From Cryomorphaceae bacterium 1068 (lineage in GTDB: Bacteria > Bacteroidota > Bacteroidia > Flavobacteriales_D > Cryomorphaceae), in contig JAPVXR010000002.1 in assembly GCA_027214385.1 (NCBI GenBank), forward strand, positions 434,001 through 498,000: DNA of 64,000 nucleotides, in the 5' to 3' direction. Of this stretch, positions 1 to 64,000 are shown piece after piece (positions within the stretch are counted from its first letter, which is position 1; every line of letters begins with the position of its first letter). The notes under the pieces were generated by a model, which saw only the letters and a list, made by a program, of their open reading frames with translations, searched no databases and was not told the origin of the DNA. The translations under genes and the position numbers were made by a program.

Positions 1-827
1 TGAGCATAGACCTTGGTACGGCAGATTTTGGCCCAACGGCTAGCAATAACTCATTTAAGTTTAAGCAAACCTTCTTCACCCACTATTCATACGATGATGG
101 TTCTGCTGAGGCGGGATATGCTGTAGCAGGCAGTGGGTCAAGATTGGCTTTGAAGTACACAAACTTTAAGTCAGATTCAGTTTGGGCGCTTCGAATTTAT
201 ACCATGCCTATTGGTATTAACTACGAAAACACTCCGTTTACTATCAAAATTTGGGAAGACAACGCAGGTGTACCCGGAGCAGAGCTGGCCTCAACCCAGC
301 ATGAGTTCACTTATGGCCAAAATGAGTACCAAGAGCAGATAATTTATCAATTTGAAGAGCCTGTTTTTATCCCTTCGGGAACCTTCTTTATCGGATATCA
401 GCAGTCTTCACAATCATCCGGTCTTCGCACAGGGCTTGACTTAAACACGAGCGGGAATGAAGGCAATCTTTATTTCAATGACGGAAACGGTTGGGAATTA
501 ACGCTTGCGGCGGCTGAAGCTTCTACAATGATGCACCCTATGTTTACTACTGAAGGTTACAAAGATATCGTTGCTTCTACAAGCCAACAAAACGCTATCC
601 CTGGTCTACGCATTTATCCGAATCCGGCAAGTCAGTGGGTAGTGATAGAGTCTGAAACGCAGAATATTTTAAATGTCTCGATTTTTGATTTAAGCGGAAG
701 ATTGATTGATCAAAACCAAGTGACCAATACGCTTGATGTTTCCGGACTATTACCGGGAATTTACCTGCTGCAAGTTGCCGACTCTCAAGGGCGCCAAAGC
801 GTAAAGAAACTTTCCATTGAGCGATAA
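1..827 (+). CDS. T9SS type A sorting-domain protein, 5' partial
   Basis: Seen: the frame is open from base 3, so the gene starts left of the window; the TTG at 144 is internal. The visible 274 residues end in a typical Por secretion C-terminal domain beginning at IYPNPAS (from base 610), with the SGRLID and LPGIYLLQV blocks and a basic KKLSIER end. Known: this domain sends proteins through the outer membrane by the type IX system and is then cleaved, often with attachment to the cell surface. The part before it is a beta-rich stretch rich in aromatic and Gly/Asn residues, of the kind that precedes the tag in secreted peptidases. The catalytic part, if any, is outside the window, so the substrate is unknown. 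The stop overlaps the next gene by 11 nt. Confidence 0.85.
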   Translation, partial: SIDLGTADFGPTASNNSFKFKQTFFTHYSYDDGSAEAGYAVAGSGSRLALKYTNFKSDSVWALRIYTMPIGINYENTPFTIKIWEDNAGVPGAELASTQHEFTYGQNEYQEQIIYQFEEPVFIPSGTFFIGYQQSSQSSGLRTGLDLNTSGNEGNLYFNDGNGWELTLAAAEASTMMHPMFTTEGYKDIVASTSQQNAIPGLRIYPNPASQWVVIESETQNILNVSIFDLSGRLIDQNQVTNTLDVSGLLPGIYLLQVADSQGRQSVKKLSIER

Positions 828-1848
828 CGAAATAGAATACACCGAAAGCGATGAAGAGCTTTTTGAGCACTACCGCATTCAGGCTGACCCGGGTCAGGAG
901 CCTCTTCGAATAGATAAGTTCTTGATGGACAGGATTCCGAATACGTCGAGAACGAAGCTTCAGGATGCTGCCATAGAAGGTAATATTCGGGTGAATGATC
1001 AGAAGGTGAAGGCGAACTACAAGGTGAAGCCTGACGACGATATCTCCATAGTGCTTCCGTATCCGAAAAGAGAAATAGAGCTTATTCCGCAGGATATTCC
1101 TTTGGAGATTCTGTATGAAGATGATCATATGATCATTGTCAATAAGGCTGCAAATATGGTGGTACATCCCGGCTATGGAAACTACACGGGCACCATGGTA
1201 AATGCTTTAATCCATCATTTTGACAATTTGCCCGAGGCAAAGGGTGCGATTCCCGGGAGGCCCGGATTGGTGCATAGACTCGATAAGAATACGACCGGTG
1301 TCATGGTGATTGCGAAGACTGAAAGAGCGCTGACCAACTTGTCGCTTCAGTTTTTTGAGCGTACTATCGATCGCCGCTACGTGGCACTAGCTTGGGGTGA
1401 CATCGAAGAAGACGGGATGATAGAAGGTCATATTGGTCGCTCACTCAAAAACCGAAAGGTGATGACCGTATTTCCTGAAGGAGAATATGGGAAAGAAGCT
1501 AGGACGAGATACAAAGTACTGGAGCGATTGACTTACGTTACCCTGGTAGAGTGCAAACTAGAAACAGGGCGAACTCACCAAATTCGAGCGCATTTCCAGC
1601 ACATCAATCATCCTCTCTTCAATGACCCCGAATATGGCGGAAATAAGATTCTGAAAGGAACGCAGTTCAGTAAGTACAAGCAATTTGTAATGAACAACTT
1701 CGACCTGCTTCCAAGGCAGGCCTTGCACGCGCGAAAGCTAGAGCTCACGCATCCTCATACGGGTGAGCGAATGAACTTCGAATCAGATATTCCTGCAGAC
1801 TTATCAGCAGTGCTAGAACGATGGAGAAACTATATTAGTCACCGTTAG
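817..1848 (+). CDS. rluD: RluD-family 23S rRNA pseudouridine synthase
   Basis: Converts uridine to pseudouridine in rRNA, acting on the large subunit in the cytoplasm. An S4 RNA-binding domain lies at about residues 30-78, followed by the RluA/RluD catalytic domain. The family signature HRLDKNTTG is at 153-161, with the nucleophilic aspartate at D156, and ETGRTHQIRAH is further on. Length (343 aa) is normal for RluD. The start is TTG at 817, inside the previous gene; no ATG fits upstream of the S4 domain, and the first internal ATG would cut into it. The 3' end overlaps the convergent menE by 14 nt. The exact target uridines cannot be read from the sequence. Confidence 0.9.
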   Translation: MSDNEIEYTESDEELFEHYRIQADPGQEPLRIDKFLMDRIPNTSRTKLQDAAIEGNIRVNDQKVKANYKVKPDDDISIVLPYPKREIELIPQDIPLEILYEDDHMIIVNKAANMVVHPGYGNYTGTMVNALIHHFDNLPEAKGAIPGRPGLVHRLDKNTTGVMVIAKTERALTNLSLQFFERTIDRRYVALAWGDIEEDGMIEGHIGRSLKNRKVMTVFPEGEYGKEARTRYKVLERLTYVTLVECKLETGRTHQIRAHFQHINHPLFNDPEYGGNKILKGTQFSKYKQFVMNNFDLLPRQALHARKLELTHPHTGERMNFESDIPADLSAVLERWRNYISHR

Positions 1849-2911
1849 ATTCGAGCCAGCTTTTTACCGTTTCAGCTCTTCTCACCTTTCCCGATTCTGT
1901 ATAGAGAAATTTTTCTAAATGGATGATTTCCTTGGGCTTTTGGTAAACACTCGAAAAGGCAATATCATCCAGCTTGATTTCTTTTTTGCCTTCTATGAAT
2001 AGGGCTACTTTTTGACCTAGTAATGAATTGGGTATCCCACTCACGAAGAAGCGAGAATCGATTTTTGGGCTCAAAAGTTTTTCCACCTCTTCGGGAATGA
2101 CTTTTACGCCACCGGAGTTGATGAGATTGTCAATCCGCCCAAGCCATTTGAACCCTTCTTCGGTCAACTCTATCAAGTCATTGGTAACCAGATCGTTTTT
2201 TGTAATTCCTGATCGATTAATGATGAGACAACCTCTTTCATCAGTGCTAATTCTTGCATCCGGCAGCACTTTATAGATTGTCGTGTCTTCACTATTTATT
2301 TTGCTCAAGGCAAAATGGGTTAATGTTTCAGCCATACCAAAGCCTACGTAAAAATGTGGGTTCAGTTGTAGAAGTTGAGCCCTAAGCTCACTTAAAACTT
2401 CTCCACCACCAAGCAAGACTGTCTCGACCTTGTCAAAGGCTTCGGGAGATTCTCCCAAAATTGATTTCACTTGGTGGGGAGTCATCGGAACGAATGAAAT
2501 CAATTCATTTAAGTCTTTTAGAGGATTGGCTTTTGGCGCGACTGTTGAGAGATTATAGCCGCCGATAATGGCTCTCACCACCATTAGTTTTGCAGCTACA
2601 TAATTGAGCGGGAGAGAGAGTAACGACTTACTTTTAGGATTTAAGCCAAAATATTCATTTGTAACCGAGGCACTTTGAATCAATGCCGATTTCGGAAATT
2701 CCAAACTCTTAGGATTGCCCGTCGAACCCGATGTTTGAATGAAAATGGTTTCTGATTCATCAAAGAGGTCGATGCAGTAAGAAATAATCTCCATCTCGAA
2801 TTGATCTTGGCCCTCGATCTGATTGAGCTCATTGCTCTCTATGAATCGTCCGTTGAGACGAACTCCTTGATATTTTGAAAAGGGGGTCAAAGGTTTGGTG
2901 GAAGCTTCCAT
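1835..2911 (-). CDS. menE: o-succinylbenzoate-CoA ligase (MenE)
   Basis: Adenylates o-succinylbenzoate and joins it to CoA in menaquinone synthesis. Seen: the AMP-binding P-loop motif TSGSTGNPK at 60-68, a GFGMAET block near 190 and the GRIDNLINSGG hinge motif near 260, all typical of ANL-superfamily ligases. At 358 residues it is about 100 shorter than the E. coli enzyme, mostly in the N-terminal part; compact MenE forms are usual in Bacteroidota. It is the last gene of the minus-strand menaquinone run and its start overlaps the end of menC by 25 nt, which suggests coupled translation. Confidence 0.9.
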   Translation of the reverse strand: MEASTKPLTPFSKYQGVRLNGRFIESNELNQIEGQDQFEMEIISYCIDLFDESETIFIQTSGSTGNPKSLEFPKSALIQSASVTNEYFGLNPKSKSLLSLPLNYVAAKLMVVRAIIGGYNLSTVAPKANPLKDLNELISFVPMTPHQVKSILGESPEAFDKVETVLLGGGEVLSELRAQLLQLNPHFYVGFGMAETLTHFALSKINSEDTTIYKVLPDARISTDERGCLIINRSGITKNDLVTNDLIELTEEGFKWLGRIDNLINSGGVKVIPEEVEKLLSPKIDSRFFVSGIPNSLLGQKVALFIEGKKEIKLDDIAFSSVYQKPKEIIHLEKFLYTESGKVRRAETVKSWLESNGD

Positions 2912-3924
2912 TCTTCATTTTGGAGGTAGTGAAGATACTGCCCGCGAATAGATAGTGGCGATGGAATATTGTTTGTATAAAGTTGTCCCGTTCCTAGGCC
3001 TTGCGGTAATTCAGACTGATACATGGCAGTAAATTGAGCGATGGCATTGAGCCCGATATTCGATTCCAAAGCTGACGTAATCCACCAATATGCTCCGATC
3101 TTACTCGCTGATTTGATCCACTTCTCGGTCATTTGCAGTCCTCCTACAAGACCTGGTTTAATCACGATGGCTTGGGGTCGAATGGTTTCGAGCATGCGGC
3201 CCATCTCGGTCATCGATGTTACTCCGATAAGTTCTTCATCAAGGGCAATATCCAATGGTGTGCTTTCGCAGAGCCTTGCCATTTCCTCCCATTGTTTTTG
3301 CCTGATTGGCTGTTCAATGCTATGGAGGTTAAAATCTGAAAGGCGCTTCAATTTTTCCAAAGCTTCTTCGGGTGAAAATGCTCCGTTGGCATCTACTCTT
3401 AACTCAATTTCGTCAGGTGAATATTCGTTTCTGATCGCGCGCAACAGCTCAATCTCATCGTCGAAATTAATCGCGCCTATTTTTAGCTTGATGCATCGAA
3501 ATCCTTCATCGAGTTTTTCTCTGATGCGAGTCTTCATTTCAGCCTTAGTACCCATCCATACCAAGCCATTTATTTCTACACCCTCCTCGTTCTGAGAAAA
3601 GCGGGATGGAAATAATAGGAAAGGGTTTTCTGATCGAATTGAACGTTCCGCAATTTCCATGGCAAATCGGATAGATGGCCAGTCTTTAAGACTGCGGATT
3701 TCTTTTCCTAGAGCCCAATCCTCCAATACTTTTGTTAAAAAGTCTTCCAGGTCTGGACGGTCATCAATTGAGAGCTTAGGCAGCAAACTCACTTCACCAT
3801 ATCCAACCTTACCATTTTCTTCAAGTTTTACAATCCAAGCGGGCTTTGCGCGCAAAACACCACGGCTTGTTCCACCCGGAGACTTGAAGTTTAAGGTATG
3901 CTTTAGAAATTCTGCTTTCCTCAT
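2887..3924 (-). CDS. menC: o-succinylbenzoate synthase (MenC)
   Basis: Dehydrates SHCHC to o-succinylbenzoate in menaquinone synthesis. It belongs to the enolase superfamily (345 aa). The expected catalytic set is visible: KLK at 146-148, metal ligands D178 (RVDANGAF), E204 (SIEQP) and D229 (ALDEEL), and the second lysine K256 (VIKPGLVGG). The ATG shares one base with the menA stop (TAATG) and the end overlaps menE, so it lies in the middle of a tightly packed operon. A muconate cycloisomerase-like racemase has a similar fold, but the men context makes MenC the clear choice. Confidence 0.93.
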   Translation of the reverse strand: MRKAEFLKHTLNFKSPGGTSRGVLRAKPAWIVKLEENGKVGYGEVSLLPKLSIDDRPDLEDFLTKVLEDWALGKEIRSLKDWPSIRFAMEIAERSIRSENPFLLFPSRFSQNEEGVEINGLVWMGTKAEMKTRIREKLDEGFRCIKLKIGAINFDDEIELLRAIRNEYSPDEIELRVDANGAFSPEEALEKLKRLSDFNLHSIEQPIRQKQWEEMARLCESTPLDIALDEELIGVTSMTEMGRMLETIRPQAIVIKPGLVGGLQMTEKWIKSASKIGAYWWITSALESNIGLNAIAQFTAMYQSELPQGLGTGQLYTNNIPSPLSIRGQYLHYLQNEEWKLPPNL

Positions 3925-4826
3925 TAGTAAACCAGTCCAAGCCCAAAGGTGAGGGCAAAAAGCAATGTGGTGAAAGCGAGTTTTCGAAGTTCTTGATCGA
4001 GGTCGGAAGAGCGATTAGTGGTCAAGACGACTTTCGCATTTTGAAAAATCAGAGGCACTGTAATCAAGAATACAAATTGGTATCCTGATGTAAAGTTGAT
4101 CAGCGTATAAGTAAGCGCTGAAACAAGAGCGATACATAAAAGAATGACGTGATAGATTCGAGCCGATTCAAATCCCATCATAACAACCAGCGACCTTTTT
4201 CCAGATGCTTTATCGTTTTCAATATCACGCATATTGTTGAGATTGAGAACCCCTGTAGACAAAGCTCCAATGGAGACGGCAGGAAGTAAGTCAATCCAAG
4301 AAAGTGCTGCCGTATGCAGGTAAAATGTTCCCGCTACTCCTGTGATTCCGAAGAATAGAAACACTGCTACGTCACCAAGGCCTTGATAGCCATAAGGGTT
4401 TTTTCCAACAGTGTACTTGATGGCTGCCCCGATTGCCAATAAGCCCACAACGAAGAATGCCGTGATCGCCCCGAACTCGATATTGTCGGCTGCATTTAGC
4501 AATAGCCAAATACCCGATGAGAAGGACAAAATGGAGAAGATAATAATGGCCGCCTTCATCTCTTTGGCAGAAATGACTCCGCTTTGAACGCTCCTTTCGG
4601 GTCCCGTTCGCTCCGAATTGTCAACGCCATTTACAAAGTCGCCATAGTCATTGGCAAGATTGCTGAGGATTTGCAAAAACAGCGTAGTCAGCAGCGCTCC
4701 TACTAGAATTGCTCCATCAAAGGAGTTCTTGTAGAGCGCCATCAAGCTTCCCAGAATCACGCTGGAAAATGAAAGAGGTAGCGTCCTTAGTCTAAATGCC
4801 CTAAACCACGCTTCTGTTTTGGTCAT
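3924..4826 (-). CDS. menA: 1,4-dihydroxy-2-naphthoate polyprenyltransferase (MenA)
   Basis: Attaches the polyprenyl chain to dihydroxynaphthoate in the inner membrane, giving demethylmenaquinone. It is a UbiA-family protein with about eight to nine hydrophobic helices. The first aspartate-rich motif NDYGDFVNG lies at 59-67 and is followed by GPERSVQSG; the second region NNMRDIENDKASGKRS is near 190. I start at the ATG at 4826 because the MenA family begins with the AWxxAxRLRTLP block directly after the start. ATGs at 4877 and 4892 would add a basic leader not usual in the family. A TAATTCTG box ending next to 4877 would give a short leader for the 4826 start. Confidence 0.92.
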   Translation of the reverse strand: MTKTEAWFRAFRLRTLPLSFSSVILGSLMALYKNSFDGAILVGALLTTLFLQILSNLANDYGDFVNGVDNSERTGPERSVQSGVISAKEMKAAIIIFSILSFSSGIWLLLNAADNIEFGAITAFFVVGLLAIGAAIKYTVGKNPYGYQGLGDVAVFLFFGITGVAGTFYLHTAALSWIDLLPAVSIGALSTGVLNLNNMRDIENDKASGKRSLVVMMGFESARIYHVILLCIALVSALTYTLINFTSGYQFVFLITVPLIFQNAKVVLTTNRSSDLDQELRKLAFTTLLFALTFGLGLVY

Positions 4827-4973
4827 AGCTGGTAAAGTTCGTAAGAATCGCGCAGACTTTTGCTTCTTATTGTTCATCAGAATTATCAACACTTATTTCC
4901 CCTTGATGTTGATATGAAGAGTGCAATGTGAGTATTGGCCAATTTCTTTCTGAAACCAGAGAAAAGGAAATCC

Positions 4974-4981
4974 TAACTTTA
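4974..4981 (+). promoter_or_regulatory. Possible -7 box just before the STAS-like gene
   Basis: TAACTTTA matches seven of eight positions of TAnnTTTG and ends 4 nt before the ATG at 4986. The same 4-nt spacing occurs at 42502, 47606 and 50671. No clear -33 TTG is visible, so support is weak. Confidence 0.25.
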
Positions 4982-4985
4982 GTCC

Positions 4986-5369
4986 ATGGCCAAGATCGAA
5001 AAGCTGCATACTCCTTCTTTCACTTTTTATCCCGATCAGCGCGGCTTCTACTATATGAAGCTAAAAGAAGGGGAGCAAGTTTCGCTCGAAGATATTTCTC
5101 AGGTAGTCCTGTTTATTAAGGACAAAAACGAAGGTGAAAGGCAGCCGGTTTTGATCGAATTGGGTTACGGATCTTCTCTTGCTGAGGGAGTTTATGAGTT
5201 TATGGCCCATAATAAAAATCGTTTTTCGACGGCTGACGCTATACTGATCAGCACCTTTGCTCATAAAATTTCAACGACATTCTATTTAAGACATTACAAA
5301 CCACAGCGCGCGACAAGGGTGTTCAACGATGTTTTTGACGCCCTTGCTTGGATGGAAAAGCAAAAATAG
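4986..5369 (+). CDS. Small conserved-type protein, STAS/SpoIIAA-like, unknown function
   Basis: A 127-residue soluble protein with no signal peptide or membrane segment. Its predicted pattern alternates beta and alpha elements: an N-terminal beta segment, VVLFIKDKN, VLIELGYGSS, then a helix and ADAILISTF. This recalls the STAS/SpoIIAA-like fold found in short Bacteroidota proteins annotated as hypothetical. No catalytic motif is visible. It lies alone on the plus strand between menD and menA, where menB is often found in related genomes, but it has no crotonase features and cannot replace MenB. Its stop is 2 nt from the convergent menD stop. Function is unknown. Confidence 0.6.
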   Translation: MAKIEKLHTPSFTFYPDQRGFYYMKLKEGEQVSLEDISQVVLFIKDKNEGERQPVLIELGYGSSLAEGVYEFMAHNKNRFSTADAILISTFAHKISTTFYLRHYKPQRATRVFNDVFDALAWMEKQK

Positions 5370-5371
5370 CC

Positions 5372-7105
5372 TTATCGCGCTTCTTGATTTTCAAGCAATT
5401 TAAATCGTTCAGCGATTTTCTTGAAATAGTTTTTTAGAATCTGATCATTCACTTTAGCAGGTGTCACAACTTCTAAAATTCCTGCACCTTTTTGATTTAG
5501 GAAACGGCCTAAAACATTTTTGAGGCTAGCCTCATCGTGAGCTTTGAAATGCGTCAAATCAAAGGCTGAGGCGAGTCTTTCAATATTCACAGGATGATGT
5601 GCTTCGAAGAATCTCTCTCGCTCTTCATTCGAATCTGACCCTTCAATAATTCTGAAAATCCCACCACCTTGATTATTGATAACGATAATCTTAAAATTTT
5701 CGGGAAGACGATTGTTCCAAAGTCCGTTTGAATCATAAACGAAAGACATGTCACCCGTGATAAGTAGAACATCTTCGTCAGGGGCGGCTTTGGCCCATCC
5801 TGCGGCAGTGCTGGTGCACCCATCTATTCCGCTGGTTCCGCGGTTGCAATGGTAGGTCAGATTTTCGTTCAGCCCCAGGAGCTGGATGTACCTAACGGGA
5901 GTGCTGTTTGAGAGGTGAAGAGTAAGGTTTTTCGATTGAGTGAGCTCATCATTTATGATTTCAAAAACTTTAAAATCAGAATAGGGAGCTTCGTCTAAAT
6001 AATGGCGATGACCCTCGGCGGCGAGGCTTTTCAATTCCATCCATCTTTGAGCATAGTCGCTGGCAACTCGAGTATTGATGGAGACAAAAGCTTCTGACAG
6101 AAAATGGGTCGGATCGGCGTGAATTTCATGAGTTAGACTCATGTACGTATCCAACCCAGATTCATGCGGATGAATGTGCCAGTGTGTGGATGGCTTATAT
6201 TGGCGCAAGAGATTTTTTAGCTTCTTGGAAATGACATATCCACCCAGAGTGATCAAAATTTGGGGCATAAATTCTTCAGGTTTGCCAGCTTTTTCCAGAG
6301 GCATCACTATTCGATCTATTGTATCAATGGCTTTTGGGATACCGATATTTCCCGTGGTTTCAGTCAGAATAACCACGTTTGGTAAATCAGACCATTGCTC
6401 CAACAAGTTTAGCAAAGCTTTATCGTGCCGATGCTGTCCCACCAAGATCATCACCCTTTGATTTGATCTGACCGATTCCGCAAGTTCTTTTGCCGCCTCC
6501 ATCTCTATCGGCGCATCGATCAATTCACTTTTGTAAAAGCGCGATGACGTGAGCGCATCGAGCTTTACCGTTTGGTAAAGCGGTTCAAAAAGTGGAACAT
6601 TGATATGAATGGGGCCAGGGTCGAGGGTCAGAGCAGTATTAAACGCTTTTGAGAGCAAACGCCTGTTTTGCCATTCCTCTTCCTCGTTTCTTGGCTCAGT
6701 GATAAGCGAAAACCAATTTTTAATGTGGTTAGAATAGATGCCTTCTTGTCTGATGGTTTGACCATTTCCCTGGTCAGTCCAGCTAAGAGGACGATCAGCT
6801 GTGATGGCCACCAAGGGAACACGATTAAAAAAAGCTTCGGTAATCGCAGGTAAGTAGTTGGCTGCAGCCGAACCACTGGTGCAAATAAGAGCAACAGGGT
6901 CTCCCGTTTTCAGTGCCAGCCCAAGGCCGTAAAAACCTGCTGAGCGTTCATCAGGAATGCTATGGCAGGTAAAAAACTCTGACCGATTGAATGAAATGGT
7001 GATGGGCGCATTACGCGAACCCGGAGAGATTACAACGTGTTTTACACCGAAATCTCTTGCGGCCATTACAAGAGTTTGAACACCTTTTTTATCTGAGAGT
7101 ATCAA
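5372..7105 (-). CDS. menD: SEPHCHC synthase (MenD)
   Basis: Thiamine-diphosphate enzyme joining isochorismate and 2-oxoglutarate, the first committed step of menaquinone synthesis. Seen: VVISPGSRNAP near the N-terminus; CTSGSAAANYLPAI and ITADRP in the Pyr domain; and GDMSFVYDSNGLWN, the ThDP/Mg motif (GDG/S...N type), near residue 470. I chose the TTG at 7105: it forms a TTGA overlap with the menF stop and gives a start right before the conserved KKGVQTLV block (577 aa). An ATG at 7162 or longer forms would add residues reading through menF in another frame. Confidence 0.9.
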   Translation of the reverse strand: MILSDKKGVQTLVMAARDFGVKHVVISPGSRNAPITISFNRSEFFTCHSIPDERSAGFYGLGLALKTGDPVALICTSGSAAANYLPAITEAFFNRVPLVAITADRPLSWTDQGNGQTIRQEGIYSNHIKNWFSLITEPRNEEEEWQNRRLLSKAFNTALTLDPGPIHINVPLFEPLYQTVKLDALTSSRFYKSELIDAPIEMEAAKELAESVRSNQRVMILVGQHRHDKALLNLLEQWSDLPNVVILTETTGNIGIPKAIDTIDRIVMPLEKAGKPEEFMPQILITLGGYVISKKLKNLLRQYKPSTHWHIHPHESGLDTYMSLTHEIHADPTHFLSEAFVSINTRVASDYAQRWMELKSLAAEGHRHYLDEAPYSDFKVFEIINDELTQSKNLTLHLSNSTPVRYIQLLGLNENLTYHCNRGTSGIDGCTSTAAGWAKAAPDEDVLLITGDMSFVYDSNGLWNNRLPENFKIIVINNQGGGIFRIIEGSDSNEERERFFEAHHPVNIERLASAFDLTHFKAHDEASLKNVLGRFLNQKGAGILEVVTPAKVNDQILKNYFKKIAERFKLLENQEAR

Positions 7106-8082
7106 GTCGTGCTTTTTAGCAAATTTAAGAGTGTTTTGGCTTTCAGCCTGGTTTCCATCCATTCTGCTTCCATATCGCTTTTCGCTGTAATTCCTCCGCC
7201 TGCATAAAGCGCTAGATCCCTCTCTCCAATTTGCATGCATCTTAAGTTGACAAAAACGCGTGTTTCGCTTTCGCTGAGAATGCCGAGATAACCAGTGTAA
7301 AGACCACGGTCGTGTTTTTCAGCAGCTTGAATTAGTTCAATGGAAGCAGCAGTTGGAAGGCCTGCTACCGCAGGAGTAGGGTGCAATTGGTCAAGCAGTG
7401 ATCGGACACTTTTGCCGTATTTAAAACGAAAATCTGTTTTGAGATGAACGACATTGGCCGCTTGAATGGTATAGGGTGCGGTCTCTCTTATCTCCGTTGC
7501 TCCTCCCTTTTCGAGAATTGCTCGAATATGTTCATTCACCAACTCATGTTCTTCCACTTCTTTTTCTCCCCAATCATATTCCTGTGAAGGGTTTGTGGGT
7601 TGGGTGCCGGCCAAAGCTACCGTGGAATATTCATCTCCGCTTCCTTCCAGTAATATTTCGGGACTTGCTCCACACCAAGTTCCTAGACTGGGGTGGTAGA
7701 GTAAGTAAGCAAAGGCATTTGGATAGGATTCACACAAACGAAAGAAATAATCAATAGGGTCAAAATCCTTTGGTTTTTCTTCCTGAATAATACTGGATAA
7801 AATGGCTTTTTGAATATTTCCTGATTGAAATGCTTCCATGTACTTGGCGAATGACACTCGGTAGCCTTCCTTCGAAGTTTGTCTCTGAAATCGACTCTTT
7901 TGTGAAGAGTTTGATGATTGAAGCGAAAAAGCTCCGCCCTGCCAAGGCTTGATAATAAAGTTAGTTTGACCATTTAGATCGGCCAGTTCAATTTCTTTCC
8001 CGGGAATGCGGTATACCATAAATGGCCTTTCTTCCGAGACTGCTTTCTCAAATGAAGTATGAATGCTTTCGGTCTTTGTCAC
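7102..8082 (-). CDS. menF: Isochorismate synthase (MenF/EntC family)
   Basis: Converts chorismate to isochorismate. Seen: the chorismate-binding domain with ALAGTQP, a WGEKEVEEHELVNEHI helix and the PTPAVAGLPTAAS signature, followed by RGLYTGYLG. At 326 residues it lacks much of the N-terminal part of longer MenF proteins; compact forms are common in this phylum. GTG start at 8082 forms a GTGA 4-nt overlap with the thioesterase stop, and the end overlaps menD. An anthranilate or p-aminobenzoate synthase is the alternative; menD next door settles it. Confidence 0.92.
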   Translation of the reverse strand: MTKTESIHTSFEKAVSEERPFMVYRIPGKEIELADLNGQTNFIIKPWQGGAFSLQSSNSSQKSRFQRQTSKEGYRVSFAKYMEAFQSGNIQKAILSSIIQEEKPKDFDPIDYFFRLCESYPNAFAYLLYHPSLGTWCGASPEILLEGSGDEYSTVALAGTQPTNPSQEYDWGEKEVEEHELVNEHIRAILEKGGATEIRETAPYTIQAANVVHLKTDFRFKYGKSVRSLLDQLHPTPAVAGLPTAASIELIQAAEKHDRGLYTGYLGILSESETRVFVNLRCMQIGERDLALYAGGGITAKSDMEAEWMETRLKAKTLLNLLKSTT

Positions 8083-8492
8083 TTTGGTAAAATCATATTA
8101 GTGAGGCGGCACACCGATATCAACCTGTTATCTTGATCGGTGACTTTTATATCCCATACATGCGTCTTTCTGCCCTTGTGGAGCAATGTGCCTCTCGCTG
8201 TTACTAAACCGGATTTGATGCTGCGAATGTGGTTGGCATTGATTTCAATCCCCACTACGCCCCCGGCTGAATTGCCAACCATGATAAAACTTCCCAAGCT
8301 TCCCAAAGATTCGGCAAGAGCTGCCGTAGCTCCACCATGTAGCAGGCCTGCAGGTTGATGTACCCTCGAGTTCACCGGCATTGTAGCTTCTACGAAATCT
8401 TCTCCAAAATCGGTAAATACAATGCCCAGCGTTTCCATCAGCGTATCTTTGTTGATTTCGTTGGCCTTCTTTAGTATTGCTGTCTTATCCAC
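8079..8492 (-). CDS. Hotdog-fold PaaI-type thioesterase, candidate DHNA-CoA thioesterase
   Basis: A 137-residue hotdog thioesterase. Seen: VHQPAGLLHGGATAALAESLGS, the 4HBT/PaaI signature with the catalytic-type acidic residue in the helix after HGG, and a GIEINANHIRS strand. Known: proteins of this type (YdiI/MenI) hydrolyse 1,4-dihydroxy-2-naphthoyl-CoA. Its place as first gene of the men operon, coupled to menF by GTGA, makes that role likely here, but this is inference. The open frame extends to 8642, overlapping the divergent response regulator. I start at GTG 8492 because the usual length fits and a TATATTTG promoter box lies just upstream. Confidence 0.82.
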   Translation of the reverse strand: MDKTAILKKANEINKDTLMETLGIVFTDFGEDFVEATMPVNSRVHQPAGLLHGGATAALAESLGSLGSFIMVGNSAGGVVGIEINANHIRSIKSGLVTARGTLLHKGRKTHVWDIKVTDQDNRLISVCRLTNMILPK

Positions 8493-8507
8493 AAGCTTAT
8501 TTTTGTC

Positions 8508-8515
8508 CAAATATA
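8508..8515 (-). promoter_or_regulatory. -7 promoter box of the menaquinone operon
   Basis: On the minus strand the sequence TATATTTG matches TAnnTTTG exactly and lies 15 nt before the GTG start at 8492. No convincing TTG is at the expected -33 distance. It rules out the TTG at 8510 as the start. Confidence 0.45.
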
Positions 8516-8565
8516 ATCGGTCCTTTGAACAAGCTGCTAGCTGCGAAAGTTTACACAAACCAGTC

Positions 8566-9276
8566 ATGATTGACGAATCGAAAAAGAAGCGAATACTATT
8601 GGTTGAAGATGAAGAGAGTCTCATTGAGATGATCAGCTTCAATTTGGAGATGGAAGACTACAATGTGACACGAGCTATGGATGGTAAACAAGCTTTGGAT
8701 ATCGCCGATAAGGCTCGCTTTGATCTGTGTATTCTCGATATCATGCTTCCAAAGGTTGATGGAATCACCGTGTGCAAGACACTAAGGATTCGCAATCAGC
8801 GCATTCCCATTCTTTTTCTCAGTGCAAAATCTACAGGAAATGATCGGGTAGAGGGACTCAAAGCAGGAGGAGACGACTACCTCACCAAGCCATTTAATTT
8901 AGAGGAGTTACTCCTGCGGGTGAAGAATCTGCTTCGGTTGACCACTCCTGTTCAAGAGGTTCAGGCCAAAATTGACAGCTATGAATTCGGAGGTAACTCA
9001 GTAGATTTTAAAAACTTCGAGATTAAAAATGCTGAGGGTGAAATAAAAAGTCTCTCAAAAAAGGAAACACATCTCCTGAAATATTTGATCGAAAATGAGG
9101 GAAGGGTCGTTTCCCGAGAAGAAATCTTGGACACTGTTTGGGGGTATGACGTCTATCCCACCACGAGAACGATTGACAATTACATTCTCTCTTTTCGAAA
9201 GCATTTTGAACCTGATTCGAAGAATCCGATCTACTTCCATTCTGTAAGAGGTGTGGGGTATAAGTTTACAAATTGA
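8566..9276 (+). CDS. OmpR/PhoB-family response regulator
   Basis: Two-domain DNA-binding regulator of 236 aa. The receiver domain (about 8-122) carries acidic pocket residues E14 and D15, the phosphorylated aspartate D58 (ILDIMLP), S86 and K108 (LTKPF). The winged-helix effector (about 140-235) carries VVSREEILDTVWG and RTIDNYILSFRKHF, ending in the family-typical HSVRGVGYKF. No histidine kinase lies next to it in the window, so its signal is unknown. The frame is open back to 8422, but the ATG at 8566 gives the normal N-terminus. It runs divergently from the men operon. The first RNA/terminator unit lies 30 nt behind its stop. Confidence 0.93.
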   Translation: MIDESKKKRILLVEDEESLIEMISFNLEMEDYNVTRAMDGKQALDIADKARFDLCILDIMLPKVDGITVCKTLRIRNQRIPILFLSAKSTGNDRVEGLKAGGDDYLTKPFNLEELLLRVKNLLRLTTPVQEVQAKIDSYEFGGNSVDFKNFEIKNAEGEIKSLSKKETHLLKYLIENEGRVVSREEILDTVWGYDVYPTTRTIDNYILSFRKHFEPDSKNPIYFHSVRGVGYKFTN

Positions 9277-9306
9277 CCCGATTAAGGCAACCACCTTATT
9301 TTCTTT

Positions 9307-9398
9307 CGTCTTCAATGTGCAATCTCAGTGATTGCTCATGGTTTCAAATTATTCTTGCAGGTTTTAAAAGCGTTCTTCGGGACGCTTTTTCTTTTTTT
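9307..9398 (+). ncRNA. Putative structured RNA, copy 1 (hairpin, conserved linker, terminator)
   Basis: Seen: CGTCTT at 9307; a 6-bp hairpin (9319-9324 with 9330-9335); the shared linker ATGGTTTCAAA at 9338 and CTTGCAGG further on; then a 10-bp hairpin (9366-9375 with 9380-9389, loop TTCG) and a T-rich tail. The same order of parts recurs 179 nt downstream. It could be an sRNA, or the 3' UTR and terminator of the response regulator. No clear promoter of its own is visible. No known family is recognised. Confidence 0.4.
9366..9398 (+). terminator. Rho-independent terminator, copy 1
   Basis: Stem AAAAGCGTTC with GGACGCTTTT around a TTCG tetraloop, followed by a T-rich tail. It ends transcription of the response regulator or of RNA copy 1. 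Confidence 0.75.
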
Positions 9399-9485
9399 AG
9401 CACCTCATGTTGGGACATTGGAGACACACTTCTAATACTGTTCTCAGCTTTTTTTGATTTAATCGACAACCTTTTAAAATCCCTA

Positions 9486-9568
9486 CGTCTTTATGACACA
9501 ATCGCAAGATTGTATGGTTTCAAAATTTTCCTTGCAGGTTTAAAAGCGCTTTTCGGAGCGCTTTTTTT
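9486..9568 (+). ncRNA. Putative structured RNA, copy 2 (tandem duplicate)
   Basis: Same layout as copy 1: CGTCTT at 9486; a 6-bp hairpin ACAATC/GATTGT (9498-9503 with 9508-9513) with a GCAA tetraloop; linker ATGGTTTCAAA at 9514 and CTTGCAGG; then a terminator hairpin. The outer base pair of the first hairpin is A-T here and G-C in copy 1, and a terminator pair is C-G here and T-A in copy 1. Both pairs stay complementary although their bases changed, which argues that the structure matters. Transcription is not shown by the sequence. Confidence 0.4.
9542..9568 (+). terminator. Terminator, copy 2, possibly bidirectional
   Basis: Stem AAAAGCGCT with AGCGCTTTT and a T7 tail. The hairpin lies directly behind the stop of the convergent nuclease gene, so it may stop transcription from both sides. 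Confidence 0.7.
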
Positions 9569-12290
9569 ATTCGAATACTGCGTACTGGAATTTCTCTGAA
9601 GCTTCTATGGGCTCTGAGCTATCGAGCATTTTCAAGACGGTTTTTCTCAAGAACTCTTCGAAAAGATCCATTACTTCGCTTCTGTCTCCTACGTTCAGGT
9701 ATAGATCTCTTTTTCCGGGAGCGGCCAACGAGATAATCTGATTCACCACTTCTACATCTTTGTTTTCATCGTAAAGCAACCAGTCGTAAAGCAATAATTG
9801 TAGGGCTTTCCCTTTGGTCTTGAGCTTATCTTCCAGAAAATTATAGGTGGTTGGTTGATTCTTGGCCGGACTTAGATTGAGATCAGAAGCTTCAACATTT
9901 CCCGTTTTGAAGTCGATTATGTGAAGCATGTCGTTGCGCCTTTCGATTCTATCTATGTACCCTTTAATGCGCACAGGTAAAATTTCACCCTGATATTCAA
10001 CCTTGAGTATTTTTTCTACTCGGCGTTCGCTTTCCAAATACTCTACAACATCACCCTTGGTCAAATCATCTTTTTCGTAATTCAGGTAAGATTGAATCAT
10101 TTTCAAGGCGGTTTCGAAATGTAGCCGATTTACACCATAGCTGTAATCCTTACTTCCTGCACCTTCATGGAATGAGTCGCTGAGTTGTTGCCTTACCCTT
10201 TTTGATATCTGTTCAATAATTTCCTTAGAAATAATCTCTTTCTCGTAAGGTTGGAAGAGCTTCTCCAAACAATCATGAACTATGATTCCGAAAGTTGAAT
10301 GGTCAATTTCATTGGTCTCCGGTTCAGCCAATGAAAGGATATTGGAATAGTACCATTCCAGTGATGATTCAAAAAAGCGATTGATTGAAGAAGCCGACAA
10401 TCCACCGGTCACAAGTGAGTTCTTTATGATTTCTATCACCTCCTCTGTCTTTTCAATAGACTTCGGTTCTGTCTCATGAAAAAGCTCTGAAGGCTTCAAG
10501 TTAATGTGGGAGAATCTGTTTTCGTTTTCGAAATCTTCTCGAACCTGCATGAGGTAGCGACTCATTTCTCCACCGCTAAAAGTTCCCGAGTCTGTGTGAT
10601 AGATGGCGGAGAAAGACTTGGAATGACTCAGCAGGCGATAAAATTGATAGGCAAAAACCGCCTCTTTTTCACGGCGAGCGGGAAGTTTGTGAAAGAGACG
10701 AACTTCAAATGGAATAAAGCTCTCCGTATGATTGTTCTTTGGAAAGTTTCCTTCATCCACCGAGCAAAGGATGAGGTTTTCGAACCCGAGGGCTCGAGTC
10801 TCCAAAACCCCCATGATTTGTAGCCCCTGCATGGGTTCACCTAAAAGGGAAAGTTTGGTGGAGGATAGCACCCGAACAAATATTTGTCGCAGGCTACTCA
10901 AATCAAGTTCAGCGGATCTTTCAAAATGAATGAGCCGATCAATGGTTTCCAGCACCTTTTCACAACCTAGCAGACCCATCCTTACTTCAGGTTTAGAAAG
11001 ATCTGAACCTTTAATTCGCGACAAGGTCCATTGAAAGACCATCTTTAAATTGTCGAAGGACATCTTTTGATTGCTCTGAAGCGATGAGAGCAAGGTGGCT
11101 TCACCGATTTTATCTTCGAAATCATCAAGCTCAATGGAAGAGTCGGAAAAGTTCTTTCCACTTGGCAATCCAATGAGCGAACTGAAAGGGTGATTGAGCA
11201 ATTGAAGTAGCCGCCGGGTGTTTAGTTGATATCCCTTGTCTGTCTTTTTTGCGGTGATATGAACATCCATCCACGCCTCCACCCAATTTCGGAAACTTGA
11301 AGTCCCCAAGCTTAAACCCATTGTGACATTCACTGCTTTAATGGATTCCGGAAGTCTCTCAATGACAGGCATCAGCATTGACTCATCGGCTAAAATTAAG
11401 CCTGTTTTTTTCAGATCTTCCTCAGGAGTTTTTTCCAAAATCGCTGCAATGGCATTGGCTTGATCAAGTTTGTAGGCAGCAGAAATGGCCTGAATTTTTG
11501 TGCTGCTTTCGGTAAAAGGGGTTTTGGGCTTTAAGATTTCACCCAATCCTGACTTGAGATTCTTTTTAATGAATCTCCCCGCATTTTTATGATCACTCAT
11601 CAGGTAGTCATCAGCGTCGAAATATACCTTGCCGATTCCTGCCTCTTCCATAGCTTTCAAGAGTTTAACCTCTGCATTGGTCAAGGCATTGAATCCCGCG
11701 ACAGTGATGAATCGGGACTGGTTTTCACTAAAGTGAGTAGCAGCCATCTCAGCGGCCGCTCTCATGATCATACCCGATGTCCCGATTTTATTTTCGAGTA
11801 GTCTCTTTTTGAATTTGTTAAAAATATTTGGCAGCGTTCGCCAAAATCGGCGGTAGGATTCCTGCTTTTCCGAGAGGGGGGATTTAAGAAAGCTGAATTG
11901 ATCGATCTCTGTGTAGTCTATCAGTTCTTTGAAAAGCACATTGGGGTCGATGAGGTAAGCATCGATATCGTTGAAGTCGGACAGAATGACGGATGACCAT
12001 GATAAAAACTCTGACAACGATTGAGCTTCAGCGCCCATAGTTTGAGCGTAAGCTTCGTAAAGGGCGAAGGAGGTAAGAAGGTTTTCAGCTGGTTCGAGAC
12101 CCGATATCTGTGAAGCCCACTCATTAAACGTGAGCATTTCGGGCAGCCATATTGCGCCGTCAGTTCTATCTGCCAGAATTTGGGTTAAAAAATTTGCCGA
12201 GCGTTTTGTCGGCAAAATAATCACTTGATTTTCAAGAGTAAAATCGTTCTGCAGGATGCATTCTGCGAGCGATCCAAGAAAAGGTTGCAT
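9567..12290 (-). CDS. AddB-like PD-(D/E)XK exonuclease subunit
   Basis: Large protein (907 aa) of the Bacteroidota AddB/RexB-like group. It should process double-strand breaks together with the UvrD-type partner at 17919-21119. Seen: an N-terminal QVIILPTKRSANFL block in place of an intact Walker A, a degenerate helicase-like middle, and a C-terminal RecB-type nuclease with GYIDRIERR and then IIDFKTG (D793, K795) and QLLLYDWL. Only one cysteine (VHDCLEKL) is visible around the nuclease entry, so the AddB iron-sulfur cluster is probably absent. The ATG directly follows the stop of the TPR gene with no gap, so the two are likely co-expressed. Confidence 0.88.
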   Translation of the reverse strand: MQPFLGSLAECILQNDFTLENQVIILPTKRSANFLTQILADRTDGAIWLPEMLTFNEWASQISGLEPAENLLTSFALYEAYAQTMGAEAQSLSEFLSWSSVILSDFNDIDAYLIDPNVLFKELIDYTEIDQFSFLKSPLSEKQESYRRFWRTLPNIFNKFKKRLLENKIGTSGMIMRAAAEMAATHFSENQSRFITVAGFNALTNAEVKLLKAMEEAGIGKVYFDADDYLMSDHKNAGRFIKKNLKSGLGEILKPKTPFTESSTKIQAISAAYKLDQANAIAAILEKTPEEDLKKTGLILADESMLMPVIERLPESIKAVNVTMGLSLGTSSFRNWVEAWMDVHITAKKTDKGYQLNTRRLLQLLNHPFSSLIGLPSGKNFSDSSIELDDFEDKIGEATLLSSLQSNQKMSFDNLKMVFQWTLSRIKGSDLSKPEVRMGLLGCEKVLETIDRLIHFERSAELDLSSLRQIFVRVLSSTKLSLLGEPMQGLQIMGVLETRALGFENLILCSVDEGNFPKNNHTESFIPFEVRLFHKLPARREKEAVFAYQFYRLLSHSKSFSAIYHTDSGTFSGGEMSRYLMQVREDFENENRFSHINLKPSELFHETEPKSIEKTEEVIEIIKNSLVTGGLSASSINRFFESSLEWYYSNILSLAEPETNEIDHSTFGIIVHDCLEKLFQPYEKEIISKEIIEQISKRVRQQLSDSFHEGAGSKDYSYGVNRLHFETALKMIQSYLNYEKDDLTKGDVVEYLESERRVEKILKVEYQGEILPVRIKGYIDRIERRNDMLHIIDFKTGNVEASDLNLSPAKNQPTTYNFLEDKLKTKGKALQLLLYDWLLYDENKDVEVVNQIISLAAPGKRDLYLNVGDRSEVMDLFEEFLRKTVLKMLDSSEPIEASEKFQYAVFE

Positions 12291-12869
12291 CTACTTAAAT
12301 CCGTTTCGGATAAAGCTAAGAAATTCCTTAAAGCCCTCCTTGGATCGAAATATATTAAGCACTTCAGCGCTCATCGATTTTTGAGACTTCTCTTGATTTA
12401 TTTCTCTTTGAATATTCTTGGGGCGGTAATCGGCCGGATCGTCTGAGCCACTTTCATTTTTTGCCAATGCATCAGCTAAATCAAACATCGCTTTGGCCTG
12501 AGCCATATGTCCCAATTTTTCTTCAAGCAAGCCCAAATTATTGTGTGCCACTGCATCTTCAGGATCTAGTTCGATAGCCACCCGATAGTCTTCAACAGCA
12601 CCTTGCGTATCTCCCATTGCATCCTTGATGTATGCGCGACTACTGTAGCGATAGGGTTTTTTTGGCTCAATTTCTTGGGCTTTGTCCATATCTGCCAACG
12701 ATTCTTTCAGCATCTTTCTATGGAAATAGGCAACTGCTCTCTCGCTATACAACTCAGCATCGTCAGGGCTTACGCTGATAGCTCGCGAGTACCAATACAC
12801 GGCATTCTCGAAATCTTTACCAGTGTAAGCGTCGATGGCTTTCTTTTCAAATTTATATTTGGTCGACAT
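12291..12869 (-). CDS. TPR repeat protein
   Basis: A 192-residue protein with three to four tetratricopeptide repeats: FENAVYWYSRAISVSPDDAELY, LKESLADMDKAQEIEPKKP and TQGAVEDYRVAIELDP, followed by a final AVAHNNLGLLEEK unit. A charged Asn/Gln/Ser-rich linker and a C-terminal helical tail follow. No signal peptide is visible, so it is probably cytoplasmic and binds proteins. It precedes the AddB-like gene with stop and start codons touching. A link to recombination is possible from position only. Confidence 0.85.
   Translation of the reverse strand: MSTKYKFEKKAIDAYTGKDFENAVYWYSRAISVSPDDAELYSERAVAYFHRKMLKESLADMDKAQEIEPKKPYRYSSRAYIKDAMGDTQGAVEDYRVAIELDPEDAVAHNNLGLLEEKLGHMAQAKAMFDLADALAKNESGSDDPADYRPKNIQREINQEKSQKSMSAEVLNIFRSKEGFKEFLSFIRNGFK
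12854..12861 (+). promoter_or_regulatory. -7 promoter box for the 79-aa gene
   Basis: TATATTTG matches TAnnTTTG exactly and ends 19 nt before the ATG at 12881. It lies inside the first codons of the TPR gene on the other strand. No obvious -33 TTG. Confidence 0.4.
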
Positions 12870-12880
12870 ATTCCGTTTAG

Positions 12881-13120
12881 ATGAATACTACATTTCCGCA
12901 ATATCGCAAGTACCCTAATAACAAGTCATACTTCAAAGTGTTGTCAAATGAATCATTCGAAGAGATTCATGTCATAGGCAAAAAGTACTTTTTGACGAAG
13001 GTAGATGCAAAAATACTTCCTGACCGTCATTTCATAGCTGATATGATAGCAGCTTCCGCCAGTTGGGTCAAAATTGAGGAGTCAGAATATGCGAATGTTC
13101 TGCTACAGGTTGACCTTTAG
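12881..13120 (+). CDS. Small protein of unknown function (79 aa)
   Basis: Short soluble protein starting MNTTFPQYRKYPNNKSYFK, rich in Tyr, Lys and acidic residues, with no signal peptide, cysteine or membrane segment. The FPQYRKYxNxKSYFKI-like opening resembles small hypothetical proteins I recall from other Flavobacteria, so I take it as real. It has its own promoter-like box and runs divergently from the TPR gene only 11 nt away. No function can be given. Confidence 0.6.
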   Translation: MNTTFPQYRKYPNNKSYFKVLSNESFEEIHVIGKKYFLTKVDAKILPDRHFIADMIAASASWVKIEESEYANVLLQVDL

Positions 13121-13229
13121 AAACCAATTATTGTTCAAGTCAAATTTGGAGAGGTTTAATAATGACAGTAAATTCAGCGTGAAATGCTGATATTGTACAA
13201 CCACCGAGACGTTTAAGCGTTTGTTTCAT

Positions 13230-15902
13230 ATGACCCGTTTATTGAAAGTAATGTTGCACTTGGGATTATTCGCCCCACTTTTTTTGGCTTTAACAGCCAA
13301 AGGAGAGCACATTATAGGTGGGGAAATGTACTACGTTTGCAATGCCAACGGCACTTACACATTTACCATGAAGCTCTATCGAGACTGCAATAGCTCCGGG
13401 GCCCCATTTGATAATCCTGCCAGTTTTGCGGTTTTTAACGATGCCAATCAGTTGGTCAATCAGATTACATCGTCAGTCCAGTCTATTGACGAGATTGATC
13501 CCGACTTTGATTCTCCTTGTCTTAATTTTCCTCCCAATATCTGCGTGGAAGAAGGGACTTACGAATTCACCCTCTCACTGGATACCGATATATCTTCTTA
13601 TCAAGTCGTCTATCAGCGGTGCTGTCGAAATCAAACCATACAGAATCTTGAAAATCCGGGAGCGCAAGGATTGACAATTGTCAGCGAGGTGCCCCAAACG
13701 AATGTTGCTGAGTGCAACTCCAGTCCATCATTCAATAGTTTTCCGCCACCTGTGCTGTGCACTTTTGAAGCGTTGGTATTTGATCATAGCGCTACCGACC
13801 CTGATGGCGATGAGTTGGTGTACTCGCTTTGTGACCCATATATTGGCGGAAGCCAGGCAGATCCTGCTCCGGTACCTCCCAGCAATCCACCCTATGATGT
13901 GGTGCTATGGAGCGCGGGATATACGGCGGTAGATCCTTTGGATGCCGATCCGATTCTTTCCATCGACCCTGTAACCGGTTTGCTCACGGGAGAGCCTACG
14001 GTTCAAGGTCAATACGTGGTGGGGGTATGCGTGGAAGAATACAGGGATGGTGTTTTGATCGGAACGAATAAGCGAGATTTTCAATTCAATGTAGCTCCTT
14101 GTGATCCTATTTCGGAGGCACTAATACAGGAAGTCACAGAGGCTGAGCTTTGCGATGATTTAAGTTTCAGTTTTACCAACTTGGGAGATCCCACTTTCGA
14201 GTATGTCTGGACTTATGGAGACCCAACCACGGAAAACGATATTACGATAGGTTACAACGGTTTTTACACCTATCCCGATACAGGAACATATATTGTGACG
14301 TTGATTTCAAATCCGGGGGTATTTTGTTCCGATACAACTGAAATTATCCTTCCCGTTTACAATGAAACAACAGTGGAGATTGAGTCCTTTTCATTTGAAT
14401 GCATAGATGGCGATCCTGTTTATTCCTTTATCGCGGGAGGTAGTTTTGATCAAGCAGCTTCGACAGTGGAATGGGATTTTGGTCCTGGAGCAACACCCCA
14501 ATTTTTAGAAGGTGTAGAGGTGACAGGGGTCCTGTTTGATAGCCCTGGCCCAAAGACGATTGAAGTATTTGCATCAAATAATATTTGCGAAGCGCAGAAT
14601 ACTATCAACTTTGTGGTAGCAGACCCGCCCACGGCCGTCATTACCCCTCAAGAGGAATTTTGTCAAGGATTGAGCGGCGGCTTTACCCAAACAAGTGAGA
14701 ATGCTACTCAATTCGTTTGGGATTTCGGAGATCCGAATACGGATGGGGATTTTGCAGAAGGACCTACTGCCACTTATACTTTTCCTAGTCCGGGGTTGTA
14801 CACGGTTTCCCTCACGGCATCCACTACTGATAACTGCCCTATAACCGTAACCGAGGTTTTTGATCTCCAGACCTTGCTGGCGCCTGAGATTCCGGAACAA
14901 GATGTATTTTGCTTTGACAACCATAGCATCAGCTTTTCTGCAGGAGGGAGCTATTCAAATAGTGCTGTTTTTCAATGGAGCTTTCCCGAGGGTACGCCTT
15001 CAACTTCTTCTCAAGAATTTCCTTCGGGTATTACATTCGCCGAACCAGGCGAACAACAGGTATTACTGACCATTTCTGAAAATGGATGCGAGCGCTCAAC
15101 GGAGTCTACCATAGATTTACATCCAAATCCTTTGGCTTTATTCGAAGCATTTCCTACAGGGGGATGCGTTCCATTGACTGTCTCATTTTTAAATGAGTCG
15201 ATTACTGAGAGTTCCTCGCGAGCATTTGACTGGAATTTTGGAGATGGATCATCAACCAATACTGCTAATGCATCACATGAGTACACCGTACCGGGTACCT
15301 ATTCGGTTTCTCTGCGATTGGAAAACTTAAACGGCTGTTTAGGGACGGATGAGATCATTCAAACCGACCTGATCACCGTTACGCCATCACCACAGGCCTC
15401 TTTTGATATTGAGCCGACCACCATTTCTGTCTTAGACCCGCAAATGGAGGTGATTGATTTAAGCGAAGGAAATATTACTTGTACGTATTACTTCGATGAT
15501 CAAATTTTCGAAGATTGCAACTTTGATCATACGCTCGAAAGTATTGTTCCGCAGACGATCAGGCTGGTCGTCGAAAATGAATTTGGATGCTCTGATTCGG
15601 AAGAAGCTGAAATATTTTTAACCGATCACTTGATCTACATTCCCAACGCCTTTACGCCTGATGGCGATGGAATAAACGATTTTTTCCGCCCTGAAATGTT
15701 GGGCGTAGTTGATTTCAAAATGTGGATTTTTGATCGGTGGGGAAGTGAGATCTTTTTTACCGAAGACCCTAAAGGGTGGAATGGTCAGGGAACCAGAGAA
15801 GACTACTACCTCCAGAATCAATCATACAGTTACAAAGTGATCATTACCGATTACGGTAAAACAAATTTCGAGTATCTCGGTTCTGTACGTCTGATACGCT
15901 AA
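13230..15902 (+). CDS. PKD-repeat T9SS type B secreted protein
   Basis: An 890-residue exported protein. I start at the ATG at 13230, which opens directly into a signal peptide (MTRLLKVMLHLGLFAPLFLA). The mature N-terminus EHIIGGEMYY starts a domain common at the front of Bacteroidota gliding-associated proteins. About five PKD-like modules follow, with cores such as WTYGDP, WDFGPG, WDFGDP and WNFGDG. The end is a gliding motility-associated (CHU_C, type B) sorting domain: IPNAFTPDGDGINDFF, then MWIFDRWGSEIFF and a final VRLIR. Known: type B tags send proteins through T9SS to the surface or medium. Likely an adhesin or matrix protein; the ligand is unknown. Confidence 0.9.
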   Translation: MTRLLKVMLHLGLFAPLFLALTAKGEHIIGGEMYYVCNANGTYTFTMKLYRDCNSSGAPFDNPASFAVFNDANQLVNQITSSVQSIDEIDPDFDSPCLNFPPNICVEEGTYEFTLSLDTDISSYQVVYQRCCRNQTIQNLENPGAQGLTIVSEVPQTNVAECNSSPSFNSFPPPVLCTFEALVFDHSATDPDGDELVYSLCDPYIGGSQADPAPVPPSNPPYDVVLWSAGYTAVDPLDADPILSIDPVTGLLTGEPTVQGQYVVGVCVEEYRDGVLIGTNKRDFQFNVAPCDPISEALIQEVTEAELCDDLSFSFTNLGDPTFEYVWTYGDPTTENDITIGYNGFYTYPDTGTYIVTLISNPGVFCSDTTEIILPVYNETTVEIESFSFECIDGDPVYSFIAGGSFDQAASTVEWDFGPGATPQFLEGVEVTGVLFDSPGPKTIEVFASNNICEAQNTINFVVADPPTAVITPQEEFCQGLSGGFTQTSENATQFVWDFGDPNTDGDFAEGPTATYTFPSPGLYTVSLTASTTDNCPITVTEVFDLQTLLAPEIPEQDVFCFDNHSISFSAGGSYSNSAVFQWSFPEGTPSTSSQEFPSGITFAEPGEQQVLLTISENGCERSTESTIDLHPNPLALFEAFPTGGCVPLTVSFLNESITESSSRAFDWNFGDGSSTNTANASHEYTVPGTYSVSLRLENLNGCLGTDEIIQTDLITVTPSPQASFDIEPTTISVLDPQMEVIDLSEGNITCTYYFDDQIFEDCNFDHTLESIVPQTIRLVVENEFGCSDSEEAEIFLTDHLIYIPNAFTPDGDGINDFFRPEMLGVVDFKMWIFDRWGSEIFFTEDPKGWNGQGTREDYYLQNQSYSYKVIITDYGKTNFEYLGSVRLIR

Positions 15903-15906
15903 GAAC

Positions 15907-16641
15907 ATGAAGAAATTTTTGATTGTCGTTTTGGTCTTAATCGCTGTTGGGGCGATTTCCTTTTTTGTTGCGGATGAAGCTTTGCCTGAAGGCAACGCTG
16001 GTCCCGACGCTGAGGCTCTTTCAGAAAAAGTACTAGATGCCGTTGGCTATGAGGCGTGGGAGAAAATACCCTTTGTCGCTTGGAGCTTCCGCGATGCTCA
16101 CCATTACGTTTGGGATAAAGAAAAACATGTCGCCCGAGTAAAATGGGATGACTACGAAGCAGCAATCGATTTGAATACTATTTCCGGAAGGGCATCAAAA
16201 GCAGGTGTTGCACTGGAAGGAGCTGAGCTGGATGAGGCCGTTCAAACAGCTTGGGCGTATTTTTGTAACGACAGCTTTTGGCTGAATGCTCCTGCTAAAA
16301 TCAAAGACTCAGGAACTACCCGTAAAATAGTAATTGTTGAAGACGGAAGCCAACAACTTTTGGTTCAATACGAGTCGGGAGGAGTGACACCAGGTGATGC
16401 GTACTTGTGGAAGCTGGATGAGAACTATCTTCCTACTTCTTATAAAATGTGGGTGTCGATTATCCCTGTCGGTGGTGTAGAAGCTTCTTGGGAAGATTGG
16501 GTGGAAAAGGAAGGGGCGATGATCTCAACTAGCCATAAAATGGGGCCGCTGGAGATTCCAATTGGAAACCTTAAAGTTGGACGTTCTCCTGAGGATTTTG
16601 ACTTGGCAAAAGACTTTTTTACTTCGACCCAGGAAAAGTAA
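15907..16641 (+). CDS. Membrane-anchored or secreted protein of unknown function
   Basis: A 244-residue protein with a strong N-terminal hydrophobic stretch (MKKFLIVVLVLIAVGAISFF), either a signal anchor or a signal peptide. There is no lipobox cysteine. The rest is soluble, rich in Trp and acidic residues (VAWSFRDAHHYVW, ARVKWDDYEA, WVEKEGAMISTSHKMG). This looks like an uncharacterised Bacteroidota envelope family in which a beta-rich domain follows the anchor. No catalytic motif is visible. It lies 4 nt after the PKD gene, so they may share a transcript. The end overlaps the convergent acetyltransferase by 23 nt. Confidence 0.7.
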   Translation: MKKFLIVVLVLIAVGAISFFVADEALPEGNAGPDAEALSEKVLDAVGYEAWEKIPFVAWSFRDAHHYVWDKEKHVARVKWDDYEAAIDLNTISGRASKAGVALEGAELDEAVQTAWAYFCNDSFWLNAPAKIKDSGTTRKIVIVEDGSQQLLVQYESGGVTPGDAYLWKLDENYLPTSYKMWVSIIPVGGVEASWEDWVEKEGAMISTSHKMGPLEIPIGNLKVGRSPEDFDLAKDFFTSTQEK

Positions 16642-17101
16642 GCCGCATATCGATGTGGTCGATTCCATCCCAAGGATAGACATCGCTGATTTGCTCAAAC
16701 CCAAAACTCGAATAAAATTTCCTCAAGTAGAGTTGTGCCGCGATCTTTATAGTCTTTACTCCCTTTTGTTCTTTGCAATAAAGGATCGATACATCCATCA
16801 ATTCTTTGCCGATCTTGAATTGGCGGTACTCTTCTTTTACGACCACTCTGCCTATGCTGCATTCATCGTAGATGGTACCCGCAGGAGCTATCCTAGCAGT
16901 CGCAATTAATTTTCCCTCATCCGTTTTTCCAATCACATGAGTGCACAATGGATCCATTCCGTCAATTTCTGAATAGGGACAGTTTTGCTCAACGACAAAA
17001 ATGTCCAATCGAACCCTCAAAAGGTCGTGAAGCTCGAGGAGAGTCAATTCATCGAATGCTTTAGTTTCCCAAACGATATCGGGTTTTTTATCGTCGCTCA
17101 T
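16619..17101 (-). CDS. ElaA-family GNAT N-acetyltransferase
   Basis: A 160-residue GNAT protein of the ElaA group. Seen: LHDLLRVRLDIFVVEQNCPYSEIDGMD, the block that marks ElaA-like proteins; then VIGKTDEGKLIATARI; and the acetyl-CoA loop region IGRVVVKEEYRQFKIGKELM. Known: the family transfers an acetyl group from acetyl-CoA, but the natural acceptor of ElaA is not settled. It is a single gene in opposite orientation to both neighbours. Confidence 0.85.
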   Translation of the reverse strand: MSDDKKPDIVWETKAFDELTLLELHDLLRVRLDIFVVEQNCPYSEIDGMDPLCTHVIGKTDEGKLIATARIAPAGTIYDECSIGRVVVKEEYRQFKIGKELMDVSILYCKEQKGVKTIKIAAQLYLRKFYSSFGFEQISDVYPWDGIDHIDMRLTFPGSK

Positions 17102-17132
17102 TCTCCGTATTTTCGGCTAAAGGTTCCAAATT

Positions 17133-17927
17133 ATGTGTGGTCGTTACGTTATTGTTTCAAAGATAAGCGAGATCGAAGAAAGATTCGGTGTGGCGGCAGA
17201 TGGAACTTTTGTACCGACTTTCAATCTTGGTCCGGGTAGTTTAGGCCCTGTGATAACGGACGATAAGCCGAAGTCCCTTCAGTTTTTTCAATTTGGCATG
17301 ACGCCCTTCTGGGCAAAGAAGAAAATGTACTTTTTCAATGCGCGAGCCGAGGGAGATCAGAATAAAGAGAATGATCCAAACTATCATGGAGCAAAGGGGA
17401 TCATTTCCAAACCCGCCTTTCGCAAATCGATCAGGAGCAAGAGGTGCTTGGTAATCGCCGATTGTTTTATCGAGGGAACGACCAAAGAGAAACTAGACAG
17501 GCCATATGTGGTTCATCTGGAAAAAGACCGAAGGCCATTTGCTTTCGCGGGGATTTGGGATGAATGGGTTGATGAAAAAACTGGTGAAATCGTAAAGTCA
17601 TATGCTGTTATTACCACCACTCCAACTCCATTGCTGCAACTGTTACCTCACCATCGTTCACCTGTCATTCTTCCTCGAAAGGATGAAGCCAAATGGATCA
17701 ATCCTGATGCGCATCTGATGGATATCACAAAACTATTGGAGCCCTATCAAGGCTTTATGAATGCTTATCCAATCAGTACGGATATCAAAAATCCGAGAAA
17801 CAACAACAGAGACTTACTAAAGCCCGTGGGGCCAAGTGTGGCTTCTGAAAGTAAACTAGTCGTTGAGCAAAATTTGGTTTTAGAAGGAATGGGATTTTCG
17901 CGTGCACGCGGTCGCAACTTAAAATAG
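17133..17927 (+). CDS. SRAP/HMCES-family abasic-site protein (YedK-like)
   Basis: Protects single-stranded DNA at abasic sites by forming a thiazolidine cross-link through its N-terminal cysteine. Seen: MCGRY start (C2 becomes N-terminal after Met removal), N69 in FFNARAE, E114 in CFIEG and H173 in HHRSPVIL, matching the four catalytic positions of the family. The usual FYEW is FIEG here and HxRMP is HHRSP, variants to note. Length (264 aa) is somewhat longer than E. coli YedK. It converges on the AddA-like gene with a 9-nt overlap, so two DNA-repair genes sit side by side. A TATTTTCG box lies 17 nt upstream of the ATG. Confidence 0.9.
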   Translation: MCGRYVIVSKISEIEERFGVAADGTFVPTFNLGPGSLGPVITDDKPKSLQFFQFGMTPFWAKKKMYFFNARAEGDQNKENDPNYHGAKGIISKPAFRKSIRSKRCLVIADCFIEGTTKEKLDRPYVVHLEKDRRPFAFAGIWDEWVDEKTGEIVKSYAVITTTPTPLLQLLPHHRSPVILPRKDEAKWINPDAHLMDITKLLEPYQGFMNAYPISTDIKNPRNNNRDLLKPVGPSVASESKLVVEQNLVLEGMGFSRARGRNLK

Positions 17928-20900
17928 CGTTCCTTGCTCGGCACGCTTGATTCTAACTTCCACCCATTTCATTTCGGGAAGGTAAACCACGTAGCCTTTT
18001 CCCGGTTGGTTTTCGGCACTGGTGATTGCATTTAAATATTCTCTTACTTGCGATAAGTGCGTATCTTTTTCTTCTCCTGTTTTAAAATCAATCACGGTAA
18101 ATGATGCAGATTCTTTGAAAACCATATCGGGTCGAAAAACTTGACCTTCTTTCGTGAGGGTCCTCTCTGCGAGCCGTTCGGCTTTGGTAATCAACTCATG
18201 GTATTTTTTATCCGAATAGAGTTTTTCAATCCACATGCCAAGCTCTTTTTCTTGCTCTACTGGTATTCTGCCGTTCTTACTCCATGTGTTGAGTTTGGTG
18301 ACAGCTTCCTCATAGCTTTGGCTTTTTGCGGCCATTTCGTGAAGGAGAATTCCCGCTTCTCGATTGGGAGAGATGCCCTCGCTGCTAATGGTAAATCTGT
18401 CTTCTACGGAGATATCCACTGGGTTTAGTAGTTCCATGACATTCTCTGAATCTTTCGTTTTCTCAGAAGACTTTGCTTTTTGCTTCTCGCCAACGACTAC
18501 GCTCGACTCTACTCCTTCTTCAAGTTTGGAGACCTGCCTAAATTGAGACTTTAAATTTTCGAAAGCAATGCTGATAGATGGTCCTGTTTGATTCTTGGTG
18601 CCTTCAGCATAATTGATGTAGAGCCTTTCAGATGGTCGGGTTACCGCTACGTAAATCATGTTTAAGTTATCAAACCTACTCTCTTGTTTGTATTGATCGA
18701 AATCTGCCTGGTATCCCATTTTTTCGAGCGAATCAGATAGCTTGAGAGGAACGTAGTCAAATGGGATATCTAATTTTTCATTGACGCGGAGCCATTTGAT
18801 CTCTCCGTTCTTTGAAAAATCCCAGTTTAAGTTCGGGAGAATCACAACGGGAAACTGCAAGCCCTTTGATTTGTGAATGGTCATCAATTGCACTTGATTT
18901 CCTGATTCACCCACCTTGGCTTCCGGCTTATTTTTCAAACTATCCCACCACTCGAGAAACTCTTGAGCAGATACCGAGCGTCCACCTTTTTCGAGAATGC
19001 AGTTAAGGAAAGATTCCACAAAAACGTCTCTACGCTTTTCTAATGGGACGAACCTGTTTATGACCTCTTTGCTGATTTCCCAAGCGCTCATGCCTGAAAG
19101 GAGATGAAGTGAGAAGCCCGGTGAAAATCCTTTTACAAAAGCCTTAAAGTCTATAGAGCCTCTATGGCCCGGTTTAGTCCAAAACTTATGTGGCTCGAAT
19201 GGCACATGGTGCAAACGGCATACTTCACGCATGACTTTAATCTGCGCCGTCGCCAAGTTTTGATCCATGGAGAGACGCAAGAATTCCGTCAACATGACTA
19301 CGGTAGAGTTCATGTCTAGTCCAAAGCTGTCGCGTGTGGTGAAGGGGATAACTTCTTCGCTGAATTTTCTGATGATCTCGTTGACCTCCTTTCCTTTTTT
19401 TCGCACCAATACAGCGATATCGCCAAAAGAATAGCCATCTATTTGGGCTTCTCGCACAGATCTTAGAACCAGATCAGCAATCAATTCGGGCTCAGGATTT
19501 TTTTCGATTTGTTTCCACTCTACATAACCTCCCTTTTTTGATTTAGGAAAGGTCTGACTCGCGCTTTCGCCTTCGTATTCTTTGCGGAAAAGTGTATCAG
19601 ATTCAGTGAGCAAAGGTGTGAGCTCCTTAATGAAGGAATTGTTGAACTCGACTATTTCAGGAAGGCTGCGGTAATTCACTCCCAGCGGAACGATCTTCGC
19701 GTTTTGTTCAAAGCTCGTTCGCATTTCCAAGGCAATGCTTTGGTCGTCGGGATTCAGTTCTGGTAGTCGAATGAGTTGCTCCGCCTTTCCACCTCGCCAG
19801 CGATAGATGCTTTGCTTGGCATCGCCTACTACCATATTGAATTTTCCGGAGGCCAGTGATTCTGCGACAAAAGGCGTGATATTGTTCCATTGCAATTCGC
19901 TGGTATCTTGAAATTCATCAATCAGAATGTGCTTGTAGCGATTGCCGAATTTCTCATAGATAAATGCCACAGGCTCATCTCGCATCGAATTGGAAATAAT
20001 TCCGTTGAAGGTCGAAATGGGCACCACGTTTCTTTCTTCGGCCAAGTCTTTTAACTCGCGTGATAAATCTGCGAGCACAGCCAGTAGGTCGATTTGTTTT
20101 TGAAGTTCTTTCGCGATGGAATAGTCGCTGTAGTTTTTCTGAAAATGGCTTTCCGCCGCGTAGTAGTAATCTAGTAGTTCCGACTGTCGCCTCTTTATGG
20201 CTTCTTTCGCTTGCGCTGATGCCGACCCGCTAGTCCATTGTTTTTCAGGGTTTTTCAAGAGGCTAGAGTGAAGTTTTACGAATTTACCACTGAACTCCTT
20301 CAGCTTTTCAAAATAGCTGTAGTACCCTGAATTTTTATAGCTGAGATCGTCGACCTGAATTCCCTCTGCTTCGAAAATCTTAAACACTTCGTTTCCTATG
20401 CTATGGCACACTTTTTCAAAAGCCGAGACCAAGGGTTGAAGCTTCCTCTTGGTTTCTTCAAATTTCTGAGGATCGATTTCGTAGAGTGAGGCAACCGGTT
20501 TCTCCGAATCTTCCGAAGAAATGAGATTTCTCAGATCATTAACTCTCTTGGTGATATTGGCTTTTTTATCATCATCAATAGATTGCCTGAGGTAGTTAAG
20601 AAGGTGGTGGGTGATATGGTTGTCAATTCCTACTTTTTGCAACAACAGATCTACTGCATCTGCAAAAAGATTGGTTTCATCCAGCTCTACCTCAAAGTCT
20701 GACTTGATTCTTAAGTCACGACTGAATGATCGGATCAACTTATGATTGAACCCATCTATGGTCCCGATACCAATCTCATCATAATCCCTGAGGGCAATAT
20801 CAAATACTTTACTCGCCCGCTCCTTTAGCTCCTCTGGTTTCAAGTGGGTTTCATCCAGTAGCTGTTTCACCTCAAAATCTTCCAAATCTGAGTCCTTTTC

Positions 20901-21119
20901 GGGATGGATGGATTTGAGTTTTTTCAAAGAAGAAACGAACCTTTCTTTAAGTTCGTTGGCGGCTTTATTGGTGAACGTAATCGCCAGAATACTTTTAAAC
21001 TTGTCAGGGTTTGATGACGAGAGGCTCAGCCTTAAAAATACGCCGATCAGTGCCGTGGTTTTACCCGATCCCGCTGAGGACTTATAAATGTGAAAGCGTG
21101 GTGTGTCTATATCGTACAA
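17919..21119 (-). CDS. AddA-like UvrD helicase with C-terminal nuclease domain
   Basis: ATP-dependent helicase-nuclease (1066 aa) for recombinational repair, probable partner of the AddB-like protein at 9567-12290. Seen: Walker A SSAGSGKTT (K20); TFTNKAA; Walker B LIDEFQD near residue 400; GDAKQSIYRWRGG; the late motif MTIHKSKGLQFPVVILPN; AVTRPSERLYI; and near residue 1000 DMVFKESASFTVIDFKTG with a Q...Y helix, the RecB-type PD-(D/E)XK nuclease. Presence of both helicase and nuclease parts fits AddA/RecB. A TATTTTTG promoter box for mbnP-like gene lies behind its start on the other strand. The start ATG at 21119 gives the normal short lead to Walker A. Confidence 0.92.
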   Translation of the reverse strand: MYDIDTPRFHIYKSSAGSGKTTALIGVFLRLSLSSSNPDKFKSILAITFTNKAANELKERFVSSLKKLKSIHPEKDSDLEDFEVKQLLDETHLKPEELKERASKVFDIALRDYDEIGIGTIDGFNHKLIRSFSRDLRIKSDFEVELDETNLFADAVDLLLQKVGIDNHITHHLLNYLRQSIDDDKKANITKRVNDLRNLISSEDSEKPVASLYEIDPQKFEETKRKLQPLVSAFEKVCHSIGNEVFKIFEAEGIQVDDLSYKNSGYYSYFEKLKEFSGKFVKLHSSLLKNPEKQWTSGSASAQAKEAIKRRQSELLDYYYAAESHFQKNYSDYSIAKELQKQIDLLAVLADLSRELKDLAEERNVVPISTFNGIISNSMRDEPVAFIYEKFGNRYKHILIDEFQDTSELQWNNITPFVAESLASGKFNMVVGDAKQSIYRWRGGKAEQLIRLPELNPDDQSIALEMRTSFEQNAKIVPLGVNYRSLPEIVEFNNSFIKELTPLLTESDTLFRKEYEGESASQTFPKSKKGGYVEWKQIEKNPEPELIADLVLRSVREAQIDGYSFGDIAVLVRKKGKEVNEIIRKFSEEVIPFTTRDSFGLDMNSTVVMLTEFLRLSMDQNLATAQIKVMREVCRLHHVPFEPHKFWTKPGHRGSIDFKAFVKGFSPGFSLHLLSGMSAWEISKEVINRFVPLEKRRDVFVESFLNCILEKGGRSVSAQEFLEWWDSLKNKPEAKVGESGNQVQLMTIHKSKGLQFPVVILPNLNWDFSKNGEIKWLRVNEKLDIPFDYVPLKLSDSLEKMGYQADFDQYKQESRFDNLNMIYVAVTRPSERLYINYAEGTKNQTGPSISIAFENLKSQFRQVSKLEEGVESSVVVGEKQKAKSSEKTKDSENVMELLNPVDISVEDRFTISSEGISPNREAGILLHEMAAKSQSYEEAVTKLNTWSKNGRIPVEQEKELGMWIEKLYSDKKYHELITKAERLAERTLTKEGQVFRPDMVFKESASFTVIDFKTGEEKDTHLSQVREYLNAITSAENQPGKGYVVYLPEMKWVEVRIKRAEQGTLF

Positions 21120-21130
21120 TGTGATTGAAG

Positions 21131-21164
21131 TTGCCTTTAGGCAGGGAAAAATAGGCTATTTTTG
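21131..21164 (+). promoter_or_regulatory. Promoter of the MbnP/MbnH-like pair
   Basis: TTG at 21131-21133, a 23-nt spacer, then TATTTTTG (exact TAnnTTTG) at 21157-21164. This fits the Bacteroidota TTG-N17-23-TAnnTTTG pattern. It overlaps the possible TTG start at 21162, which supports the ATG at 21201. Confidence 0.6.
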
Positions 21165-21200
21165 TATAGATACTGTGTGAAAACGAAAAGATCCTCATCA

Positions 21201-21962
21201 ATGAAGAGATTATTACTATTTACCTTGATTGTTTTTATGGCAGTTTCTTGTGACGATGACGAATCGAATCCTGATTCCAAGCTCTTTCTAACTTTCGATC
21301 CTCGATTTGAGGGAGAAGATTTACAGATGGGGGTGACAAATACAAATGTTCATGATTATCCATTCAATGTTTCGGAGATAAAGTTTTACGTCTCAAATAT
21401 CAGATTACACAAGTCGGAAGGCGATTTTGTAGAGCTTTCAGATATTGAGTTAATCGCAATGCAAGAGAATAGAAGAAGCGTTGAGTATGTGGTTCCAACG
21501 GGTGACTACATCGGCGTGAGTTACGACTTAGGAGTGCCTTACATGATGAATGGTACGAATGATCCTGATTTCTCCATATCTCAATATCCTCCGGGACATC
21601 CGCTAAGCGAGGTGACATCTGCGGGAATGTATTGGCAATGGTCCTCTGGGTACCGTTTCTTCTCATTCGATGGTCGATTTGATCTTGAACCTAATACTGA
21701 CGAATTCCTGCCCATGCCTTTTTCATTTCACACAGGGACCGATACGCTTTTCAGAGAGCTCGGCCTTTTTGAAAAATCGATGGATATTAGCCCTGGAGAG
21801 ACTATGCTCCTTTCTTTTGCAGTTGATGTAGACAGTATTTTTGCAACAGCCGCAGACACTATCGATTTGGCTCAGGTGACTTCTTTTCACGGATCACCTG
21901 CACAAATAGAGACAGGGATTAAATTGGCGAACAACATGTCCAAAGCGTTTGTTTTGAAATGA
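21201..21962 (+). CDS. MbnP-family copper-binding lipoprotein
   Basis: A 253-residue protein with a lipoprotein signal peptide (MKRLLLFTLIVFMAVSC, lipid-bearing C17) followed by an acidic DDDES linker. The body matches the MbnP-like pattern: VSEIKFYVSNIRLH, then AGMYWQWSSGYRFF (W145, W147) and FSFHTGTDTLFRE. Known: in methanotrophs MbnP is a periplasmic copper protein in which one tryptophan is oxidised to kynurenine by the diheme enzyme MbnH. The next gene is a diheme enzyme joined by an ATGA overlap, so the same chemistry may occur here. Which tryptophan would be modified is inference. I moved the start from 21162 to the ATG at 21201. Confidence 0.82.
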   Translation: MKRLLLFTLIVFMAVSCDDDESNPDSKLFLTFDPRFEGEDLQMGVTNTNVHDYPFNVSEIKFYVSNIRLHKSEGDFVELSDIELIAMQENRRSVEYVVPTGDYIGVSYDLGVPYMMNGTNDPDFSISQYPPGHPLSEVTSAGMYWQWSSGYRFFSFDGRFDLEPNTDEFLPMPFSFHTGTDTLFRELGLFEKSMDISPGETMLLSFAVDVDSIFATAADTIDLAQVTSFHGSPAQIETGIKLANNMSKAFVLK

Positions 21963-23104
21963 TCAGACTCTTGAAGCCATACGAGTTTTTGCGCTCATTA
22001 TATGCCACAAGCATCTTTTTGGCTTTGGTGGCATTATTGGCTTCATGCAAAAAAGACGAGCCTGATTCAGAGGCGGACAATCTTTTGTGCGAAATCGTTT
22101 CAGGTATAGGGACGCCATACGAGTTTCAAAAACCTTTCTTTTTTCCTGATCCGATCATTCCATCGGATAATCCTTTTACAGAAGAGGGAATTGAGTTAGG
22201 TAGACATCTCTTTTGGGAAAAGAAACTATCCAGAAACAACACAATTAGCTGTGGGTCATGTCATTTTCCAACAGCTTCTTTTTCAGATAATGTCCCTAAG
22301 AGTGTTGGTTTGTATGGTGATCTGACTCGTCGAAATAGCATGGCTTTGGTCAATATGGCATGGAATACAAGCTTTTTTTGGGACGGTAGATCACGAACAC
22401 TCGAAGAGCAACTTTTAGAGCCTGTTGAGAACCCCGTCGAAATGGACCTTACTTGGAGAGAGGCAGTTGAGAGAATCGGAAGCGACTCAATTTATCAAGA
22501 TATGTTCACGGCTGCATTTGGTACGCCGTGCGTTGACTCTGTCAGAATTACTTATGCTATGGCGCAGTTCATTCGCACTATGGTTTCGGCAAATAGTGAA
22601 TTTGATCAAGCTCAATATGGCCCTGGTCAGTTGAGCATTAGTGAGCAAAACGGATTGTTTCTTTTTTTGGCAGAAGGCGGTGATCCCAATATTTATCCCG
22701 GCGGTCAAAACGGTGGTGATTGTTTTCATTGTCACGGAGGAGCCTTGGTACTATTTACTGATCAACAGTTTCACAATAATGGTCTTGATTCGGTCTTTAC
22801 CGATCTGGGTCGTGCTGAGGTTAATGGAAGTCCCTTTTCAGAAGCACAATTCAAGACACCCACTTTAAGAAATATTGCGCTGACTGCTCCCTACATGCAC
22901 GATGGGCGATTTGAAACGCTACACGACGTTATAGAGCATTACAATTCAGGGGGACACCCATCTATGACCATCGACCCATTGATGAAATTTCAAGGGGTAG
23001 GTCTAGGTCTGTCCGAACAAGATATTGATGATTTAGTCGCTTTCTTGGAAACCCTAACGGATGATGAATTCGTTAATAACCCTGATTTTCAGGACCCTCA
23101 TTAA
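21959..23104 (+). CDS. Diheme cytochrome c peroxidase (MauG/MbnH-like)
   Basis: A 381-residue diheme c-type protein, probably a lipoprotein (LVALLASC lipobox near residue 31, then KKDEPDSEAD). Two heme-binding motifs are visible: CGSCH (C98, C101, H102) and CFHCH (C255, C258, H259). KTPTLRNIALTAPYMHDGRF and DLVAFLETL are family signatures. Known: this superfamily includes hydrogen peroxide-reducing CcpA and protein-modifying MauG and MbnH. The four-base ATGA overlap with an MbnP-like gene favours the MbnH role, acting in the periplasm on that partner. Plain peroxidase activity is the alternative. A terminator hairpin overlaps the stop. Confidence 0.88.
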   Translation: MIRLLKPYEFLRSLYATSIFLALVALLASCKKDEPDSEADNLLCEIVSGIGTPYEFQKPFFFPDPIIPSDNPFTEEGIELGRHLFWEKKLSRNNTISCGSCHFPTASFSDNVPKSVGLYGDLTRRNSMALVNMAWNTSFFWDGRSRTLEEQLLEPVENPVEMDLTWREAVERIGSDSIYQDMFTAAFGTPCVDSVRITYAMAQFIRTMVSANSEFDQAQYGPGQLSISEQNGLFLFLAEGGDPNIYPGGQNGGDCFHCHGGALVLFTDQQFHNNGLDSVFTDLGRAEVNGSPFSEAQFKTPTLRNIALTAPYMHDGRFETLHDVIEHYNSGGHPSMTIDPLMKFQGVGLGLSEQDIDDLVAFLETLTDDEFVNNPDFQDPH

Positions 23105-23136
23105 CAGGTTTAACGAGGTCCTTTTCCTTTTTTATT
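23091..23136 (+). terminator. Terminator after the diheme peroxidase gene
   Basis: AGGACC (23091-23096) pairs with GGTCCT (23117-23122). The inner stem of TC and TTAA has one bulge and one mismatch. A T-rich tail follows. The left arm overlaps the last codons of the gene. Confidence 0.6.
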
Positions 23137-23183
23137 TTTCTTCCTGAAGCCCACCCGCTAACCTTTCTTGGGTTATTACGTAA

Positions 23184-26100
23184 ATGCGGGATATGAGGAT
23201 TGCAAAAAAAGTAGTTTTAGTCATTCTCCCCTTACTTCTGTTTGCAGGAGCCGAGCTTAAGGCCCAGTGTGAGTTGTTTGACTTTTTCGGCAACCCTACT
23301 GACACGCCCTATTGGTATAGCTGTAACGGAAATAACTTCAGTTTGAATTTGCAGTCGCCGAATAATATCGGGGCTTGGCAAGTAAACTGGGGAGATGGAT
23401 CGCCTATCCAGACCGGCGGAAGTCTCGTTCCTCCGGATTTCATTACGCACACATATACCGCGACTGTTGATACTTTCTTATTGACGTTTACTGAAACCTC
23501 AACAGGCTGCACTGTGAACGGTGTGGTAGTAATGGAGGAAGCCAGTAACGCATCCATTCAGGTGCCTGTGGGTGGTTTGACTCAAGCTTGTGCGCCTCAG
23601 ACAATGGATTTCATCAATTCCAGCACGAATACCTCAGAAACGACTGTGTTTACCTGGGACTTTGGTGATGGCTCTCCTATTGAAACTTATGATTATACAA
23701 ATCTGGGCCAAGTCGTATCACATACTTACGAGGTGGGAACGGTCGATTGTGAGACTGTTGTCACATTAACCGCTGAAAACTATTGTAACTCAGTTCAGGG
23801 TGGTCCAAGTACGGCGACCTTTAACCCGATCCGAATTTGGGATATCGATGATGCCGGAATTACACCGTCTGCTACTGTTTTATGTTGGCCCGATAACGAG
23901 TTTACTTTTAATAATACGACAGAACGAAATTGCCTTTTTCAAGGGAATATATACCAGCGTTACGAATATTGGAATTTCGGTGACTACTGGGGATTGGGAT
24001 ATGACTCTATTATAGATTGGACTCCATGGCCTCCTACTTTTCCACAAACTATAGAATATCCGGCAATCGGTACTTACGATGTTCTTTTACTTGATAGTAA
24101 CCTATGTGGGGTTGATGCGGTGACCATTCAAGTAGAAATTGTGGCCCCACCTACCGCTGCTATTTCTGCGAATCCAACCACGATTTGTCAAGGTGAGACT
24201 GTAACTTTTACAAACAATTCATCAGCGAATGCGACAGGGTTTCAGTGGAACTTCGACGATGGAACGCCTCCGGTTATTTCGGGTGCTCCCACGGTAGATC
24301 ATGTTTTCAACTCCACTGGAACATTCGATGTACAACTTATTGCCGCAGTCGGGGCACCGGGAAGCGGGTGTGCAGATACAGCATTTGTGGAAATCACAGT
24401 ATTGCCGGCCCCGGTTGCTCAAATCAACTTTGATAACGATGAGGCTTGCGACAATCTCCAAGTCAATTTTAGCGATGGATCCACCGGTACTATAAATGAT
24501 TGGGATTGGAGTTTTGGAAATGGAAATACTTTTTTAGGTCAGTCGCCACCGGTACAGGAGTACAACTCACCCGGGTCCTACAATGTTGTCCTAACAGTGA
24601 CTTCGCCCAATGGCTGCGCCAATAGCGACACGCATATTGTAGAAGTTTATGAATCACCCGTCTCCAACTTTTTGGTTCAGAATGTATGTATAGGTTCTGA
24701 AGGAAGCTTTGTGGATTTATCTACTTCACAGGCAGGAGATCCGATTGTTTCTTGGGATTGGGATTTTGGCGATGGAAATGACTCACAAGATCAGAATCCC
24801 ACACATTCTTATTCCGGTACAGGAACGTTTACTGTAGAACTTACAGTTTCCACCGCAACTTGTTCGAATTCAACTACACAAGTTGTAAATGTTGAACCGG
24901 CTCCAAACGCTTCTTTTACCCATGTTGTGACCGAAGGCTGCGCACCCCTTGAGGTTGATTTTATCAATACCACTGTCGGAGGAGATTCTTACTCTTGGAT
25001 CTTCGGTGGCGGAGGAGGAAGTGGTGACGAAAGTCCTACTCATACTTTTAATAATTTCGGAGATGAAGACTCCCTTTATACAGTCACATTAATCGCCCAA
25101 AATGCTTTTGGATGTCGAGATACGGCCACGAGCACAGTTGAGGTCAATGCCAATGCTGTAGCCCAATTTCAGGCATTTTATATTCCGGGTTGTGACCCTG
25201 ATCCTGCTAACTTCATAAACACATCTATCAATGCAGATTTTGTCGCGTGGGATTTTGGTGACGGAACGACTACGGTAGTTGAGAACCCCAGTCATCAGTT
25301 TGTGAACAACACTGCTTCGATACAGCAATTTGAAGTTCAGTTAATCGCTTACACACCAAATGGGTGTGATGACACTACTTCGACTGTAATTTCAGTGTTT
25401 CCCCAGCCCGATTTCGATTTTACATTGCCGGTAGATACCGGGTGTAATCCTTTCTCGGTTCAGTTTCCGGTCATAACGGGAGCCATTAGTAACCAGTGGA
25501 CTTTTGGTGATGGTACAATCAGTACATCCCCAAATCCGGAACATACTTATGGAAATTCAACCTTAGCTCCTGTCACTTATGATGTCGAGTTGGTTGCCAC
25601 TTCCGCATTTGGTTGTAATGATACATCATCGGCTACCGTTACGGTAAATCCCGATCCCGTCGCTCAATTTTCAGTTGATCGAACGTCAGGATGTGGTCCG
25701 CTGACCATTAGTATTACGAATCAAAGTATACTCGCCGACTCACTTATTTGGAGTTATGGTGATGGTGTAACCTCTGATACATCAGCCTTTATTCATGAAT
25801 ATACCTTTGAGAATACAACAGATCAAACCATTACTTATACAATCGAGCTGATCGCTTATACCGAAAATGGGTGTTCGGACTCGTTTATAAGAAATATTGA
25901 AGTACATCCTCTCGTCGATGCGGCCTTTTCTCACCCTATAGAGGAATGCTCGCCCCTATCCTTTGTTTTTGAAAACGAAAGTGTTAACGCGTCCTTCTAT
26001 CAGTGGGATCTGGGCAATGGAACTGTTAGTGTAGCAGATGAGCCACTTGGCGGTTATCAAACCATAGGGATTGAGCCTGATACGTTCGATATTCAATTGG

Positions 26101-28235
26101 TAGCCACTTCTATGTTTGGTTGTGAGGATACCGCAAGAAGTCAACTTATTTTGCACCCTAAGCCCAATGCTTCGGTGATTCCAAGTGGTGTGGCGGGATG
26201 TTCGCCTTATCCGGTCAATTTTCAAAACAATAGCTCCATAGCGACCAATTATCAATGGAATTATGGAGACGGAAATATTTCTGATACGTTGGATTTAGTA
26301 CACCAGCATGTCTTCGTTTCGACTTCCAATGCCCCTCAAGATTTCCAAGTGTCTATGATTGCTTCAACCGATTTTGGCTGTGCTGATACATCGCTTATCG
26401 AGATTACCGTATATCCCGAAGTAATTGCTCAGTTTGCGCCTGAAACGGAGGGTTGTTCTCCATTGGCTGTGAGTTTTATCAATACCTCTTTTGGAGGAGC
26501 CACCTACAACTGGTCCTTTGGAGATGGAAATGAGGCGTTCATCACAAATCCTTCAAACACATTTGTGAATATGATGGATACCGTTCGCGATTTCACCGTG
26601 ACCTTGGTAGCTCAGTCGGGATTTGGATGTACCGATACGACTAGTGGTAATATCAAAGTATTCCCTCTACCAAATGTTAGTATCGCGCTTAACGGTGTTG
26701 AAGGTTGTTTCCCGGCAGATTTTGAATTTGCTAATTATACTGAAGGAGCTACAGAGTACTTCTGGAATTATGGAGATGGAAATGATTCTCAAAACTCTGA
26801 CTCCATACATACTCATACTTATGTCAATTCTGGAACCGAACTTGAAACAAATACGGTTACCCTTACCGCTACAACTGAATATGGATGTCAGGACCAGCAG
26901 TCAATTGAGGTAGAAGTGATTCCTGAAATAATTGCTGATGTGGTTTTCCCGGAAGGAGGGTGCTCGCCTTATACTGCCGAATTTGAAAACAATACGGTTG
27001 GAGCATTTACCTACTTGTGGGAATTTGGAGATGGCAACTTCTCGCAAGCAGAAGAGCCGACCTATGTCTATGAGAACTTTAATTCGCAAGACTCAACTTA
27101 CACAGTATTATTTATTGCGCAGTCCCTTTATGGATGTGCCGATACACTGGAGTATAATCTTCCTGTTTTGGGATTACCTGAAGCGCAGTTTATCGCAACT
27201 CCTGCTGTTCAGCAATTTCCTGAGGCTACCATTGATGTCGTAAACCTCAGTAATGCAAACAACGGTGCGAATTATGGATGGAATTGGGGTGATGGAACCT
27301 CAGAATCATCAACAGATCCTGATGCACCACAAGGCCATACTTTTGAGACTTGGGGTGAGTACTTAATCACACTGAGTGTAGGAAATAGTATTTGTAACGA
27401 TACCTCTACGCAGATGGTGATTATCGATCCTCCATTGCCCATAGCATCGTTTGAAGGTGAAGGTATTGGTTGTGAACCGTTGGTAGTTGAGTTTACCAGC
27501 ACGTCAACTTATGGAGTATCTTATCTCTGGGATTTTGGCGATGGTACCATCAGTGAAGAGGAGAATCCTGTGCACGTATATTACGAGTCTGGAACCTTCA
27601 ACGTGGCTCTCACGGTGACAGGCCCTGGAGGCGATCAGGATACGGAAATCAAACCCGCTTTGGTGACAGTTCATCCCAGGGCAGAAGCCTTCTTTACTGT
27701 CAACCCACCCGTTATCACTATTCCTGATCAGGTTTATTTCTTGAACCTGTCAACGGATGCTACCAGCTATTTCTGGGATTTTGGTGACGGAAACACCTCT
27801 ACGGAATTTTCGCCCTATAATTTTTATGAAACCACAGGATGGCACCCCGTAACACTGATTGCTGATAATGAATTTGGTTGTCGAGATACATTCAGGGTCG
27901 ATCAAGCGGTGAAAGGAAATGTCGATACGCGTATTGTTTTTCCTAATGCTTTTACTCCCAATACCTCAGGGCCGAATGGTGGCTATTGGACCATCGACGA
28001 TATGTTTAATAATGACATCTTCTTTCCTCAATATAAGGGTGTTGAAGAGTTTGAGATGCAGATTTTCAACAAATGGGGAGAACTCCTATTTGTTTCAGAA
28101 GAAGTCCGAAGAGGATGGGATGGATACTACCGTGGAGAAATTTGTCAGCAAGACGTATACGTCTGGAGAGTTAAAGTCAAATTCGCCGACGGAGGAGAAC
28201 TTATTGATTCAGGTGACGTAACACTTTTAAGATGA
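23184..28235 (+). CDS. Giant PKD-repeat T9SS type B surface protein
   Basis: A 1683-residue exported protein. A signal peptide (IAKKVVLVILPLLLFAGAELKAQ) is followed by tandem PKD-type modules of about 80-95 residues; I count about 18 cores of the WxFGDG type, some degenerate (for example WIFGGGGG, WDLGNG, YWNFGDYW). Each module usually has a C-x-P-L/Y cysteine before the core and one after, suggesting a disulfide per module. The end is a gliding motility-associated type B sorting domain (FPNAFTPNTSG, MQIFNKWGELLF, GWDGYYRG, final VTLLR). It heads a three-gene ATGA-coupled operon with a PD40 protein and PorP/SprF, the usual pairing for type B clients. Likely a long surface filament or adhesin. 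Confidence 0.92.
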   Translation: MRDMRIAKKVVLVILPLLLFAGAELKAQCELFDFFGNPTDTPYWYSCNGNNFSLNLQSPNNIGAWQVNWGDGSPIQTGGSLVPPDFITHTYTATVDTFLLTFTETSTGCTVNGVVVMEEASNASIQVPVGGLTQACAPQTMDFINSSTNTSETTVFTWDFGDGSPIETYDYTNLGQVVSHTYEVGTVDCETVVTLTAENYCNSVQGGPSTATFNPIRIWDIDDAGITPSATVLCWPDNEFTFNNTTERNCLFQGNIYQRYEYWNFGDYWGLGYDSIIDWTPWPPTFPQTIEYPAIGTYDVLLLDSNLCGVDAVTIQVEIVAPPTAAISANPTTICQGETVTFTNNSSANATGFQWNFDDGTPPVISGAPTVDHVFNSTGTFDVQLIAAVGAPGSGCADTAFVEITVLPAPVAQINFDNDEACDNLQVNFSDGSTGTINDWDWSFGNGNTFLGQSPPVQEYNSPGSYNVVLTVTSPNGCANSDTHIVEVYESPVSNFLVQNVCIGSEGSFVDLSTSQAGDPIVSWDWDFGDGNDSQDQNPTHSYSGTGTFTVELTVSTATCSNSTTQVVNVEPAPNASFTHVVTEGCAPLEVDFINTTVGGDSYSWIFGGGGGSGDESPTHTFNNFGDEDSLYTVTLIAQNAFGCRDTATSTVEVNANAVAQFQAFYIPGCDPDPANFINTSINADFVAWDFGDGTTTVVENPSHQFVNNTASIQQFEVQLIAYTPNGCDDTTSTVISVFPQPDFDFTLPVDTGCNPFSVQFPVITGAISNQWTFGDGTISTSPNPEHTYGNSTLAPVTYDVELVATSAFGCNDTSSATVTVNPDPVAQFSVDRTSGCGPLTISITNQSILADSLIWSYGDGVTSDTSAFIHEYTFENTTDQTITYTIELIAYTENGCSDSFIRNIEVHPLVDAAFSHPIEECSPLSFVFENESVNASFYQWDLGNGTVSVADEPLGGYQTIGIEPDTFDIQLVATSMFGCEDTARSQLILHPKPNASVIPSGVAGCSPYPVNFQNNSSIATNYQWNYGDGNISDTLDLVHQHVFVSTSNAPQDFQVSMIASTDFGCADTSLIEITVYPEVIAQFAPETEGCSPLAVSFINTSFGGATYNWSFGDGNEAFITNPSNTFVNMMDTVRDFTVTLVAQSGFGCTDTTSGNIKVFPLPNVSIALNGVEGCFPADFEFANYTEGATEYFWNYGDGNDSQNSDSIHTHTYVNSGTELETNTVTLTATTEYGCQDQQSIEVEVIPEIIADVVFPEGGCSPYTAEFENNTVGAFTYLWEFGDGNFSQAEEPTYVYENFNSQDSTYTVLFIAQSLYGCADTLEYNLPVLGLPEAQFIATPAVQQFPEATIDVVNLSNANNGANYGWNWGDGTSESSTDPDAPQGHTFETWGEYLITLSVGNSICNDTSTQMVIIDPPLPIASFEGEGIGCEPLVVEFTSTSTYGVSYLWDFGDGTISEEENPVHVYYESGTFNVALTVTGPGGDQDTEIKPALVTVHPRAEAFFTVNPPVITIPDQVYFLNLSTDATSYFWDFGDGNTSTEFSPYNFYETTGWHPVTLIADNEFGCRDTFRVDQAVKGNVDTRIVFPNAFTPNTSGPNGGYWTIDDMFNNDIFFPQYKGVEEFEMQIFNKWGELLFVSEEVRRGWDGYYRGEICQQDVYVWRVKVKFADGGELIDSGDVTLLR

Positions 28236-29797
28236 GAAAACTTTACTTATTTCTTTTAGTCATTCTATTTATCCTTTCTGCGGGTATCGAAGCCGTTGCG
28301 CAGAAGAATTTGGGTAGATACCACAAGAATTTGCTTTACGAAGCGGATATCTACTATACTCAAGGAGACTACTACTATGCCTCTGAATTGTATACAGAGA
28401 TCGTAAAAGTCGATCCTCAGAACCCTGAGGTCCTCGGGAGACTTGGTATATGCTATTTCCATTTACCACCTTATAAGGATGAGTCAAAAAGGTTTCTTGA
28501 GCTCGCTGTAAAACATGACGACACAGAGGCCAAGTACTATTTGGCAAAAGATCGAATCGCAGAATACAAGTTTTTCGACGCTTTGAACTTGATTTATGAT
28601 TACGAAAATGACGCTGATCGAATGAAGTCAGCGGCAGAAATTGAACACCTTAAGAGCTCAGCTCAACGAGCAATCGTCATGGTTCAATCTCCACTTTCGG
28701 TTACAGTAAAGAACTTGGGGAAAACGGTAAATTCGGAGCACCATGATTATGCCCCTGTTTGGGACTTTGCAAAGAATACGTTGTATTTCACGTCTAGAAG
28801 AAAACTAAATGCGACGAGTGAGAAAGACATATCAGAGCAGTTTGATGAGAACATATTTATCCTTGATTTGGAGTCTGCTGCCAAGTTGGTTAAAGCTGCT
28901 CCGGCACCGCTCAATACTGATCGTAATGATGCCGCCGTTGCCGCTACACCTAACGGTGAAGAATTGATCATATACCGTACGAGTAAAGATGGCTACTCAG
29001 GAGATTTGTACGTCAGTAAAATGAACCACTACGAGTGGTCGGAACCGGAAAAATTGGATCAGGCCATCAACAGCAAATACCAAGAAGCAAGTGCATCATA
29101 CGACGGCTCTAATGTGCAAGTCCTTTATTTCTCTAGTGATAGAGACGGAGGTTTCGGAGGGAAAGACATCTACGTAATAAAAAGATTACCGAACGGAAAG
29201 TGGGGTAAGCCTGAAAACTTGGGTGAAGAAATCAATACACCGCATAATGAAGATGCTCCTTTTGTAGATGTCAACGGTGATTTATACTTCGCTTCACAAG
29301 GACACTCTACCATGGGTGGGTACGACATTTTTGTTTCAAAGAATATAGCGGATGGACGTGGTACGCCTCAGAATATGGGTTATCCCATCAATACTCCAGG
29401 TGATGATATCTTCTTTACCATTAACGAAACGGGTGACAAAGCGTATTTCTCTTCAGAAAGAGTGGGAGGCTATGGTTTACAAGATCTCTATGAAATAGAT
29501 TTTGACGAAGACCATACGATTATTCTGAAAGGACAGCTTTCTGCTGAAGCAGAGAGTATTCCGTCAAATGCGCTAATCACTTTATTGAATGAAGAGAATG
29601 GTAATGTAGAAGGATTGTTTCAAACCCGAAGTGGCTCGAGCGAATTCGTTTTGGCTTTGAATACGAATAAAAAATACACCATGCTGGTTGAAGCTTCTGG
29701 CTACGATTCGGTGGAGAAATCTATCTATTACGGTGGTGAACTGGATGGGGTAAAGGAAGTAGAAGAGATTGTAACTCTTTCGAAAAACCCGAAATGA
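28232..29797 (+). CDS. TPR/PD40 beta-propeller T9SS-associated protein
   Basis: A 521-residue exported protein. The signal peptide ends near VAQ at about residue 24. Then come TPR-like helices (DIYYTQGDYYYASELYTEIV, PEVLGRLGICYF), a PD40 beta-propeller at about 170-420 with repeated TLYFTSRR, VLYFSSDRDGGFGGKDIY, DLYFASQGHSTMGGYDIF and AYFSSERVGGYGLQDLY, and a carboxypeptidase-regulatory-like beta domain at the end. Known: such proteins (PorE/SprE-like surroundings) often end in an OmpA peptidoglycan-binding domain; here it is missing. The gene lies between the giant PKD protein and PorP/SprF with ATGA overlaps on both sides, so it probably works with them at the outer membrane. Confidence 0.85.
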   Translation: MRKLYLFLLVILFILSAGIEAVAQKNLGRYHKNLLYEADIYYTQGDYYYASELYTEIVKVDPQNPEVLGRLGICYFHLPPYKDESKRFLELAVKHDDTEAKYYLAKDRIAEYKFFDALNLIYDYENDADRMKSAAEIEHLKSSAQRAIVMVQSPLSVTVKNLGKTVNSEHHDYAPVWDFAKNTLYFTSRRKLNATSEKDISEQFDENIFILDLESAAKLVKAAPAPLNTDRNDAAVAATPNGEELIIYRTSKDGYSGDLYVSKMNHYEWSEPEKLDQAINSKYQEASASYDGSNVQVLYFSSDRDGGFGGKDIYVIKRLPNGKWGKPENLGEEINTPHNEDAPFVDVNGDLYFASQGHSTMGGYDIFVSKNIADGRGTPQNMGYPINTPGDDIFFTINETGDKAYFSSERVGGYGLQDLYEIDFDEDHTIILKGQLSAEAESIPSNALITLLNEENGNVEGLFQTRSGSSEFVLALNTNKKYTMLVEASGYDSVEKSIYYGGELDGVKEVEEIVTLSKNPK

Positions 29798-30813
29798 GAC
29801 GCCTCATACACATATCGCTAATTGGGATGTTCATGTCTCTTGCCCTAGTGGTTAGGGCTCAGGATCAGCAGTACACGCAGTTTTATGCTGCGCCTATGTT
29901 GTTGAATCCCGCGTTTGCAGGAACTTCTATTCAGAGTAGGGTAGCCATGAATTATCGAAATCAGTGGCCTACACTGCCTCAAGCGTTTGTGTCCTACAAT
30001 TTTTCGTTTGACCACTTTTTCGCTGACATTAAAAGCGGTGTCGGGATTAACGTTTCTCACGATAAGGCGGGCACAGGTGCTTTGACCTATACCAACGTAT
30101 CTCTGCAGTATGCGTACGAGTTTAACGTGACAAGAAAGATCAGCCTTCGTCCGGCGATTACCGTTGGGTATGGAAGTAATTATTTGGATATTAATAAGCT
30201 GACCTTCGGAGATCAATTGGCTAGACAAGACGATGGTTTAACCACTCTTGATCCTGACCGTGCTCGATTTAGTCAAGAGCCAGTGGCTTACCCGGATTTC
30301 GGAGCAGGATTTTTGGTTTATGCTGAGAAGTTTTGGATAGGAGCTTCAGTCTATCACATTAATGAGCCCGTTCATTCCCTTGTGGGGAGAGAGAGCGTAT
30401 TGCCGCGACGAGTTTCTGCTCACGGGGGAATCAGATTGAAACTTTCTGAGATTGGCGCATTTTCAAAGCGGCAGTTTATCGTTCCGGCTTTCAACTACCA
30501 GCTTCAAGGGTTGTTTGACCAATTGGATTTGGGTTTCTATTATGAGTACGATCCTGTGGTGATAGGTCTCTGGTACCGAGGGCTGCCCGGACTCAAGAAG
30601 AATGCCAATAACACTATAAATCAAGATGCTTTGGCTGTCTTGATCGGTTATGAGATAAATAATATGCAAATCGGATATAGCTACGATCTCACCATATCAT
30701 CTCTTTCACCCAATAGTGGAGGCGCTCACGAGATTTCAGTAATCCTTGAATTTGCGAGCAAAAAAAGCAAGAAAAAGAATAAACGAAGAGTTATGCCTTG
30801 TGCTAAATTCTAA
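29794..30813 (+). CDS. PorP/SprF-family T9SS outer-membrane protein
   Basis: A 339-residue outer-membrane beta-barrel. The signal peptide ends at VVRAQ, followed by the family hallmark DQQYTQFYAAPMLLNPAFAG. Then come alternating beta strands with aromatic girdles (YEFNVTRKISLRPAITVGYG, DFGAGFLVYAEKFWIGASVYHINEP, IGLWYRGLPG). The final SKKSKKKNKRRV tail is strongly basic. Known: PorP/SprF proteins help secretion and attachment of specific T9SS type B clients encoded next to them, so the client here is probably the giant PKD protein. Confidence 0.93.
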   Translation: MRRLIHISLIGMFMSLALVVRAQDQQYTQFYAAPMLLNPAFAGTSIQSRVAMNYRNQWPTLPQAFVSYNFSFDHFFADIKSGVGINVSHDKAGTGALTYTNVSLQYAYEFNVTRKISLRPAITVGYGSNYLDINKLTFGDQLARQDDGLTTLDPDRARFSQEPVAYPDFGAGFLVYAEKFWIGASVYHINEPVHSLVGRESVLPRRVSAHGGIRLKLSEIGAFSKRQFIVPAFNYQLQGLFDQLDLGFYYEYDPVVIGLWYRGLPGLKKNANNTINQDALAVLIGYEINNMQIGYSYDLTISSLSPNSGGAHEISVILEFASKKSKKKNKRRVMPCAKF

Positions 30814-30892
30814 AGGGATTTAGATCATTCTTCTATGAATTAGAGCCATACATCGTTATAATCTTTATCTTGGTCGAGCCAAAATCTTTTTC

Positions 30893-31468
30893 ATGAACCT
30901 CACTAGAGATGCTTTGGAACATTTTTACTCCGAGGCTGAATGTTTTTATAAAGACCTGAGCGCAGACAATAAAACTGAGGTAATCGTGCATTATGCAGGA
31001 GACCTGAACTTTGGTTTTGCCAGCGCCCTGACTTCCCGAATGGAGAAGCTTCTTGATGAAAAGGTTGAGAATAAAACGGCTAGAAAGAGGTTTTTCACCG
31101 TATTTATTGAGGCTATTCAGAATATTCGTCTCCATAGTGAGATGGATGAAAGCGATCATGTCCACACAGTGGTTACAGTATATCGAAAAGCGAATAAGCT
31201 CTGTGGTCAATTTTCAAATATCATTGATCAACGGAAAGTCGCTGATTTGAAGGCTCGCTTCGATTCTATAAATGAGATGGATCCCGTTTCGCTCAAGGAA
31301 AAGTACATGGAAGTCATGATGAACGGAGCTAGAAGTAGCAAAGGGGGCGCAGGCCTGGGGATTATTACCATGGTTATGAGATCGAAAAATGCCAGTCCTT
31401 ATCATTTATCTCCTCTCGATGAGCAACACAAAATATTCTCTCATACCGTTTGCGTAGATTTGGCTTAA
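30893..31468 (+). CDS. SiaB-family protein kinase (histidine-kinase-like ATPase)
   Basis: A 191-residue soluble protein resembling the DUF6272/SiaB family. It has a GHKL-type ATP site: FIEAIQNIRLHSE as N-box, and KGGAGLGIITMVMRS as the G-box with lid. Known: SiaB in Pseudomonas is a serine kinase that phosphorylates the STAS-type antagonist SiaC in a partner-switching circuit. No SiaC or SiaA homologue is adjacent, though the STAS-like gene at 4986 is a distant possibility. It is first in a short plus-strand run with two small genes. Confidence 0.82.
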   Translation: MNLTRDALEHFYSEAECFYKDLSADNKTEVIVHYAGDLNFGFASALTSRMEKLLDEKVENKTARKRFFTVFIEAIQNIRLHSEMDESDHVHTVVTVYRKANKLCGQFSNIIDQRKVADLKARFDSINEMDPVSLKEKYMEVMMNGARSSKGGAGLGIITMVMRSKNASPYHLSPLDEQHKIFSHTVCVDLA

Positions 31469-31478
31469 GCCAATATTT

Positions 31479-31793
31479 ATGATTTTTATTTTCGATTGGG
31501 GACACCAAACTTTCAAAGAAATCGGACCACTCTCCAAGACTGATTTCAAAACGACTCTAGAACCCGAAATGGCATGGCTCGTCATCCGCCGCAGCTGGTT
31601 CAGAGCTTTTTTTATACCTACTATTCCTACTGAAACAGACTTTGGTCTTGTAGATGAAGGTGGAAATTTTTTCAAAATTGAAAAGGCCGTATTCGAAAAG
31701 TATATGCCTTTGGCAAAATTAAATGCTGTGATTTCAAATGGTGAGATTTCGGATGAAGAATATGAGAGGCGGAGAAACGAAATGGGCTTTTAG
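31479..31793 (+). CDS. Degenerate zinc-ribbon-type protein with SHOCT-like tail
   Basis: A 104-residue protein. The opening MIFIFDWGHQTFKEIGP and the WFRAFFIPTIPTETDF block are the same skeleton as in small zinc-ribbon proteins that start with a beta strand and carry CxxC pairs, but no cysteine is present at all, so zinc cannot be bound that way. The C-terminal LNAVISNGEISDEEYERRRNEMG resembles a SHOCT segment, a short oligomerisation helix pair. The hydrophobic patch may touch the membrane. Function unknown; 10 nt after the SiaB-like gene and 2 nt before the next gene. Confidence 0.65.
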   Translation: MIFIFDWGHQTFKEIGPLSKTDFKTTLEPEMAWLVIRRSWFRAFFIPTIPTETDFGLVDEGGNFFKIEKAVFEKYMPLAKLNAVISNGEISDEEYERRRNEMGF

Positions 31794-31795
31794 CG

Positions 31796-32491
31796 ATGTG
31801 TACGGTAACCTATCTTCCACAATCAGGGGCTAACATAGTAACGGCTAATCGAGATGAGTCGCCCGTTCGAAACGCTGACGGACTCTCGCCATATTTGAAT
31901 AAAGATCAAAGTGAATTTCTAATAGCTAAGGAGCCCTTGCATGGAGGAACAAATTTGGCGATTGGAAAAGAGTTCACGACAGTTTTACTCAATGGCGCTT
32001 TTTTTCCTCATGAAAGAAAACTGAACTACCGAAAGAGCAGGGGTATCGTTGTGTTGGATAGTCTGGATTTTTCTGCTTTGAACGACTTCAAGCATTGCTC
32101 TTTAGAAGGAGTTGAGCCTTTTACGCTTTTGCGATTTGGGAAGAATATCGAAGAGTTGAGATGGGACGAATCAATGGTGCATTTTCGAACATACGATCCG
32201 ACAAAGCCATTGATTGTTGCCAGCGCAAAGCTCTACAGCAGTGAAGTTTTGAAAAAACGTCAACAGTGGTTTGATGATCTTTTCGCATCGGATCTACCTA
32301 ACAGTAATAAGGTCTGGAGTTTTCACATAAACGGAGGTGATGGTGATCTCGAAAATGACATGGTCATGAATCGCAGAAATTTAGTGCGCACAGTATCCGT
32401 GAGCCAAGTCTGTACTTCAATAATTAAAAAAGAGGTGAGGCACTTCGACATAATTCGAAATAAGACAGAAGAACTTACACTTGAGCTTTGA
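31796..32491 (+). CDS. NRDE-family protein (TANGO2-like)
   Basis: A 231-residue protein starting with MCTVTYLP and carrying the family-naming NRDE motif in TANRDES, the NTN-hydrolase-like arrangement with Cys2 available at the N-terminus. Known: the eukaryotic relative TANGO2 has been linked to heme trafficking and lipid handling; bacterial members have no settled role. It ends with a 17-nt overlap into the convergent methionine aminopeptidase. Confidence 0.85.
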   Translation: MCTVTYLPQSGANIVTANRDESPVRNADGLSPYLNKDQSEFLIAKEPLHGGTNLAIGKEFTTVLLNGAFFPHERKLNYRKSRGIVVLDSLDFSALNDFKHCSLEGVEPFTLLRFGKNIEELRWDESMVHFRTYDPTKPLIVASAKLYSSEVLKKRQQWFDDLFASDLPNSNKVWSFHINGGDGDLENDMVMNRRNLVRTVSVSQVCTSIIKKEVRHFDIIRNKTEELTLEL

Positions 32492-33299
32492 CAGTGTCCA
32501 AGTTCATTCTCATTGCATTCAAGCCACGCTTTTCGAGTGCTTCCTCCACATAATCGAATGTGGATAAAATATCAGGAGTGCCATTTACCACTGCGATGTC
32601 ATGCTCAAAATGAGCTGAATACATCTTGTCTGCAGAAACTATGGTCCAATCGTCATCCAGCATCATCACATCTTTTGTTCCAAGATTGATCATCGGCTCT
32701 ACCGCTAAGACCATTCCGTCAATAATTCGTTTTCCTCGGCCGCGTCTGCCGTAATTGGGCACCTGAGGGTCTTCATGCATTGTTCTACCCAAGCCGTGTC
32801 CAACCAACTCTCTAACCACGCCATAGCCATTTTGCTCAGCATGATTTTGAATGGCAAACCCGATATCTCCGATTCGCATACCTGTTCGCATCTGATCTAT
32901 TCCGAGGTAGAGTGACTCTTTGGTCACCCTCAATAGTTGCTCTATTTCCTTACCCACTTTGCCTATGGCAAATGTATATGCATGATCTCCATAAAAATTA
33001 TTTTTGATGGCGCCGCAATCTATTGACACTATATCACCTTCTTCAAATGCACGCTCATTTGGTATGCCGTGTACGACAGCTTCATTCACTGATATACAAA
33101 GAGTATTAGGAAAGCCTCCAAATCCTAGGAATCCGGGAACTGCTCCTTGATCATTGATGTATTCGTGAGCAATCTTATCCAATTCGAGTGGAGTAACACC
33201 GGGGCCTATCTTTTCAGCCATAAGACCCAATGTGCGCGATACGATTTGAGCACTCGCTCGCATCAATTCAATTTCTTCAGTATTCTTTAAGTGAACCAT
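32475..33299 (-). CDS. map: Type I methionine aminopeptidase
   Basis: Removes the initiator methionine from new proteins. All five metal ligands are visible: D94 (SIDCGA), D105 (YGDHAY), H168 (VGHGLG), E201 (AVEPMI) and E232 (HFEHD), as well as H77 (VVHGIP) and H175. Length 274 aa is slightly above the usual 250-265. In Bacteroidota map often lies among ribosomal protein genes; here it is instead 13 nt overlapped with a HAD phosphatase gene, so this may be a separate copy. Confidence 0.95.
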   Translation of the reverse strand: MVHLKNTEEIELMRASAQIVSRTLGLMAEKIGPGVTPLELDKIAHEYINDQGAVPGFLGFGGFPNTLCISVNEAVVHGIPNERAFEEGDIVSIDCGAIKNNFYGDHAYTFAIGKVGKEIEQLLRVTKESLYLGIDQMRTGMRIGDIGFAIQNHAEQNGYGVVRELVGHGLGRTMHEDPQVPNYGRRGRGKRIIDGMVLAVEPMINLGTKDVMMLDDDWTIVSADKMYSAHFEHDIAVVNGTPDILSTFDYVEEALEKRGLNAMRMNLDTVKAQV

Positions 33300-33748
33300 G
33301 ACCTGAATAAGGATTTAATTCCGCCTTTTTTTGATTTAAAATTGTGGTGAGCTTCAGCATTTTTTAGTTGATGATTGAACTCGCCGTCATTGGGATGCAG
33401 TATTTGGTAGACATCTCCCCAACCGGGGAAACCTCCCACATTTCGGTCATCGATGAAGATATCTGCATTGATCTTTCGGCTGATTCCTTGTTCTAAGACT
33501 TCTTCGGGATAACTTTTATTTACCGCATAAAAAGTGATTCCTTGACTTGAGCAATATTTTACAGCATCGTCCAAGTATTTTCCACCTCTAAACGTCCAGA
33601 GGATCAAACGGTGTCCTTTTTTTTGCAATGCCCTCAGCGTATCAAATGCAAATAACATTTCATCTCCTATTTCGGGATACTTATGCTCAACGATAGTGCC
33701 GTCGAAATCCACTGCAATTGTTAACGAGTCTTCTGAAATCATTCCCAT
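33287..33748 (-). CDS. HAD-family hydrolase (BT0820-like)
   Basis: A 153-residue HAD-type protein. Motif I is VDFDGTIV (D14 nucleophile, D16 acid/base), motif II-like LILWTFR, and a FIDDRNVGG acidic motif IV. The pattern equals a small Bacteroidota phosphatase family with a solved structural member, BT_0820. The substrate is not known. The 5' part lies 13 nt over the start of map, so both are probably one transcript. A TAATTTCG box lies 7 nt before the ATG on the minus strand. Confidence 0.83.
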   Translation of the reverse strand: MGMISEDSLTIAVDFDGTIVEHKYPEIGDEMLFAFDTLRALQKKGHRLILWTFRGGKYLDDAVKYCSSQGITFYAVNKSYPEEVLEQGISRKINADIFIDDRNVGGFPGWGDVYQILHPNDGEFNHQLKNAEAHHNFKSKKGGIKSLFRSWFT

Positions 33749-33869
33749 TGAGCCGCGAAATTACGGAATTTATAAAGGGTAGTTGTCCTCTAAATTCAAA
33801 CCTCGATAAACAAAAACCGCATTTTGTAGCTTTATTTAACCCTACGATAAAGTATAAGCAGTAGCGAAT

Positions 33870-34541
33870 ATGATGAAGAAAGAGCCGATACGAGTCGTTT
33901 TAGAATCACTGACTCACCCGGTCTATAAACTTTACTCGAGTTCCAAACGATCTTGGGAGTATCATGGAATGGATCTTGTGGTACTTCCGGGGATATTTCA
34001 TCCGGGTTGGTTTGTGACATCGGTTATGCTTTTAGAGCAACTGGAGGGGTTGGACTTATCGGGTAAGCGAATCTTAGAAATGGGTTGTGGAGCAGGCGTT
34101 TTGGCCTGCAGGGCAGTGCAATTGGGTGCTCAAGGTTTTGCTAGTGATATTACGTCGCTAGCTTGCGAAAATGCTGCGCAAAACACATTCAGAAATGAGC
34201 TCGATGTGGAGGTGATCCAAAGCGATATATTCGATCAGATGAGCGAGAACCAGCAATTCGATTATATCTTCGTAAACCCACCTTTCAAGCCCGATTACCC
34301 TGAAAGCCAAGATGATTTTGCCTTTTGTTGTGGCGAAGGATATGAATATTACATCGCTCTTTTCGGTAGCTTAAAAAAGCACCTCACTCCAAACGGTACT
34401 TTAGTCATGGCTCTAGCCAAGAGTTGTGAGATTGATCGTATTTTGGAAATTGCGGATTTTGAAAAAATCAGTTACGAACGAATTCTCACCAAACGAAAAT
34501 GGTCGGAGACGAATTATCTCTACAGCTTTAGTTGCCGATAA
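33870..34541 (+). CDS. Class I SAM-dependent methyltransferase (HemK/small-MT type)
   Basis: A 223-residue Rossmann methyltransferase. Motif I is LEMGCGAGVLA (72-76 core) and the NPPF motif is at 136-139, which is typical of enzymes that methylate planar nitrogens (HemK, TrmN6, RsmC groups). The N-terminus with FHPGWFVTSVMLLEQL is like stand-alone methyltransferases of the methyltransf_small type. The acceptor (protein glutamine, RNA base, or other) is not decided by the sequence. Two consecutive ATGs open the frame; the 3' end overlaps the convergent OmpA gene by 14 nt. Confidence 0.8.
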   Translation: MMKKEPIRVVLESLTHPVYKLYSSSKRSWEYHGMDLVVLPGIFHPGWFVTSVMLLEQLEGLDLSGKRILEMGCGAGVLACRAVQLGAQGFASDITSLACENAAQNTFRNELDVEVIQSDIFDQMSENQQFDYIFVNPPFKPDYPESQDDFAFCCGEGYEYYIALFGSLKKHLTPNGTLVMALAKSCEIDRILEIADFEKISYERILTKRKWSETNYLYSFSCR

Positions 34542-35739
34542 TCACAAATTCCACTCTTCTGTTTTTTGCACGTCCCTCATCAGTAGTGTTTGATGTAAGC
34601 GGTTTCTCAGATCCATAGCCACTGTAAGAGAGTCTCACATCATTCACATCTTCATTGATGAGATAGTCTACCACGCTTTTTGCTCTTGCTTCGCTGAGCT
34701 TCTTATTATACTCAAGGCTTCCTACATTATCTGTATGTCCTCCTATTTCAATCGTAAGAAAGGGGTAGTCGGTAAGGATATCTACCAGCTTGTCAAGCTC
34801 TGCTTTTGATTCTGGGAGAAGTTCGGCCTTGTCGAATTCGAAGAATATATTCTCCAAAGTCACTCTGTCTCCGACTTTATAGGCGATACTGTCTAGCTTG
34901 ATGTCTTTCGTCGAAACGAATTCAGCTTTTTGCAACACCAATTTTGGTTTGGGTGGAATGCTTCTTTTCGGCTCAGGACTTAATGCTTCGCCAGGCATTG
35001 CTCGCCTCACCTTCACATCATCAATGTAATAGTAAGCACCGCCTTCACCTTCTTCAAACTCTTGAATTTCTGTTCTGTTGTCGTGGTAAAAATTACCAAT
35101 GATGAGGTAATGCTTTTCTTCGTCCACCTCAAATACACCTGAGACCTTTTGCCATGCATTCCATCTGGACTTGATCACTTTATCAGAATTAACTTGCGGA
35201 GTGAAAAATAAAGGCATTCTATCTCGAGTTACTACTGCGGTATCGCTGAAGAACATGCCAAGATTGTTCGAGGCCAACTTTGAATTGGCAGATTTGCTGG
35301 CATAAAACTCAGCATAATAGCGCTGTCCGGGAACCAAAGCAGAATCGAGTTCCACACTGAGGTATTCATGCCAGAATGTTTCAGTGCCGCCTTTTCCGTA
35401 GGTTTTAAGGCCTGCCATATTATCACCGTTTCGAGGCCCTTGTTTTCCTTTGCTGTGTTTTCTTGGGTTTGCCCAGCACGTGTTCTTCACCCTTAAACTC
35501 AATAGGTCAGGGGTAGTTTCAGTAGGGGAGTCCCATGCATTGATGTCCTCCATGTAATTTCTACCATTTTGATTCCATCGGCAATATTCTCTTTTGGTTT
35601 CTTCAAAACCGGGATTTGAAACATAGTTGTAGTATGCATCGTCATTTTCTAAAAGGTCTTTTACCAGTTGCGCTTGACTGGTATTTGTTATACCGAGGGT
35701 TAGAAGAAGTGTAGAGAGAATCGTTTTGAATAAAGACAT
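34528..35739 (-). CDS. OmpA-family outer-membrane lipoprotein-like protein with CBM-like domain
   Basis: A 403-residue exported protein. I start at the ATG at 35739 because it begins a signal peptide (MSLFKTILSTLLLTLGITNTSQAQ); the frame runs on to 35868 only as an untranslated extension. A jelly-roll-like domain follows (NPGFEETKREYCRW ... YYIDDVKVR), of the kind seen in carbohydrate-binding or galactose-binding domains. The C-terminal OmpA/MotB domain has IFFEFDKAEL, GHTDNVGSLEYN and LSYSGYGSEKP with a final NRRVEF, the peptidoglycan-binding set. It probably ties an outer-membrane protein to the cell wall. Confidence 0.88.
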   Translation of the reverse strand: MSLFKTILSTLLLTLGITNTSQAQLVKDLLENDDAYYNYVSNPGFEETKREYCRWNQNGRNYMEDINAWDSPTETTPDLLSLRVKNTCWANPRKHSKGKQGPRNGDNMAGLKTYGKGGTETFWHEYLSVELDSALVPGQRYYAEFYASKSANSKLASNNLGMFFSDTAVVTRDRMPLFFTPQVNSDKVIKSRWNAWQKVSGVFEVDEEKHYLIIGNFYHDNRTEIQEFEEGEGGAYYYIDDVKVRRAMPGEALSPEPKRSIPPKPKLVLQKAEFVSTKDIKLDSIAYKVGDRVTLENIFFEFDKAELLPESKAELDKLVDILTDYPFLTIEIGGHTDNVGSLEYNKKLSEARAKSVVDYLINEDVNDVRLSYSGYGSEKPLTSNTTDEGRAKNRRVEFVIIGN

Positions 35740-35882
35740 AAGTTTTCCACAAGGGTTAAATGAAGGCAATGGGTAAATGTATCGCAATCCTTGACCTTCT
35801 GAGGGTTTGCGTAAATAATCTTTCTTCAATTCAATGTGGAAAATGACATGACCTAAAAGGTACTCCACCCATGGTGGTCATC

Positions 35883-35890
35883 TATCTTTG
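35883..35890 (+). promoter_or_regulatory. -7 promoter box before the second OmpA-type gene
   Basis: TATCTTTG matches TAnnTTTG exactly, 24 nt before the ATG at 35915. It lies over the TTG at 35888 which would be an alternative start. A CCACC/GGTGG inverted repeat (35865-35877) is just upstream, where a -33 element would be expected. Confidence 0.45.
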
Positions 35891-35914
35891 TTTGTGTTTC
35901 GCTTTTCCCCTTTT

Positions 35915-37036
35915 ATGCATCGAAAAAGACACTTCATCTTCTTTCTATTCGCTTTGTGCTCCTCATTTCTGTTTGCACAGGAAGATGACAGTCAGCCAAT
36001 GTCATGCATGAATGCACAGGAAATTCTGTTTCCACTTGGGCAGAATGACTTTTCCAAAAGCGAAATACTGATGAACGAAGCCACCATAAATGCGCTTTAC
36101 TATCTCTATGAGGATCGCTACACTTTCTGGTATAAATTTATCGCTACCGAAGATCTTACCATTGACTTCTCTGTGAGTCCAACCAATCAGGACGACCGCT
36201 ATAGAGCGATACTTTTTAAATACGGAGGAAAGGATTTTTGCGACAAGCTGGTCAATGAAAACCTTCAGCCCCAAAGGGTTCAGCGGATACCTATCTTCAG
36301 TGACGATGGCGAGATACTTTACAAAAATACCGTCGAAGCTGCCAAAGGTGATACCTTTTACGTTTCGGTATTGAGTCTCAATGCTGATGATTGTGGTCAC
36401 TACCTCTACATAGAGTCAGCGGAAGAAAAGTTCTCGTTTCATGCTATACATCAGCCTTGTTATGATTTCGACCAACTCAGGCAGCCTGATTTCTCAACTA
36501 AAAAGGAAGTGCAAGAAGATGTGAGCTTAGTCCTTCCTATGGATACTGAAGTTCCGTTTGAGCCAGAACCTGAAGTTGGTTTTTCTGCACTTGAAACCAT
36601 CGAAGTTGAAAGCGAAGACGATGAGTTTATTTCTGTTGGAGACCGTCTGATTTTAAATCAAGTATTCTTTTATAACAATACTTACGCATTCAAACCAGGG
36701 GCTACTGATGAGCTTGATCAGTTGGTAGATTTCTTAGAAATGAATGCTACCGTAGAAGTAGAGATTCAAGGGCACACGGCAAACAATACAGAAGACATTC
36801 GGCCTGACCCCAATTTTAAGGGGCAAGGCAAAGAGTGGAATTTCAAGGGTACTGCATTGAAGCTAAGCGAGCGAAGGGCTGAAGCGGTGATGGAGTACCT
36901 GATCGGTAAGGGTATTTCTAAGAAAAGGTTGATAGCAAAGGGCTATGGCGATAGTCAAAAACGCGTTCCAGATGCCAAGACCTTCGATGAGTTTGAGAAA
37001 AATATGCGGGTAGAAGCCGTCGTGACCAAACAATGA
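35915..37036 (+). CDS. OmpA-family protein heading the polysaccharide operon
   Basis: A 373-residue exported protein starting at the ATG at 35915 with a signal peptide (MHRKRHFIFFLFALCSSFLFAQ). An N-terminal beta domain (YLYEDRYTFWYKF, FDFSVSPTNQDD-like) is followed by an acidic linker and an OmpA C-terminal domain: LNQVFFYNNTYAFKPGATDEL, VEIQGHTANN and RLIAKGYGDSQK. A roughly 25-residue insert with DPNFKGQGKEW interrupts the loop after the GHT motif. It overlaps wza by 4 nt (ATGA), so it is co-translated with the export system and may anchor it to peptidoglycan. Confidence 0.85.
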   Translation: MHRKRHFIFFLFALCSSFLFAQEDDSQPMSCMNAQEILFPLGQNDFSKSEILMNEATINALYYLYEDRYTFWYKFIATEDLTIDFSVSPTNQDDRYRAILFKYGGKDFCDKLVNENLQPQRVQRIPIFSDDGEILYKNTVEAAKGDTFYVSVLSLNADDCGHYLYIESAEEKFSFHAIHQPCYDFDQLRQPDFSTKKEVQEDVSLVLPMDTEVPFEPEPEVGFSALETIEVESEDDEFISVGDRLILNQVFFYNNTYAFKPGATDELDQLVDFLEMNATVEVEIQGHTANNTEDIRPDPNFKGQGKEWNFKGTALKLSERRAEAVMEYLIGKGISKKRLIAKGYGDSQKRVPDAKTFDEFEKNMRVEAVVTKQ

Positions 37037-37782
37037 AAAAGCTATTCTATCTTTCACTTTCTGTCTTTCTATTGGCCTCTTGCGTCTCGCACAAGCAGGT
37101 CACCTATTTCAATGATATCCAAGATCTAGAGACTGGAAAGCTAAATATTCCCGATGCACCGGCTGCCGTTCTTAAAAATGGTGATCTGGTTGAAGTGCAA
37201 ATATCCAGTATTAGTTTAGAAACGAATGCCTACTTCCAGACCGACCAAAGTTCATCTGATGACGGGTTTGGTGGAAATCTTTACCAAATCGATGGTAGCG
37301 GCTCCATTCACCTTCCCTTGGTGGGAAATGTCGAGATTGTAGGCTTATCCAAAGAGGAAGCAAGAGCAGCTATAGAGTCTGCTCTATTGGAATATGTACA
37401 AAAACCCAGCGTCAATCTCCGTATAGCAGATTATAAGATTACGGTACTCGGCGAAGTCAACACTCCGGGTGTATACAAGATACCTACGGCAGAAGCTTCA
37501 GTGCTTGAAGCTCTTGGATATGCCGGTGATTTGACCGTGTATGGCGTGAGGGAGAACGTTCTCCTGATTCGTGACAACGGCATAGAGAAGAGTTTTCACC
37601 GACTGAATTTAAACGATTCGAGCGTTTTGGAAAGTGAGCACTTTTACCTTCAAAATAACGATGTGATTTACGTTCAGCCTACGAAGGGTCTGACATCGAA
37701 AGATGATAACATATACCGGATCTTGCCGCTGGTGATCAGTTCTCTCACATTTGTGGCTGTCATTATTAGCTTGAATCAATAA
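37033..37782 (+). CDS. Wza-like polysaccharide export lipoprotein
   Basis: A 249-residue lipoprotein: signal peptide MKKLFYLSLSVFLLASC with lipidated C17. The polysaccharide export domain follows (VLKNGDLVEVQISSI, YQIDGSGSIHLPLVGNVEIVGLSKEEA), then an SLBB segment (ITVLGEVNTPGVYKIPTAEASVLEALGYAG). A C-terminal hydrophobic helix (ILPLVISSLTFVAVII) is the expected outer-membrane or periplasmic anchor. Known: Wza forms the outer-membrane channel through which capsule or exopolysaccharide leaves the cell. It is followed 2 nt later by the tyrosine kinase gene. Confidence 0.92.
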   Translation: MKKLFYLSLSVFLLASCVSHKQVTYFNDIQDLETGKLNIPDAPAAVLKNGDLVEVQISSISLETNAYFQTDQSSSDDGFGGNLYQIDGSGSIHLPLVGNVEIVGLSKEEARAAIESALLEYVQKPSVNLRIADYKITVLGEVNTPGVYKIPTAEASVLEALGYAGDLTVYGVRENVLLIRDNGIEKSFHRLNLNDSSVLESEHFYLQNNDVIYVQPTKGLTSKDDNIYRILPLVISSLTFVAVIISLNQ

Positions 37783-37784
37783 GT

Positions 37785-40196
37785 ATGGCAGCAGATAATT
37801 TGAATAAGCCCGAAAGAATACAGAATGATTTCGATTTAAAATCTTTCTTTTTCAGGTATCTCAAGTACTGGTTCTGGTTTCCCCTATGCTTGATTCTGGC
37901 CTTGGTCATCGCGCGCTACTACAATTGGTACAAGAATCCGGTGTATGCCGTTACCGCGAAGTTGATGGTCAAAGATGAAAATGTTGGGAAGGATCAATTT
38001 CTGCGGCAACTAGACGTGGAAACACCGACCAAGAACATCGAGAACGAGATTGAAATACTTCGTTCGCATAGCCTTTTGGCAAAGACCTTGAATGAGTTGG
38101 AATTTGATGTTTCTTATTTCTTAGTCGGAGACGTAAAGGTTTCGGAAGCTTACAAGGACAGCCCTTTCAAAGTGGACATTACAGGACTGGAATATTCAGC
38201 ATACGGCAGACTTTTTGAAATTGAAATAATCGATAAAAATAGATTTCGATTTACCTATCCGCAAGGCGATGGTGAAAAGGTAATCGAAGAGAAATTCGGG
38301 GAGTCATTCGATTTTGGCTTGGGTACCATTACACTAATCAAAAGAGAGATTTTTCCTTCGGACGATCTGAAGAATCCGGAGTTTGATAAGCGTCATTACA
38401 GAATCAAGTTCAACACAATAACCGCCAATCAAAACAAGTATCTATCGAAGCTTTCTGTAGCATTGGCGCGCTCTCAGAGCACTATTCTTCAACTTTATCT
38501 CGAAGATGAGGTCCCACAAAAGGGATTGGATTTCTTGAATGCCTTGATTACCGTCTATCTTCAAAACGATGTAGATTTAAAGAATAAGGCTGCATCAAGA
38601 ACAGCCGAATTCCTCGATCTGCAGCTTGAAGATATTACCGAAGATTTAGAAAGCATCGAAATCAATCGCGAGAACTATAAAGCCGCTAAGGGAATTATAG
38701 ACTTGGAGTCTGAGTCGCAAATCGTGCTGGAGAGCATCAAAGATTTAGATGCCAAAAGTGCCATCAATCAAACCAAAATCGGTTTAATTCAGCAACTAAG
38801 AGAGTACATTACTGACAATGTGGATGTTCGAGACCTAGCCCCCTCGGCGCTGGATATAAATGATCCATTGCTGGTGAAGCTGATCAACAAACTGAGCGAA
38901 CTTCAAAGTCAGCGGGAGATTGTCATCAATCGCAGTACGGTAAATGATCCCAACCTGGTTCCCATCAATGCCGAAATAGAGCTCACCCGCTCATCTCTTC
39001 TGGAGAACATTCGAAACATTGAGAAGGGTCTGCAACGTCAGCAAGAAGAGCTGGAATCTTCCCTAAAAACATTTACCAAGAGAATTCAACGAATTCCAAC
39101 TACAGAGCGGGAGCTCTTGGAGATTGAACGCCGATTCAGAATTCAAGAAAGCTTATACTTATTTCTTTTACAGAAAAGAGCAGAATTGGCCATATCTCTG
39201 GCCGCTACTGATAGCGATACGAGAGTTGTTGATGCCCCTCGAGTAATTCCAGGGCCAATATCGCCTGTACCTCAGCGCGCCTATTCCATTGCCATTTTAC
39301 TCGGCTTAATGATTCCTGTTCTTATTATTTTTTTGGTCGAAAACTTAAACGATAAGATCAATGATTTGGCCGGTCTGAAGCGACTGACATCTATTCCGAT
39401 TATAGGAGTGGTCAGATTTAATCAGCACAAATCTCCTCTCGTAGCTTTAGAAAAACCACGCTCGAGTATTTCAGAAGAGTACAGAAGCATCAGGTCAAAT
39501 CTCAAATTCTTTCATGCTGAAAAAGGTCCTGACGTGGTCATGGTTACCTCCTCGATTGGTACTGAAGGAAAGACCTTTACGGCTATGAATTTGGCCTCCA
39601 TTATGGCCGCCACAGGTTCTAAGGTGGTTCTCATCGGGCTTGATCTGCGCAAGCCAAGAATAGTGGAAGACTTTGGTATTGAGAATAAAATTGGCTGCAG
39701 TAATTACTTAAGTGGAAATGCATCAATCGACGATATTTTAGTTCCTTCGGGCTATTCTGAGAATTTGTTCATCGCGCCCTCCGGCCCGCCACCACCAAAT
39801 CCATCTGAGCTGATTATATCAGATCGTATGCCACACCTCATTAAAGAATTGAGTGAGCGGTTTGATAAGATTATTATCGATACTCCTCCCGTAGGATTGG
39901 TTTCAGACGGATTGCAAATCAGCGATTATGCGAATGTAACGGTCTTTGTGGTCCGCGAAGGGGTTACGCGAAAAGCTCATTTGGCTCAAGCCAATGAAAT
40001 GTTTGAGAAGGGCCGATTGAAGCACCCAACTCTCGTTTTCAATGCAGCTAAACGCAAGAATAAATCATATTCCTACGGTGGGGCCTATGGTTACGGTTAT
40101 GGCTACGGCTACCAAAGCGATTACGGCAACTATTTTGACGAGCAGGAAGAGAGTGACTCCAAGTCAAAGTGGAATCCATTCCGTCGCAATGATTAA
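37785..40196 (+). CDS. Wzc-like polysaccharide co-polymerase and tyrosine autokinase
   Basis: An 803-residue inner-membrane protein. It has an N-terminal Wzz domain (first membrane helix near residue 30, second near 500, coiled-coil region with repeated LESIEINREN-type heptads between) and a C-terminal BY-kinase domain. Walker A is TSSIGTEGKT (K596, T597), A-prime is VVLIGLDLRKPR and Walker B is KIIIDTPPVGLV. The end is a tyrosine-rich cluster (SYGGAYGYGYGYGYQSDY) for autophosphorylation. Known: Wzc controls polymer length and export by cycling of its phosphotyrosines. It overlaps the flippase gene by 8 nt. Confidence 0.94.
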   Translation: MAADNLNKPERIQNDFDLKSFFFRYLKYWFWFPLCLILALVIARYYNWYKNPVYAVTAKLMVKDENVGKDQFLRQLDVETPTKNIENEIEILRSHSLLAKTLNELEFDVSYFLVGDVKVSEAYKDSPFKVDITGLEYSAYGRLFEIEIIDKNRFRFTYPQGDGEKVIEEKFGESFDFGLGTITLIKREIFPSDDLKNPEFDKRHYRIKFNTITANQNKYLSKLSVALARSQSTILQLYLEDEVPQKGLDFLNALITVYLQNDVDLKNKAASRTAEFLDLQLEDITEDLESIEINRENYKAAKGIIDLESESQIVLESIKDLDAKSAINQTKIGLIQQLREYITDNVDVRDLAPSALDINDPLLVKLINKLSELQSQREIVINRSTVNDPNLVPINAEIELTRSSLLENIRNIEKGLQRQQEELESSLKTFTKRIQRIPTTERELLEIERRFRIQESLYLFLLQKRAELAISLAATDSDTRVVDAPRVIPGPISPVPQRAYSIAILLGLMIPVLIIFLVENLNDKINDLAGLKRLTSIPIIGVVRFNQHKSPLVALEKPRSSISEEYRSIRSNLKFFHAEKGPDVVMVTSSIGTEGKTFTAMNLASIMAATGSKVVLIGLDLRKPRIVEDFGIENKIGCSNYLSGNASIDDILVPSGYSENLFIAPSGPPPPNPSELIISDRMPHLIKELSERFDKIIIDTPPVGLVSDGLQISDYANVTVFVVREGVTRKAHLAQANEMFEKGRLKHPTLVFNAAKRKNKSYSYGGAYGYGYGYGYQSDYGNYFDEQEESDSKSKWNPFRRND

Positions 40197-41547
40197 TGGG
40201 CTAATCGCTCGAATACGGTCTACTTCTGATTTTAGAGGTAAGCAAATTCTCAAAAATATTTTGTGGTCAGCAGGTCTGAAAGGAGTAAATGCCTTGATCA
40301 GCTTTATAATCGTTCCGCTCTACCTAAGCCTGCTTACCGAGCTGAGTTTTGGGATTTGGCTTACGGTTAGCGCAGTTTTGCAGTGGTTCAATTTCTTCGA
40401 CTTGGGTATAGGAAACGGCTTGAGAAACAAGCTTGCCGAAGCACTAGCTCAAAAGGATTATAAGCTGGGAAAGATATATGTCAGCACAACATATGCCTTA
40501 ATATCGGGTGTTGCCGTTGGTATGTTCATCTTATTTTTTGGTGCTAATTTCTTTTTTGATTGGGCGCAGGTTTTTGAAGCTCCGCCAGCTCTTGTTAATG
40601 ATGTTAGGGGAATGGTCATTATTCTCTTTTGCCTTTTCGTTCCTCAGTTTGTCGCTCAATTGATCAAGATGGTTGTTACCGCCGATCAGCGACCCGCCTT
40701 GTCCAATCTAATGAACACTTTGGTCAACATCCTCCAGTTGGCAGGTGTATTTTTATTGAGCGAATACAGTATGGGCTCACTAGTAAATTTGGCATGGGTC
40801 ATCGCAGGTATCAATCTGTTCATTCCGCTGGTAGCGAGTGCCTATCTTTTTTCGAGCCGTTACAAGGAATTGAGCCCTTCTTTTTCTCACGTCGACCTCA
40901 AGTATTCCAATTCACTTCTGGGTCTGGGAGCTACGTTCTTTATTCTTCAAGGCGCGGCCCTAGTGGTTTTCATGACCGATAATCTGATTATTACCAAAGT
41001 ACTCGGTCCCGAGGAAGTTCCTGCCTACAATATTTCTTATCGTTACTTCAATCTCGCTCTTGTCTTTTTTGGCTTGGTTACCACTCCGTTCTGGTCGGCA
41101 TTTACCGATGCCTTTGTAAAGGAGGATTTCGGATGGATTAAAAAAATGCTCAAGCGATTGCTCTTTCTCTGGGTAGTGATGGCGGTTGGAGTTGTTCTAT
41201 TGATCCTGATAGCTCCTTATGTCTACCATTTTTGGATTGGTGATGAGTTGGAAATTCCATCTGCCCTCAACTGGTGTATGGGAGCATGGGTAATCCTCTC
41301 AGCACTACTCAGCATTTTCGGCACTTTTTTAAGTGGAATTGGAAAATTGAAAGTCTCCCTTTTTCACGCCGTCTTTGTGATGATTGTTAATATTCCGCTC
41401 TCCATCTGGTTGGCTCAGTACTCCATGCTGGGCAGTGCAGGAGTAATTCTCGCAAGCACGATTGGCGCCTCGTTCCGATTGTTATTTCAACCCTATCAAA
41501 CTTGGCTCATTTTGCAAAAACGAGCCAAAGGAATCTGGAACCGCTAG
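40189..41547 (+). CDS. Wzx-type polysaccharide flippase
   Basis: A 452-residue membrane protein with about 12 to 14 hydrophobic helices. The MATE/Wzx family pattern is visible: ILKNILWSAGLKGVNALISFIIVPLYLSLL and FGIWLTVSAVLQWFNFFDLGIGNGLRNKL at the N-terminus. It would flip lipid-linked repeat units to the periplasm for polymerisation. I start at the ATG at 40189; the longer open frame into the kinase tail is an artefact of the alternate reading of the repetitive Tyr/Gly codons. The stop overlaps the convergent sulfotransferase by 4 nt. Confidence 0.9.
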   Translation: MINGLIARIRSTSDFRGKQILKNILWSAGLKGVNALISFIIVPLYLSLLTELSFGIWLTVSAVLQWFNFFDLGIGNGLRNKLAEALAQKDYKLGKIYVSTTYALISGVAVGMFILFFGANFFFDWAQVFEAPPALVNDVRGMVIILFCLFVPQFVAQLIKMVVTADQRPALSNLMNTLVNILQLAGVFLLSEYSMGSLVNLAWVIAGINLFIPLVASAYLFSSRYKELSPSFSHVDLKYSNSLLGLGATFFILQGAALVVFMTDNLIITKVLGPEEVPAYNISYRYFNLALVFFGLVTTPFWSAFTDAFVKEDFGWIKKMLKRLLFLWVVMAVGVVLLILIAPYVYHFWIGDELEIPSALNWCMGAWVILSALLSIFGTFLSGIGKLKVSLFHAVFVMIVNIPLSIWLAQYSMLGSAGVILASTIGASFRLLFQPYQTWLILQKRAKGIWNR

Positions 41548-42473
41548 ATTTCGTTCAAGTAGTTTTTAGCGAAATTCTCTGAACCATACGTATCAGGAAG
41601 AAGCTCTTTAAGAGACTCGTTATCCGTTCGGAAGTGATCTTTAATTTTTTTCCGAAGTGCAGGAGAAAACTGAAATTTTTTCTTGCCACCCAATCGGTGC
41701 TCAATCGCTTGAATATTCTTTCTGAAAATCTGCTTCCCTGCCCCCGATCTTTCCAAGATTCCTTTTAGGCTATTGGTCTTGCGCAGATACTCCAATTGAC
41801 GAGCGCTTAGGCTGCTGTTCGTCTTTTTGTCAAAATCGATGTCCACAGTCAATTCAAGATTTAGCTCGCGGCAAAATTGCTCAATGAAATCGCTGGGATT
41901 TGTGGTGAAATCCTCGTAGAGAAAAACATGAACTTTCTCAAAGAGTCCCTGATATAGGCTCAAGAGTGAGGAGTAGAAATACTGCTCAGTTTGTTCTATT
42001 GAAGTAAAAGTCGGAAAAAGTGGGTTCGATCGATCAGAACGCTCGTTATCAAAGCGAATGAATTCGTGTGGTTTCGCTGTGTGCCCGGAGTAAACGCCGA
42101 TGGAATACAGTGACTCCAAAAGGTCAGCCTGATTGCGCAGAAACAAAATAATCTCTGCATTCGGGAAAAGTTGTTTCAGACGCATTCCATTTCGCGTCCT
42201 ATTGGTCGAAACCAGATAGAGCGATTGACCTGCAAGAAGTTCGTTAGAGATTATCAAATTACCTTTGTCCTGCAGTGCTGCGCTCTCTCGAACAGACTGT
42301 TCATTGTAGCGACTTTCATCTTGGTACATCAATCGCTGAAAAGCCTCGCTGTATTGTGTTTGGTTTATGCCAATGTGTTTGAAGTTGTTTAAATTGGGAA
42401 AAACCTCCTTCTGAAAAAAGGTGCTTGCCGTTCGCGGCATTCCTATGTGTACAAGTGTTCGATTCACGTTCAA
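41544..42473 (-). CDS. Sulfotransferase-like protein
   Basis: A 309-residue cytoplasmic protein with the PAPS-binding pattern of sulfotransferases. The 5'-phosphosulfate loop is HIGMPRTASTFFQ (residues 9-21, with P13-R14-T15 and S17-T18), and the 3'-phosphate binding segment is FLRNQADLLES with R113 and S121. Known: carbohydrate sulfotransferases use PAPS to put sulfate on sugars; in capsule clusters they give sulfated polysaccharides. It is on the minus strand inside an otherwise plus-strand locus, which may indicate separate control or later insertion. Confidence 0.85.
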   Translation of the reverse strand: MNVNRTLVHIGMPRTASTFFQKEVFPNLNNFKHIGINQTQYSEAFQRLMYQDESRYNEQSVRESAALQDKGNLIISNELLAGQSLYLVSTNRTRNGMRLKQLFPNAEIILFLRNQADLLESLYSIGVYSGHTAKPHEFIRFDNERSDRSNPLFPTFTSIEQTEQYFYSSLLSLYQGLFEKVHVFLYEDFTTNPSDFIEQFCRELNLELTVDIDFDKKTNSSLSARQLEYLRKTNSLKGILERSGAGKQIFRKNIQAIEHRLGGKKKFQFSPALRKKIKDHFRTDNESLKELLPDTYGSENFAKNYLNEI

Positions 42474-42501
42474 ATCTAATCATTTCTCATGGCTGAAAAT
42501 G

Positions 42502-42509
42502 TATCTTTG
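42502..42509 (+). promoter_or_regulatory. -7 box 4 nt before a start codon (candidate leaderless mRNA)
   Basis: TATCTTTG matches TAnnTTTG exactly and ends 4 nt before the ATG at 42514. If initiation occurs at the usual distance, the transcript would begin at or inside the start codon. No -33 TTG is evident. Confidence 0.4.
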
Positions 42510-42513
42510 AGCC

Positions 42514-43230
42514 ATGCGGAATGCGACCATCGTACTCACGGCAACCATCAGGCCCAATGTTGATTTTGTGGCGAGAGCCGATGTCGACCGAAGAATAGAA
42601 GATTACGCCAAGTGTATTTCGTTTTATCTGCAGAATACTTCACAGCCGATCGTCTTTGCAGAAAATTCGGGTTTCGATCCCAATGAATCACCGCTATTCA
42701 GACCCTTCCTCGATCACGATCGCTTCCATTGGCAGACCATTGAGCCCCATTCAGACTTGTCTAAAGGTAAAGGGTTTCAAGAATTTTATACGCTCGATCA
42801 ATTGGTTGAAAAAGGTCTTTGTGGAGAATACTTTGTCAAGATCACGGGACGCTACTTAGTCAGAAATGCACCTTCACTTATCGAAAAAATGAAGGCTCCT
42901 TTTCACATCGATTTGCACCAAAAGATGAAAGTGGCCATCACGGGATTTTTTGGTGTAGAAACGCAGTTCTATCGGGATCACCTTTTCGGGAAATACATCG
43001 AATCCAATGACGTTCAAGGCCGCTTTATTGAACACGTCATTTATGATGCTATTCGCGACAATGATTTCTCCAAATCGGTAGAGTTACTTCATGAAAATGC
43101 TCAATACGAAGGTGTATCAGGGAGTCACGGAAACAGCATGGCGCGCAATCCTTATAAGATGAAATTGCGTTCGCTCGAACGATCCATTAGTCGTGCCATA
43201 GGTATCAATAAATTCCTCATTGAGTATTGA
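42514..43230 (+). CDS. Glycosyltransferase-like protein of unknown family
   Basis: A 238-residue protein with no signal peptide or membrane helices. Seen: a Rossmann-like start (TIVLTATIRP), QPIVFAENSGFD, FVKITGRYLV and a C-terminal region YEGVSGSHGNSMARNPYKMKLRSLERS. The ITGRY motif resembles the acceptor-region motif of some family GT-A glycosyltransferase-like proteins found in capsule loci. It lies in front of a GT4 gene with TGATG coupling, so a role in building the repeat unit is likely. I cannot place it in a defined family. Confidence 0.6.
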   Translation: MRNATIVLTATIRPNVDFVARADVDRRIEDYAKCISFYLQNTSQPIVFAENSGFDPNESPLFRPFLDHDRFHWQTIEPHSDLSKGKGFQEFYTLDQLVEKGLCGEYFVKITGRYLVRNAPSLIEKMKAPFHIDLHQKMKVAITGFFGVETQFYRDHLFGKYIESNDVQGRFIEHVIYDAIRDNDFSKSVELLHENAQYEGVSGSHGNSMARNPYKMKLRSLERSISRAIGINKFLIEY

Positions 43231-44357
43231 TGCGCTGGCTCACTTACTTCCCAAAATTCGAAAGCATTCATCTTACCAAGGATGTCGGTATGATTCCGTT
43301 TTACGTCAATCTGTTTGGCTATGAATCTACCCTCCTGGGGCACTCGGAGGCCACTATCTCCATTCCCGATGAGGTGGGAGGTCTGAATATTGAGCTTCTC
43401 GAGGAAAAGCGACCACTCTTTTTTCTTGATCGGGCCTTTCTGGATTGGCTTAAGGCCAATGCCAAATCAGTAGATGTGCTCCATCTCTTTCACCTTAGTA
43501 GGGACAGTATTTTTTACGGAGCTTACTACAAGCGGTTGAATCCAAAAGGCAAGCTTTACCTGAAGCTGGATGCCTACAATGATCATCTGCTTTCGCGAAA
43601 GCGATATGCCAAAAACCCGATCAAGAACGCTCTGTTACAGCGGACCGAAAAGGATTTTTTTCGAAAGCTGGATTTAGCGACAATCGAAAATAGCGAAGGC
43701 TTAGTGTTGACCGCACAGACCTACCCTGAGCTTTCTCCAATTCTCCAATACTTGCCGAATGGCTGCAATGACAACTACTTGGGTGAGCACTTTTCGGGGA
43801 CACCCGTCAAAGAAAACATTATTCTCTCTGTTGGCCGATTGGGAAGTTCAGATAAAAACTACGAATTGCTACTCGCAGCCTTGCCTCAAATAAAACTGCC
43901 AGAATGGAAATTCGTGATCGTCGGTCCGATCAGCGATGATTTCCAATTGAAGATCGACGAATTTTTCCGATTACATCCCGAATGGCTTGACCAACTAAGG
44001 TTCACGGGAATCATATCCGATCGAAAGAGACTCTATGATCTTTATTCAAAAGCTTCTGTGTTTTTTCTCCCTTCACGGTTTGAATCTTTTGGAATTTCAT
44101 TCGTGGAAGCACTCTACTTTGGTTCTTGCCTTGTTGGCCACAAGGGTATGTACGCGTACCGCGATATCTGTAAAGACGGCCAATTCGGCTGTTTTTTTGA
44201 AGACAATGACCCAGTGTCATTTGCAGCCGCCATTGAGGAGGCCACATTGAAATATTCCGGAAGCGACTTCCTTATGAAGGCAAGCGAGCATGGTCGGAAC
44301 ACTTTTTCATGGAGCAAGCTCATCGAAAAATTAATTGCTAAACTTGGTCATGACTGA
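43230..44357 (+). CDS. Family 4 glycosyltransferase
   Basis: A 375-residue GT-B enzyme. The ATG at 43230 shares its A with the TGA of the upstream gene (TGATG); the TTG at 43227 is less likely. The C-terminal half has SVGRLGSSDKNYELLLAAL and FLPSRFESFGISFVEAL, the EX7E region for nucleotide-sugar binding. Early in the protein DVLHLFHLSRDSIFY marks the first Rossmann domain. Transfers one sugar to the growing repeat unit at the inner membrane; sugar identity is not visible. It overlaps the GT2 gene by 8 nt. Confidence 0.88.
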   Translation: MRWLTYFPKFESIHLTKDVGMIPFYVNLFGYESTLLGHSEATISIPDEVGGLNIELLEEKRPLFFLDRAFLDWLKANAKSVDVLHLFHLSRDSIFYGAYYKRLNPKGKLYLKLDAYNDHLLSRKRYAKNPIKNALLQRTEKDFFRKLDLATIENSEGLVLTAQTYPELSPILQYLPNGCNDNYLGEHFSGTPVKENIILSVGRLGSSDKNYELLLAALPQIKLPEWKFVIVGPISDDFQLKIDEFFRLHPEWLDQLRFTGIISDRKRLYDLYSKASVFFLPSRFESFGISFVEALYFGSCLVGHKGMYAYRDICKDGQFGCFFEDNDPVSFAAAIEEATLKYSGSDFLMKASEHGRNTFSWSKLIEKLIAKLGHD

Positions 44358-45156
44358 ACGCCACTTTCTGTCTGTCATCACGGTGAGTTTTAATTCAGTG
44401 AAGACTATTGGTCAAACGCTCGAATCGCTGCAAAGTCAAACGTCGAAGGACTTTGAGTCTATCGTCATTGATGGAGCCAGCACTGATGGCACGCAAGAAA
44501 TAGTGAAATCCTTTGGCGATTTAGTGACCTCCTTTGTTTCTGAAGAGGATGGAGGGATTTACGATGCTATGAACAAGGGCATCGCAAGATCTAGAGGTCA
44601 GTATCTTGCATTTCTAAATAGCGATGATGCTTATTTTCCCGAGACCGTAGAGTGGGTAAAGGCTTTCGCCAAAAACACCAAGGCTTCGATCATTTATGGA
44701 AACCTCCAAAAAGAAAGGGAGCTGAGCGGAGAAATCTTGACCCGTATCGAAAAGCCCAATTTGAAACTCATGCCAAAAACCATGGGTGTTTTTCATCCTG
44801 CTACTTTTGTAAAAGCGGAACTATTTGAAAAGCTTGGACCATACGACGTCCGCTTTAAACAAGCAGCAGATTACCATTGGCTGTTGTGCGCATACTTGGA
44901 AAAAATAGATTTTCAATACCTCGATCAGACCTTGGCAAAATTCAGCACTGGCGGAGTCAGTAATTTTTCTTGTGAGACCTATCGAGAAGCCGCCATCATT
45001 CAAAAAGAATTGGGTACAGGGACTCCCGACGAGATGGAGAAGCTTCACGAGTTTTGCTTGAAAAAACGGAAGAGAAATAGTTTGATTGCAAAATTGGCCG
45101 AATGGCCTATCCTTCGCGATATTTACCGCCAACAGATTAAAAAACGCTGGAATTGA
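44350..45156 (+). CDS. Family 2 glycosyltransferase
   Basis: A 268-residue GT-A enzyme. The N-terminus LSVITVSFNSVKTIGQTLESL, then IDGASTDGT and the metal-binding region AFLNSDDAYFP (DxD-like) are the GT2 hallmarks. AADYHWLLCAYL is the acceptor-side motif. I use the ATG at 44350 because it begins the beta-strand without extra residues; the TTG/ATG at 44335 would overlap the previous gene more. It lies 4 nt before the acyltransferase (TTGA). Confidence 0.9.
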   Translation: MTERHFLSVITVSFNSVKTIGQTLESLQSQTSKDFESIVIDGASTDGTQEIVKSFGDLVTSFVSEEDGGIYDAMNKGIARSRGQYLAFLNSDDAYFPETVEWVKAFAKNTKASIIYGNLQKERELSGEILTRIEKPNLKLMPKTMGVFHPATFVKAELFEKLGPYDVRFKQAADYHWLLCAYLEKIDFQYLDQTLAKFSTGGVSNFSCETYREAAIIQKELGTGTPDEMEKLHEFCLKKRKRNSLIAKLAEWPILRDIYRQQIKKRWN

Positions 45157-45713
45157 CACGATTCTTTGAATACCTGCTTTACTTTCGCTACCGCTTCAAT
45201 GGCTGGCTTGTAAGCATCTACCTCGGTGCGCTCGGATGTAAGGTGGGCAAAGGTCTGAAGTGTTTGAGGCTTCCCTCCTTCAAGGACATCCCGAAAGGGA
45301 ATATCCGTATTGGCGATAATGTATCTGTGGGCAAGGGAGTGATTTTTGAAATCGCGAGAACAGGCTCACTCAATATTGGTGAACGCTGCACGTTGGGAGA
45401 TTATAGTCGGTATTCTTCCATCGACGAGATTTCTATCGGCAAGGCTGTTGCTATAGCAGAGCATGTCAGCATTCGCGGAAGCTTTCATAAAACGGATCGC
45501 GATCAAAATATTATTGATCAGGGAGATGAAGGCGCGCCGATCTCTATTGGTAATGACGTTTTACTCGGTGCTCAGACTGTTGTATTGATGGGAGTTAGTA
45601 TTCCCGATGGAGTCGTTATCGGCTCTCAATCTTTGGTTCGTAAAAGCGATAAAGTCCATCCTTATGGTATTTTTGCGGGCTCACCGCTGAATCATATTCG
45701 CGATCGCCGATGA
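45153..45713 (+). CDS. Left-handed beta-helix acyltransferase (LbH)
   Basis: A 186-residue hexapeptide-repeat protein. Repeated [I/V]-G-x-x-x-x units are seen (IGDNVSVGKGVIFE, LNIGERCTLGDYS, ISIGKAVAIAEHVSIRG, ISIGNDVLLGAQTVVLMGVSIPDGVVIGSQS), with an H at the expected catalytic spot in SFHKTDRD. Known: such enzymes acetylate sugars using acetyl-CoA. TTG start at 45153 with a TTGA overlap; a first helix with hydrophobic residues lies before the repeat. In the locus it probably O- or N-acetylates a repeat-unit sugar. Confidence 0.87.
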   Translation: MTRFFEYLLYFRYRFNGWLVSIYLGALGCKVGKGLKCLRLPSFKDIPKGNIRIGDNVSVGKGVIFEIARTGSLNIGERCTLGDYSRYSSIDEISIGKAVAIAEHVSIRGSFHKTDRDQNIIDQGDEGAPISIGNDVLLGAQTVVLMGVSIPDGVVIGSQSLVRKSDKVHPYGIFAGSPLNHIRDRR

Positions 45714-46435
45714 AAACCAATGAAGTAAAAGCTTTTTTTGAGCGCACCGATGTGTACCTCACTTATAATTACAACCTCCGCATTCGAGCGGAAACGGTGG
45801 CGCATTTTATCGGTGACGAGCATTTCGATCAAGTATTGGACATGCCGTGCGGTACAGGAGATATCTCTGCGCCTTTTCTCGAGAATTTCGGACACATCAC
45901 CATGATGGATTTTTCCGAAAATATGATCGCTACATCTAAGTCGCGAATTCCCGATGAGGCAAAATCGAAAGTCACTTTCATCAACGGCGATTTTTACGCC
46001 CACGATTTTGGAGTGCAGCAATTCGACTTGGTGATGAACATCGGTATCTTGGCCCATATCGCCGATCCGATGCGCTTTCTCGAAGAATCGATGAAATTGG
46101 TGAAGCCGGGTGGGAGTCTCATTCTTCAAAATACCGATAGTGATCATTGGTTCGCTAAGCTAATCCATTCTTATCTCGGATTGCGCAGAGCCATCGGGAA
46201 GGACAAGTACAAATTGAACAAGGTTTCCGAAAAAGATCTTTTGAAAAAAGTGACTGGAAATGGTTTCCATTTGCAGCAGAGCTTCCGCTACAATCAGTCA
46301 TTCTTGGGGCTATCCAGACTTTTTAGCAACGACTTGAAGTATAAGCTCACCCGCGACTATTTCGGCGATGCAGCCACGCCTCGAAACCAGAAGGCGGGTA
46401 GTGATGTGACGTACTTGTTCAGTAAGGAGTCGTAA
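45710..46435 (+). CDS. Class I SAM-dependent methyltransferase
   Basis: A 241-residue Rossmann methyltransferase. Motif I is VLDMPCGTGDIS, followed by ITMMDFSENMI and DLVMNIGILAHIAD and PGGSLILQNTDS. The acceptor is not defined; a methylated sugar or a lipid or polyprenyl intermediate is likely because it lies in the polysaccharide operon (ATGA overlap with the acyltransferase, 3 nt to the next glycosyltransferase). Confidence 0.85.
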   Translation: MKTNEVKAFFERTDVYLTYNYNLRIRAETVAHFIGDEHFDQVLDMPCGTGDISAPFLENFGHITMMDFSENMIATSKSRIPDEAKSKVTFINGDFYAHDFGVQQFDLVMNIGILAHIADPMRFLEESMKLVKPGGSLILQNTDSDHWFAKLIHSYLGLRRAIGKDKYKLNKVSEKDLLKKVTGNGFHLQQSFRYNQSFLGLSRLFSNDLKYKLTRDYFGDAATPRNQKAGSDVTYLFSKES

Positions 46436-46438
46436 AAC

Positions 46439-47548
46439 ATGAACATCCTCCTCATTCCCGAAAACTTTCCTACCGATGAGAATCCCGTAGCGGGAATTTT
46501 CATGAAGGACTACATAACAGCCATGCAAGCTTTTGCCAAGGTCACGGTGTTCAATTCCAATCCTTGGTACCGCGGTCAATACGAGGAAGTAGAAGGCGCT
46601 CGTTGCTTTGATCTTCATCTCTTTGCGAAAAAATGGAGATTCCCGTTTAATATTGCAGCATACACTTATTGGGAAAGACAGAGTTTGAAGTTTACCAAAA
46701 AACTGCCCAAACCCGATCTCATTCATCTCCACGGAACAGCGCAGCGAGGTAAGTGGGTAGCTAAGCTGGCGGCTCATTGGAATGTGCCTTTCGTGATCAC
46801 TGAGCACACAGGCCCTTGGTCGGCCATTTCGGCTAGACCCGCGATCCTCAAACGAGTGAAGGGCATCATGGAAAAAGCCGATTTGGTGATGCCAGTGAGC
46901 AAACACTTGGAGAAGGAAATCCTCGAAAGTGGCATTAAGCCCCAAAGGATGGCTGTGCTCGGAAACCCTATTGACACTGATTTTTTCTCTCTTCGAGAAA
47001 AGCCCTTGACCGCCACCAAACACATTCTTTTTCTTGGGAGACTCGATCCATTTAAGGGTGGTCTACGAACGCTGAAAGCTTACAATAAAATCAAAGATGA
47101 ATTTCCCGAATACCGATTGACTATTGCGGGTGATGGAGTAGAAGGAGATGCTATACAGACGTTTATCGAAGAGAACCATTTGGAAGCTGGAGTAGAATTT
47201 CTTCGAAAGCAACTCAACCGAGAAGAGATGCGAACGCTTTTTCATGAGTCGACTTTTCTCGTTTTCCCAAGTGAGTTTGAAAGCTTCGGCCTGGTAGCAG
47301 CTGAGGCTATGGCAACAGGGCTTCCTGTGGTAATTTCGGATCGGACAGGACCTTTAGATTATAGTAGCTCAACTAATTCAATTCAAATCGAGCCTGAAAG
47401 TATTGAAGCCGGATTACGTGAAATGATCGAAAGGATTGAGGGCTTTGATCCCAAAAAAGTCAGGTCGAGTATTGAGAATAATTTCGGTACAGCTGCTTTT
47501 TCGAATAAGTTGAAAGAGGCCTATCTTCAAACTCCTAGATCGAGCTGA
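46439..47548 (+). CDS. Family 4 glycosyltransferase
   Basis: A 369-residue GT-B enzyme. Seen: NILLIPENFPTDENPVAGIF at the N-terminus, FVITEHTGPWSAIS, FLGRLDPFKGGLRTLKAY and VFPSEFESFGLVAAEAMATGLPVV, which is the GT4 EX7E block. It adds a sugar to the repeat unit. Donor and linkage are not readable. The start follows the methyltransferase stop by 3 nt. The 69-nt gap behind it leads to the asparagine synthetase promoter. Confidence 0.9.
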   Translation: MNILLIPENFPTDENPVAGIFMKDYITAMQAFAKVTVFNSNPWYRGQYEEVEGARCFDLHLFAKKWRFPFNIAAYTYWERQSLKFTKKLPKPDLIHLHGTAQRGKWVAKLAAHWNVPFVITEHTGPWSAISARPAILKRVKGIMEKADLVMPVSKHLEKEILESGIKPQRMAVLGNPIDTDFFSLREKPLTATKHILFLGRLDPFKGGLRTLKAYNKIKDEFPEYRLTIAGDGVEGDAIQTFIEENHLEAGVEFLRKQLNREEMRTLFHESTFLVFPSEFESFGLVAAEAMATGLPVVISDRTGPLDYSSSTNSIQIEPESIEAGLREMIERIEGFDPKKVRSSIENNFGTAAFSNKLKEAYLQTPRSS

Positions 47549-47605
47549 AGATAGATTGTAAATAAGTGATGGCAATCGAAGTCCAATCCACCTTGCATTT
47601 TCATT

Positions 47606-47613
47606 TATACTTG
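47606..47613 (+). promoter_or_regulatory. -7-like box 4 nt before asnB-1
   Basis: TATACTTG matches seven of eight positions of TAnnTTTG and ends 4 nt before the ATG at 47618, the same spacing seen at 42502 and 50671. Weak without a -33 element. Confidence 0.3.
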
Positions 47614-47617
47614 CATT

Positions 47618-49507
47618 ATGTGCGGCATCTTCGGTGTATGGAATTATAAAGGCTTGAACGGGCATGCCTTGCGCAAAGCCTCGGGTATGCTGAGACACCG
47701 CGGGCCTGACGATGAGGGCTTCCTCTTGGTAAATCAAGGCGCGGCCATTCCCTATGCGGGTGATGATAGTGTAATCAAAGATTTGGAGCAGCTACCTGAT
47801 TCTCTTCCTTCTCCAAATGCCCTACTTCATCGTCGTCTCTCTATTCTCGACCTTTCGCCGCAAGGCCATCAGCCAATGCGGCACCAAGACCGAGAAATCT
47901 ATCTCACCTTTAACGGGGAGATTTACAACTTTCAAGAGCTTCGAGAGCAATACAAACTGCCAACTAAAACGGGAACCGACACCGAAGTCATTCTCCAGCT
48001 TTATGCCAAAATCGGCGAAGAAGCCTTTTCGAAATTCAGAGGCATGTGGGCCATGGCTATTCTCGATTTGGAAAAGAACAAGCTGGTACTTTCGCGCGAT
48101 CGCTTTGGGATCAAACCACTTTACTTCACTGAAAAAAATGACGGCTTGGCTTTTTCTAGTGAAGTGAAACCGCTTCTTTCTCTTCCGGGAATGAAGTCAG
48201 AATGGCAGCGCGACAAGCTGCTGCAATTTCTGGTGTACGGCGCTACGGACGACCCCTGCGAGAATTTCTTTAAAGGAATAGAATCGGTAAAGCCCGGACA
48301 TTATTTGAGTTTCAATTTGGATACTCTTTCTAAAACTGAAACTCATTACTACAACCTTCGCAAGCAAATTCGCAAAAGTGAGTATGCCAACGGAACCTTC
48401 GATGAGCGCTTTGGCGATAGCATTCGAGAGCACCTGATTTCCGATTTGGAAGTGGGCTCCTGCCTTAGCGGTGGATTGGATTCCAGTCTAATCGTTGCCA
48501 CAGCTTGTCCCTCGGTGAAAAAAACGTTTACCTGTTCTTTTCCTAATTCGGATATTGACGAGACACGTTTTGCTATGCAGTTGACTTCAGCTTGTCCCGA
48601 TTTGAATCAGCATTTCACAAGCCCTAGCTCCCGCGATTTCCTCGAGGCATTTGACGAAATTATTCGCACCCAAGAACGCCCCATTGGCTCGGCTTCGGTA
48701 TTCGCCCAATACGCCGTCATGAAGTCGGCGCGAAAAAATGGGATCACCGTTCTTCTCGACGGGCAAGGAGCCGATGAAGTCTTTGGCGGGTATTATCCCT
48801 TTGCGGGAGCATACCTACTCTCCATTTTAAAGTCGGGAAATCTCGGTCGTTTTAATCGAGAGATGAAGGCTTTAAAGAAGAATTTTAACCCCAAAATGGA
48901 GCAAGCTATGTTGCGCTCTCTATTTTACAATTTGCCGAAAAGCTTGAAACTCTTGGTGCGGAAAAAGAAGCGCTTGGGTTTTGATTTAATTGCCGAAAAC
49001 TACCATAATAGAGCAGCGCAGCTTGACGTGCCCGAGAGAGGAGCCTCTGAGTTTACCGAACTCGCTTTAAAGAGTGTCGGTTTTGGCTTGCAGGAATTGC
49101 TCCATTACGAAGATCGAAACTCCATGCGCTTTAGCATCGAGAGTCGGGTGCCATTTCTTGATCATCGATTGGTTGAATGGACGCTTTCTCAGCCACACGA
49201 GAACCTTTTGAAAAATGGCTGGACAAAGAACCCTATACGAGAAGCTTTGGACAAGCGTGGATTAAAAGACTTGGCTTGGCGACGCGATAAACTAGGATTT
49301 GTGGTGCCACAAAAAGAGTGGCGCGATGAGCTCTTTCCGCAATTACAGAAAAACTGGAAAGACCTCGAACTCGATGAGGTGTTTGATTTTAACTCGGTGA
49401 TGGATTTGCTCAACAACCCCGTGCATTCCAATTCCGCCCAATCGGAGTTTTGGAGAATCTACGGGTTGATCCGATGGCTTAAAATTTTCAAAGTCGAATT
49501 GGTATGA
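47618..49507 (+). CDS. Asparagine synthetase-type amidotransferase, copy 1
   Basis: A 629-residue glutamine-dependent AsnB-family enzyme. The N-terminal glutaminase begins with the catalytic cysteine of MCGIFGVW; the RHRGPDDEGF and NGEIYNF blocks follow. The synthetase domain carries the PP-loop SGGLDSS near residue 285 and DGQGADEVFGGY. Known: AsnB homologues in polysaccharide and LPS loci amidate uronic acids. Presence in a sugar cluster with a second copy argues for sugar amidation over asparagine supply, but this is inference. It ends with ATGA coupling to a GT4 gene. Confidence 0.88.
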   Translation: MCGIFGVWNYKGLNGHALRKASGMLRHRGPDDEGFLLVNQGAAIPYAGDDSVIKDLEQLPDSLPSPNALLHRRLSILDLSPQGHQPMRHQDREIYLTFNGEIYNFQELREQYKLPTKTGTDTEVILQLYAKIGEEAFSKFRGMWAMAILDLEKNKLVLSRDRFGIKPLYFTEKNDGLAFSSEVKPLLSLPGMKSEWQRDKLLQFLVYGATDDPCENFFKGIESVKPGHYLSFNLDTLSKTETHYYNLRKQIRKSEYANGTFDERFGDSIREHLISDLEVGSCLSGGLDSSLIVATACPSVKKTFTCSFPNSDIDETRFAMQLTSACPDLNQHFTSPSSRDFLEAFDEIIRTQERPIGSASVFAQYAVMKSARKNGITVLLDGQGADEVFGGYYPFAGAYLLSILKSGNLGRFNREMKALKKNFNPKMEQAMLRSLFYNLPKSLKLLVRKKKRLGFDLIAENYHNRAAQLDVPERGASEFTELALKSVGFGLQELLHYEDRNSMRFSIESRVPFLDHRLVEWTLSQPHENLLKNGWTKNPIREALDKRGLKDLAWRRDKLGFVVPQKEWRDELFPQLQKNWKDLELDEVFDFNSVMDLLNNPVHSNSAQSEFWRIYGLIRWLKIFKVELV

Positions 49508-50619
49508 ACATCACCATTGTCTGCGGTCACTTCTTGCCAGCCATGGGTTATATTGAAGTCCATCTAGCTCGGGCTTTCGCTGAAATGGGTCATCGTGTTA
49601 CGGTGGTCACCAGCGATGCCGTTCCGCCATACGTCAGTCATCTTCACCAAGAGTTTGGACAGCCACCCAAGGGCGTTGAAGTCATCCGTCTCAAATCCAT
49701 TTTTTCGCTCGGACAAATAGTTATCAGCCGTGGCGTCAAGAAAGCTGTAGTGAATTCTCATCCCGATATGATCATCGTTATCGGCTTGGGAAAACGTTTT
49801 CCGAAGCCAGCTTTAGGGTTGGGAGTCCATACCACCGTTCTATTTGGCGACAATGCTGCGAGTTACGGTGATTCACCTTCTGCTAAGACGCGATTGCTGT
49901 TTGAGCTCTTCAAAAGAGCAACGTACCAAAAAGCCGCTGCGAAAGCAGATCGATTGGTAGCCTACACTCCCGAAAGTTTTGAGGCGGCAGGGAGAATGCT
50001 CGGCGGAAAATGGCAAAAGAAACTAGACGAACAAGAAGATTTCATTAGTCTCGGCTTTCATCCCGATGAATTCTTCTTTGATGAGAATTTGCGAACCAAC
50101 AAAAGAGCTGAATTGGGTTTTTCAGAATCTGATCGGGTAGTGGTCACCGCCACCCGATTTCGGCCCGAAAAGAACTTGGAGTGGGCTATTCCTGCCTTTC
50201 AGAAAGCCAGCCCGAATACCAAATGGTTATTGCTTGGCAGCGCAGAAGATGACTATGCGAAACAATTAGAAGAGCATTTGAAGCGAGATTTGGGTCAAGA
50301 CCGCTTCATTCTTTTACCGCATCAGAGAAGAGTTGACCTCAATGCGTTTTACAATGCTGCCGATGTTGCATTGTTCACTACTCCCGCCATCTCCATCATC
50401 GAGTCAATGGGTATCGGTCTTCCCGTTTTTCTTCCCGAAACCAAAAGCCTTTCACACCTCATTCGCGAAAGCGATCAGGGGCAAATCGTTAAGGATTTCG
50501 ATTCTATGGAATTTGGTGATCTCCTGGTCGAGAATCGCGGAGATCTGGCCGCAAAAAATGAAGATCTTTTTTCTTGGAAAAGACAAGCTGAACTTCTTCT
50601 TTCAGTCAATAGAGGTTAG
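49504..50619 (+). CDS. Family 4 glycosyltransferase
   Basis: A 371-residue GT-B enzyme. Seen: NITIVCGHFLPAMGYIEVHLA and GHRVTVVTSD at the N-terminus; VVTATRFRPEKNLEWAIPAF and ALFTTPAISIIESMGIGLPVFLPET near the C-terminus. The usual EX7E shows as IIESMGIG, one acidic residue in place of a full E...E set, so activity or donor binding could differ. It lies in front of the higBA element. Confidence 0.86.
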   Translation: MNITIVCGHFLPAMGYIEVHLARAFAEMGHRVTVVTSDAVPPYVSHLHQEFGQPPKGVEVIRLKSIFSLGQIVISRGVKKAVVNSHPDMIIVIGLGKRFPKPALGLGVHTTVLFGDNAASYGDSPSAKTRLLFELFKRATYQKAAAKADRLVAYTPESFEAAGRMLGGKWQKKLDEQEDFISLGFHPDEFFFDENLRTNKRAELGFSESDRVVVTATRFRPEKNLEWAIPAFQKASPNTKWLLLGSAEDDYAKQLEEHLKRDLGQDRFILLPHQRRVDLNAFYNAADVALFTTPAISIIESMGIGLPVFLPETKSLSHLIRESDQGQIVKDFDSMEFGDLLVENRGDLAAKNEDLFSWKRQAELLLSVNRG

Positions 50620-50654
50620 AGGGTAAGTAAAATTGGCTTTCTATTAACGTGAAT

Positions 50655-50678
50655 AATGTAACGAATTCGTTACATTTG
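50655..50678 (+). promoter_or_regulatory. HigA-type operator: 22-bp perfect palindrome over the -7 box
   Basis: The core GTAACGAATTCGTTAC (50658-50673) extends to 22 bp of perfect symmetry (50655-50676). The right end lies over TACATTTG (50671-50678), an exact TAnnTTTG box. A dimeric HTH antitoxin bound here would block the promoter. The toxin ATG follows 4 nt behind the box. Confidence 0.65.
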
Positions 50679-50682
50679 TAGT

Positions 50683-51014
50683 ATGAGAGAAATCTTCATA
50701 TCCCAAGAATGTCTTGATTTTATAGACTCGCAGGATGAAAGGGTCTCTCTGAAGTTTTTCAGCTCGTGGAGATCATTGGAGAATTAAAGGAAGTGCATGC
50801 GCACTTTTTGAAGAAACTACAAACAACTCAGTTTTATGAGCTACGAATTAAAACAAGAAATGAGTATCGCATCATAATTTTTGCAATTGACCATTTGAAC
50901 TTCACAGAATCTTCAAAAGCTGTTTGTCTCGTAGGTTTTCAGAAGAAGTCGACGAAGGATTATAAAAAAGCTATCAAGAGAGCCGAAAAAGCTCTTGAAC
51001 AATATTTAGAATAA
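50683..51014 (+). pseudogene. higB: higB-type toxin, frameshifted
   Basis: RelE/HigB-type toxin (ribosome-dependent mRNA endonuclease family) read in two frames. From ATG 50683 the first frame gives MREIFISQECLDFIDSQDER and then ...SLKFFSSW with an early stop at 50785. The second frame, open from 50739, gives ...FQLVEIIGELKEVHAHFLKKLQ and runs to 51014 with FYELRIKTRNEYRIIIF and LVGFQKKSTKDYKKAI, the usual family body. The frames join at GTTTTTC (T5, 50755-50759): one extra T would restore SLKFFQLVEI. Causes: a real inactivating deletion, phase variation, frameshifting, or a sequence error. It is followed 4 nt later by higA. Confidence 0.7.
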
Positions 51015-51018
51015 CGCC

Positions 51019-51303
51019 ATGGGAAAGATTATAAATGCCAAAGATCTGATTGCTAAACGATACGGAAAAGAGGGGTCTGAAGAGCGAGAACGCTTTAAGG
51101 AGGAAGCCTTTTCCTACTATTTTGGTGAATTGATCAGAAACCGCAGGAAAGAATTGAAAATGAGTCAAGAAGTTCTGGCAGAGAAAGTAGGTAAAAAGAG
51201 ACCTTATATTTCAAGAATTGAAAGTGGTGAGGATATTCGGCTATCCAATTTTGCCTTGCTAGCCAAAGCGTTGGGGCTTACGATTGAATTAAAACCAAAT
51301 TAG
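51019..51303 (+). CDS. higA: HigA-type XRE antitoxin
   Basis: A 94-residue protein with an N-terminal charged helix and a Cro/C1-type helix-turn-helix at about 40-90: LIRNRRKELKMSQEVLAEKVGKKRPYISRIESGE and FALLAKALG. Known: HigA binds HigB and represses its own operon. Toxin-first order is the higBA hallmark. The operator palindrome is at 50655. If the toxin is truly broken, HigA remains as a solitary regulator, possibly protecting from homologous toxins elsewhere. Confidence 0.85.
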   Translation: MGKIINAKDLIAKRYGKEGSEERERFKEEAFSYYFGELIRNRRKELKMSQEVLAEKVGKKRPYISRIESGEDIRLSNFALLAKALGLTIELKPN

Positions 51304-51394
51304 GGCTGCGTTTGAAACTTCCTTCAGCTCGTTGATAAAAAGGTTACTTTTTGCGCTCTCGCTCTGCCTGCTCGGGTTTTCTTTGTAAAACTTT

Positions 51395-52666
51395 ATGACG
51401 TTTCGGGAATGGACAGAATGGCTGCGCGATTTACCTTGGTTACTCAGGTGGTTTCCACTTTTGGTGGTGCTGCGCCCACTTGTCGATAGCCTTTACTTTC
51501 TCAAGGAAGTCAGTCCGCTCGCCTCACCCCCTTACCTCGTTGGGGTGATTACTCCTATTTTGGCCATTGCGGCTATGGTTAAATTTCGCTCGCCGCCTTT
51601 TGGCAAAGTCGATAAGGCATTTTTGCACTGGTCGATCATCGTCCTGCTCAATTGCTTTTTTCTACTGCTTTACGATCCGCTTTCCATTCTTACCATCGAG
51701 TTTCTGCTCAAACTTTCCTTGCCCGTTTACCTTTTCTTTTTTCTGAGAATATTCATTCGTGATCTCAGAGACTTGCATGGAATTCTTCAATCCTTCCTTT
51801 ATGCGGGGATTTTTATCGTGGCGATCTTACTTTTTGAAGTTTTGGTGAATCCCATTCGAATAGAAGAGAGTCGCGGACTGCAAAGAATTCAGGGGAGCTT
51901 CGGTGATGTGGTCAGTTATGGGATGTATATCACCTTTGCCATTTCGGCGGCCACTTATTTTTTCTTCTCTAGAAATCACGTTGTAGCTCAAAACAAGCGA
52001 TTGATTCTAGTGGGTGTCGTGGCATTTTTCGGCATTCTCGGGTTGGTGAATATTCACCACACCGCCACGTATACGGTGTTTTTCCTAATCACTGCTTTGT
52101 TCTTGCTTTTCAATTTCAGGAAAGGGAGCCCCGCTTTGGGTTTTGCTATGATCGTTATCGTCGGAATCGGGATTTCTTATTTCGGTAGCAGCATAGTAGA
52201 TGAAAAGATTACACCTTTGATCGAAACAGATTTGGCAGTATATTCCGGTGATGAAGACACAGATCGACTGCTTCACGGAAGGGTCGGACGCTGGAGGGTG
52301 ATGCTAGAAAAGTTTTCTTCGGAAAACGTCCCTGTTCAATTCTTCGGTTATCCACTCAAGTTCGATTATGTCTTCCAGTTTATCGGGATTGGTTCACACA
52401 ACGATTTCATTCGAATGCTCTTCGCCACGGGGATTTTGGGTCTGATTTTATACGTCCGTATGCTCGTCGTAGTTTTTCGAAGAAATATCTTGCTCGGCCC
52501 CGCACAGCGCTTCCTGCTTTACGCTACTTTTGCTGCGTTGCTGTTTTATAGTATCAGCGTTACGCCTACATTTTACGCCCCATTCATGTATTTCACTATG
52601 GCTGTATTTGCTTATGCAGCCCTCCCCGAAAACCTACGCTTAAGATGGAAAAACCAAGAATTCTAA
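51395..52666 (+). CDS. Wzy-like O-antigen ligase/polymerase membrane protein
   Basis: A 423-residue protein with about 10 to 12 hydrophobic helices and a large periplasmic loop near 280-350 (RLLHGRVGRWRVMLEKF, GSHNDFIRMLFATGILG). The GSHNDFIRMLFATG motif resembles the conserved region of the O-antigen ligase/Wzy superfamily. It would polymerise flipped repeat units in the periplasm. A ligase role is the alternative. It lies between the TA element and a GT4 gene and overlaps it by 22 nt. Confidence 0.82.
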   Translation: MTFREWTEWLRDLPWLLRWFPLLVVLRPLVDSLYFLKEVSPLASPPYLVGVITPILAIAAMVKFRSPPFGKVDKAFLHWSIIVLLNCFFLLLYDPLSILTIEFLLKLSLPVYLFFFLRIFIRDLRDLHGILQSFLYAGIFIVAILLFEVLVNPIRIEESRGLQRIQGSFGDVVSYGMYITFAISAATYFFFSRNHVVAQNKRLILVGVVAFFGILGLVNIHHTATYTVFFLITALFLLFNFRKGSPALGFAMIVIVGIGISYFGSSIVDEKITPLIETDLAVYSGDEDTDRLLHGRVGRWRVMLEKFSSENVPVQFFGYPLKFDYVFQFIGIGSHNDFIRMLFATGILGLILYVRMLVVVFRRNILLGPAQRFLLYATFAALLFYSISVTPTFYAPFMYFTMAVFAYAALPENLRLRWKNQEF

Positions 52667-53748
52667 TCTTAGGCAAGCTGCCTCCTCCTTTGATGGGGCC
52701 AGCTATTGCGACGCGAATCATTCTCGATTCCGACTTGCAAGAGGACTTTGATCTCCATCATTTCGATACACGTATCAACGCCGATGTAGCAGATATGGGT
52801 CGGTTTAAGTTGCAAAAGATCAAAACTATCAGAGCGCTGTATTCGAACTTTGACGAAAGTCTAAAGAAGGTAAAACCTGATCTTGTTTTAGTGCCTATCG
52901 GGCAAACTACTGCTGGGTTTTTGAAAGATATTCCCTTTATCAGAATGGCCGCCAAGTCCGGCGCACGAGTGGTGATTCAACTTCGTGGTAGTGAGTTTAG
53001 AAAGTGGTTTGATGGCTTAGATCCGATCCGAAAAAACATGGTCAAGGGTGCTTTGGCAAAGGTGCACGGGGTAATTGTTTTAGGTGAAAACCTGCGCTAT
53101 CTCTTCGAAGGCTTGGTTCCTTCTGAAAAGATTTTTGTGGTGTCTAATGGAGCCGACTACCAGTTTCCTGAATGCCGAACGAAGTCCTTGCGCATTCTCT
53201 ATTTGGCCAATTACCTTCCGGGAAAAGGGATCAAAGAGTTGCTGCAAGCCTTAATTTTGGTTCACGAAAAGCAAAAGCTCCGATTCGAGTTCCACGGCTA
53301 TGGCAGCTGGGATAACGATTCCTACAAAAGCGAGTGTATCAAAATGGTTGAGCGTTACGCCAATTTCTTTTTGAACGGGAGTATTTCGGGAGAAGCAAAA
53401 TGGCAAGCATTCGCCGATGCCAATATTTTCGTTTTTGCTCCCAAAGCACCTGAAGGTCATCCGTGGAGTTTAGTAGAAGCGTCGGCTGCTGGATTGCCAA
53501 TTTTGAGTACCGATCGCGGAGCCATTCGTCAAAATGTGATCGATGGTGAAAATGGATTTTTAATAGAGAATCCCGATCCGGAACTTCTGGCAGAGAAAAT
53601 CGCTGAGCTAATCCGCGACGAGGATCTTCGCACTCGTATGGGAAAAGCTTCACATCAACTCCATTCAACTCATTTTACCGCCAAAGCGATGAGCGGTCAA
53701 ATGCGAACTGTTTTCCAAACCGTATTGAGTCAATCATGTGTGGAATAG
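52645..53748 (+). CDS. Family 4 glycosyltransferase
   Basis: A 367-residue GT-B enzyme. Seen: PRILILGKLPPPLMGPAIAT at the front, VVIQLRGSEFRKWF, VSNGADY, LYLANYLPGKGIKELLQA and FAPKAPEGHPWSLVEASAAGLPILSTDRGA (the EGHPW...E set replacing the usual EX7E). Transfers a sugar to the repeat unit. The last codons overlap the start of the second asparagine synthetase by 13 nt. Confidence 0.88.
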   Translation: MEKPRILILGKLPPPLMGPAIATRIILDSDLQEDFDLHHFDTRINADVADMGRFKLQKIKTIRALYSNFDESLKKVKPDLVLVPIGQTTAGFLKDIPFIRMAAKSGARVVIQLRGSEFRKWFDGLDPIRKNMVKGALAKVHGVIVLGENLRYLFEGLVPSEKIFVVSNGADYQFPECRTKSLRILYLANYLPGKGIKELLQALILVHEKQKLRFEFHGYGSWDNDSYKSECIKMVERYANFFLNGSISGEAKWQAFADANIFVFAPKAPEGHPWSLVEASAAGLPILSTDRGAIRQNVIDGENGFLIENPDPELLAEKIAELIRDEDLRTRMGKASHQLHSTHFTAKAMSGQMRTVFQTVLSQSCVE

Positions 53749-55586
53749 TTGGATACGTTGGAAGAGATTTATCGAAGCTGCGACTGGAGGAATCTGTCGA
53801 ATCATTGCGTCATCGCGGCCCCGACTTTGGCAACTCTTTTAAGGAATGGGTAGGTAAGAGGTGCCTCTTTTTGGGGCATCGCAGGCTTTCCATTATCGAC
53901 CTGAGCGACGAGGGGAATCAGCCCATGCACGAGGGCGAGGTGAGTATCGTATTCAATGGTGAAATCTATAATTTCCGTGAGCTGAAAGCCGCACATCTTG
54001 GCGGTGAGTCGTTCCACTCAAACTCAGATACTGAAGTCGTCTTGAAGCTTTATCGAAAGTTCGGCGCCGACTTTGTCCACCACTTGAAAGGCGACTTTGC
54101 CATGGCCATCTTCGACCGTCACAAAGGAGAGCTTCTCCTTATTCGAGATCGAATGGGCGTGAAGCCACTTTACATCTACGAGTCCGATGGATTGTTGGGA
54201 TTTTCCAGCGAGATCAAAGCCTTCCCGCAAGCTGGTTTGAGTCTTTCTCCGAGAGAAGATGGCCTCGGAAAGTTTTTGGTCTTCAAATACAGTCCTGCTC
54301 AGGACACGCTTTACAATGAAGTGAGGCGATTGGCGCCGGGCACCATTCTTCGTATAGATTTGAATTCGGGAAAATCCACCGAAAGTAAGTACTGGAATCT
54401 CCAAGACGAGGTCAAGCCATTCCGCGGCAGTTTTGATGATGCCAAAGTCGAGTTGCGCGAGCGACTCGGCGCCGCAATTGAAGAGCGACTTATCGCCGAT
54501 GTTCCCATTGCCAATTATCTCTCTGGAGGTCTCGATTCGTCCATCATTGCCTACCATCTTCGAGGGAAGGAATTCACGCATTACTGCGCCGTAAAAGATA
54601 AGCGTGATCTAAAAGCTGAGGGAACCACCTCCGACGGTGCTTTCGCCAAAAAACTGGCAGATGACTGGAGCCTCAATTTGGAAACCATCTCCATCGGATT
54701 GGATCAGTTGACTCCCGATTTGATTCGAAAATCCATCACCGCTTGCGACGACTTAATCGCCGATGGCTCCATCATCCCAGCCATGCTTATTGCCGAAAGG
54801 GCAGCCCAAAAGCATCGAGTAGTGCTGAGCGGAATGGGAGCCGACGAACTCTTCCTCGGCTACAACGGCCACTTCCTGCTCAAGCTCACGCACATGGCAC
54901 AAGCCGTGCCCGGGTTTAAAGGGATCGCCTCACCGCTTTTGCAAAAGATCAAAGCGGGAAAAGGCCCCTTCAAAGCCTACCGCCGCTACTTGCAGAAATG
55001 GGGAAACAACCTCGGAAAGGATTACCAAGCCGCTCGATTCAGCGTGGTGGGCGATGTGGATTCGGCGCTCAGCTTGCTGAAACAACCACCTGACTTAGAG
55101 TCAATCTTCGGGAGCCTTCGAGGCAATGATTTCGAAAGTCTGTTTGCCTTTGAAATGGAGAATTTCTTGGTGAAAAACCTGCACTACCTCGATGGTTCTT
55201 CCATGGCCTATGGCTTGGAAAGTCGTGTGCCTTATCTCGATCACGACTTGGTGACATTTGCCGCGGGCCTACCCGTTGACTTCAAGCTCGACAAACAGCT
55301 CCGCTCCAAAAAGATTCTCAAAGCCGCTTACGCCGATGTACTTCCTGCCGATATCACAAAAAGGAGAAAAGCGGGGTTTGGCATGCCGTTGCGTACGCTG
55401 CTCTCCAAAAGAGCGTTGCTCGATCAGTTAATGCCTTACGACATTTTGGAAGCCACAGGGCAAATTGATATCGATCAATTGCGCGCGTTGGAAGAAGCGC
55501 ATATCAGCGGTAAGCAGGATCAGTCAGCTTTGATTTATAGTCTGATAATTTTTGGGAATGAGAGTCTTGTTTCTGACTTTGCTTGA
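53736..55586 (+). CDS. Asparagine synthetase-type amidotransferase, copy 2
   Basis: A 616-residue AsnB-family enzyme: MCGIVGYVG with the catalytic Cys2, RHRGPDFGN, NGEIYNF, and the PP-loop SGGLDSSII near residue 262, then SGMGADELFLGYNGH. Closest in layout to amidotransferases in polysaccharide loci. It differs widely from copy 1 (for example SGMGADELF against DGQGADEVF), so the two are not a recent duplication and may amidate different sugars. Last gene before a minus-strand gene. Confidence 0.88.
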   Translation: MCGIVGYVGRDLSKLRLEESVESLRHRGPDFGNSFKEWVGKRCLFLGHRRLSIIDLSDEGNQPMHEGEVSIVFNGEIYNFRELKAAHLGGESFHSNSDTEVVLKLYRKFGADFVHHLKGDFAMAIFDRHKGELLLIRDRMGVKPLYIYESDGLLGFSSEIKAFPQAGLSLSPREDGLGKFLVFKYSPAQDTLYNEVRRLAPGTILRIDLNSGKSTESKYWNLQDEVKPFRGSFDDAKVELRERLGAAIEERLIADVPIANYLSGGLDSSIIAYHLRGKEFTHYCAVKDKRDLKAEGTTSDGAFAKKLADDWSLNLETISIGLDQLTPDLIRKSITACDDLIADGSIIPAMLIAERAAQKHRVVLSGMGADELFLGYNGHFLLKLTHMAQAVPGFKGIASPLLQKIKAGKGPFKAYRRYLQKWGNNLGKDYQAARFSVVGDVDSALSLLKQPPDLESIFGSLRGNDFESLFAFEMENFLVKNLHYLDGSSMAYGLESRVPYLDHDLVTFAAGLPVDFKLDKQLRSKKILKAAYADVLPADITKRRKAGFGMPLRTLLSKRALLDQLMPYDILEATGQIDIDQLRALEEAHISGKQDQSALIYSLIIFGNESLVSDFA

Positions 55587-55614
55587 TGCTGGTTTGTCTT
55601 AGTACTACTTTCGC

Positions 55615-56190
55615 TCACTCTTTCACCTTTCGCTTCCCTCCCGAAAACAGCACGAACTGCAATACAATTCCGAAGATGATGATGATAATCATCTCCATAT
55701 TTGACATGAGATTGCTACTGTCCAAAGAATCTTGAGCCTGAATTTTCAGGGTCTTGCTTTCTTTCACTTGGATGGCCGACAGCTCTTCGAGGTTTTCGTG
55801 AACCCGCTCAAAAGTGGTTTCTGTGGCGGGGCCTTGTGGAATAAATTCTGACGCACTTAACTTCTTCAGATTATCCTTGAGCCTCCCGAAAATCTCTTCC
55901 TCCCTTTTGGTGAGGGTAGTTTGACCGTATTCGGTTATTACTCGATCTACTTCGCCATTTTTATCAAAAGCGACAATTTCTCCTTCGCTCAACTTCATTT
56001 GGTGATCGTAGAGAAGATTCGTCAACTGAAACAGGTCGTATTGGGCCACCACGCGATCTTCATAAATGGTAGTGATGGTGCCTTGAACATCCTCAAAATG
56101 CTTTCTGTCCATTCGGTTGGTAATGAACACCAAGAGGATAACCATTACCAATCCTAGTATTGTTCTGATTTTTTCTGATCCTGTTCCCAT
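55615..56190 (-). CDS. Four-helix-bundle MCP-sensor-like membrane protein
   Basis: A 191-residue protein with two membrane helices (IRTILGLVMVILLVFITN near the N-terminus and MIIIIIFGIVLQFVLF near the C-terminus) flanking a long helical periplasmic region (about 30-160), the layout of the 4HB-MCP ligand-binding domain. No methyl-accepting or kinase signalling domain follows, only a short basic tail (SGGKRKVKE). It may act with another protein or be a stand-alone membrane sensor. It lies antisense inside the sugar locus. Confidence 0.65.
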   Translation of the reverse strand: MGTGSEKIRTILGLVMVILLVFITNRMDRKHFEDVQGTITTIYEDRVVAQYDLFQLTNLLYDHQMKLSEGEIVAFDKNGEVDRVITEYGQTTLTKREEEIFGRLKDNLKKLSASEFIPQGPATETTFERVHENLEELSAIQVKESKTLKIQAQDSLDSSNLMSNMEMIIIIIFGIVLQFVLFSGGKRKVKE

Positions 56191-56293
56191 GCTGTTTTTT
56201 TTGTCAAAATACTAAAGAATTCCAACGTGACACCGATGGATAACTTGTGGAAAACACCACCAAAGATGATGCACCGATCCATCGTCTGACTAG

Positions 56294-56301
56294 TACATTT
56301 G
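56294..56301 (+). promoter_or_regulatory. -7 promoter box before the bi-domain oxidoreductase
   Basis: TACATTTG matches TAnnTTTG exactly, 19 nt before the TTG at 56321. No TTG at the -33 distance. Confidence 0.4.
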
Positions 56302-56320
56302 TTTTCACAAATCAGTACCC

Positions 56321-58489
56321 TTGGATCAACTGCTTCAAAGTCTTAAAAAGGGCGATATGGAAATCGCCACCTTGCCTAACCCCATTCCCGGAAAGGGAGA
56401 AGTGTTGGTGAGAACTGCCTTCTCGGCAATCAGCACTGGTACCGAAGGCAAAACGGTGAGCGATGCCCGCAAGGGCTACGTGGCCAAGGCAAAGTCCCGC
56501 AAGGAAGAAGTGGCCAAGGTGGTCAAAGCCGCTCAAACTTACGGCGTGGCCGAGACTTATAAGTTGGTGATGAACAAGCTCGAGTCACTCCAACCCTTGG
56601 GCTATTCCCTTTCGGGAGAAGTCGTTGCGGTGGGAGAAGGCGTTTCCGAATTTAAGCCAGGCGACAAAGCGGCCTGTGGCGGTGCCTCAGCTTCTCACGC
56701 CGAACTGGTGGCAGTTCCAAAAAACCTTTGCGTAAAGCTTCATCCCGAGACTAAACTCGATCAAGCTGCTTTCACCACCATCGCTGCCATTGCCATGCAG
56801 GGCATTCGTCGGGCCGACTTGAAATTGGGTGAAAATTGTGTTGTTGTCGGATTGGGATTGATCGGTCAATTGACCATTCGCCTGCTGAAGGCAGCGGGAG
56901 TCAAGACTTTCGGGATTGATCTGAAAGATCAACTCGTTGATTTGGCAATGCAATCGGGTGCTCAAGAAGCTTCTCTGCGTAGCGATGAATTAATCGAAGA
57001 GCGCATCAAGAAATTTTCCAACGGAAACGGTGTAGACGCCGTGATCATTACCGCAGCTACTTCTTCAACCGACCCCGTGGAACTGGCTGGAGAAATTTGC
57101 CGTACCCACGGTAAAGTGGTCATCGTGGGAGCCGTACCCACGGGCTTCAGCAGAAAGAACTACTACCGCAAGGAGTTGGAACTTTTGATGAGCACCTCAT
57201 ACGGTCCCGGGCGTTACGATGCCAATTACGAGGAGAAAGGATTGGACTATCCGATAGGTCAAGTCCGTTGGACGGAAAACCGAAACATGCAAGCCTTTGC
57301 CGATTTGCTGGGTTCAGGCGCGCTCGATATTTCAGATTTAATTTCCCATAAGTTCCCTTTCGCTGAAGCCAAAAGGGCATTCGATTTAATCGTCGATGGT
57401 GCTGAGTCGAAAATGGGTGTCTTGCTCGAATACGACACTTCGAAAGAGATCAAACTCGAGCAGAAAGTAGCATCAGAAAAAGCGCCGCTGCAAGCGGATT
57501 CTGTTTCCTTTATCGGAGCTGGATCTTTTGCAGGGAACTTCTTACTTCCCAATTTGAAAGGTAGAATCAAGTTTTCGGCGGTGGCGACGAAGCGACCACA
57601 TTCGGCTGAGAATACTAAAAGAAAATATGCCTTTGATCAGGCTTTCGCCGATGCCGATGCGCTGATTCAAAACGACAAGGCCGGTGGAGTATTCATCGCC
57701 ACCAGGCACGATACACATGCATCGCTTACGCTGAAATCGCTAAAGCAAGGGAAACGCGTTTTTGTCGAGAAGCCGCTTTGTCTTCATCCTCAAGAGCTGA
57801 CAGAAATTAAAGAAGTCGCCCGATCGAATTCGCATTCAGATGTGATGGTGGGCTTTAACCGCCGCTTCGCTCCGTCTGTCATCGAATTGAAAAAGAAGCT
57901 TTCGCTCGAACTGCCGAAGGTGATTCAGTACCGCGTGAATGCGGGTTTCCAGACCGATGATCACTGGGTGCACGATCCCGAGGTGGGTGGTGGCCGTATT
58001 TTAGGCGAAGCATGTCATTTCGTGGATCTTTGTTATTTCTTGGCAGGAGCCAAAGCCGTTTCCGTTTCGGCGGTGCCGATGACGGCCGAGCCGCAGAACT
58101 TTGATTCATTTACTGCCAACTTGGCTTTTGCCGATGGTTCTGTGGCTAGTTTGGTCTACTTGAGCAATGGCAATAAGGCCATGCCAAAGGAACACATCGA
58201 AGTATCAACCGGTGGTTTCTCGGTTCAAATTGATGATTTTAAAAAGGTGACCTATTTTGGAAAAGCTGTTGCTAAAACAAAACCCGCCAAGCAAGACAAG
58301 GGTCATGCCACCGAAATGGAGTTGGTAGCCGATGCTTTGAAAAAGGGAAAACCTTTTCCCATTGCCATGGATGAAGTCTTTCATTCGACGCTGGTCACTT
58401 TTGCACTCAGGGAATCGGTTCGACAGAACGGTAAGAAGATAGAGATTGAAGAATTTGAACGCGAATGGATTTCTCCCAAAGTGAACTGA
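56321..58489 (+). CDS. Bi-domain oxidoreductase: MDR dehydrogenase fused to Gfo/Idh/MocA
   Basis: A 722-residue fusion. The N-terminal part (about 1-370) is a zinc-type alcohol dehydrogenase (MDR): LGYSLSGEVVAVGEGVSEFKPGD and the Rossmann VVVGLGLIGQL. The usual GHE catalytic-zinc motif is not seen (HAELVAV instead). The C-terminal part (about 390-720) is a Gfo/Idh/MocA oxidoreductase: VSFIGAGSFAGNFLL, VFVEKPLCLHPQEL and GGGRILGEACHFVDLCYFL. Known: this fusion recurs in polysaccharide loci together with the two following genes, and its substrate is not well established. Start is TTG at 56321, near a -7 box; no better ATG. Confidence 0.87.
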   Translation: MDQLLQSLKKGDMEIATLPNPIPGKGEVLVRTAFSAISTGTEGKTVSDARKGYVAKAKSRKEEVAKVVKAAQTYGVAETYKLVMNKLESLQPLGYSLSGEVVAVGEGVSEFKPGDKAACGGASASHAELVAVPKNLCVKLHPETKLDQAAFTTIAAIAMQGIRRADLKLGENCVVVGLGLIGQLTIRLLKAAGVKTFGIDLKDQLVDLAMQSGAQEASLRSDELIEERIKKFSNGNGVDAVIITAATSSTDPVELAGEICRTHGKVVIVGAVPTGFSRKNYYRKELELLMSTSYGPGRYDANYEEKGLDYPIGQVRWTENRNMQAFADLLGSGALDISDLISHKFPFAEAKRAFDLIVDGAESKMGVLLEYDTSKEIKLEQKVASEKAPLQADSVSFIGAGSFAGNFLLPNLKGRIKFSAVATKRPHSAENTKRKYAFDQAFADADALIQNDKAGGVFIATRHDTHASLTLKSLKQGKRVFVEKPLCLHPQELTEIKEVARSNSHSDVMVGFNRRFAPSVIELKKKLSLELPKVIQYRVNAGFQTDDHWVHDPEVGGGRILGEACHFVDLCYFLAGAKAVSVSAVPMTAEPQNFDSFTANLAFADGSVASLVYLSNGNKAMPKEHIEVSTGGFSVQIDDFKKVTYFGKAVAKTKPAKQDKGHATEMELVADALKKGKPFPIAMDEVFHSTLVTFALRESVRQNGKKIEIEEFEREWISPKVN

Positions 58490-59688
58490 TCCGCGTTAAG
58501 CGTGCCCACCACGAGCTCGATATGTATTGCCGCAAGCGGAAATACAAGGGCTACGATCCCTACGATATTCTGCTCAGCCCATTTCCTTTTAAGAAGTTGG
58601 GAAAGTGGCCGCCAATTATAGCGATTCAGCTTTTTAAGCGAAATCCGATTAATCTTCGTCAGCTTTTTGCCGTGCCTAAGCAGTGGAATCCAAAAGCGCT
58701 GGGACTTTTTCTGAAGTCATACAGCCTTATGCCTGCGAGCCCTGAGAATGAGGAGAAATGCAAGTGGCTATTTGAAAAAATCATGGAGCTGCAAACGCCT
58801 AATTATCCGGGAATGTCTTGGGGATATCCGTTTCCTTGGGCCAGCCCGGAAAAGTATCTTCCCGAATGGTCGCCCACTTCGGTGGTGAGTGGATTCATCG
58901 CTCAAGGCCTGGATGCTTATTACAGAAGGTATGGTGACAAGCGCGCACTCGAAGCCATAGAAAAGATTTGCCTCTTTTTCTCCGATGCCCTTCACCACAC
59001 GGTTGAAGACGATTTTTACGCCATTAGCTACAGCACGGTAAAACCCGATTTCTGCTACAATGCGTCATTGCTGGCTGCACAAACGTACGCCCTTTGTTAC
59101 GCTCACAACAAACAAGCATCATACGCCGATATTGCCAAGCAGGCATTGGAGACAGTAATCTCCAGACAGAAAAGCGATGGAAGTTGGAACTACAGCGAGA
59201 ACTTGGAAACCGGTAAGCAGCGGGTTCAAATCGATTTTCACCAGGGCTTTGTCTTAGACTCTATCATGTCTATTGCTCAATCCCTCAGATACTTTCCCGA
59301 CTCGGTCGAAAAGGCACTGCAGCATGGAATGGAGTTTTACCGAGACGAACAATTCAGCTCGAAAGGAAGAGCATTGTGGAGGCTACCGGGCAATTATCCA
59401 TCGGATATTCATCACCAAGCCCAAGGAATCATTACCGCCACTAAATACTTCAGTCATTCGGGTAGTCGCAGAGCTGAAGATCTAGCCAAGTCGGTGCTCT
59501 TTTACACGCTCGAAAACTTTCGAGATTCAAAAGGCTATTTCTACTACCGCAAGCACAAGAATGTGACGGATCGAACTTCATACATGCGCTGGGGAAATGC
59601 TTGGATGCATTTGGCGATGAGCGAAATATTGAATGCCAAGCATCTTCAAGGGAAGCCTGAATTTCAACAGAAAATCCCCATTCGTTGA
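58465..59688 (+). CDS. Alpha/alpha-toroid protein of polysaccharide loci
   Basis: A 407-residue protein with repeated helix-rich blocks (SWGYPFPWASPEKYLP, VVSGFIAQGLDAYYRRYG, YNASLLAAQTYALCYAHN, QKSDGSWNYSEN, YMRWGNAWMHLAMSEIL), typical of (alpha/alpha)6-toroid glycoside lyase or epimerase-like folds such as heparinase N-terminal or six-hairpin glycosidase groups. Members in sugar clusters are often mislabelled delta-aminolevulinate dehydratase. A catalytic residue is not certain; HQGFVLDSIM and HHQAQG are candidates. It overlaps the oxidoreductase by 25 nt and the DUF354 gene by TTGA. Confidence 0.75.
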   Translation: MDFSQSELIRVKRAHHELDMYCRKRKYKGYDPYDILLSPFPFKKLGKWPPIIAIQLFKRNPINLRQLFAVPKQWNPKALGLFLKSYSLMPASPENEEKCKWLFEKIMELQTPNYPGMSWGYPFPWASPEKYLPEWSPTSVVSGFIAQGLDAYYRRYGDKRALEAIEKICLFFSDALHHTVEDDFYAISYSTVKPDFCYNASLLAAQTYALCYAHNKQASYADIAKQALETVISRQKSDGSWNYSENLETGKQRVQIDFHQGFVLDSIMSIAQSLRYFPDSVEKALQHGMEFYRDEQFSSKGRALWRLPGNYPSDIHHQAQGIITATKYFSHSGSRRAEDLAKSVLFYTLENFRDSKGYFYYRKHKNVTDRTSYMRWGNAWMHLAMSEILNAKHLQGKPEFQQKIPIR

Positions 59689-60740
59689 AGCGCCTTCTCT
59701 TTTATATGGGGCACCCCGCTCACTACCACAATTTCAAGAATTGCATTCGCATTCTCATGGAAAGAGGCGACGAGGTTTTGGTAGTCGCCAGAGGCAAAGA
59801 TGTTTTGTTCGACTTGATCGATACCGAAGATTGGGATGTGGTAAAATGGCCTGCACGCGCAGCGGGAGGGAAACTCACCTTGGCGCTGAATATCTTGCAG
59901 CGCGAAGGCAAATTGCTGAATCTCGTTAGAAAATTCCGGCCTCACCTCATGGCGGGAACTGATCTGGGAATTGCTCATGTGGGTAAACTACTGGGGATTC
60001 CGTCTGTAGTTGTGAATGAGGATGATAGCCATGCTATTCCGCTCATGGCCAAATATGCTTTTCCATACGCCACATATGTTTTGGCGCCGAACTGTTGTGA
60101 TCAGTCGCCCGCCAATCACAAGAAAATCGGTTACGAAGGATATCACGAATTAGCCTATCTGCATCCAAAATACTTCAATGCTGATCGCTCGCTGCTTCCG
60201 GCAGAAATGCTCGATGCAGAACGGTATTTCATTCTTCGGTTTGCGAGTTTGCATGCTCACCACGACGAAGGACGCAGCGGGATAGACGATGAATTGGCGC
60301 ATGAGTTGATTGAGTTACTCTTGCCTTTCGGTAAAGTATTTATCACATCCGAGAGGGAGCTTACCGCTGATTTGGAGCCTTATCGAATACCTGTACATCC
60401 CACCGTTATTCATCACGCCATGGCTTTTGCCGATCTCTATATCGGCGATTCACAAACCATGGCTGCCGAGGCAGCGGTTCTGGGTGTTCCATCGATTCGA
60501 TTCAATGATTTTGTAGGTGAATTGAGCTATCTCGAAGAGTTGGAGCATAAGTATGGATTGACAAAAGGAATCAAAACCACCGAGTCTGACGTCTTTTTGG
60601 CTACAGCAAAAGAATGGGCCGAAAACACTGTTTTGAAAACTCTTTTTGCCGAAAGGCGAATCACGATGATGAATGCTACCATAGATGTGACAGAGAGGTG
60701 GATAGAGCTATTTGACGATCTCGCAAAAACTCACGATTAG
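59685..60740 (+). CDS. DUF354-family protein (glycosyltransferase-like)
   Basis: A 351-residue GT-B-like protein. Seen: MKRLLFYMGHPAHYHNFKNCI and GDEVLVVARGKDVLFDLID at the N-terminus, and VHPTVIHHAMAFADLYIGDSQTMAAEAAVLGVPSIRF near the C-terminus, a layout like UDP-GlcNAc 2-epimerase or MurG. Known: DUF354 genes occur in polysaccharide loci; no reaction is firmly assigned. TTG start at 59685 forms a TTGA overlap with the toroid gene. Probably acts with the two upstream genes. Confidence 0.8.
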   Translation: MKRLLFYMGHPAHYHNFKNCIRILMERGDEVLVVARGKDVLFDLIDTEDWDVVKWPARAAGGKLTLALNILQREGKLLNLVRKFRPHLMAGTDLGIAHVGKLLGIPSVVVNEDDSHAIPLMAKYAFPYATYVLAPNCCDQSPANHKKIGYEGYHELAYLHPKYFNADRSLLPAEMLDAERYFILRFASLHAHHDEGRSGIDDELAHELIELLLPFGKVFITSERELTADLEPYRIPVHPTVIHHAMAFADLYIGDSQTMAAEAAVLGVPSIRFNDFVGELSYLEELEHKYGLTKGIKTTESDVFLATAKEWAENTVLKTLFAERRITMMNATIDVTERWIELFDDLAKTHD

Positions 60741-60766
60741 ATGTTTATAACTAATGACTGATGGGG

Positions 60767-60796
60767 TTGCTTCAGCCTGTTATCAAGGTATTTTCG
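60767..60796 (+). promoter_or_regulatory. Promoter before the sugar transferase gene
   Basis: TTG at 60767-60769, 19-nt spacer, TATTTTCG at 60789-60796 (seven of eight positions of TAnnTTTG), 23 nt before the ATG at 60820. Spacing fits the Bacteroidota pattern. Confidence 0.4.
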
Positions 60797-60819
60797 AATA
60801 AACCAACCACCGAATACCT

Positions 60820-61872
60820 ATGGAGGAAGTTGCAGGTGCACAGAAAGTTGTAGAAGGCATAGCGGGTAGCAGGCTCTTGAGTTTTGTAGCTCCTGTTCTC
60901 GAAAATCGAGAAGGAAAAACTGAAGTCGTTAAGGTCTCTGATCACTTTAACGTGGAGAAGCATGCAGATCAGAGTCTGGATGGATTCATGAACCTTCATC
61001 GCGTGAATGACATTCAGGGGATCAACCGATTTTTCAAGTTGGTGAATCAAAAGCTGAAGTCAGGTGGTAGTTTCATCGGTTGTGTAGAAACACTGGAGCA
61101 AAGGCGTGAAAGATTGTTTCGCAAGTTTCCGCCCGTGATTAATGTCGGGTACTACGGATCGGATTTTATTTTTAAACGTGTTTTCCCGAAATTCAAGTTC
61201 ACAAAAAAATTCTATTTCTTCCTGACGGGCGGACGGAACCGAGCTTTGTCCAAATCTGAGGTTCTGGGTCGCTTGGTCTATTGTGGTTTTCAAATCGAAA
61301 AGACGGAAGAAATTGATGGGAAGCTCTACTTCAAGGTGAGGAAAGTTTCTGAACCATTGGCGGAAGTTGAACCCAGCACGGGTTTGCTCCTACGCATTAA
61401 GAGAATCGGTTATAAGAATCAGCCGATTACCGTTTACAAATTCAGAACAATGCACCCTTACGCTCAGTACATTCAAGCTTATGTCTTTGAGCAGAATAAT
61501 TTACAAGAAGGCGGAAAATTTGCTGATGATTTCCGAATTACCAAATGGGGCAGATGGATGCGGAAATTCTGGATTGACGAAATTCCAATGATCTACAATA
61601 TCCTGCGCGGTGATCTGAAGCTGGTAGGTGTCCGTCCGTTAAGCGAGCATTACTTGAGCCTTTATTCGGCTGAGCACAAAGTTCTACGTGTGAAAGGTAA
61701 GCCTGGATTGATTCCGCCTTTTTATGCTGATATGCCAAATACGCTGGATGAGATTATGGAGTCTGAATCGCGCTACATGGAAGCATATTTTCAAGATCCC
61801 ATTTCTACTGATTTTAATGTTTGCCTGAAGGCCTTCTCTAATATTCTGCTGAAAAAAGCGCGAAGCCATTGA
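60820..61872 (+). CDS. Sugar transferase (PglC/WcaJ type) without membrane helix, fused to methyltransferase-like domain
   Basis: A 350-residue protein in two parts. The N-terminal part (about 1-175) has the look of the later half of a class I methyltransferase: FMNLHRVNDIQGINRFFKLVNQKLKSGG and SKSEVLGRLVYCGFQIEKTEEIDGKLYFKVRK. No GxGxG is visible, so SAM binding is probably lost. The C-terminal part (from about 190) is the bacterial sugar-transferase core: YKFRTM at 206-211, the catalytic D253-E254 of WIDEIPMIYNIL, and GVRPLSEHY. The reentrant hydrophobic helix that normally precedes KFRTM is missing. It would start repeat-unit synthesis by transferring a phosphosugar to undecaprenyl phosphate; how it reaches the membrane is unclear. 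Confidence 0.82.
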   Translation: MEEVAGAQKVVEGIAGSRLLSFVAPVLENREGKTEVVKVSDHFNVEKHADQSLDGFMNLHRVNDIQGINRFFKLVNQKLKSGGSFIGCVETLEQRRERLFRKFPPVINVGYYGSDFIFKRVFPKFKFTKKFYFFLTGGRNRALSKSEVLGRLVYCGFQIEKTEEIDGKLYFKVRKVSEPLAEVEPSTGLLLRIKRIGYKNQPITVYKFRTMHPYAQYIQAYVFEQNNLQEGGKFADDFRITKWGRWMRKFWIDEIPMIYNILRGDLKLVGVRPLSEHYLSLYSAEHKVLRVKGKPGLIPPFYADMPNTLDEIMESESRYMEAYFQDPISTDFNVCLKAFSNILLKKARSH

Positions 61873-63473
61873 TGGCAAGAATTACCCTATTCTTTCTTTT
61901 ATTATTGACGGTTCAAGTCGCTTCGGCTCAAACCGTTTATGAGCCTTACGGCAATTCGGTTTATCGATTCCTTGATGAAATGGCCGCTGCTGGACATATT
62001 TCCGTCAATACTTTTGCCAAGCCCTTTTCACGAAAGCAAATTGCCGAATTCCTGGAAGAGATTGAGGGACAAAAAGAGGATTTAACACAAAGACAAATTG
62101 ACCAGCTCGAATTTTTTCTTCGAGATTACGGTAAGGAATTGCGAGTGGGAAAGGACTGGGATCGTCGACGCGATCTTTTCTTTTACAGTGATTCTGTTTT
62201 TGAACTTACAGTCAATCCAATTTTGGGTGGCTCGGTGATGGTGAACGAGAATGGAAATAGAATTTGGCGAAGAATAGGTGGTGAATTTTTTGCGTCAGCG
62301 GGAAACTTCGGATTTTACGGTTCGATTAGAGACAACAATGTTTCCGAAGTACTTGCTGCACCTCAGTATTTGACCACCAGGCAAGGCGAAAATTACAAGT
62401 CGATTTCTGCCGAGAACAGAAGTGACTTCAACGAGGCTATCGGTGGAATTTCCTACCACTGGAAATGGGGCGATTTAGCGGTGATGAAGGATCGGCTCAC
62501 TTGGGGGAATACCGTTCGTAATGCAAATGTGTTTTCCGGAAAGGCTCCTTCTTATGCCATGATCAATTACCGACTTTATCCCACAGATTGGCTGGAGTTT
62601 CAATACATCCATGGATGGTTAGTGTCCGAGGAGCTGGATAGTGCGCGTACCTACTTGACCCCAAATGGGAACAGGAAGATCTATATGAACAAGAACATCG
62701 CGGCGAACTACTTGACCATTAAGTCTAAATGGGATATTGACTTCACTTTTGGGAATTCGATCGTTTACAGCGATAATGGTTTGAATCCGGTTTATTTCAT
62801 TCCTTTTATGTTCTTTAAGTCCGTGGACCATACGTATTCGGGAACGGGTAGTAACGAGCTCGGGCAAAATGCACAATTGTTTTTCGATGTAAGTGCTCGA
62901 GCGATTAAAAACCTCCATTTGTACGCGTCACTTTTTGTAGATGAAGTGAGCCTGAGCAATATGTGGGATTCAGATAATCAAACCAATATCATGAGTCTTA
63001 AATTAGGTGGAACATGGTTTAATGCGCTACCCAATGTTCACCTGAGCACCGAATACACACGCACCAACCCCTGGACGTATCGCCATCAGATCGAGTCTAC
63101 CACTTTTGCTTCCAATCAATACAATATGGGTCATTATCTGGGAGAGAATGCCGATGAAATCTATGGAGCTATCGAATACATTCCGATGAAGAATCTTCGC
63201 TTTAAGGCTGGCTTATGGCATGTTCGAAAAGGCGAACCGCACGTATACGAAATCATCAATGGCAATGCGAATGTGACGGGGCTGGAGTTTTTAGAAACAG
63301 TTGATTGGAGTCAAACGGGAGCTAGTTTTTCAGTAGAGTGGGAGGTGATCAATGGAGCGGTCGTGTTTCTCGAATTACTCTATTTAGATTCTGAAGGAAA
63401 CGAGACATATACTCCCGAGTTTCTTTCGGGTCAGGTCATTTCCGCCGAGGGAGGCTTTCGAATCGGTTTTTGA
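61872..63473 (+). CDS. Wzi-type capsule assembly outer-membrane protein
   Basis: A 533-residue beta-barrel protein with a signal peptide (MARITLFFLLLLTVQVASAQ) starting at ATG 61872, which shares its A with the upstream TGA. The front has a helical lobe (FLDEMAAAGHISVNTFAKPFSRKQIAEFLEEI), and the remainder alternates strands with aromatic belts (YHWKWGDLAVMKDRLTWGN, YRLYPTDWLEFQYIHGWLV, LGGTWFNALPNVHLSTEYTRT). Known: Wzi is an outer-membrane lectin that fixes capsule to the cell surface, so a capsule rather than only free slime is likely. Confidence 0.87.
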   Translation: MARITLFFLLLLTVQVASAQTVYEPYGNSVYRFLDEMAAAGHISVNTFAKPFSRKQIAEFLEEIEGQKEDLTQRQIDQLEFFLRDYGKELRVGKDWDRRRDLFFYSDSVFELTVNPILGGSVMVNENGNRIWRRIGGEFFASAGNFGFYGSIRDNNVSEVLAAPQYLTTRQGENYKSISAENRSDFNEAIGGISYHWKWGDLAVMKDRLTWGNTVRNANVFSGKAPSYAMINYRLYPTDWLEFQYIHGWLVSEELDSARTYLTPNGNRKIYMNKNIAANYLTIKSKWDIDFTFGNSIVYSDNGLNPVYFIPFMFFKSVDHTYSGTGSNELGQNAQLFFDVSARAIKNLHLYASLFVDEVSLSNMWDSDNQTNIMSLKLGGTWFNALPNVHLSTEYTRTNPWTYRHQIESTTFASNQYNMGHYLGENADEIYGAIEYIPMKNLRFKAGLWHVRKGEPHVYEIINGNANVTGLEFLETVDWSQTGASFSVEWEVINGAVVFLELLYLDSEGNETYTPEFLSGQVISAEGGFRIGF

Positions 63474-63476
63474 TAA

Positions 63477-64000
63477 TTACTTGTTCTCCGCGGGAATTTG
63501 TGGCTGTTCAGCGGGTGTTCCTTCACCTCCATCGAGCAGGTATTGCATTTCAAACAGTTTTAGTTGGAGCTCAAACATCTTCATCTTGATGTCATTCAAT
63601 TGCTCATCTGTTTGATCAGGAATAATGGGATTCGATTCTCGTGATTCAATCGGGCCTTCAAGATTCACTTCATTTGGAGAAACATCTTCTTTCTTCGAAC
63701 CGAAGAGGCTCCATTTTTTGTCTTTGGGCTCTTTTTCCTCCTTCACTTTTTTCTCAGGGTATTGATCTTCCGTTCGGTTAAAGTTGTATCGCAGACCCAC
63801 TCCGAAGTAGGAGTATTTATCATTGGCAGAAAAGTCTCGATCCCACGCGTCTAGTCGATCTGTAGCTAAATTATTGAGCGCGTAACTGAGTGTGATGTCC
63901 GTTTTGTAATTCACTCTGTATCCTGCCGTAAAACCCACCGGAATATTCAATGCCGTGGCCGGTGAATCTTTTTCTTCAAGGACGTATCGCTGAGTTGGAG
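63477..64000 (-). CDS. Outer-membrane beta-barrel protein, 5' partial
   Basis: The minus-strand frame is open to the right edge of the window (through QRYVLEEKDSPATALN), so the gene begins outside; the TTG at 63950 is internal. Visible: SPATALNIPVGFTAGYRVNYKT, then GVGLRYNFNRTE, the closing strands of a Bacteroidota outer-membrane barrel, then a long charged Lys/Glu/Pro-rich tail and a coiled-coil-like LNDIKMKMFELQLKLFEMQYLL, ending in a Pro/Gln/Glu stretch. The tail may reach into the periplasm. It converges on wzi with a 3-nt gap. Confidence 0.7.
   Translation of the reverse strand, partial: PTQRYVLEEKDSPATALNIPVGFTAGYRVNYKTDITLSYALNNLATDRLDAWDRDFSANDKYSYFGVGLRYNFNRTEDQYPEKKVKEEKEPKDKKWSLFGSKKEDVSPNEVNLEGPIESRESNPIIPDQTDEQLNDIKMKMFELQLKLFEMQYLLDGGEGTPAEQPQIPAENK

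Follow-up and report, generated by a model that had tools for sequence, protein, structure and literature searches.

Two tandem units in the 64,000-nucleotide stretch of Cryomorphaceae bacterium 1068 analyzed here (the window) probably encode a sibling pair of trans-acting small RNAs (sRNAs) that depend on an ECF sigma factor and repress translation of gldKLMN, in the manner of the unrelated MicA and RybB. The units belong to a family of promoter, hairpin, linker, and terminator that is preserved in two bacterial orders, and the linker is complementary to the leader of gldK in many of the genomes that carry it.

Tandem units and their promoters

The duplication was confirmed where the original prediction had placed it, with the copies starting at 9307 and 9486, 179 nt apart. 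They span 9307–9398 and 9486–9571 and constitute the sole direct-repeat family within 8900–10000. With a promoter, a hairpin, a linker, and a terminator, each copy amounts to a complete transcription unit, and the two are set among three protein-coding genes:

8079–8642, − strand: 4HBT (hotdog) thioesterase, a conserved neighbor
8572–9276, + strand: OmpR/PhoB-type response regulator (Response_reg and Trans_reg_C), a conserved neighbor of the sRNA; stop codon 9 nt before the −35 box of copy 1
9286–9311, + strand: ECF-sigma-type promoter of copy 1; −35 GGCAACC (9286–9292), 14-nt spacer, −10 CGTCT (9307–9311)
9318–9398, + strand: predicted small RNA of copy 1, about 80 nt, both ends predicted (start placed about 7 nt past the −10 box); model match 9312–9396, 87.4 bits
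9319–9335, + strand: first hairpin of copy 1, GCAATC-TCAGT-GATTGC, from folding and covariation
9338–9361, + strand: conserved single-stranded linker of copy 1, near-invariant in alignments; predicted seed CTTGCAGGTT
9366–9398, + strand: intrinsic terminator of copy 1, from the fold and from terminator covariation in the family
9465–9490, + strand: ECF-sigma-type promoter of copy 2; −35 GACAACC (9465–9471), 14-nt spacer, −10 CGTCT (9486–9490)
9497–9571, + strand: predicted small RNA of copy 2, about 75 nt, both ends predicted; model match 9491–9572, 84.2 bits
9498–9513, + strand: first hairpin of copy 2, ACAATC-GCAA-GATTGT, from folding
9514–9538, + strand: conserved linker of copy 2, CCTTGCAGGTTT; in the same genome, AACCTGCAAGG stands 1 nt upstream of the gldK ATG
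9542–9571, + strand: intrinsic terminator of copy 2, from sequence and fold
9567–12290, − strand: AddB-like PD-(D/E)XK nuclease, convergent; its stop codon overlaps the end of terminator 2

The predicted lengths come close to the 80–95 nt proposed originally. The CGTCTT shared by both copies had been taken as part of the RNA, but it is promoter DNA, because it follows GGCAACC or GACAACC at ECF spacing; it supplies the −10 box, and its −35 partner had been missed. AAC and CGTC elements at such spacing form the −35/−10 signature of ECF sigma factors. Across the units, a GGCAACC-like box is followed after 14–15 nt by CGTCT, CGTTT, or CGTCA, and a CGT-box ECF promoter is known from Flavobacterium psychrophilum (PMC9723704).

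As expected of an ECF-sigma-dependent class of sRNAs, −35 (AAC) and −10 (CGT) elements at fixed spacing lie upstream of 89 of 89 distinct units (spacer of 14 nt in 29 and of 15 nt in 60), in a collection that demanded a promoter of this shape. The independent figures are 75 of 78 stretches retrieved by a DNA pattern devoid of the −35 box, and 54 of 57 hits of an RNA covariance model, with two of the three exceptions being false hits in clade f8. That model, R1, was built without the promoter, so the recurrence of the promoter is not built in. The strict motif, counted in one genome, showed no excess over a reversed control; what links it to a sigma factor is its repeated occurrence ahead of orthologous genes. 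In clade f9, another promoter-like site, about 80 nt 5′ of the sRNA, was rejected as a coding coincidence, lying inside the conserved SVRGVGYKF codons of the response regulator.

Structure and distribution of the RNA family

The paired differences reported originally were found again: the outer pair of the first hairpin is G-C in copy 1 and A-T in copy 2, and one terminator pair is T-A in the former and C-G in the latter. The TTCG terminator loop is present in copy 1 as described, but it is read in both terminators and does not distinguish the copies. The folding energies are lower than those of shuffled sequences, with z scores of −3.25 (copy 1) and −2.26 (copy 2). In the family, of the 86 units with a 5′ hairpin, 99% fold this segment better than its shuffles (mean z −2.97, mononucleotide shuffles), with 52 distinct stems among the folded segments, and double changes occur at 7 of 8 terminator pairs. 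Since the arms of the first hairpin shift between clades, it escaped RNAalifold run on plain MAFFT alignments, and arms were swapped between units instead. The arms change in step, with 54 distinct arm pairs; cognate arms reach a mean of −11.1 kcal/mol versus −6.5 kcal/mol for swapped ones (z = −12; 0 of 5000 permutations as good), among units that are related by descent.

Between the two hairpins, the linker GGTTTCAA...CTTGCAGGTT is near-invariant, with a middle part of variable length. Three units (L011/L086, L077, and the second L078 copy) have lost the first hairpin while keeping promoter, linker, and terminator, so that the linker comes first. Its retention in these relatives suggests that the linker is the indispensable part. 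An ATG does precede it in both window copies and in several units of clade f1, and the reading ATG GTT TCA ... would give M-V-S-N-Y-S-C-R-F in copy 1 and M-V-S-K-F-S-L-Q-V in copy 2. A short peptide is nevertheless hardly credible: elsewhere the ATG is replaced by TTG, CGG, or ACG, and the linker, its middle included, shifts in length by 1–5 nt with its nucleotides kept and its reading frame not, which indicates that it is not coding.

The covariance-model search proposed with the original prediction was carried out with R1, built from 11 units and confined to sequence downstream of the CGTCT box. Relatives were found in 118 of 399 genomes of Flavobacteriales, two weak f8 hits among which look false; these (L061, L066) and a hit in genome G537 (L186) came without promoter or linker and were judged to be chance. 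Recurrence in more than 100 genomes places the unit far above chance. A DNA-pattern scan of named genomes gave 78 stretches, nearly all from Flavobacteriales MAGs, together with the isolate Cryomorpha ignava, a cultured organism with two copies of the unit. Searching the whole class added true members from a further order, all in one genus, and three of them were included in a second model, R2; with the later model, matches in this second order came to 41 of 45 genomes. Of the phylum-wide R2 hits scoring below about 30 bits, most resemble bare terminators and were set aside. Homologues reduced to the terminator would have spoken against the original prediction; linker and terminator are in fact kept across two orders, and only the first hairpin is absent, in the three relatives above. 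The joint preservation of linker, hairpin, and terminator in two orders and the covariation of the hairpin arms support the original proposal of selected RNA structure and sibling small RNAs beyond plain terminators.

The original prediction also named no known family, and the sRNA family is absent from Rfam and from the papers searched. Rfam 15 gave no match at the gathering score for the window and eight homologous loci, with the best subthreshold hits in the window at chance level, and no description of the family was found in the literature searched, subscription papers lying mostly outside that search. Some genomes hold several copies: L040/L132, L041/L119, and L107 comprise two copies of very similar sequence, and genome G008 has three dispersed ones. 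Such multiple copies suggest that the sRNA gene has been duplicated repeatedly or has undergone gene conversion.

Of 159 loci (a redundant set, some members of which are cut by contig ends), 124 have an OmpR-type response regulator upstream in the same orientation, and the 4HBT thioesterase and MenF recur near the unit. In the second order, response regulator and thioesterase hold equivalent positions. This neighborhood bears on a very improbable reading, in which the units are plain terminators or a structured 3′ UTR of the response-regulator mRNA and no separate RNA exists. The response-regulator stop codon lies just upstream of the first promoter with no terminator between them, and copy 1 may double as the end of that mRNA. 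However, every unit has its own promoter, conservation extends past the terminator to the linker and first hairpin, and at several loci (such as L130, L119, L132, L075, L083, L123, and L128) the response regulator is gone while promoter and sRNA remain beside the thioesterase. Because such loci keep promoter and RNA, the sRNA is not mere read-through, the outcome that had been named as fatal to the original prediction.

A predicted ECF sigma regulon

The promoter was searched for in 20 genomes, and 60 sites were read. In 15 of the 20 it stands ahead of an ECF sigma gene, the members of which are orthologous (L247 in the genome of the window), and a gene for a DUF5684 membrane protein in about 15 (L248 in the same genome; sites L233, L241, L248, L251, L254, L257, L262, L264, and L274), making this small membrane protein a predicted core member of the regulon. 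It also precedes a second sRNA-like unit, composed of a hairpin, an ATGCTTA(C) linker, and a terminator and located ahead of YceI or other envelope genes; such units were read elsewhere at L240, L252, L258, L231, L255, and L236. Pfam confirmed sigma-70 regions 2 and 4, DUF5684, and YceI. In the genome of the window, two of these features are:

Contig C8, about 127.5 kb, − strand: ECF sigma gene, with the same promoter upstream
Contig C3, about 274240–274378, − strand: sRNA-like unit of the second type (L244); linker ATGCTAACTTAC

A promoter shared by the sigma gene and both sRNA types is a hallmark of ECF regulons under autoregulation. The sRNAs are thus apparently transcribed, and the promoters apparently read, by this sigma factor, as judged from sequence. 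Negative feedback of the sRNA on the sigma mRNA was considered and rejected, the corresponding site (ACCTGCAA before an inner ATG in the genome of the window) not being conserved.

Two further observations concern the second type. In genomes G003 and G007, the gldK leaders (L346, L347) contain GTAAGCAT, an 8-nt complement of its ATGCTTAC, beside the site for the first type. In the genome of the window, the leader of an outer-membrane beta-barrel gene (contig C18, about 1447; L395) carries the sense sequence AAGATGCTTACCTTGCAGGTAA, with both linker types adjacent; this leader is perhaps a target mimic, or the arrangement is due to chance.

The gldK leader and known systems

Targets were sought with exact 9- and 11-mers and in one candidate operon. 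The genome of the window contains 32 non-self CCTGCAAGG sites versus 8 for the reversed control, an excess that may be due in part to codon bias. One site, AACCTGCAAGGc-ATG, adjoins the start of gldK, the product of which was identified as GldK by TIGR03525 (E = 4e-175). Exact ACCTGCAAGGA sites in accC-like genes were rejected as targets, being coding sequence of a conserved RTCKEMG stretch.

A perfect complement of at least 9 nt is found in the gldK leader of 22 of 35 sRNA-bearing genomes versus 0 of 10 sRNA-lacking ones, a set that leaves out five unreadable sRNA-lacking f8 genomes (Mann–Whitney p ~1e-5, with genomes related and counts not independent); at the starts of other genes, a match of 9 nt is reached in about 2%. 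By clade, the site is present in 8 of 8 genomes of f1, 10 of 10 of f21 (CCTGCAAGGA at about −36 to −47), 4 of 13 of f9, and 0 of 2 of f7, and the f2 leaders permit imperfect pairing only. Five of the eight f1 sites are CCTGCAAGG or AAAACCTGCA adjoining the ATG; G005, G001, and G004 were counted through a TTGAAACCA match farther upstream and also have a shorter AACCTGCA site by the ATG. As in trans-acting base-pairing sRNAs, a conserved unpaired seed is accompanied by a conserved complement in the leader, clearly in f1 and f21 and partially in f9.

No strong perfect gldK complement was seen in f7 and much of f9, though the sRNA is present. Conceivably, the sRNAs are real and ECF-sigma-dependent while acting mainly on other envelope mRNAs, or on several, with the gldK match minor or lineage-specific. 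The several f9 and f7 genomes that have no clear gldK site fit such a reading, as does the genome of the window, where CCTGCAAGG adjoins the ATG of an M23/LysM peptidase (CCCTGCAAGGA directly 5′ of it; L367, contig C1, 365876) and lies within the predicted leader of a CarboxypepD_reg/TPR protein gene (L375). We consider it unlikely, given that the gldK site is found in two orders and is absent from readable genomes lacking the sRNA. Because the seed also matches the peptidase start, gldK may be one target among several.

A more distant alternative is that the RNA mainly binds a protein, for example a Bacteroidota RRM-type RNA-binding protein, and that the linker is the protein site rather than a seed. 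The linker is nearly invariant across great distances, more so than seeds usually are, and its GGUUUCAA half has no consistent partner among gldK leaders. On the other hand, its length and middle vary, and the gldK complement tracks the presence of the sRNA, which leaves protein binding improbable as the main function.

The favored mechanism, pairing of the sRNAs with the gldK leader, would operate as follows. Activation of the autoregulated ECF sigma factor would raise both sRNAs, each from its own promoter. In each, hairpin and terminator would frame an unpaired linker whose seed has the core CCUUGCAGGUU. Its main conserved target would be the leader of gldK, which encodes the T9SS ring lipoprotein PorK/GldK and is usually first in gldKLMN, and pairing of the seed there would prevent translation initiation. 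Since in the genome of the window only 1 nt separates the end of the site AACCTGCAAGG from the gldK ATG, pairing should block initiation, making repression the expected outcome rather than activation. While the sigma factor is active, less of the T9SS secretion core would be made. More tentatively, and with somewhat less than even confidence, we suggest that Bacteroidota evolved an envelope circuit of their own resembling that of sigma-E, in which two unrelated sRNA types are under a single autoregulated ECF sigma factor. In at least two orders, the linker type would lower the T9SS core by way of the gldK leader, and in one genus the ATGCTTAC type possibly acts on that leader as well.

Beyond the genus Bacteroides, the promoter class, target, or distribution is known for few sRNAs of Bacteroidota. 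The present family spans many marine and freshwater Flavobacteriales and a second order, with a defined sigma regulon and one strong target candidate. In design, the family resembles the sigma-E-dependent MicA and RybB of Enterobacteria, short RNAs with an ECF-sigma promoter, a terminator, and an unpaired seed complementary to translation starts of envelope genes, all features predicted here. In contrast to those RNAs, which target porins in another phylum, the predicted target is a T9SS lipoprotein operon, and the lack of an Rfam match leaves no detectable relation.

Within Bacteroidota, FopS/GibS of Bacteroides thetaiotaomicron is likewise a multicopy family with a conserved unpaired seed and a terminator, and its action on outer-membrane transport genes is at the start codon (PMC11697453). 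FopS, however, has a housekeeping sigma-ABfr promoter, targets susC mRNAs, and has a stated Rfam deposit (PMC11697453), whereas the present loci have no Rfam match at the gathering score and carry the upstream boxes GGCAACC and CGTCT rather than the TAnnTTTG box of the housekeeping promoter (PMC11697453, PMC9723704). Judged by the description of the regulon alone, a further likeness is to SM6 of F. psychrophilum, where an ECF sigma/anti-sigma pair, T9SS genes, and the conserved putative RNA Rfp11 occur together with a CGT-box ECF promoter (PMC9723704). Transcription of T9SS genes is attributed there to the sigma factor itself, as a proposal (PMC9723704), whereas here a sigma-dependent sRNA would act on T9SS mRNA. 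In Porphyromonas gingivalis, PorXY-SigP also ties an ECF sigma factor to T9SS expression; SigP binds por promoters and activates them, with no binding of rSigP upstream of porK (PMC4800418). That system differs in its motif, in acting by activation, and in that no sRNA figures in its description (PMC4800418). If correct, the mechanism proposed here would place the T9SS, the secretion and gliding machine of the phylum, under post-transcriptional control tied to an envelope-stress-type sigma factor, by a route other than PorXY-SigP.

Follow-up and report, generated by a model that had tools for sequence, protein, structure and literature searches.

The monotopic phosphoglycosyl transferases (monoPGTs) comprise small enzymes such as PglC of Campylobacter concisus (PDB 8e37/8g1n), large ones such as WbaP/WcaJ (PDB 8t53) and bifunctional ones such as the Neisseria PglB. 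All members of the superfamily are stated to have a reentrant membrane helix (RMH), which in PglC spans residues 1-36, and the PglC residues Arg88 and Arg145 are tied to UndP binding (PMC10519829). The RMH is reported to be essential for PglC: the K7A variant is inactive, the lipid site collapses in simulations of an RMH mutant, and a salt bridge between Asp169 and Lys7 of the RMH is needed for activity (PMC6133551). Here we describe a protein, termed PGTx, that combines an RMH-less phosphoglycosyl transferase with a methyltransferase remnant and is encoded in a polysaccharide locus of the 64-kb window, by which we mean the whole stretch of DNA that was analyzed.

Domain architecture and active site of PGTx

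The PGTx gene (60820..61872, + strand) starts with ATG and encodes a protein of 350 aa, its coordinates and strand being as originally predicted. The sole Pfam family detected in it is PF02397 (Bac_transf), which matches residues 188-342 with profile positions 34-177 of 179 (E 8e-24) and, scoring 84.6 bits where 27 are required, places PGTx in the superfamily by profile. As this match begins at position 34, profile positions 1-33 are left unmatched; in the genome's other two PF02397 genes the match spans profile positions 1-178. The NCBIfam PGT models (WcaJ, WbaP, EPS_sugtrans and others) cover the same region of PGTx only, without reaching their curated cut-off (best 90.8 vs 295.55 bits). The highest 19-residue Kyte-Doolittle mean in PGTx is 1.24, near the N-terminus, compared with 2.58 and 3.35 at the RMHs of the genome's other two PF02397 products. 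This profile coverage together with the low hydrophobicity indicates that PGTx has the core and lacks the RMH. An assembly or start-codon artefact is ruled out, as relatives of 350 aa share the start site and the open frame extends no more than 6 residues further upstream. PGTx is no broken gene: the same two-domain protein recurs across the phylum and the class.

An AlphaFold model of PGTx built on 48 aligned rows has a mean pLDDT of 90.2 and a pTM of 0.84; 36 of these rows are canonical or viral cores trimmed to ~20 residues ahead of the K-F/L-R-S/T-M motif, so that no RMH could have come from them into the model. An earlier model from 12 rows had a mean pLDDT of 68 with an uncertain core, and the secondary structure of residues 1-180 is nearly identical in both. 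The catalytic core (residues 184-346, 61369..61857, +) displays the PglC/WbaP fold of the monoPGT superfamily: VIA-align superposes PGTx 186-346 on PglC 38-183 (Z 14.2, 139 aligned, rmsd 3.0, 27% identity) and PGTx 184-344 on WbaP 308-471 (Z 14.8, 122 aligned, rmsd 2.9), and Foldseek recovers PglC with E 4e-9. Given the extent of the RMH in PglC, a match starting at residue 38 begins directly behind it. The original prediction had held that the usual reentrant helix is missing and had proposed a model and a hydrophobicity plot as checks; such a helix is seen in neither. By profile, hydrophobicity and model alike, PGTx lacks the RMH attributed to all superfamily members in PMC10519829, which makes it a homologue and a derived branch, outside any definition that demands an RMH.

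To compare active sites we used 60 family sequences (75 reads were collected and 59 kept together with the window's own, those dropped being second or truncated reads from neighborhood loci L081 onward and L050) and 57 canonical rows (64 before duplicates were removed). The entire family retains its catalytic dyad as well as the basic residues of the active site, with R195, K207, R209, D237, R239, R248, D253, E254, R272 and P273 each present in 60/60 members, where only the columns of the regular expressions used to pick the set (GxRPxS and PGxxPP) are biased and the catalytic ones are not. The prediction that the catalytic core is kept thus holds for K207FRTM (61438..61452, +; K207 also in 57/57 canonical rows), for the D253-E254 catalytic dyad (61576..61581, +; canonical D 56/57, E 57/57) and for G270VRPLSEHY; R248, R272 and P273 each occur in 57/57 canonical rows, which were picked by KFR[ST]M, DE and GPRP and are therefore fixed in those columns. 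Beside this shared site the subfamily bears marks of its own: position 251 carries W or F in 60/60 members as against W/Y/F in 1/57 canonical rows, position 257 is M in 57/60 as against Q in 55/57, and position 267 is K in 57/60 as against S in 52/57. Further marks, to be read with the above selection of columns in mind, are V271 (56/60, as against P in 57/57) and S275 (60/60) in G270VRPLS (61627..61644, +; canonical GPRP), and L297IPPFY (61708..61725, +; P299 59/60, P300 60/60), which takes the place of the canonical I-T-G-L/W-x-Q before the NGR loop (canonical T298 55/57). R248 aligns with PglC Arg88; Arg145 has no counterpart in PGTx, and the genome's own canonical PGTs are also without it. 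D331 (57/60) aligns with PglC Asp169 by our count, and its retention without an RMH suggests, by way of a guess from sequence, that something else now pairs with it, perhaps within the methyltransferase remnant.

The methyltransferase remnant and possible membrane association

The methyltransferase-like remnant that had been proposed ahead of the core is real at the level of fold: in VIA-align comparisons residues 5-178 (60832..61353, +) adopt a class I SAM-methyltransferase fold that is shortened and lacks motif I. PGTx 17-178 aligns with the methyltransferase 3cc8 at Z 13.0 (132 aligned, rmsd 4.2), the top score among matches to many methyltransferases, and this upstream domain has the overall fold of the class, with five strands in the model in place of the seven of the full fold. 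A motif-I-like sequence (GxGxG-type SAM loop) is found in the N-terminal part of 0/60 family members, and SAM binding by the remnant is therefore unexpected. The relative L017 weakly matches positions 31-94 only of the 95 in Methyltransf_11 (E 0.07), and Methyltransf_23 is matched in 1/12 subfamily members (E 1e-4). We considered and rejected a live methyltransferase as the N-terminal domain, an intact one being encoded separately at 45710-46435. Between strand 79-89 and the final strand pair of the methyltransferase fold (157-165 and 168-175) the model has helices at 105-124 and 126-136 with a break at 125. This helix-break-helix (residues 105-136, 61132..61227, +), defined from secondary structure and column counts, is aromatic, basic and conserved (R120 59/60, K124 58/60, Y132 58/60, D115 53/60), and we regard it as a candidate membrane-contact element.

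An RMH-like segment is absent from the subfamily bodies, as 0/60 are at or above a hydrophobicity of 1.6 (top 1.44), and only 6/64 canonical-type reads lie below this value, all of them viral-contig sequences. The window form of PGTx has neither an RMH nor a membrane bundle. Long forms, open frames of 648-684 aa that account for 8/29 match rows of the phylum survey, carry a membrane bundle immediately ahead of the same two domains, with eight hydrophobic peaks each in L024 and L029 and four in L058. Judged from their sequences these relatives look like integral membrane proteins, on which ground we argue that the reaction would take place at the membrane. A separate membrane protein of the long-form type as substitute for the RMH was rejected, as the bundles are unmatched in the window and in short-form neighborhoods.

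Stand-alone RMH-less PGT cores of about 164-168 aa occur on viral contigs (L121 (= L051) 1501-2004, L122 1501-1992 and L123 1501-1992; also L125 and L153). They have the canonical DELPQ and GPRP motifs, fall outside the window subfamily in the tree, and would be a further, separate case of an RMH-free PGT. A transketolase-like gene lies directly after the core in L051 and L122 (by Pfam in L122). Scans of viral contigs with the window alignment or with the genome's WcaJ-like protein recovered no relatives.

Phyletic spread and gene neighborhood

A search for the same fusion in other Bacteroidota, which the original prediction had recommended, recovered PGTx in 26/395 sampled phylum genomes (leaving out the canonical G050, 27th in the table, and counting G336, a contig-end piece of the core), in 59/395 sampled class genomes, and in 12/60 nearest-relative genomes, including all 8 of the window's own family. 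Eleven full-length relatives in named genomes, at 38-85% identity, come from Flavobacteriales and Cryomorpha through Ignavibacteriales, Rhodothermaceae and Prevotella; a relative on a Spirosoma plasmid is annotated as sugar transferase only. In a tree built by a quick method from 26 of the 60 PGTx and the 57 canonical cores, the subfamily is monophyletic, set apart from the canonical cores by a branch of 100% SH-aLRT support. PGTx is thus a stable RMH-free subfamily of monotopic PGTs in the phylum, beyond one oddity. The branch is widespread and apparently undescribed: we found no description of it, or of this fusion, in the monoPGT literature that we covered, a scope beyond which lies the superfamily's main sequence-network paper (PNAS 2021), which may list the fusion. 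Two subfamily members (L037 and L038) are preceded by a transposase-type helix-turn-helix stretch, matched by HTH_Tnp_1 with E 3e-4 in L037, and one locus (L109; G651:C7, about 574-578 kb) has the RMH-less PGT in two tandem copies ~3 kb apart.

The window locus is of the Wzx/Wzy type. Domain matches identify a Wza-type export protein (Poly_export, 37033..37782, +), a Wzc-type chain-length protein (Wzz, GNVR and AAA_31, 37785..40196, +) and a Wzx-type flippase (MatE and Polysacc_synt, 40042..41547, +), and a protein with 9 hydrophobic peaks and a Wzy_C match below cut-off (51395..52666, +) is the candidate Wzy-type polymerase. Several glycosyltransferases, two asparagine synthase-like proteins and a two-domain oxidoreductase are also found around PGTx. 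A zinc-type alcohol dehydrogenase fused to a GFO/IDH/MocA oxidoreductase is encoded at 56321-58489 in the window and recurs at 50-54% in several PGTx loci. The locus further includes a sulfotransferase-like gene (41544-42473, -), which hints at a sulfated polysaccharide product.

Upstream of PGTx lies a DUF354-like protein (PF04007, 59685..60740, +), a conserved neighbor and candidate partner that we take to have a GT-B-type fold; comparison with solved structures gave nothing useful, and it has no hydrophobic peak. Downstream is another conserved neighbor, an outer-membrane-type protein (61869..63473, +), which has no Pfam match and is presumably Wzi-like. The DUF354-like gene occurs near PGTx in 15/20 and 9/11 neighborhoods (31 in total), often directly upstream. 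Linkage within ~10 kb is found for PGTx in 14/20 genomes and for the canonical PGT in 0/20 of the same genomes, taking one canonical locus per genome and the query from the window. PGTx directly adjoins Wza and Wzc in several other neighborhoods.

The claim that no other initiating transferase lies in the locus is upheld, as a search of the 64-kb window for PF02397 and PF00953 found PGTx alone; the nearest such gene on the contig is a PF00953 gene ~170 kb away. The genome at large has two full canonical monoPGTs, C11 (PglC-like, in a separate glycan locus) and C1 (WcaJ-like, an orphan), and three PF00953 proteins. A second intact initiating transferase serving this locus, named in the original prediction as what would refute it, is hence missing from the locus itself, and any of these five proteins could in principle serve it from elsewhere.

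Aberrant relatives of other kinds were also encountered. Four proteins of 660-719 aa (L181, L182, L183 and L184, from G124, G188, G184 and G211) consist, by domain names assigned by eye, of a GT2 domain, membrane helices, a Rossmann-type domain, an RMH and a PGT end that has lost both KFRTM and the DE dyad; each is adjoined by an intact large PGT, and from sequence they are likely dead PGTs fused to a glycosyltransferase. A small PGT of a Prolixibacteraceae genome (L015:2057-2740) has Asn replacing the catalytic Asp (KINELPQ).

Functional interpretation

We propose, with confidence evenly divided, that PGTx begins each repeat unit of the polysaccharide made by this Wzx/Wzy-type locus, docking peripherally through its decayed methyltransferase domain. 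The catalysis, acceptor, docking surface and order of steps that we infer would be as follows. D253 would attack the UDP-sugar with release of UMP, hold the phosphosugar covalently and pass it to undecaprenyl phosphate. The decayed methyltransferase domain would assume the job of the lost RMH, anchoring PGTx at the membrane and walling the lipid site on one side, with docking most likely via the aromatic and basic helix-break-helix 105-136 and the interfacial helix of the core (W243-W251), helped in some relatives by the added 4- or 8-helix membrane bundle; the next sugar may come from the DUF354-like neighbor. An amphipathic surface and a partner protein, the two routes to the membrane offered in the original prediction, are both plausible ways of docking. 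This reading is supported by the kept active site with its Arg88 equivalent, by the standing of PGTx as sole PGT of its locus, by the linkage to the DUF354-like gene and by the relatives with membrane bundles. Against it count the requirement for the RMH reported in PglC, the lack of an Arg145 counterpart, the canonical PGTs that carrier genomes also encode, and the absence from the short form of any hydrophobic stretch from which attachment to a membrane would be predicted. The wider generalization, that there is a whole branch of initiating PGTs without an RMH in which a dead methyltransferase supplies the lipid-site wall and a membrane-contact surface, so that the RMH can be substituted and a peripheral protein can carry out the monoPGT reaction, appears to us possible though on the doubtful side of even.

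As two ordinary monoPGTs lie elsewhere in the genome, we infer the initiating role rather than observe it, and PGTx might instead be an active phosphosugar transferase that is no initiator. C1, C11 or a PF00953 protein would then prime undecaprenyl phosphate, and PGTx would give sugar-1-phosphate to another acceptor, for example a lipid-linked glycan hydroxyl; a different acceptor would explain why no RMH is needed. The supply of alternative initiators in this genome, two monoPGTs and three PF00953 proteins, fits this, as does the replacement of the PglC Arg145 stretch by a fixed LIPPFYADMP. Moreover, a full canonical PGT is present elsewhere in 64/65 carrier genomes, and the remaining one, G119, at first a candidate for having PGTx without any canonical PGT, carries a fragment of one at a contig end, so that no genome shows PGTx working alone. 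However, the canonical PGT lies within ~30 kb of PGTx in just three carriers (G188, G143 and G108) and in none of the other 62/65, distances being read by eye among the matches listed and limited by contig ends; PGTx loci also have their own Wza and Wzc, and the equivalent of Arg88 is kept in 60/60 members. We consider this non-initiating role rather unlikely.

A further alternative concerns only how PGTx is kept at the membrane, namely through a partner, which could be the DUF354-like protein, Wzc or Wzx, instead of a surface of its own. The strong linkage to the DUF354-like gene, often the one directly upstream, and the lack of a membrane segment in the short form speak for it. Yet the DUF354-like protein is likewise without a hydrophobic peak, its gene is absent within ~20 kb in 5/20 carriers, and no stand-alone bundle of the long-form type is found near short forms, and we judge docking through a partner improbable to a similar degree. 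Much less probable still is a catalytically dead or regulatory relative retained for scaffolding: the coordinated changes beside the active site (W/F251, M257, K267 and V271) could be so read, but the dyad and basic active-site residues stand in 60/60 members, unlike in the decayed PGT ends of L181-L184.

PGTx is also of wider interest, as the monoPGT literature that we covered takes the RMH to be universal and essential. A conserved phylum-wide branch with a whole active site and no RMH makes the purpose of this helix directly testable, and PGTx, if soluble or peripheral, could ease structural and inhibitor work on PGTs as compared with the detergent-bound enzymes. It also exemplifies how a defunct enzyme domain can find new use within a different enzyme, and in combination with the DUF354-like gene it offers a clear locus mark for finding such polysaccharide clusters in Bacteroidota.

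Comparison with known systems

PGTx probably works like a monoPGT and is homologous to them, and fails the RMH feature used to define them. With the small monoPGT PglC it shares the core fold, the Asp-Glu dyad, KFRTM and the Arg88-, Arg112- and Asp169-type residues (the last being D331). It differs from PglC in having a methyltransferase remnant in front and no RMH, and in showing VRP where PglC has PRP, M in place of Q following the proline that trails the dyad, W in place of S two positions ahead of the dyad, and PPFYADMP in place of the GLAQVNGR stretch. The large monoPGTs WbaP/WcaJ likewise share the core and, with the long-form relatives of PGTx, a 4-helix (or doubled) bundle and a Rossmann-type domain ahead of it; in PGTx, by contrast, the middle domain matches methyltransferases, the RMH between middle domain and core is missing, and the window form is devoid of the bundle. 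Class I SAM-dependent methyltransferases (UbiG 4kdr, YcgJ 1xxl and 1vl5) have in common with PGTx the second two thirds of their fold, and differ from it in their seven strands and their motif I. Finally, bifunctional monoPGTs such as the Neisseria PglB resemble PGTx in the fusion of a PGT core to another domain; these enzymes are reported to keep their RMH, whereas in PGTx the fused domain occupies its place.
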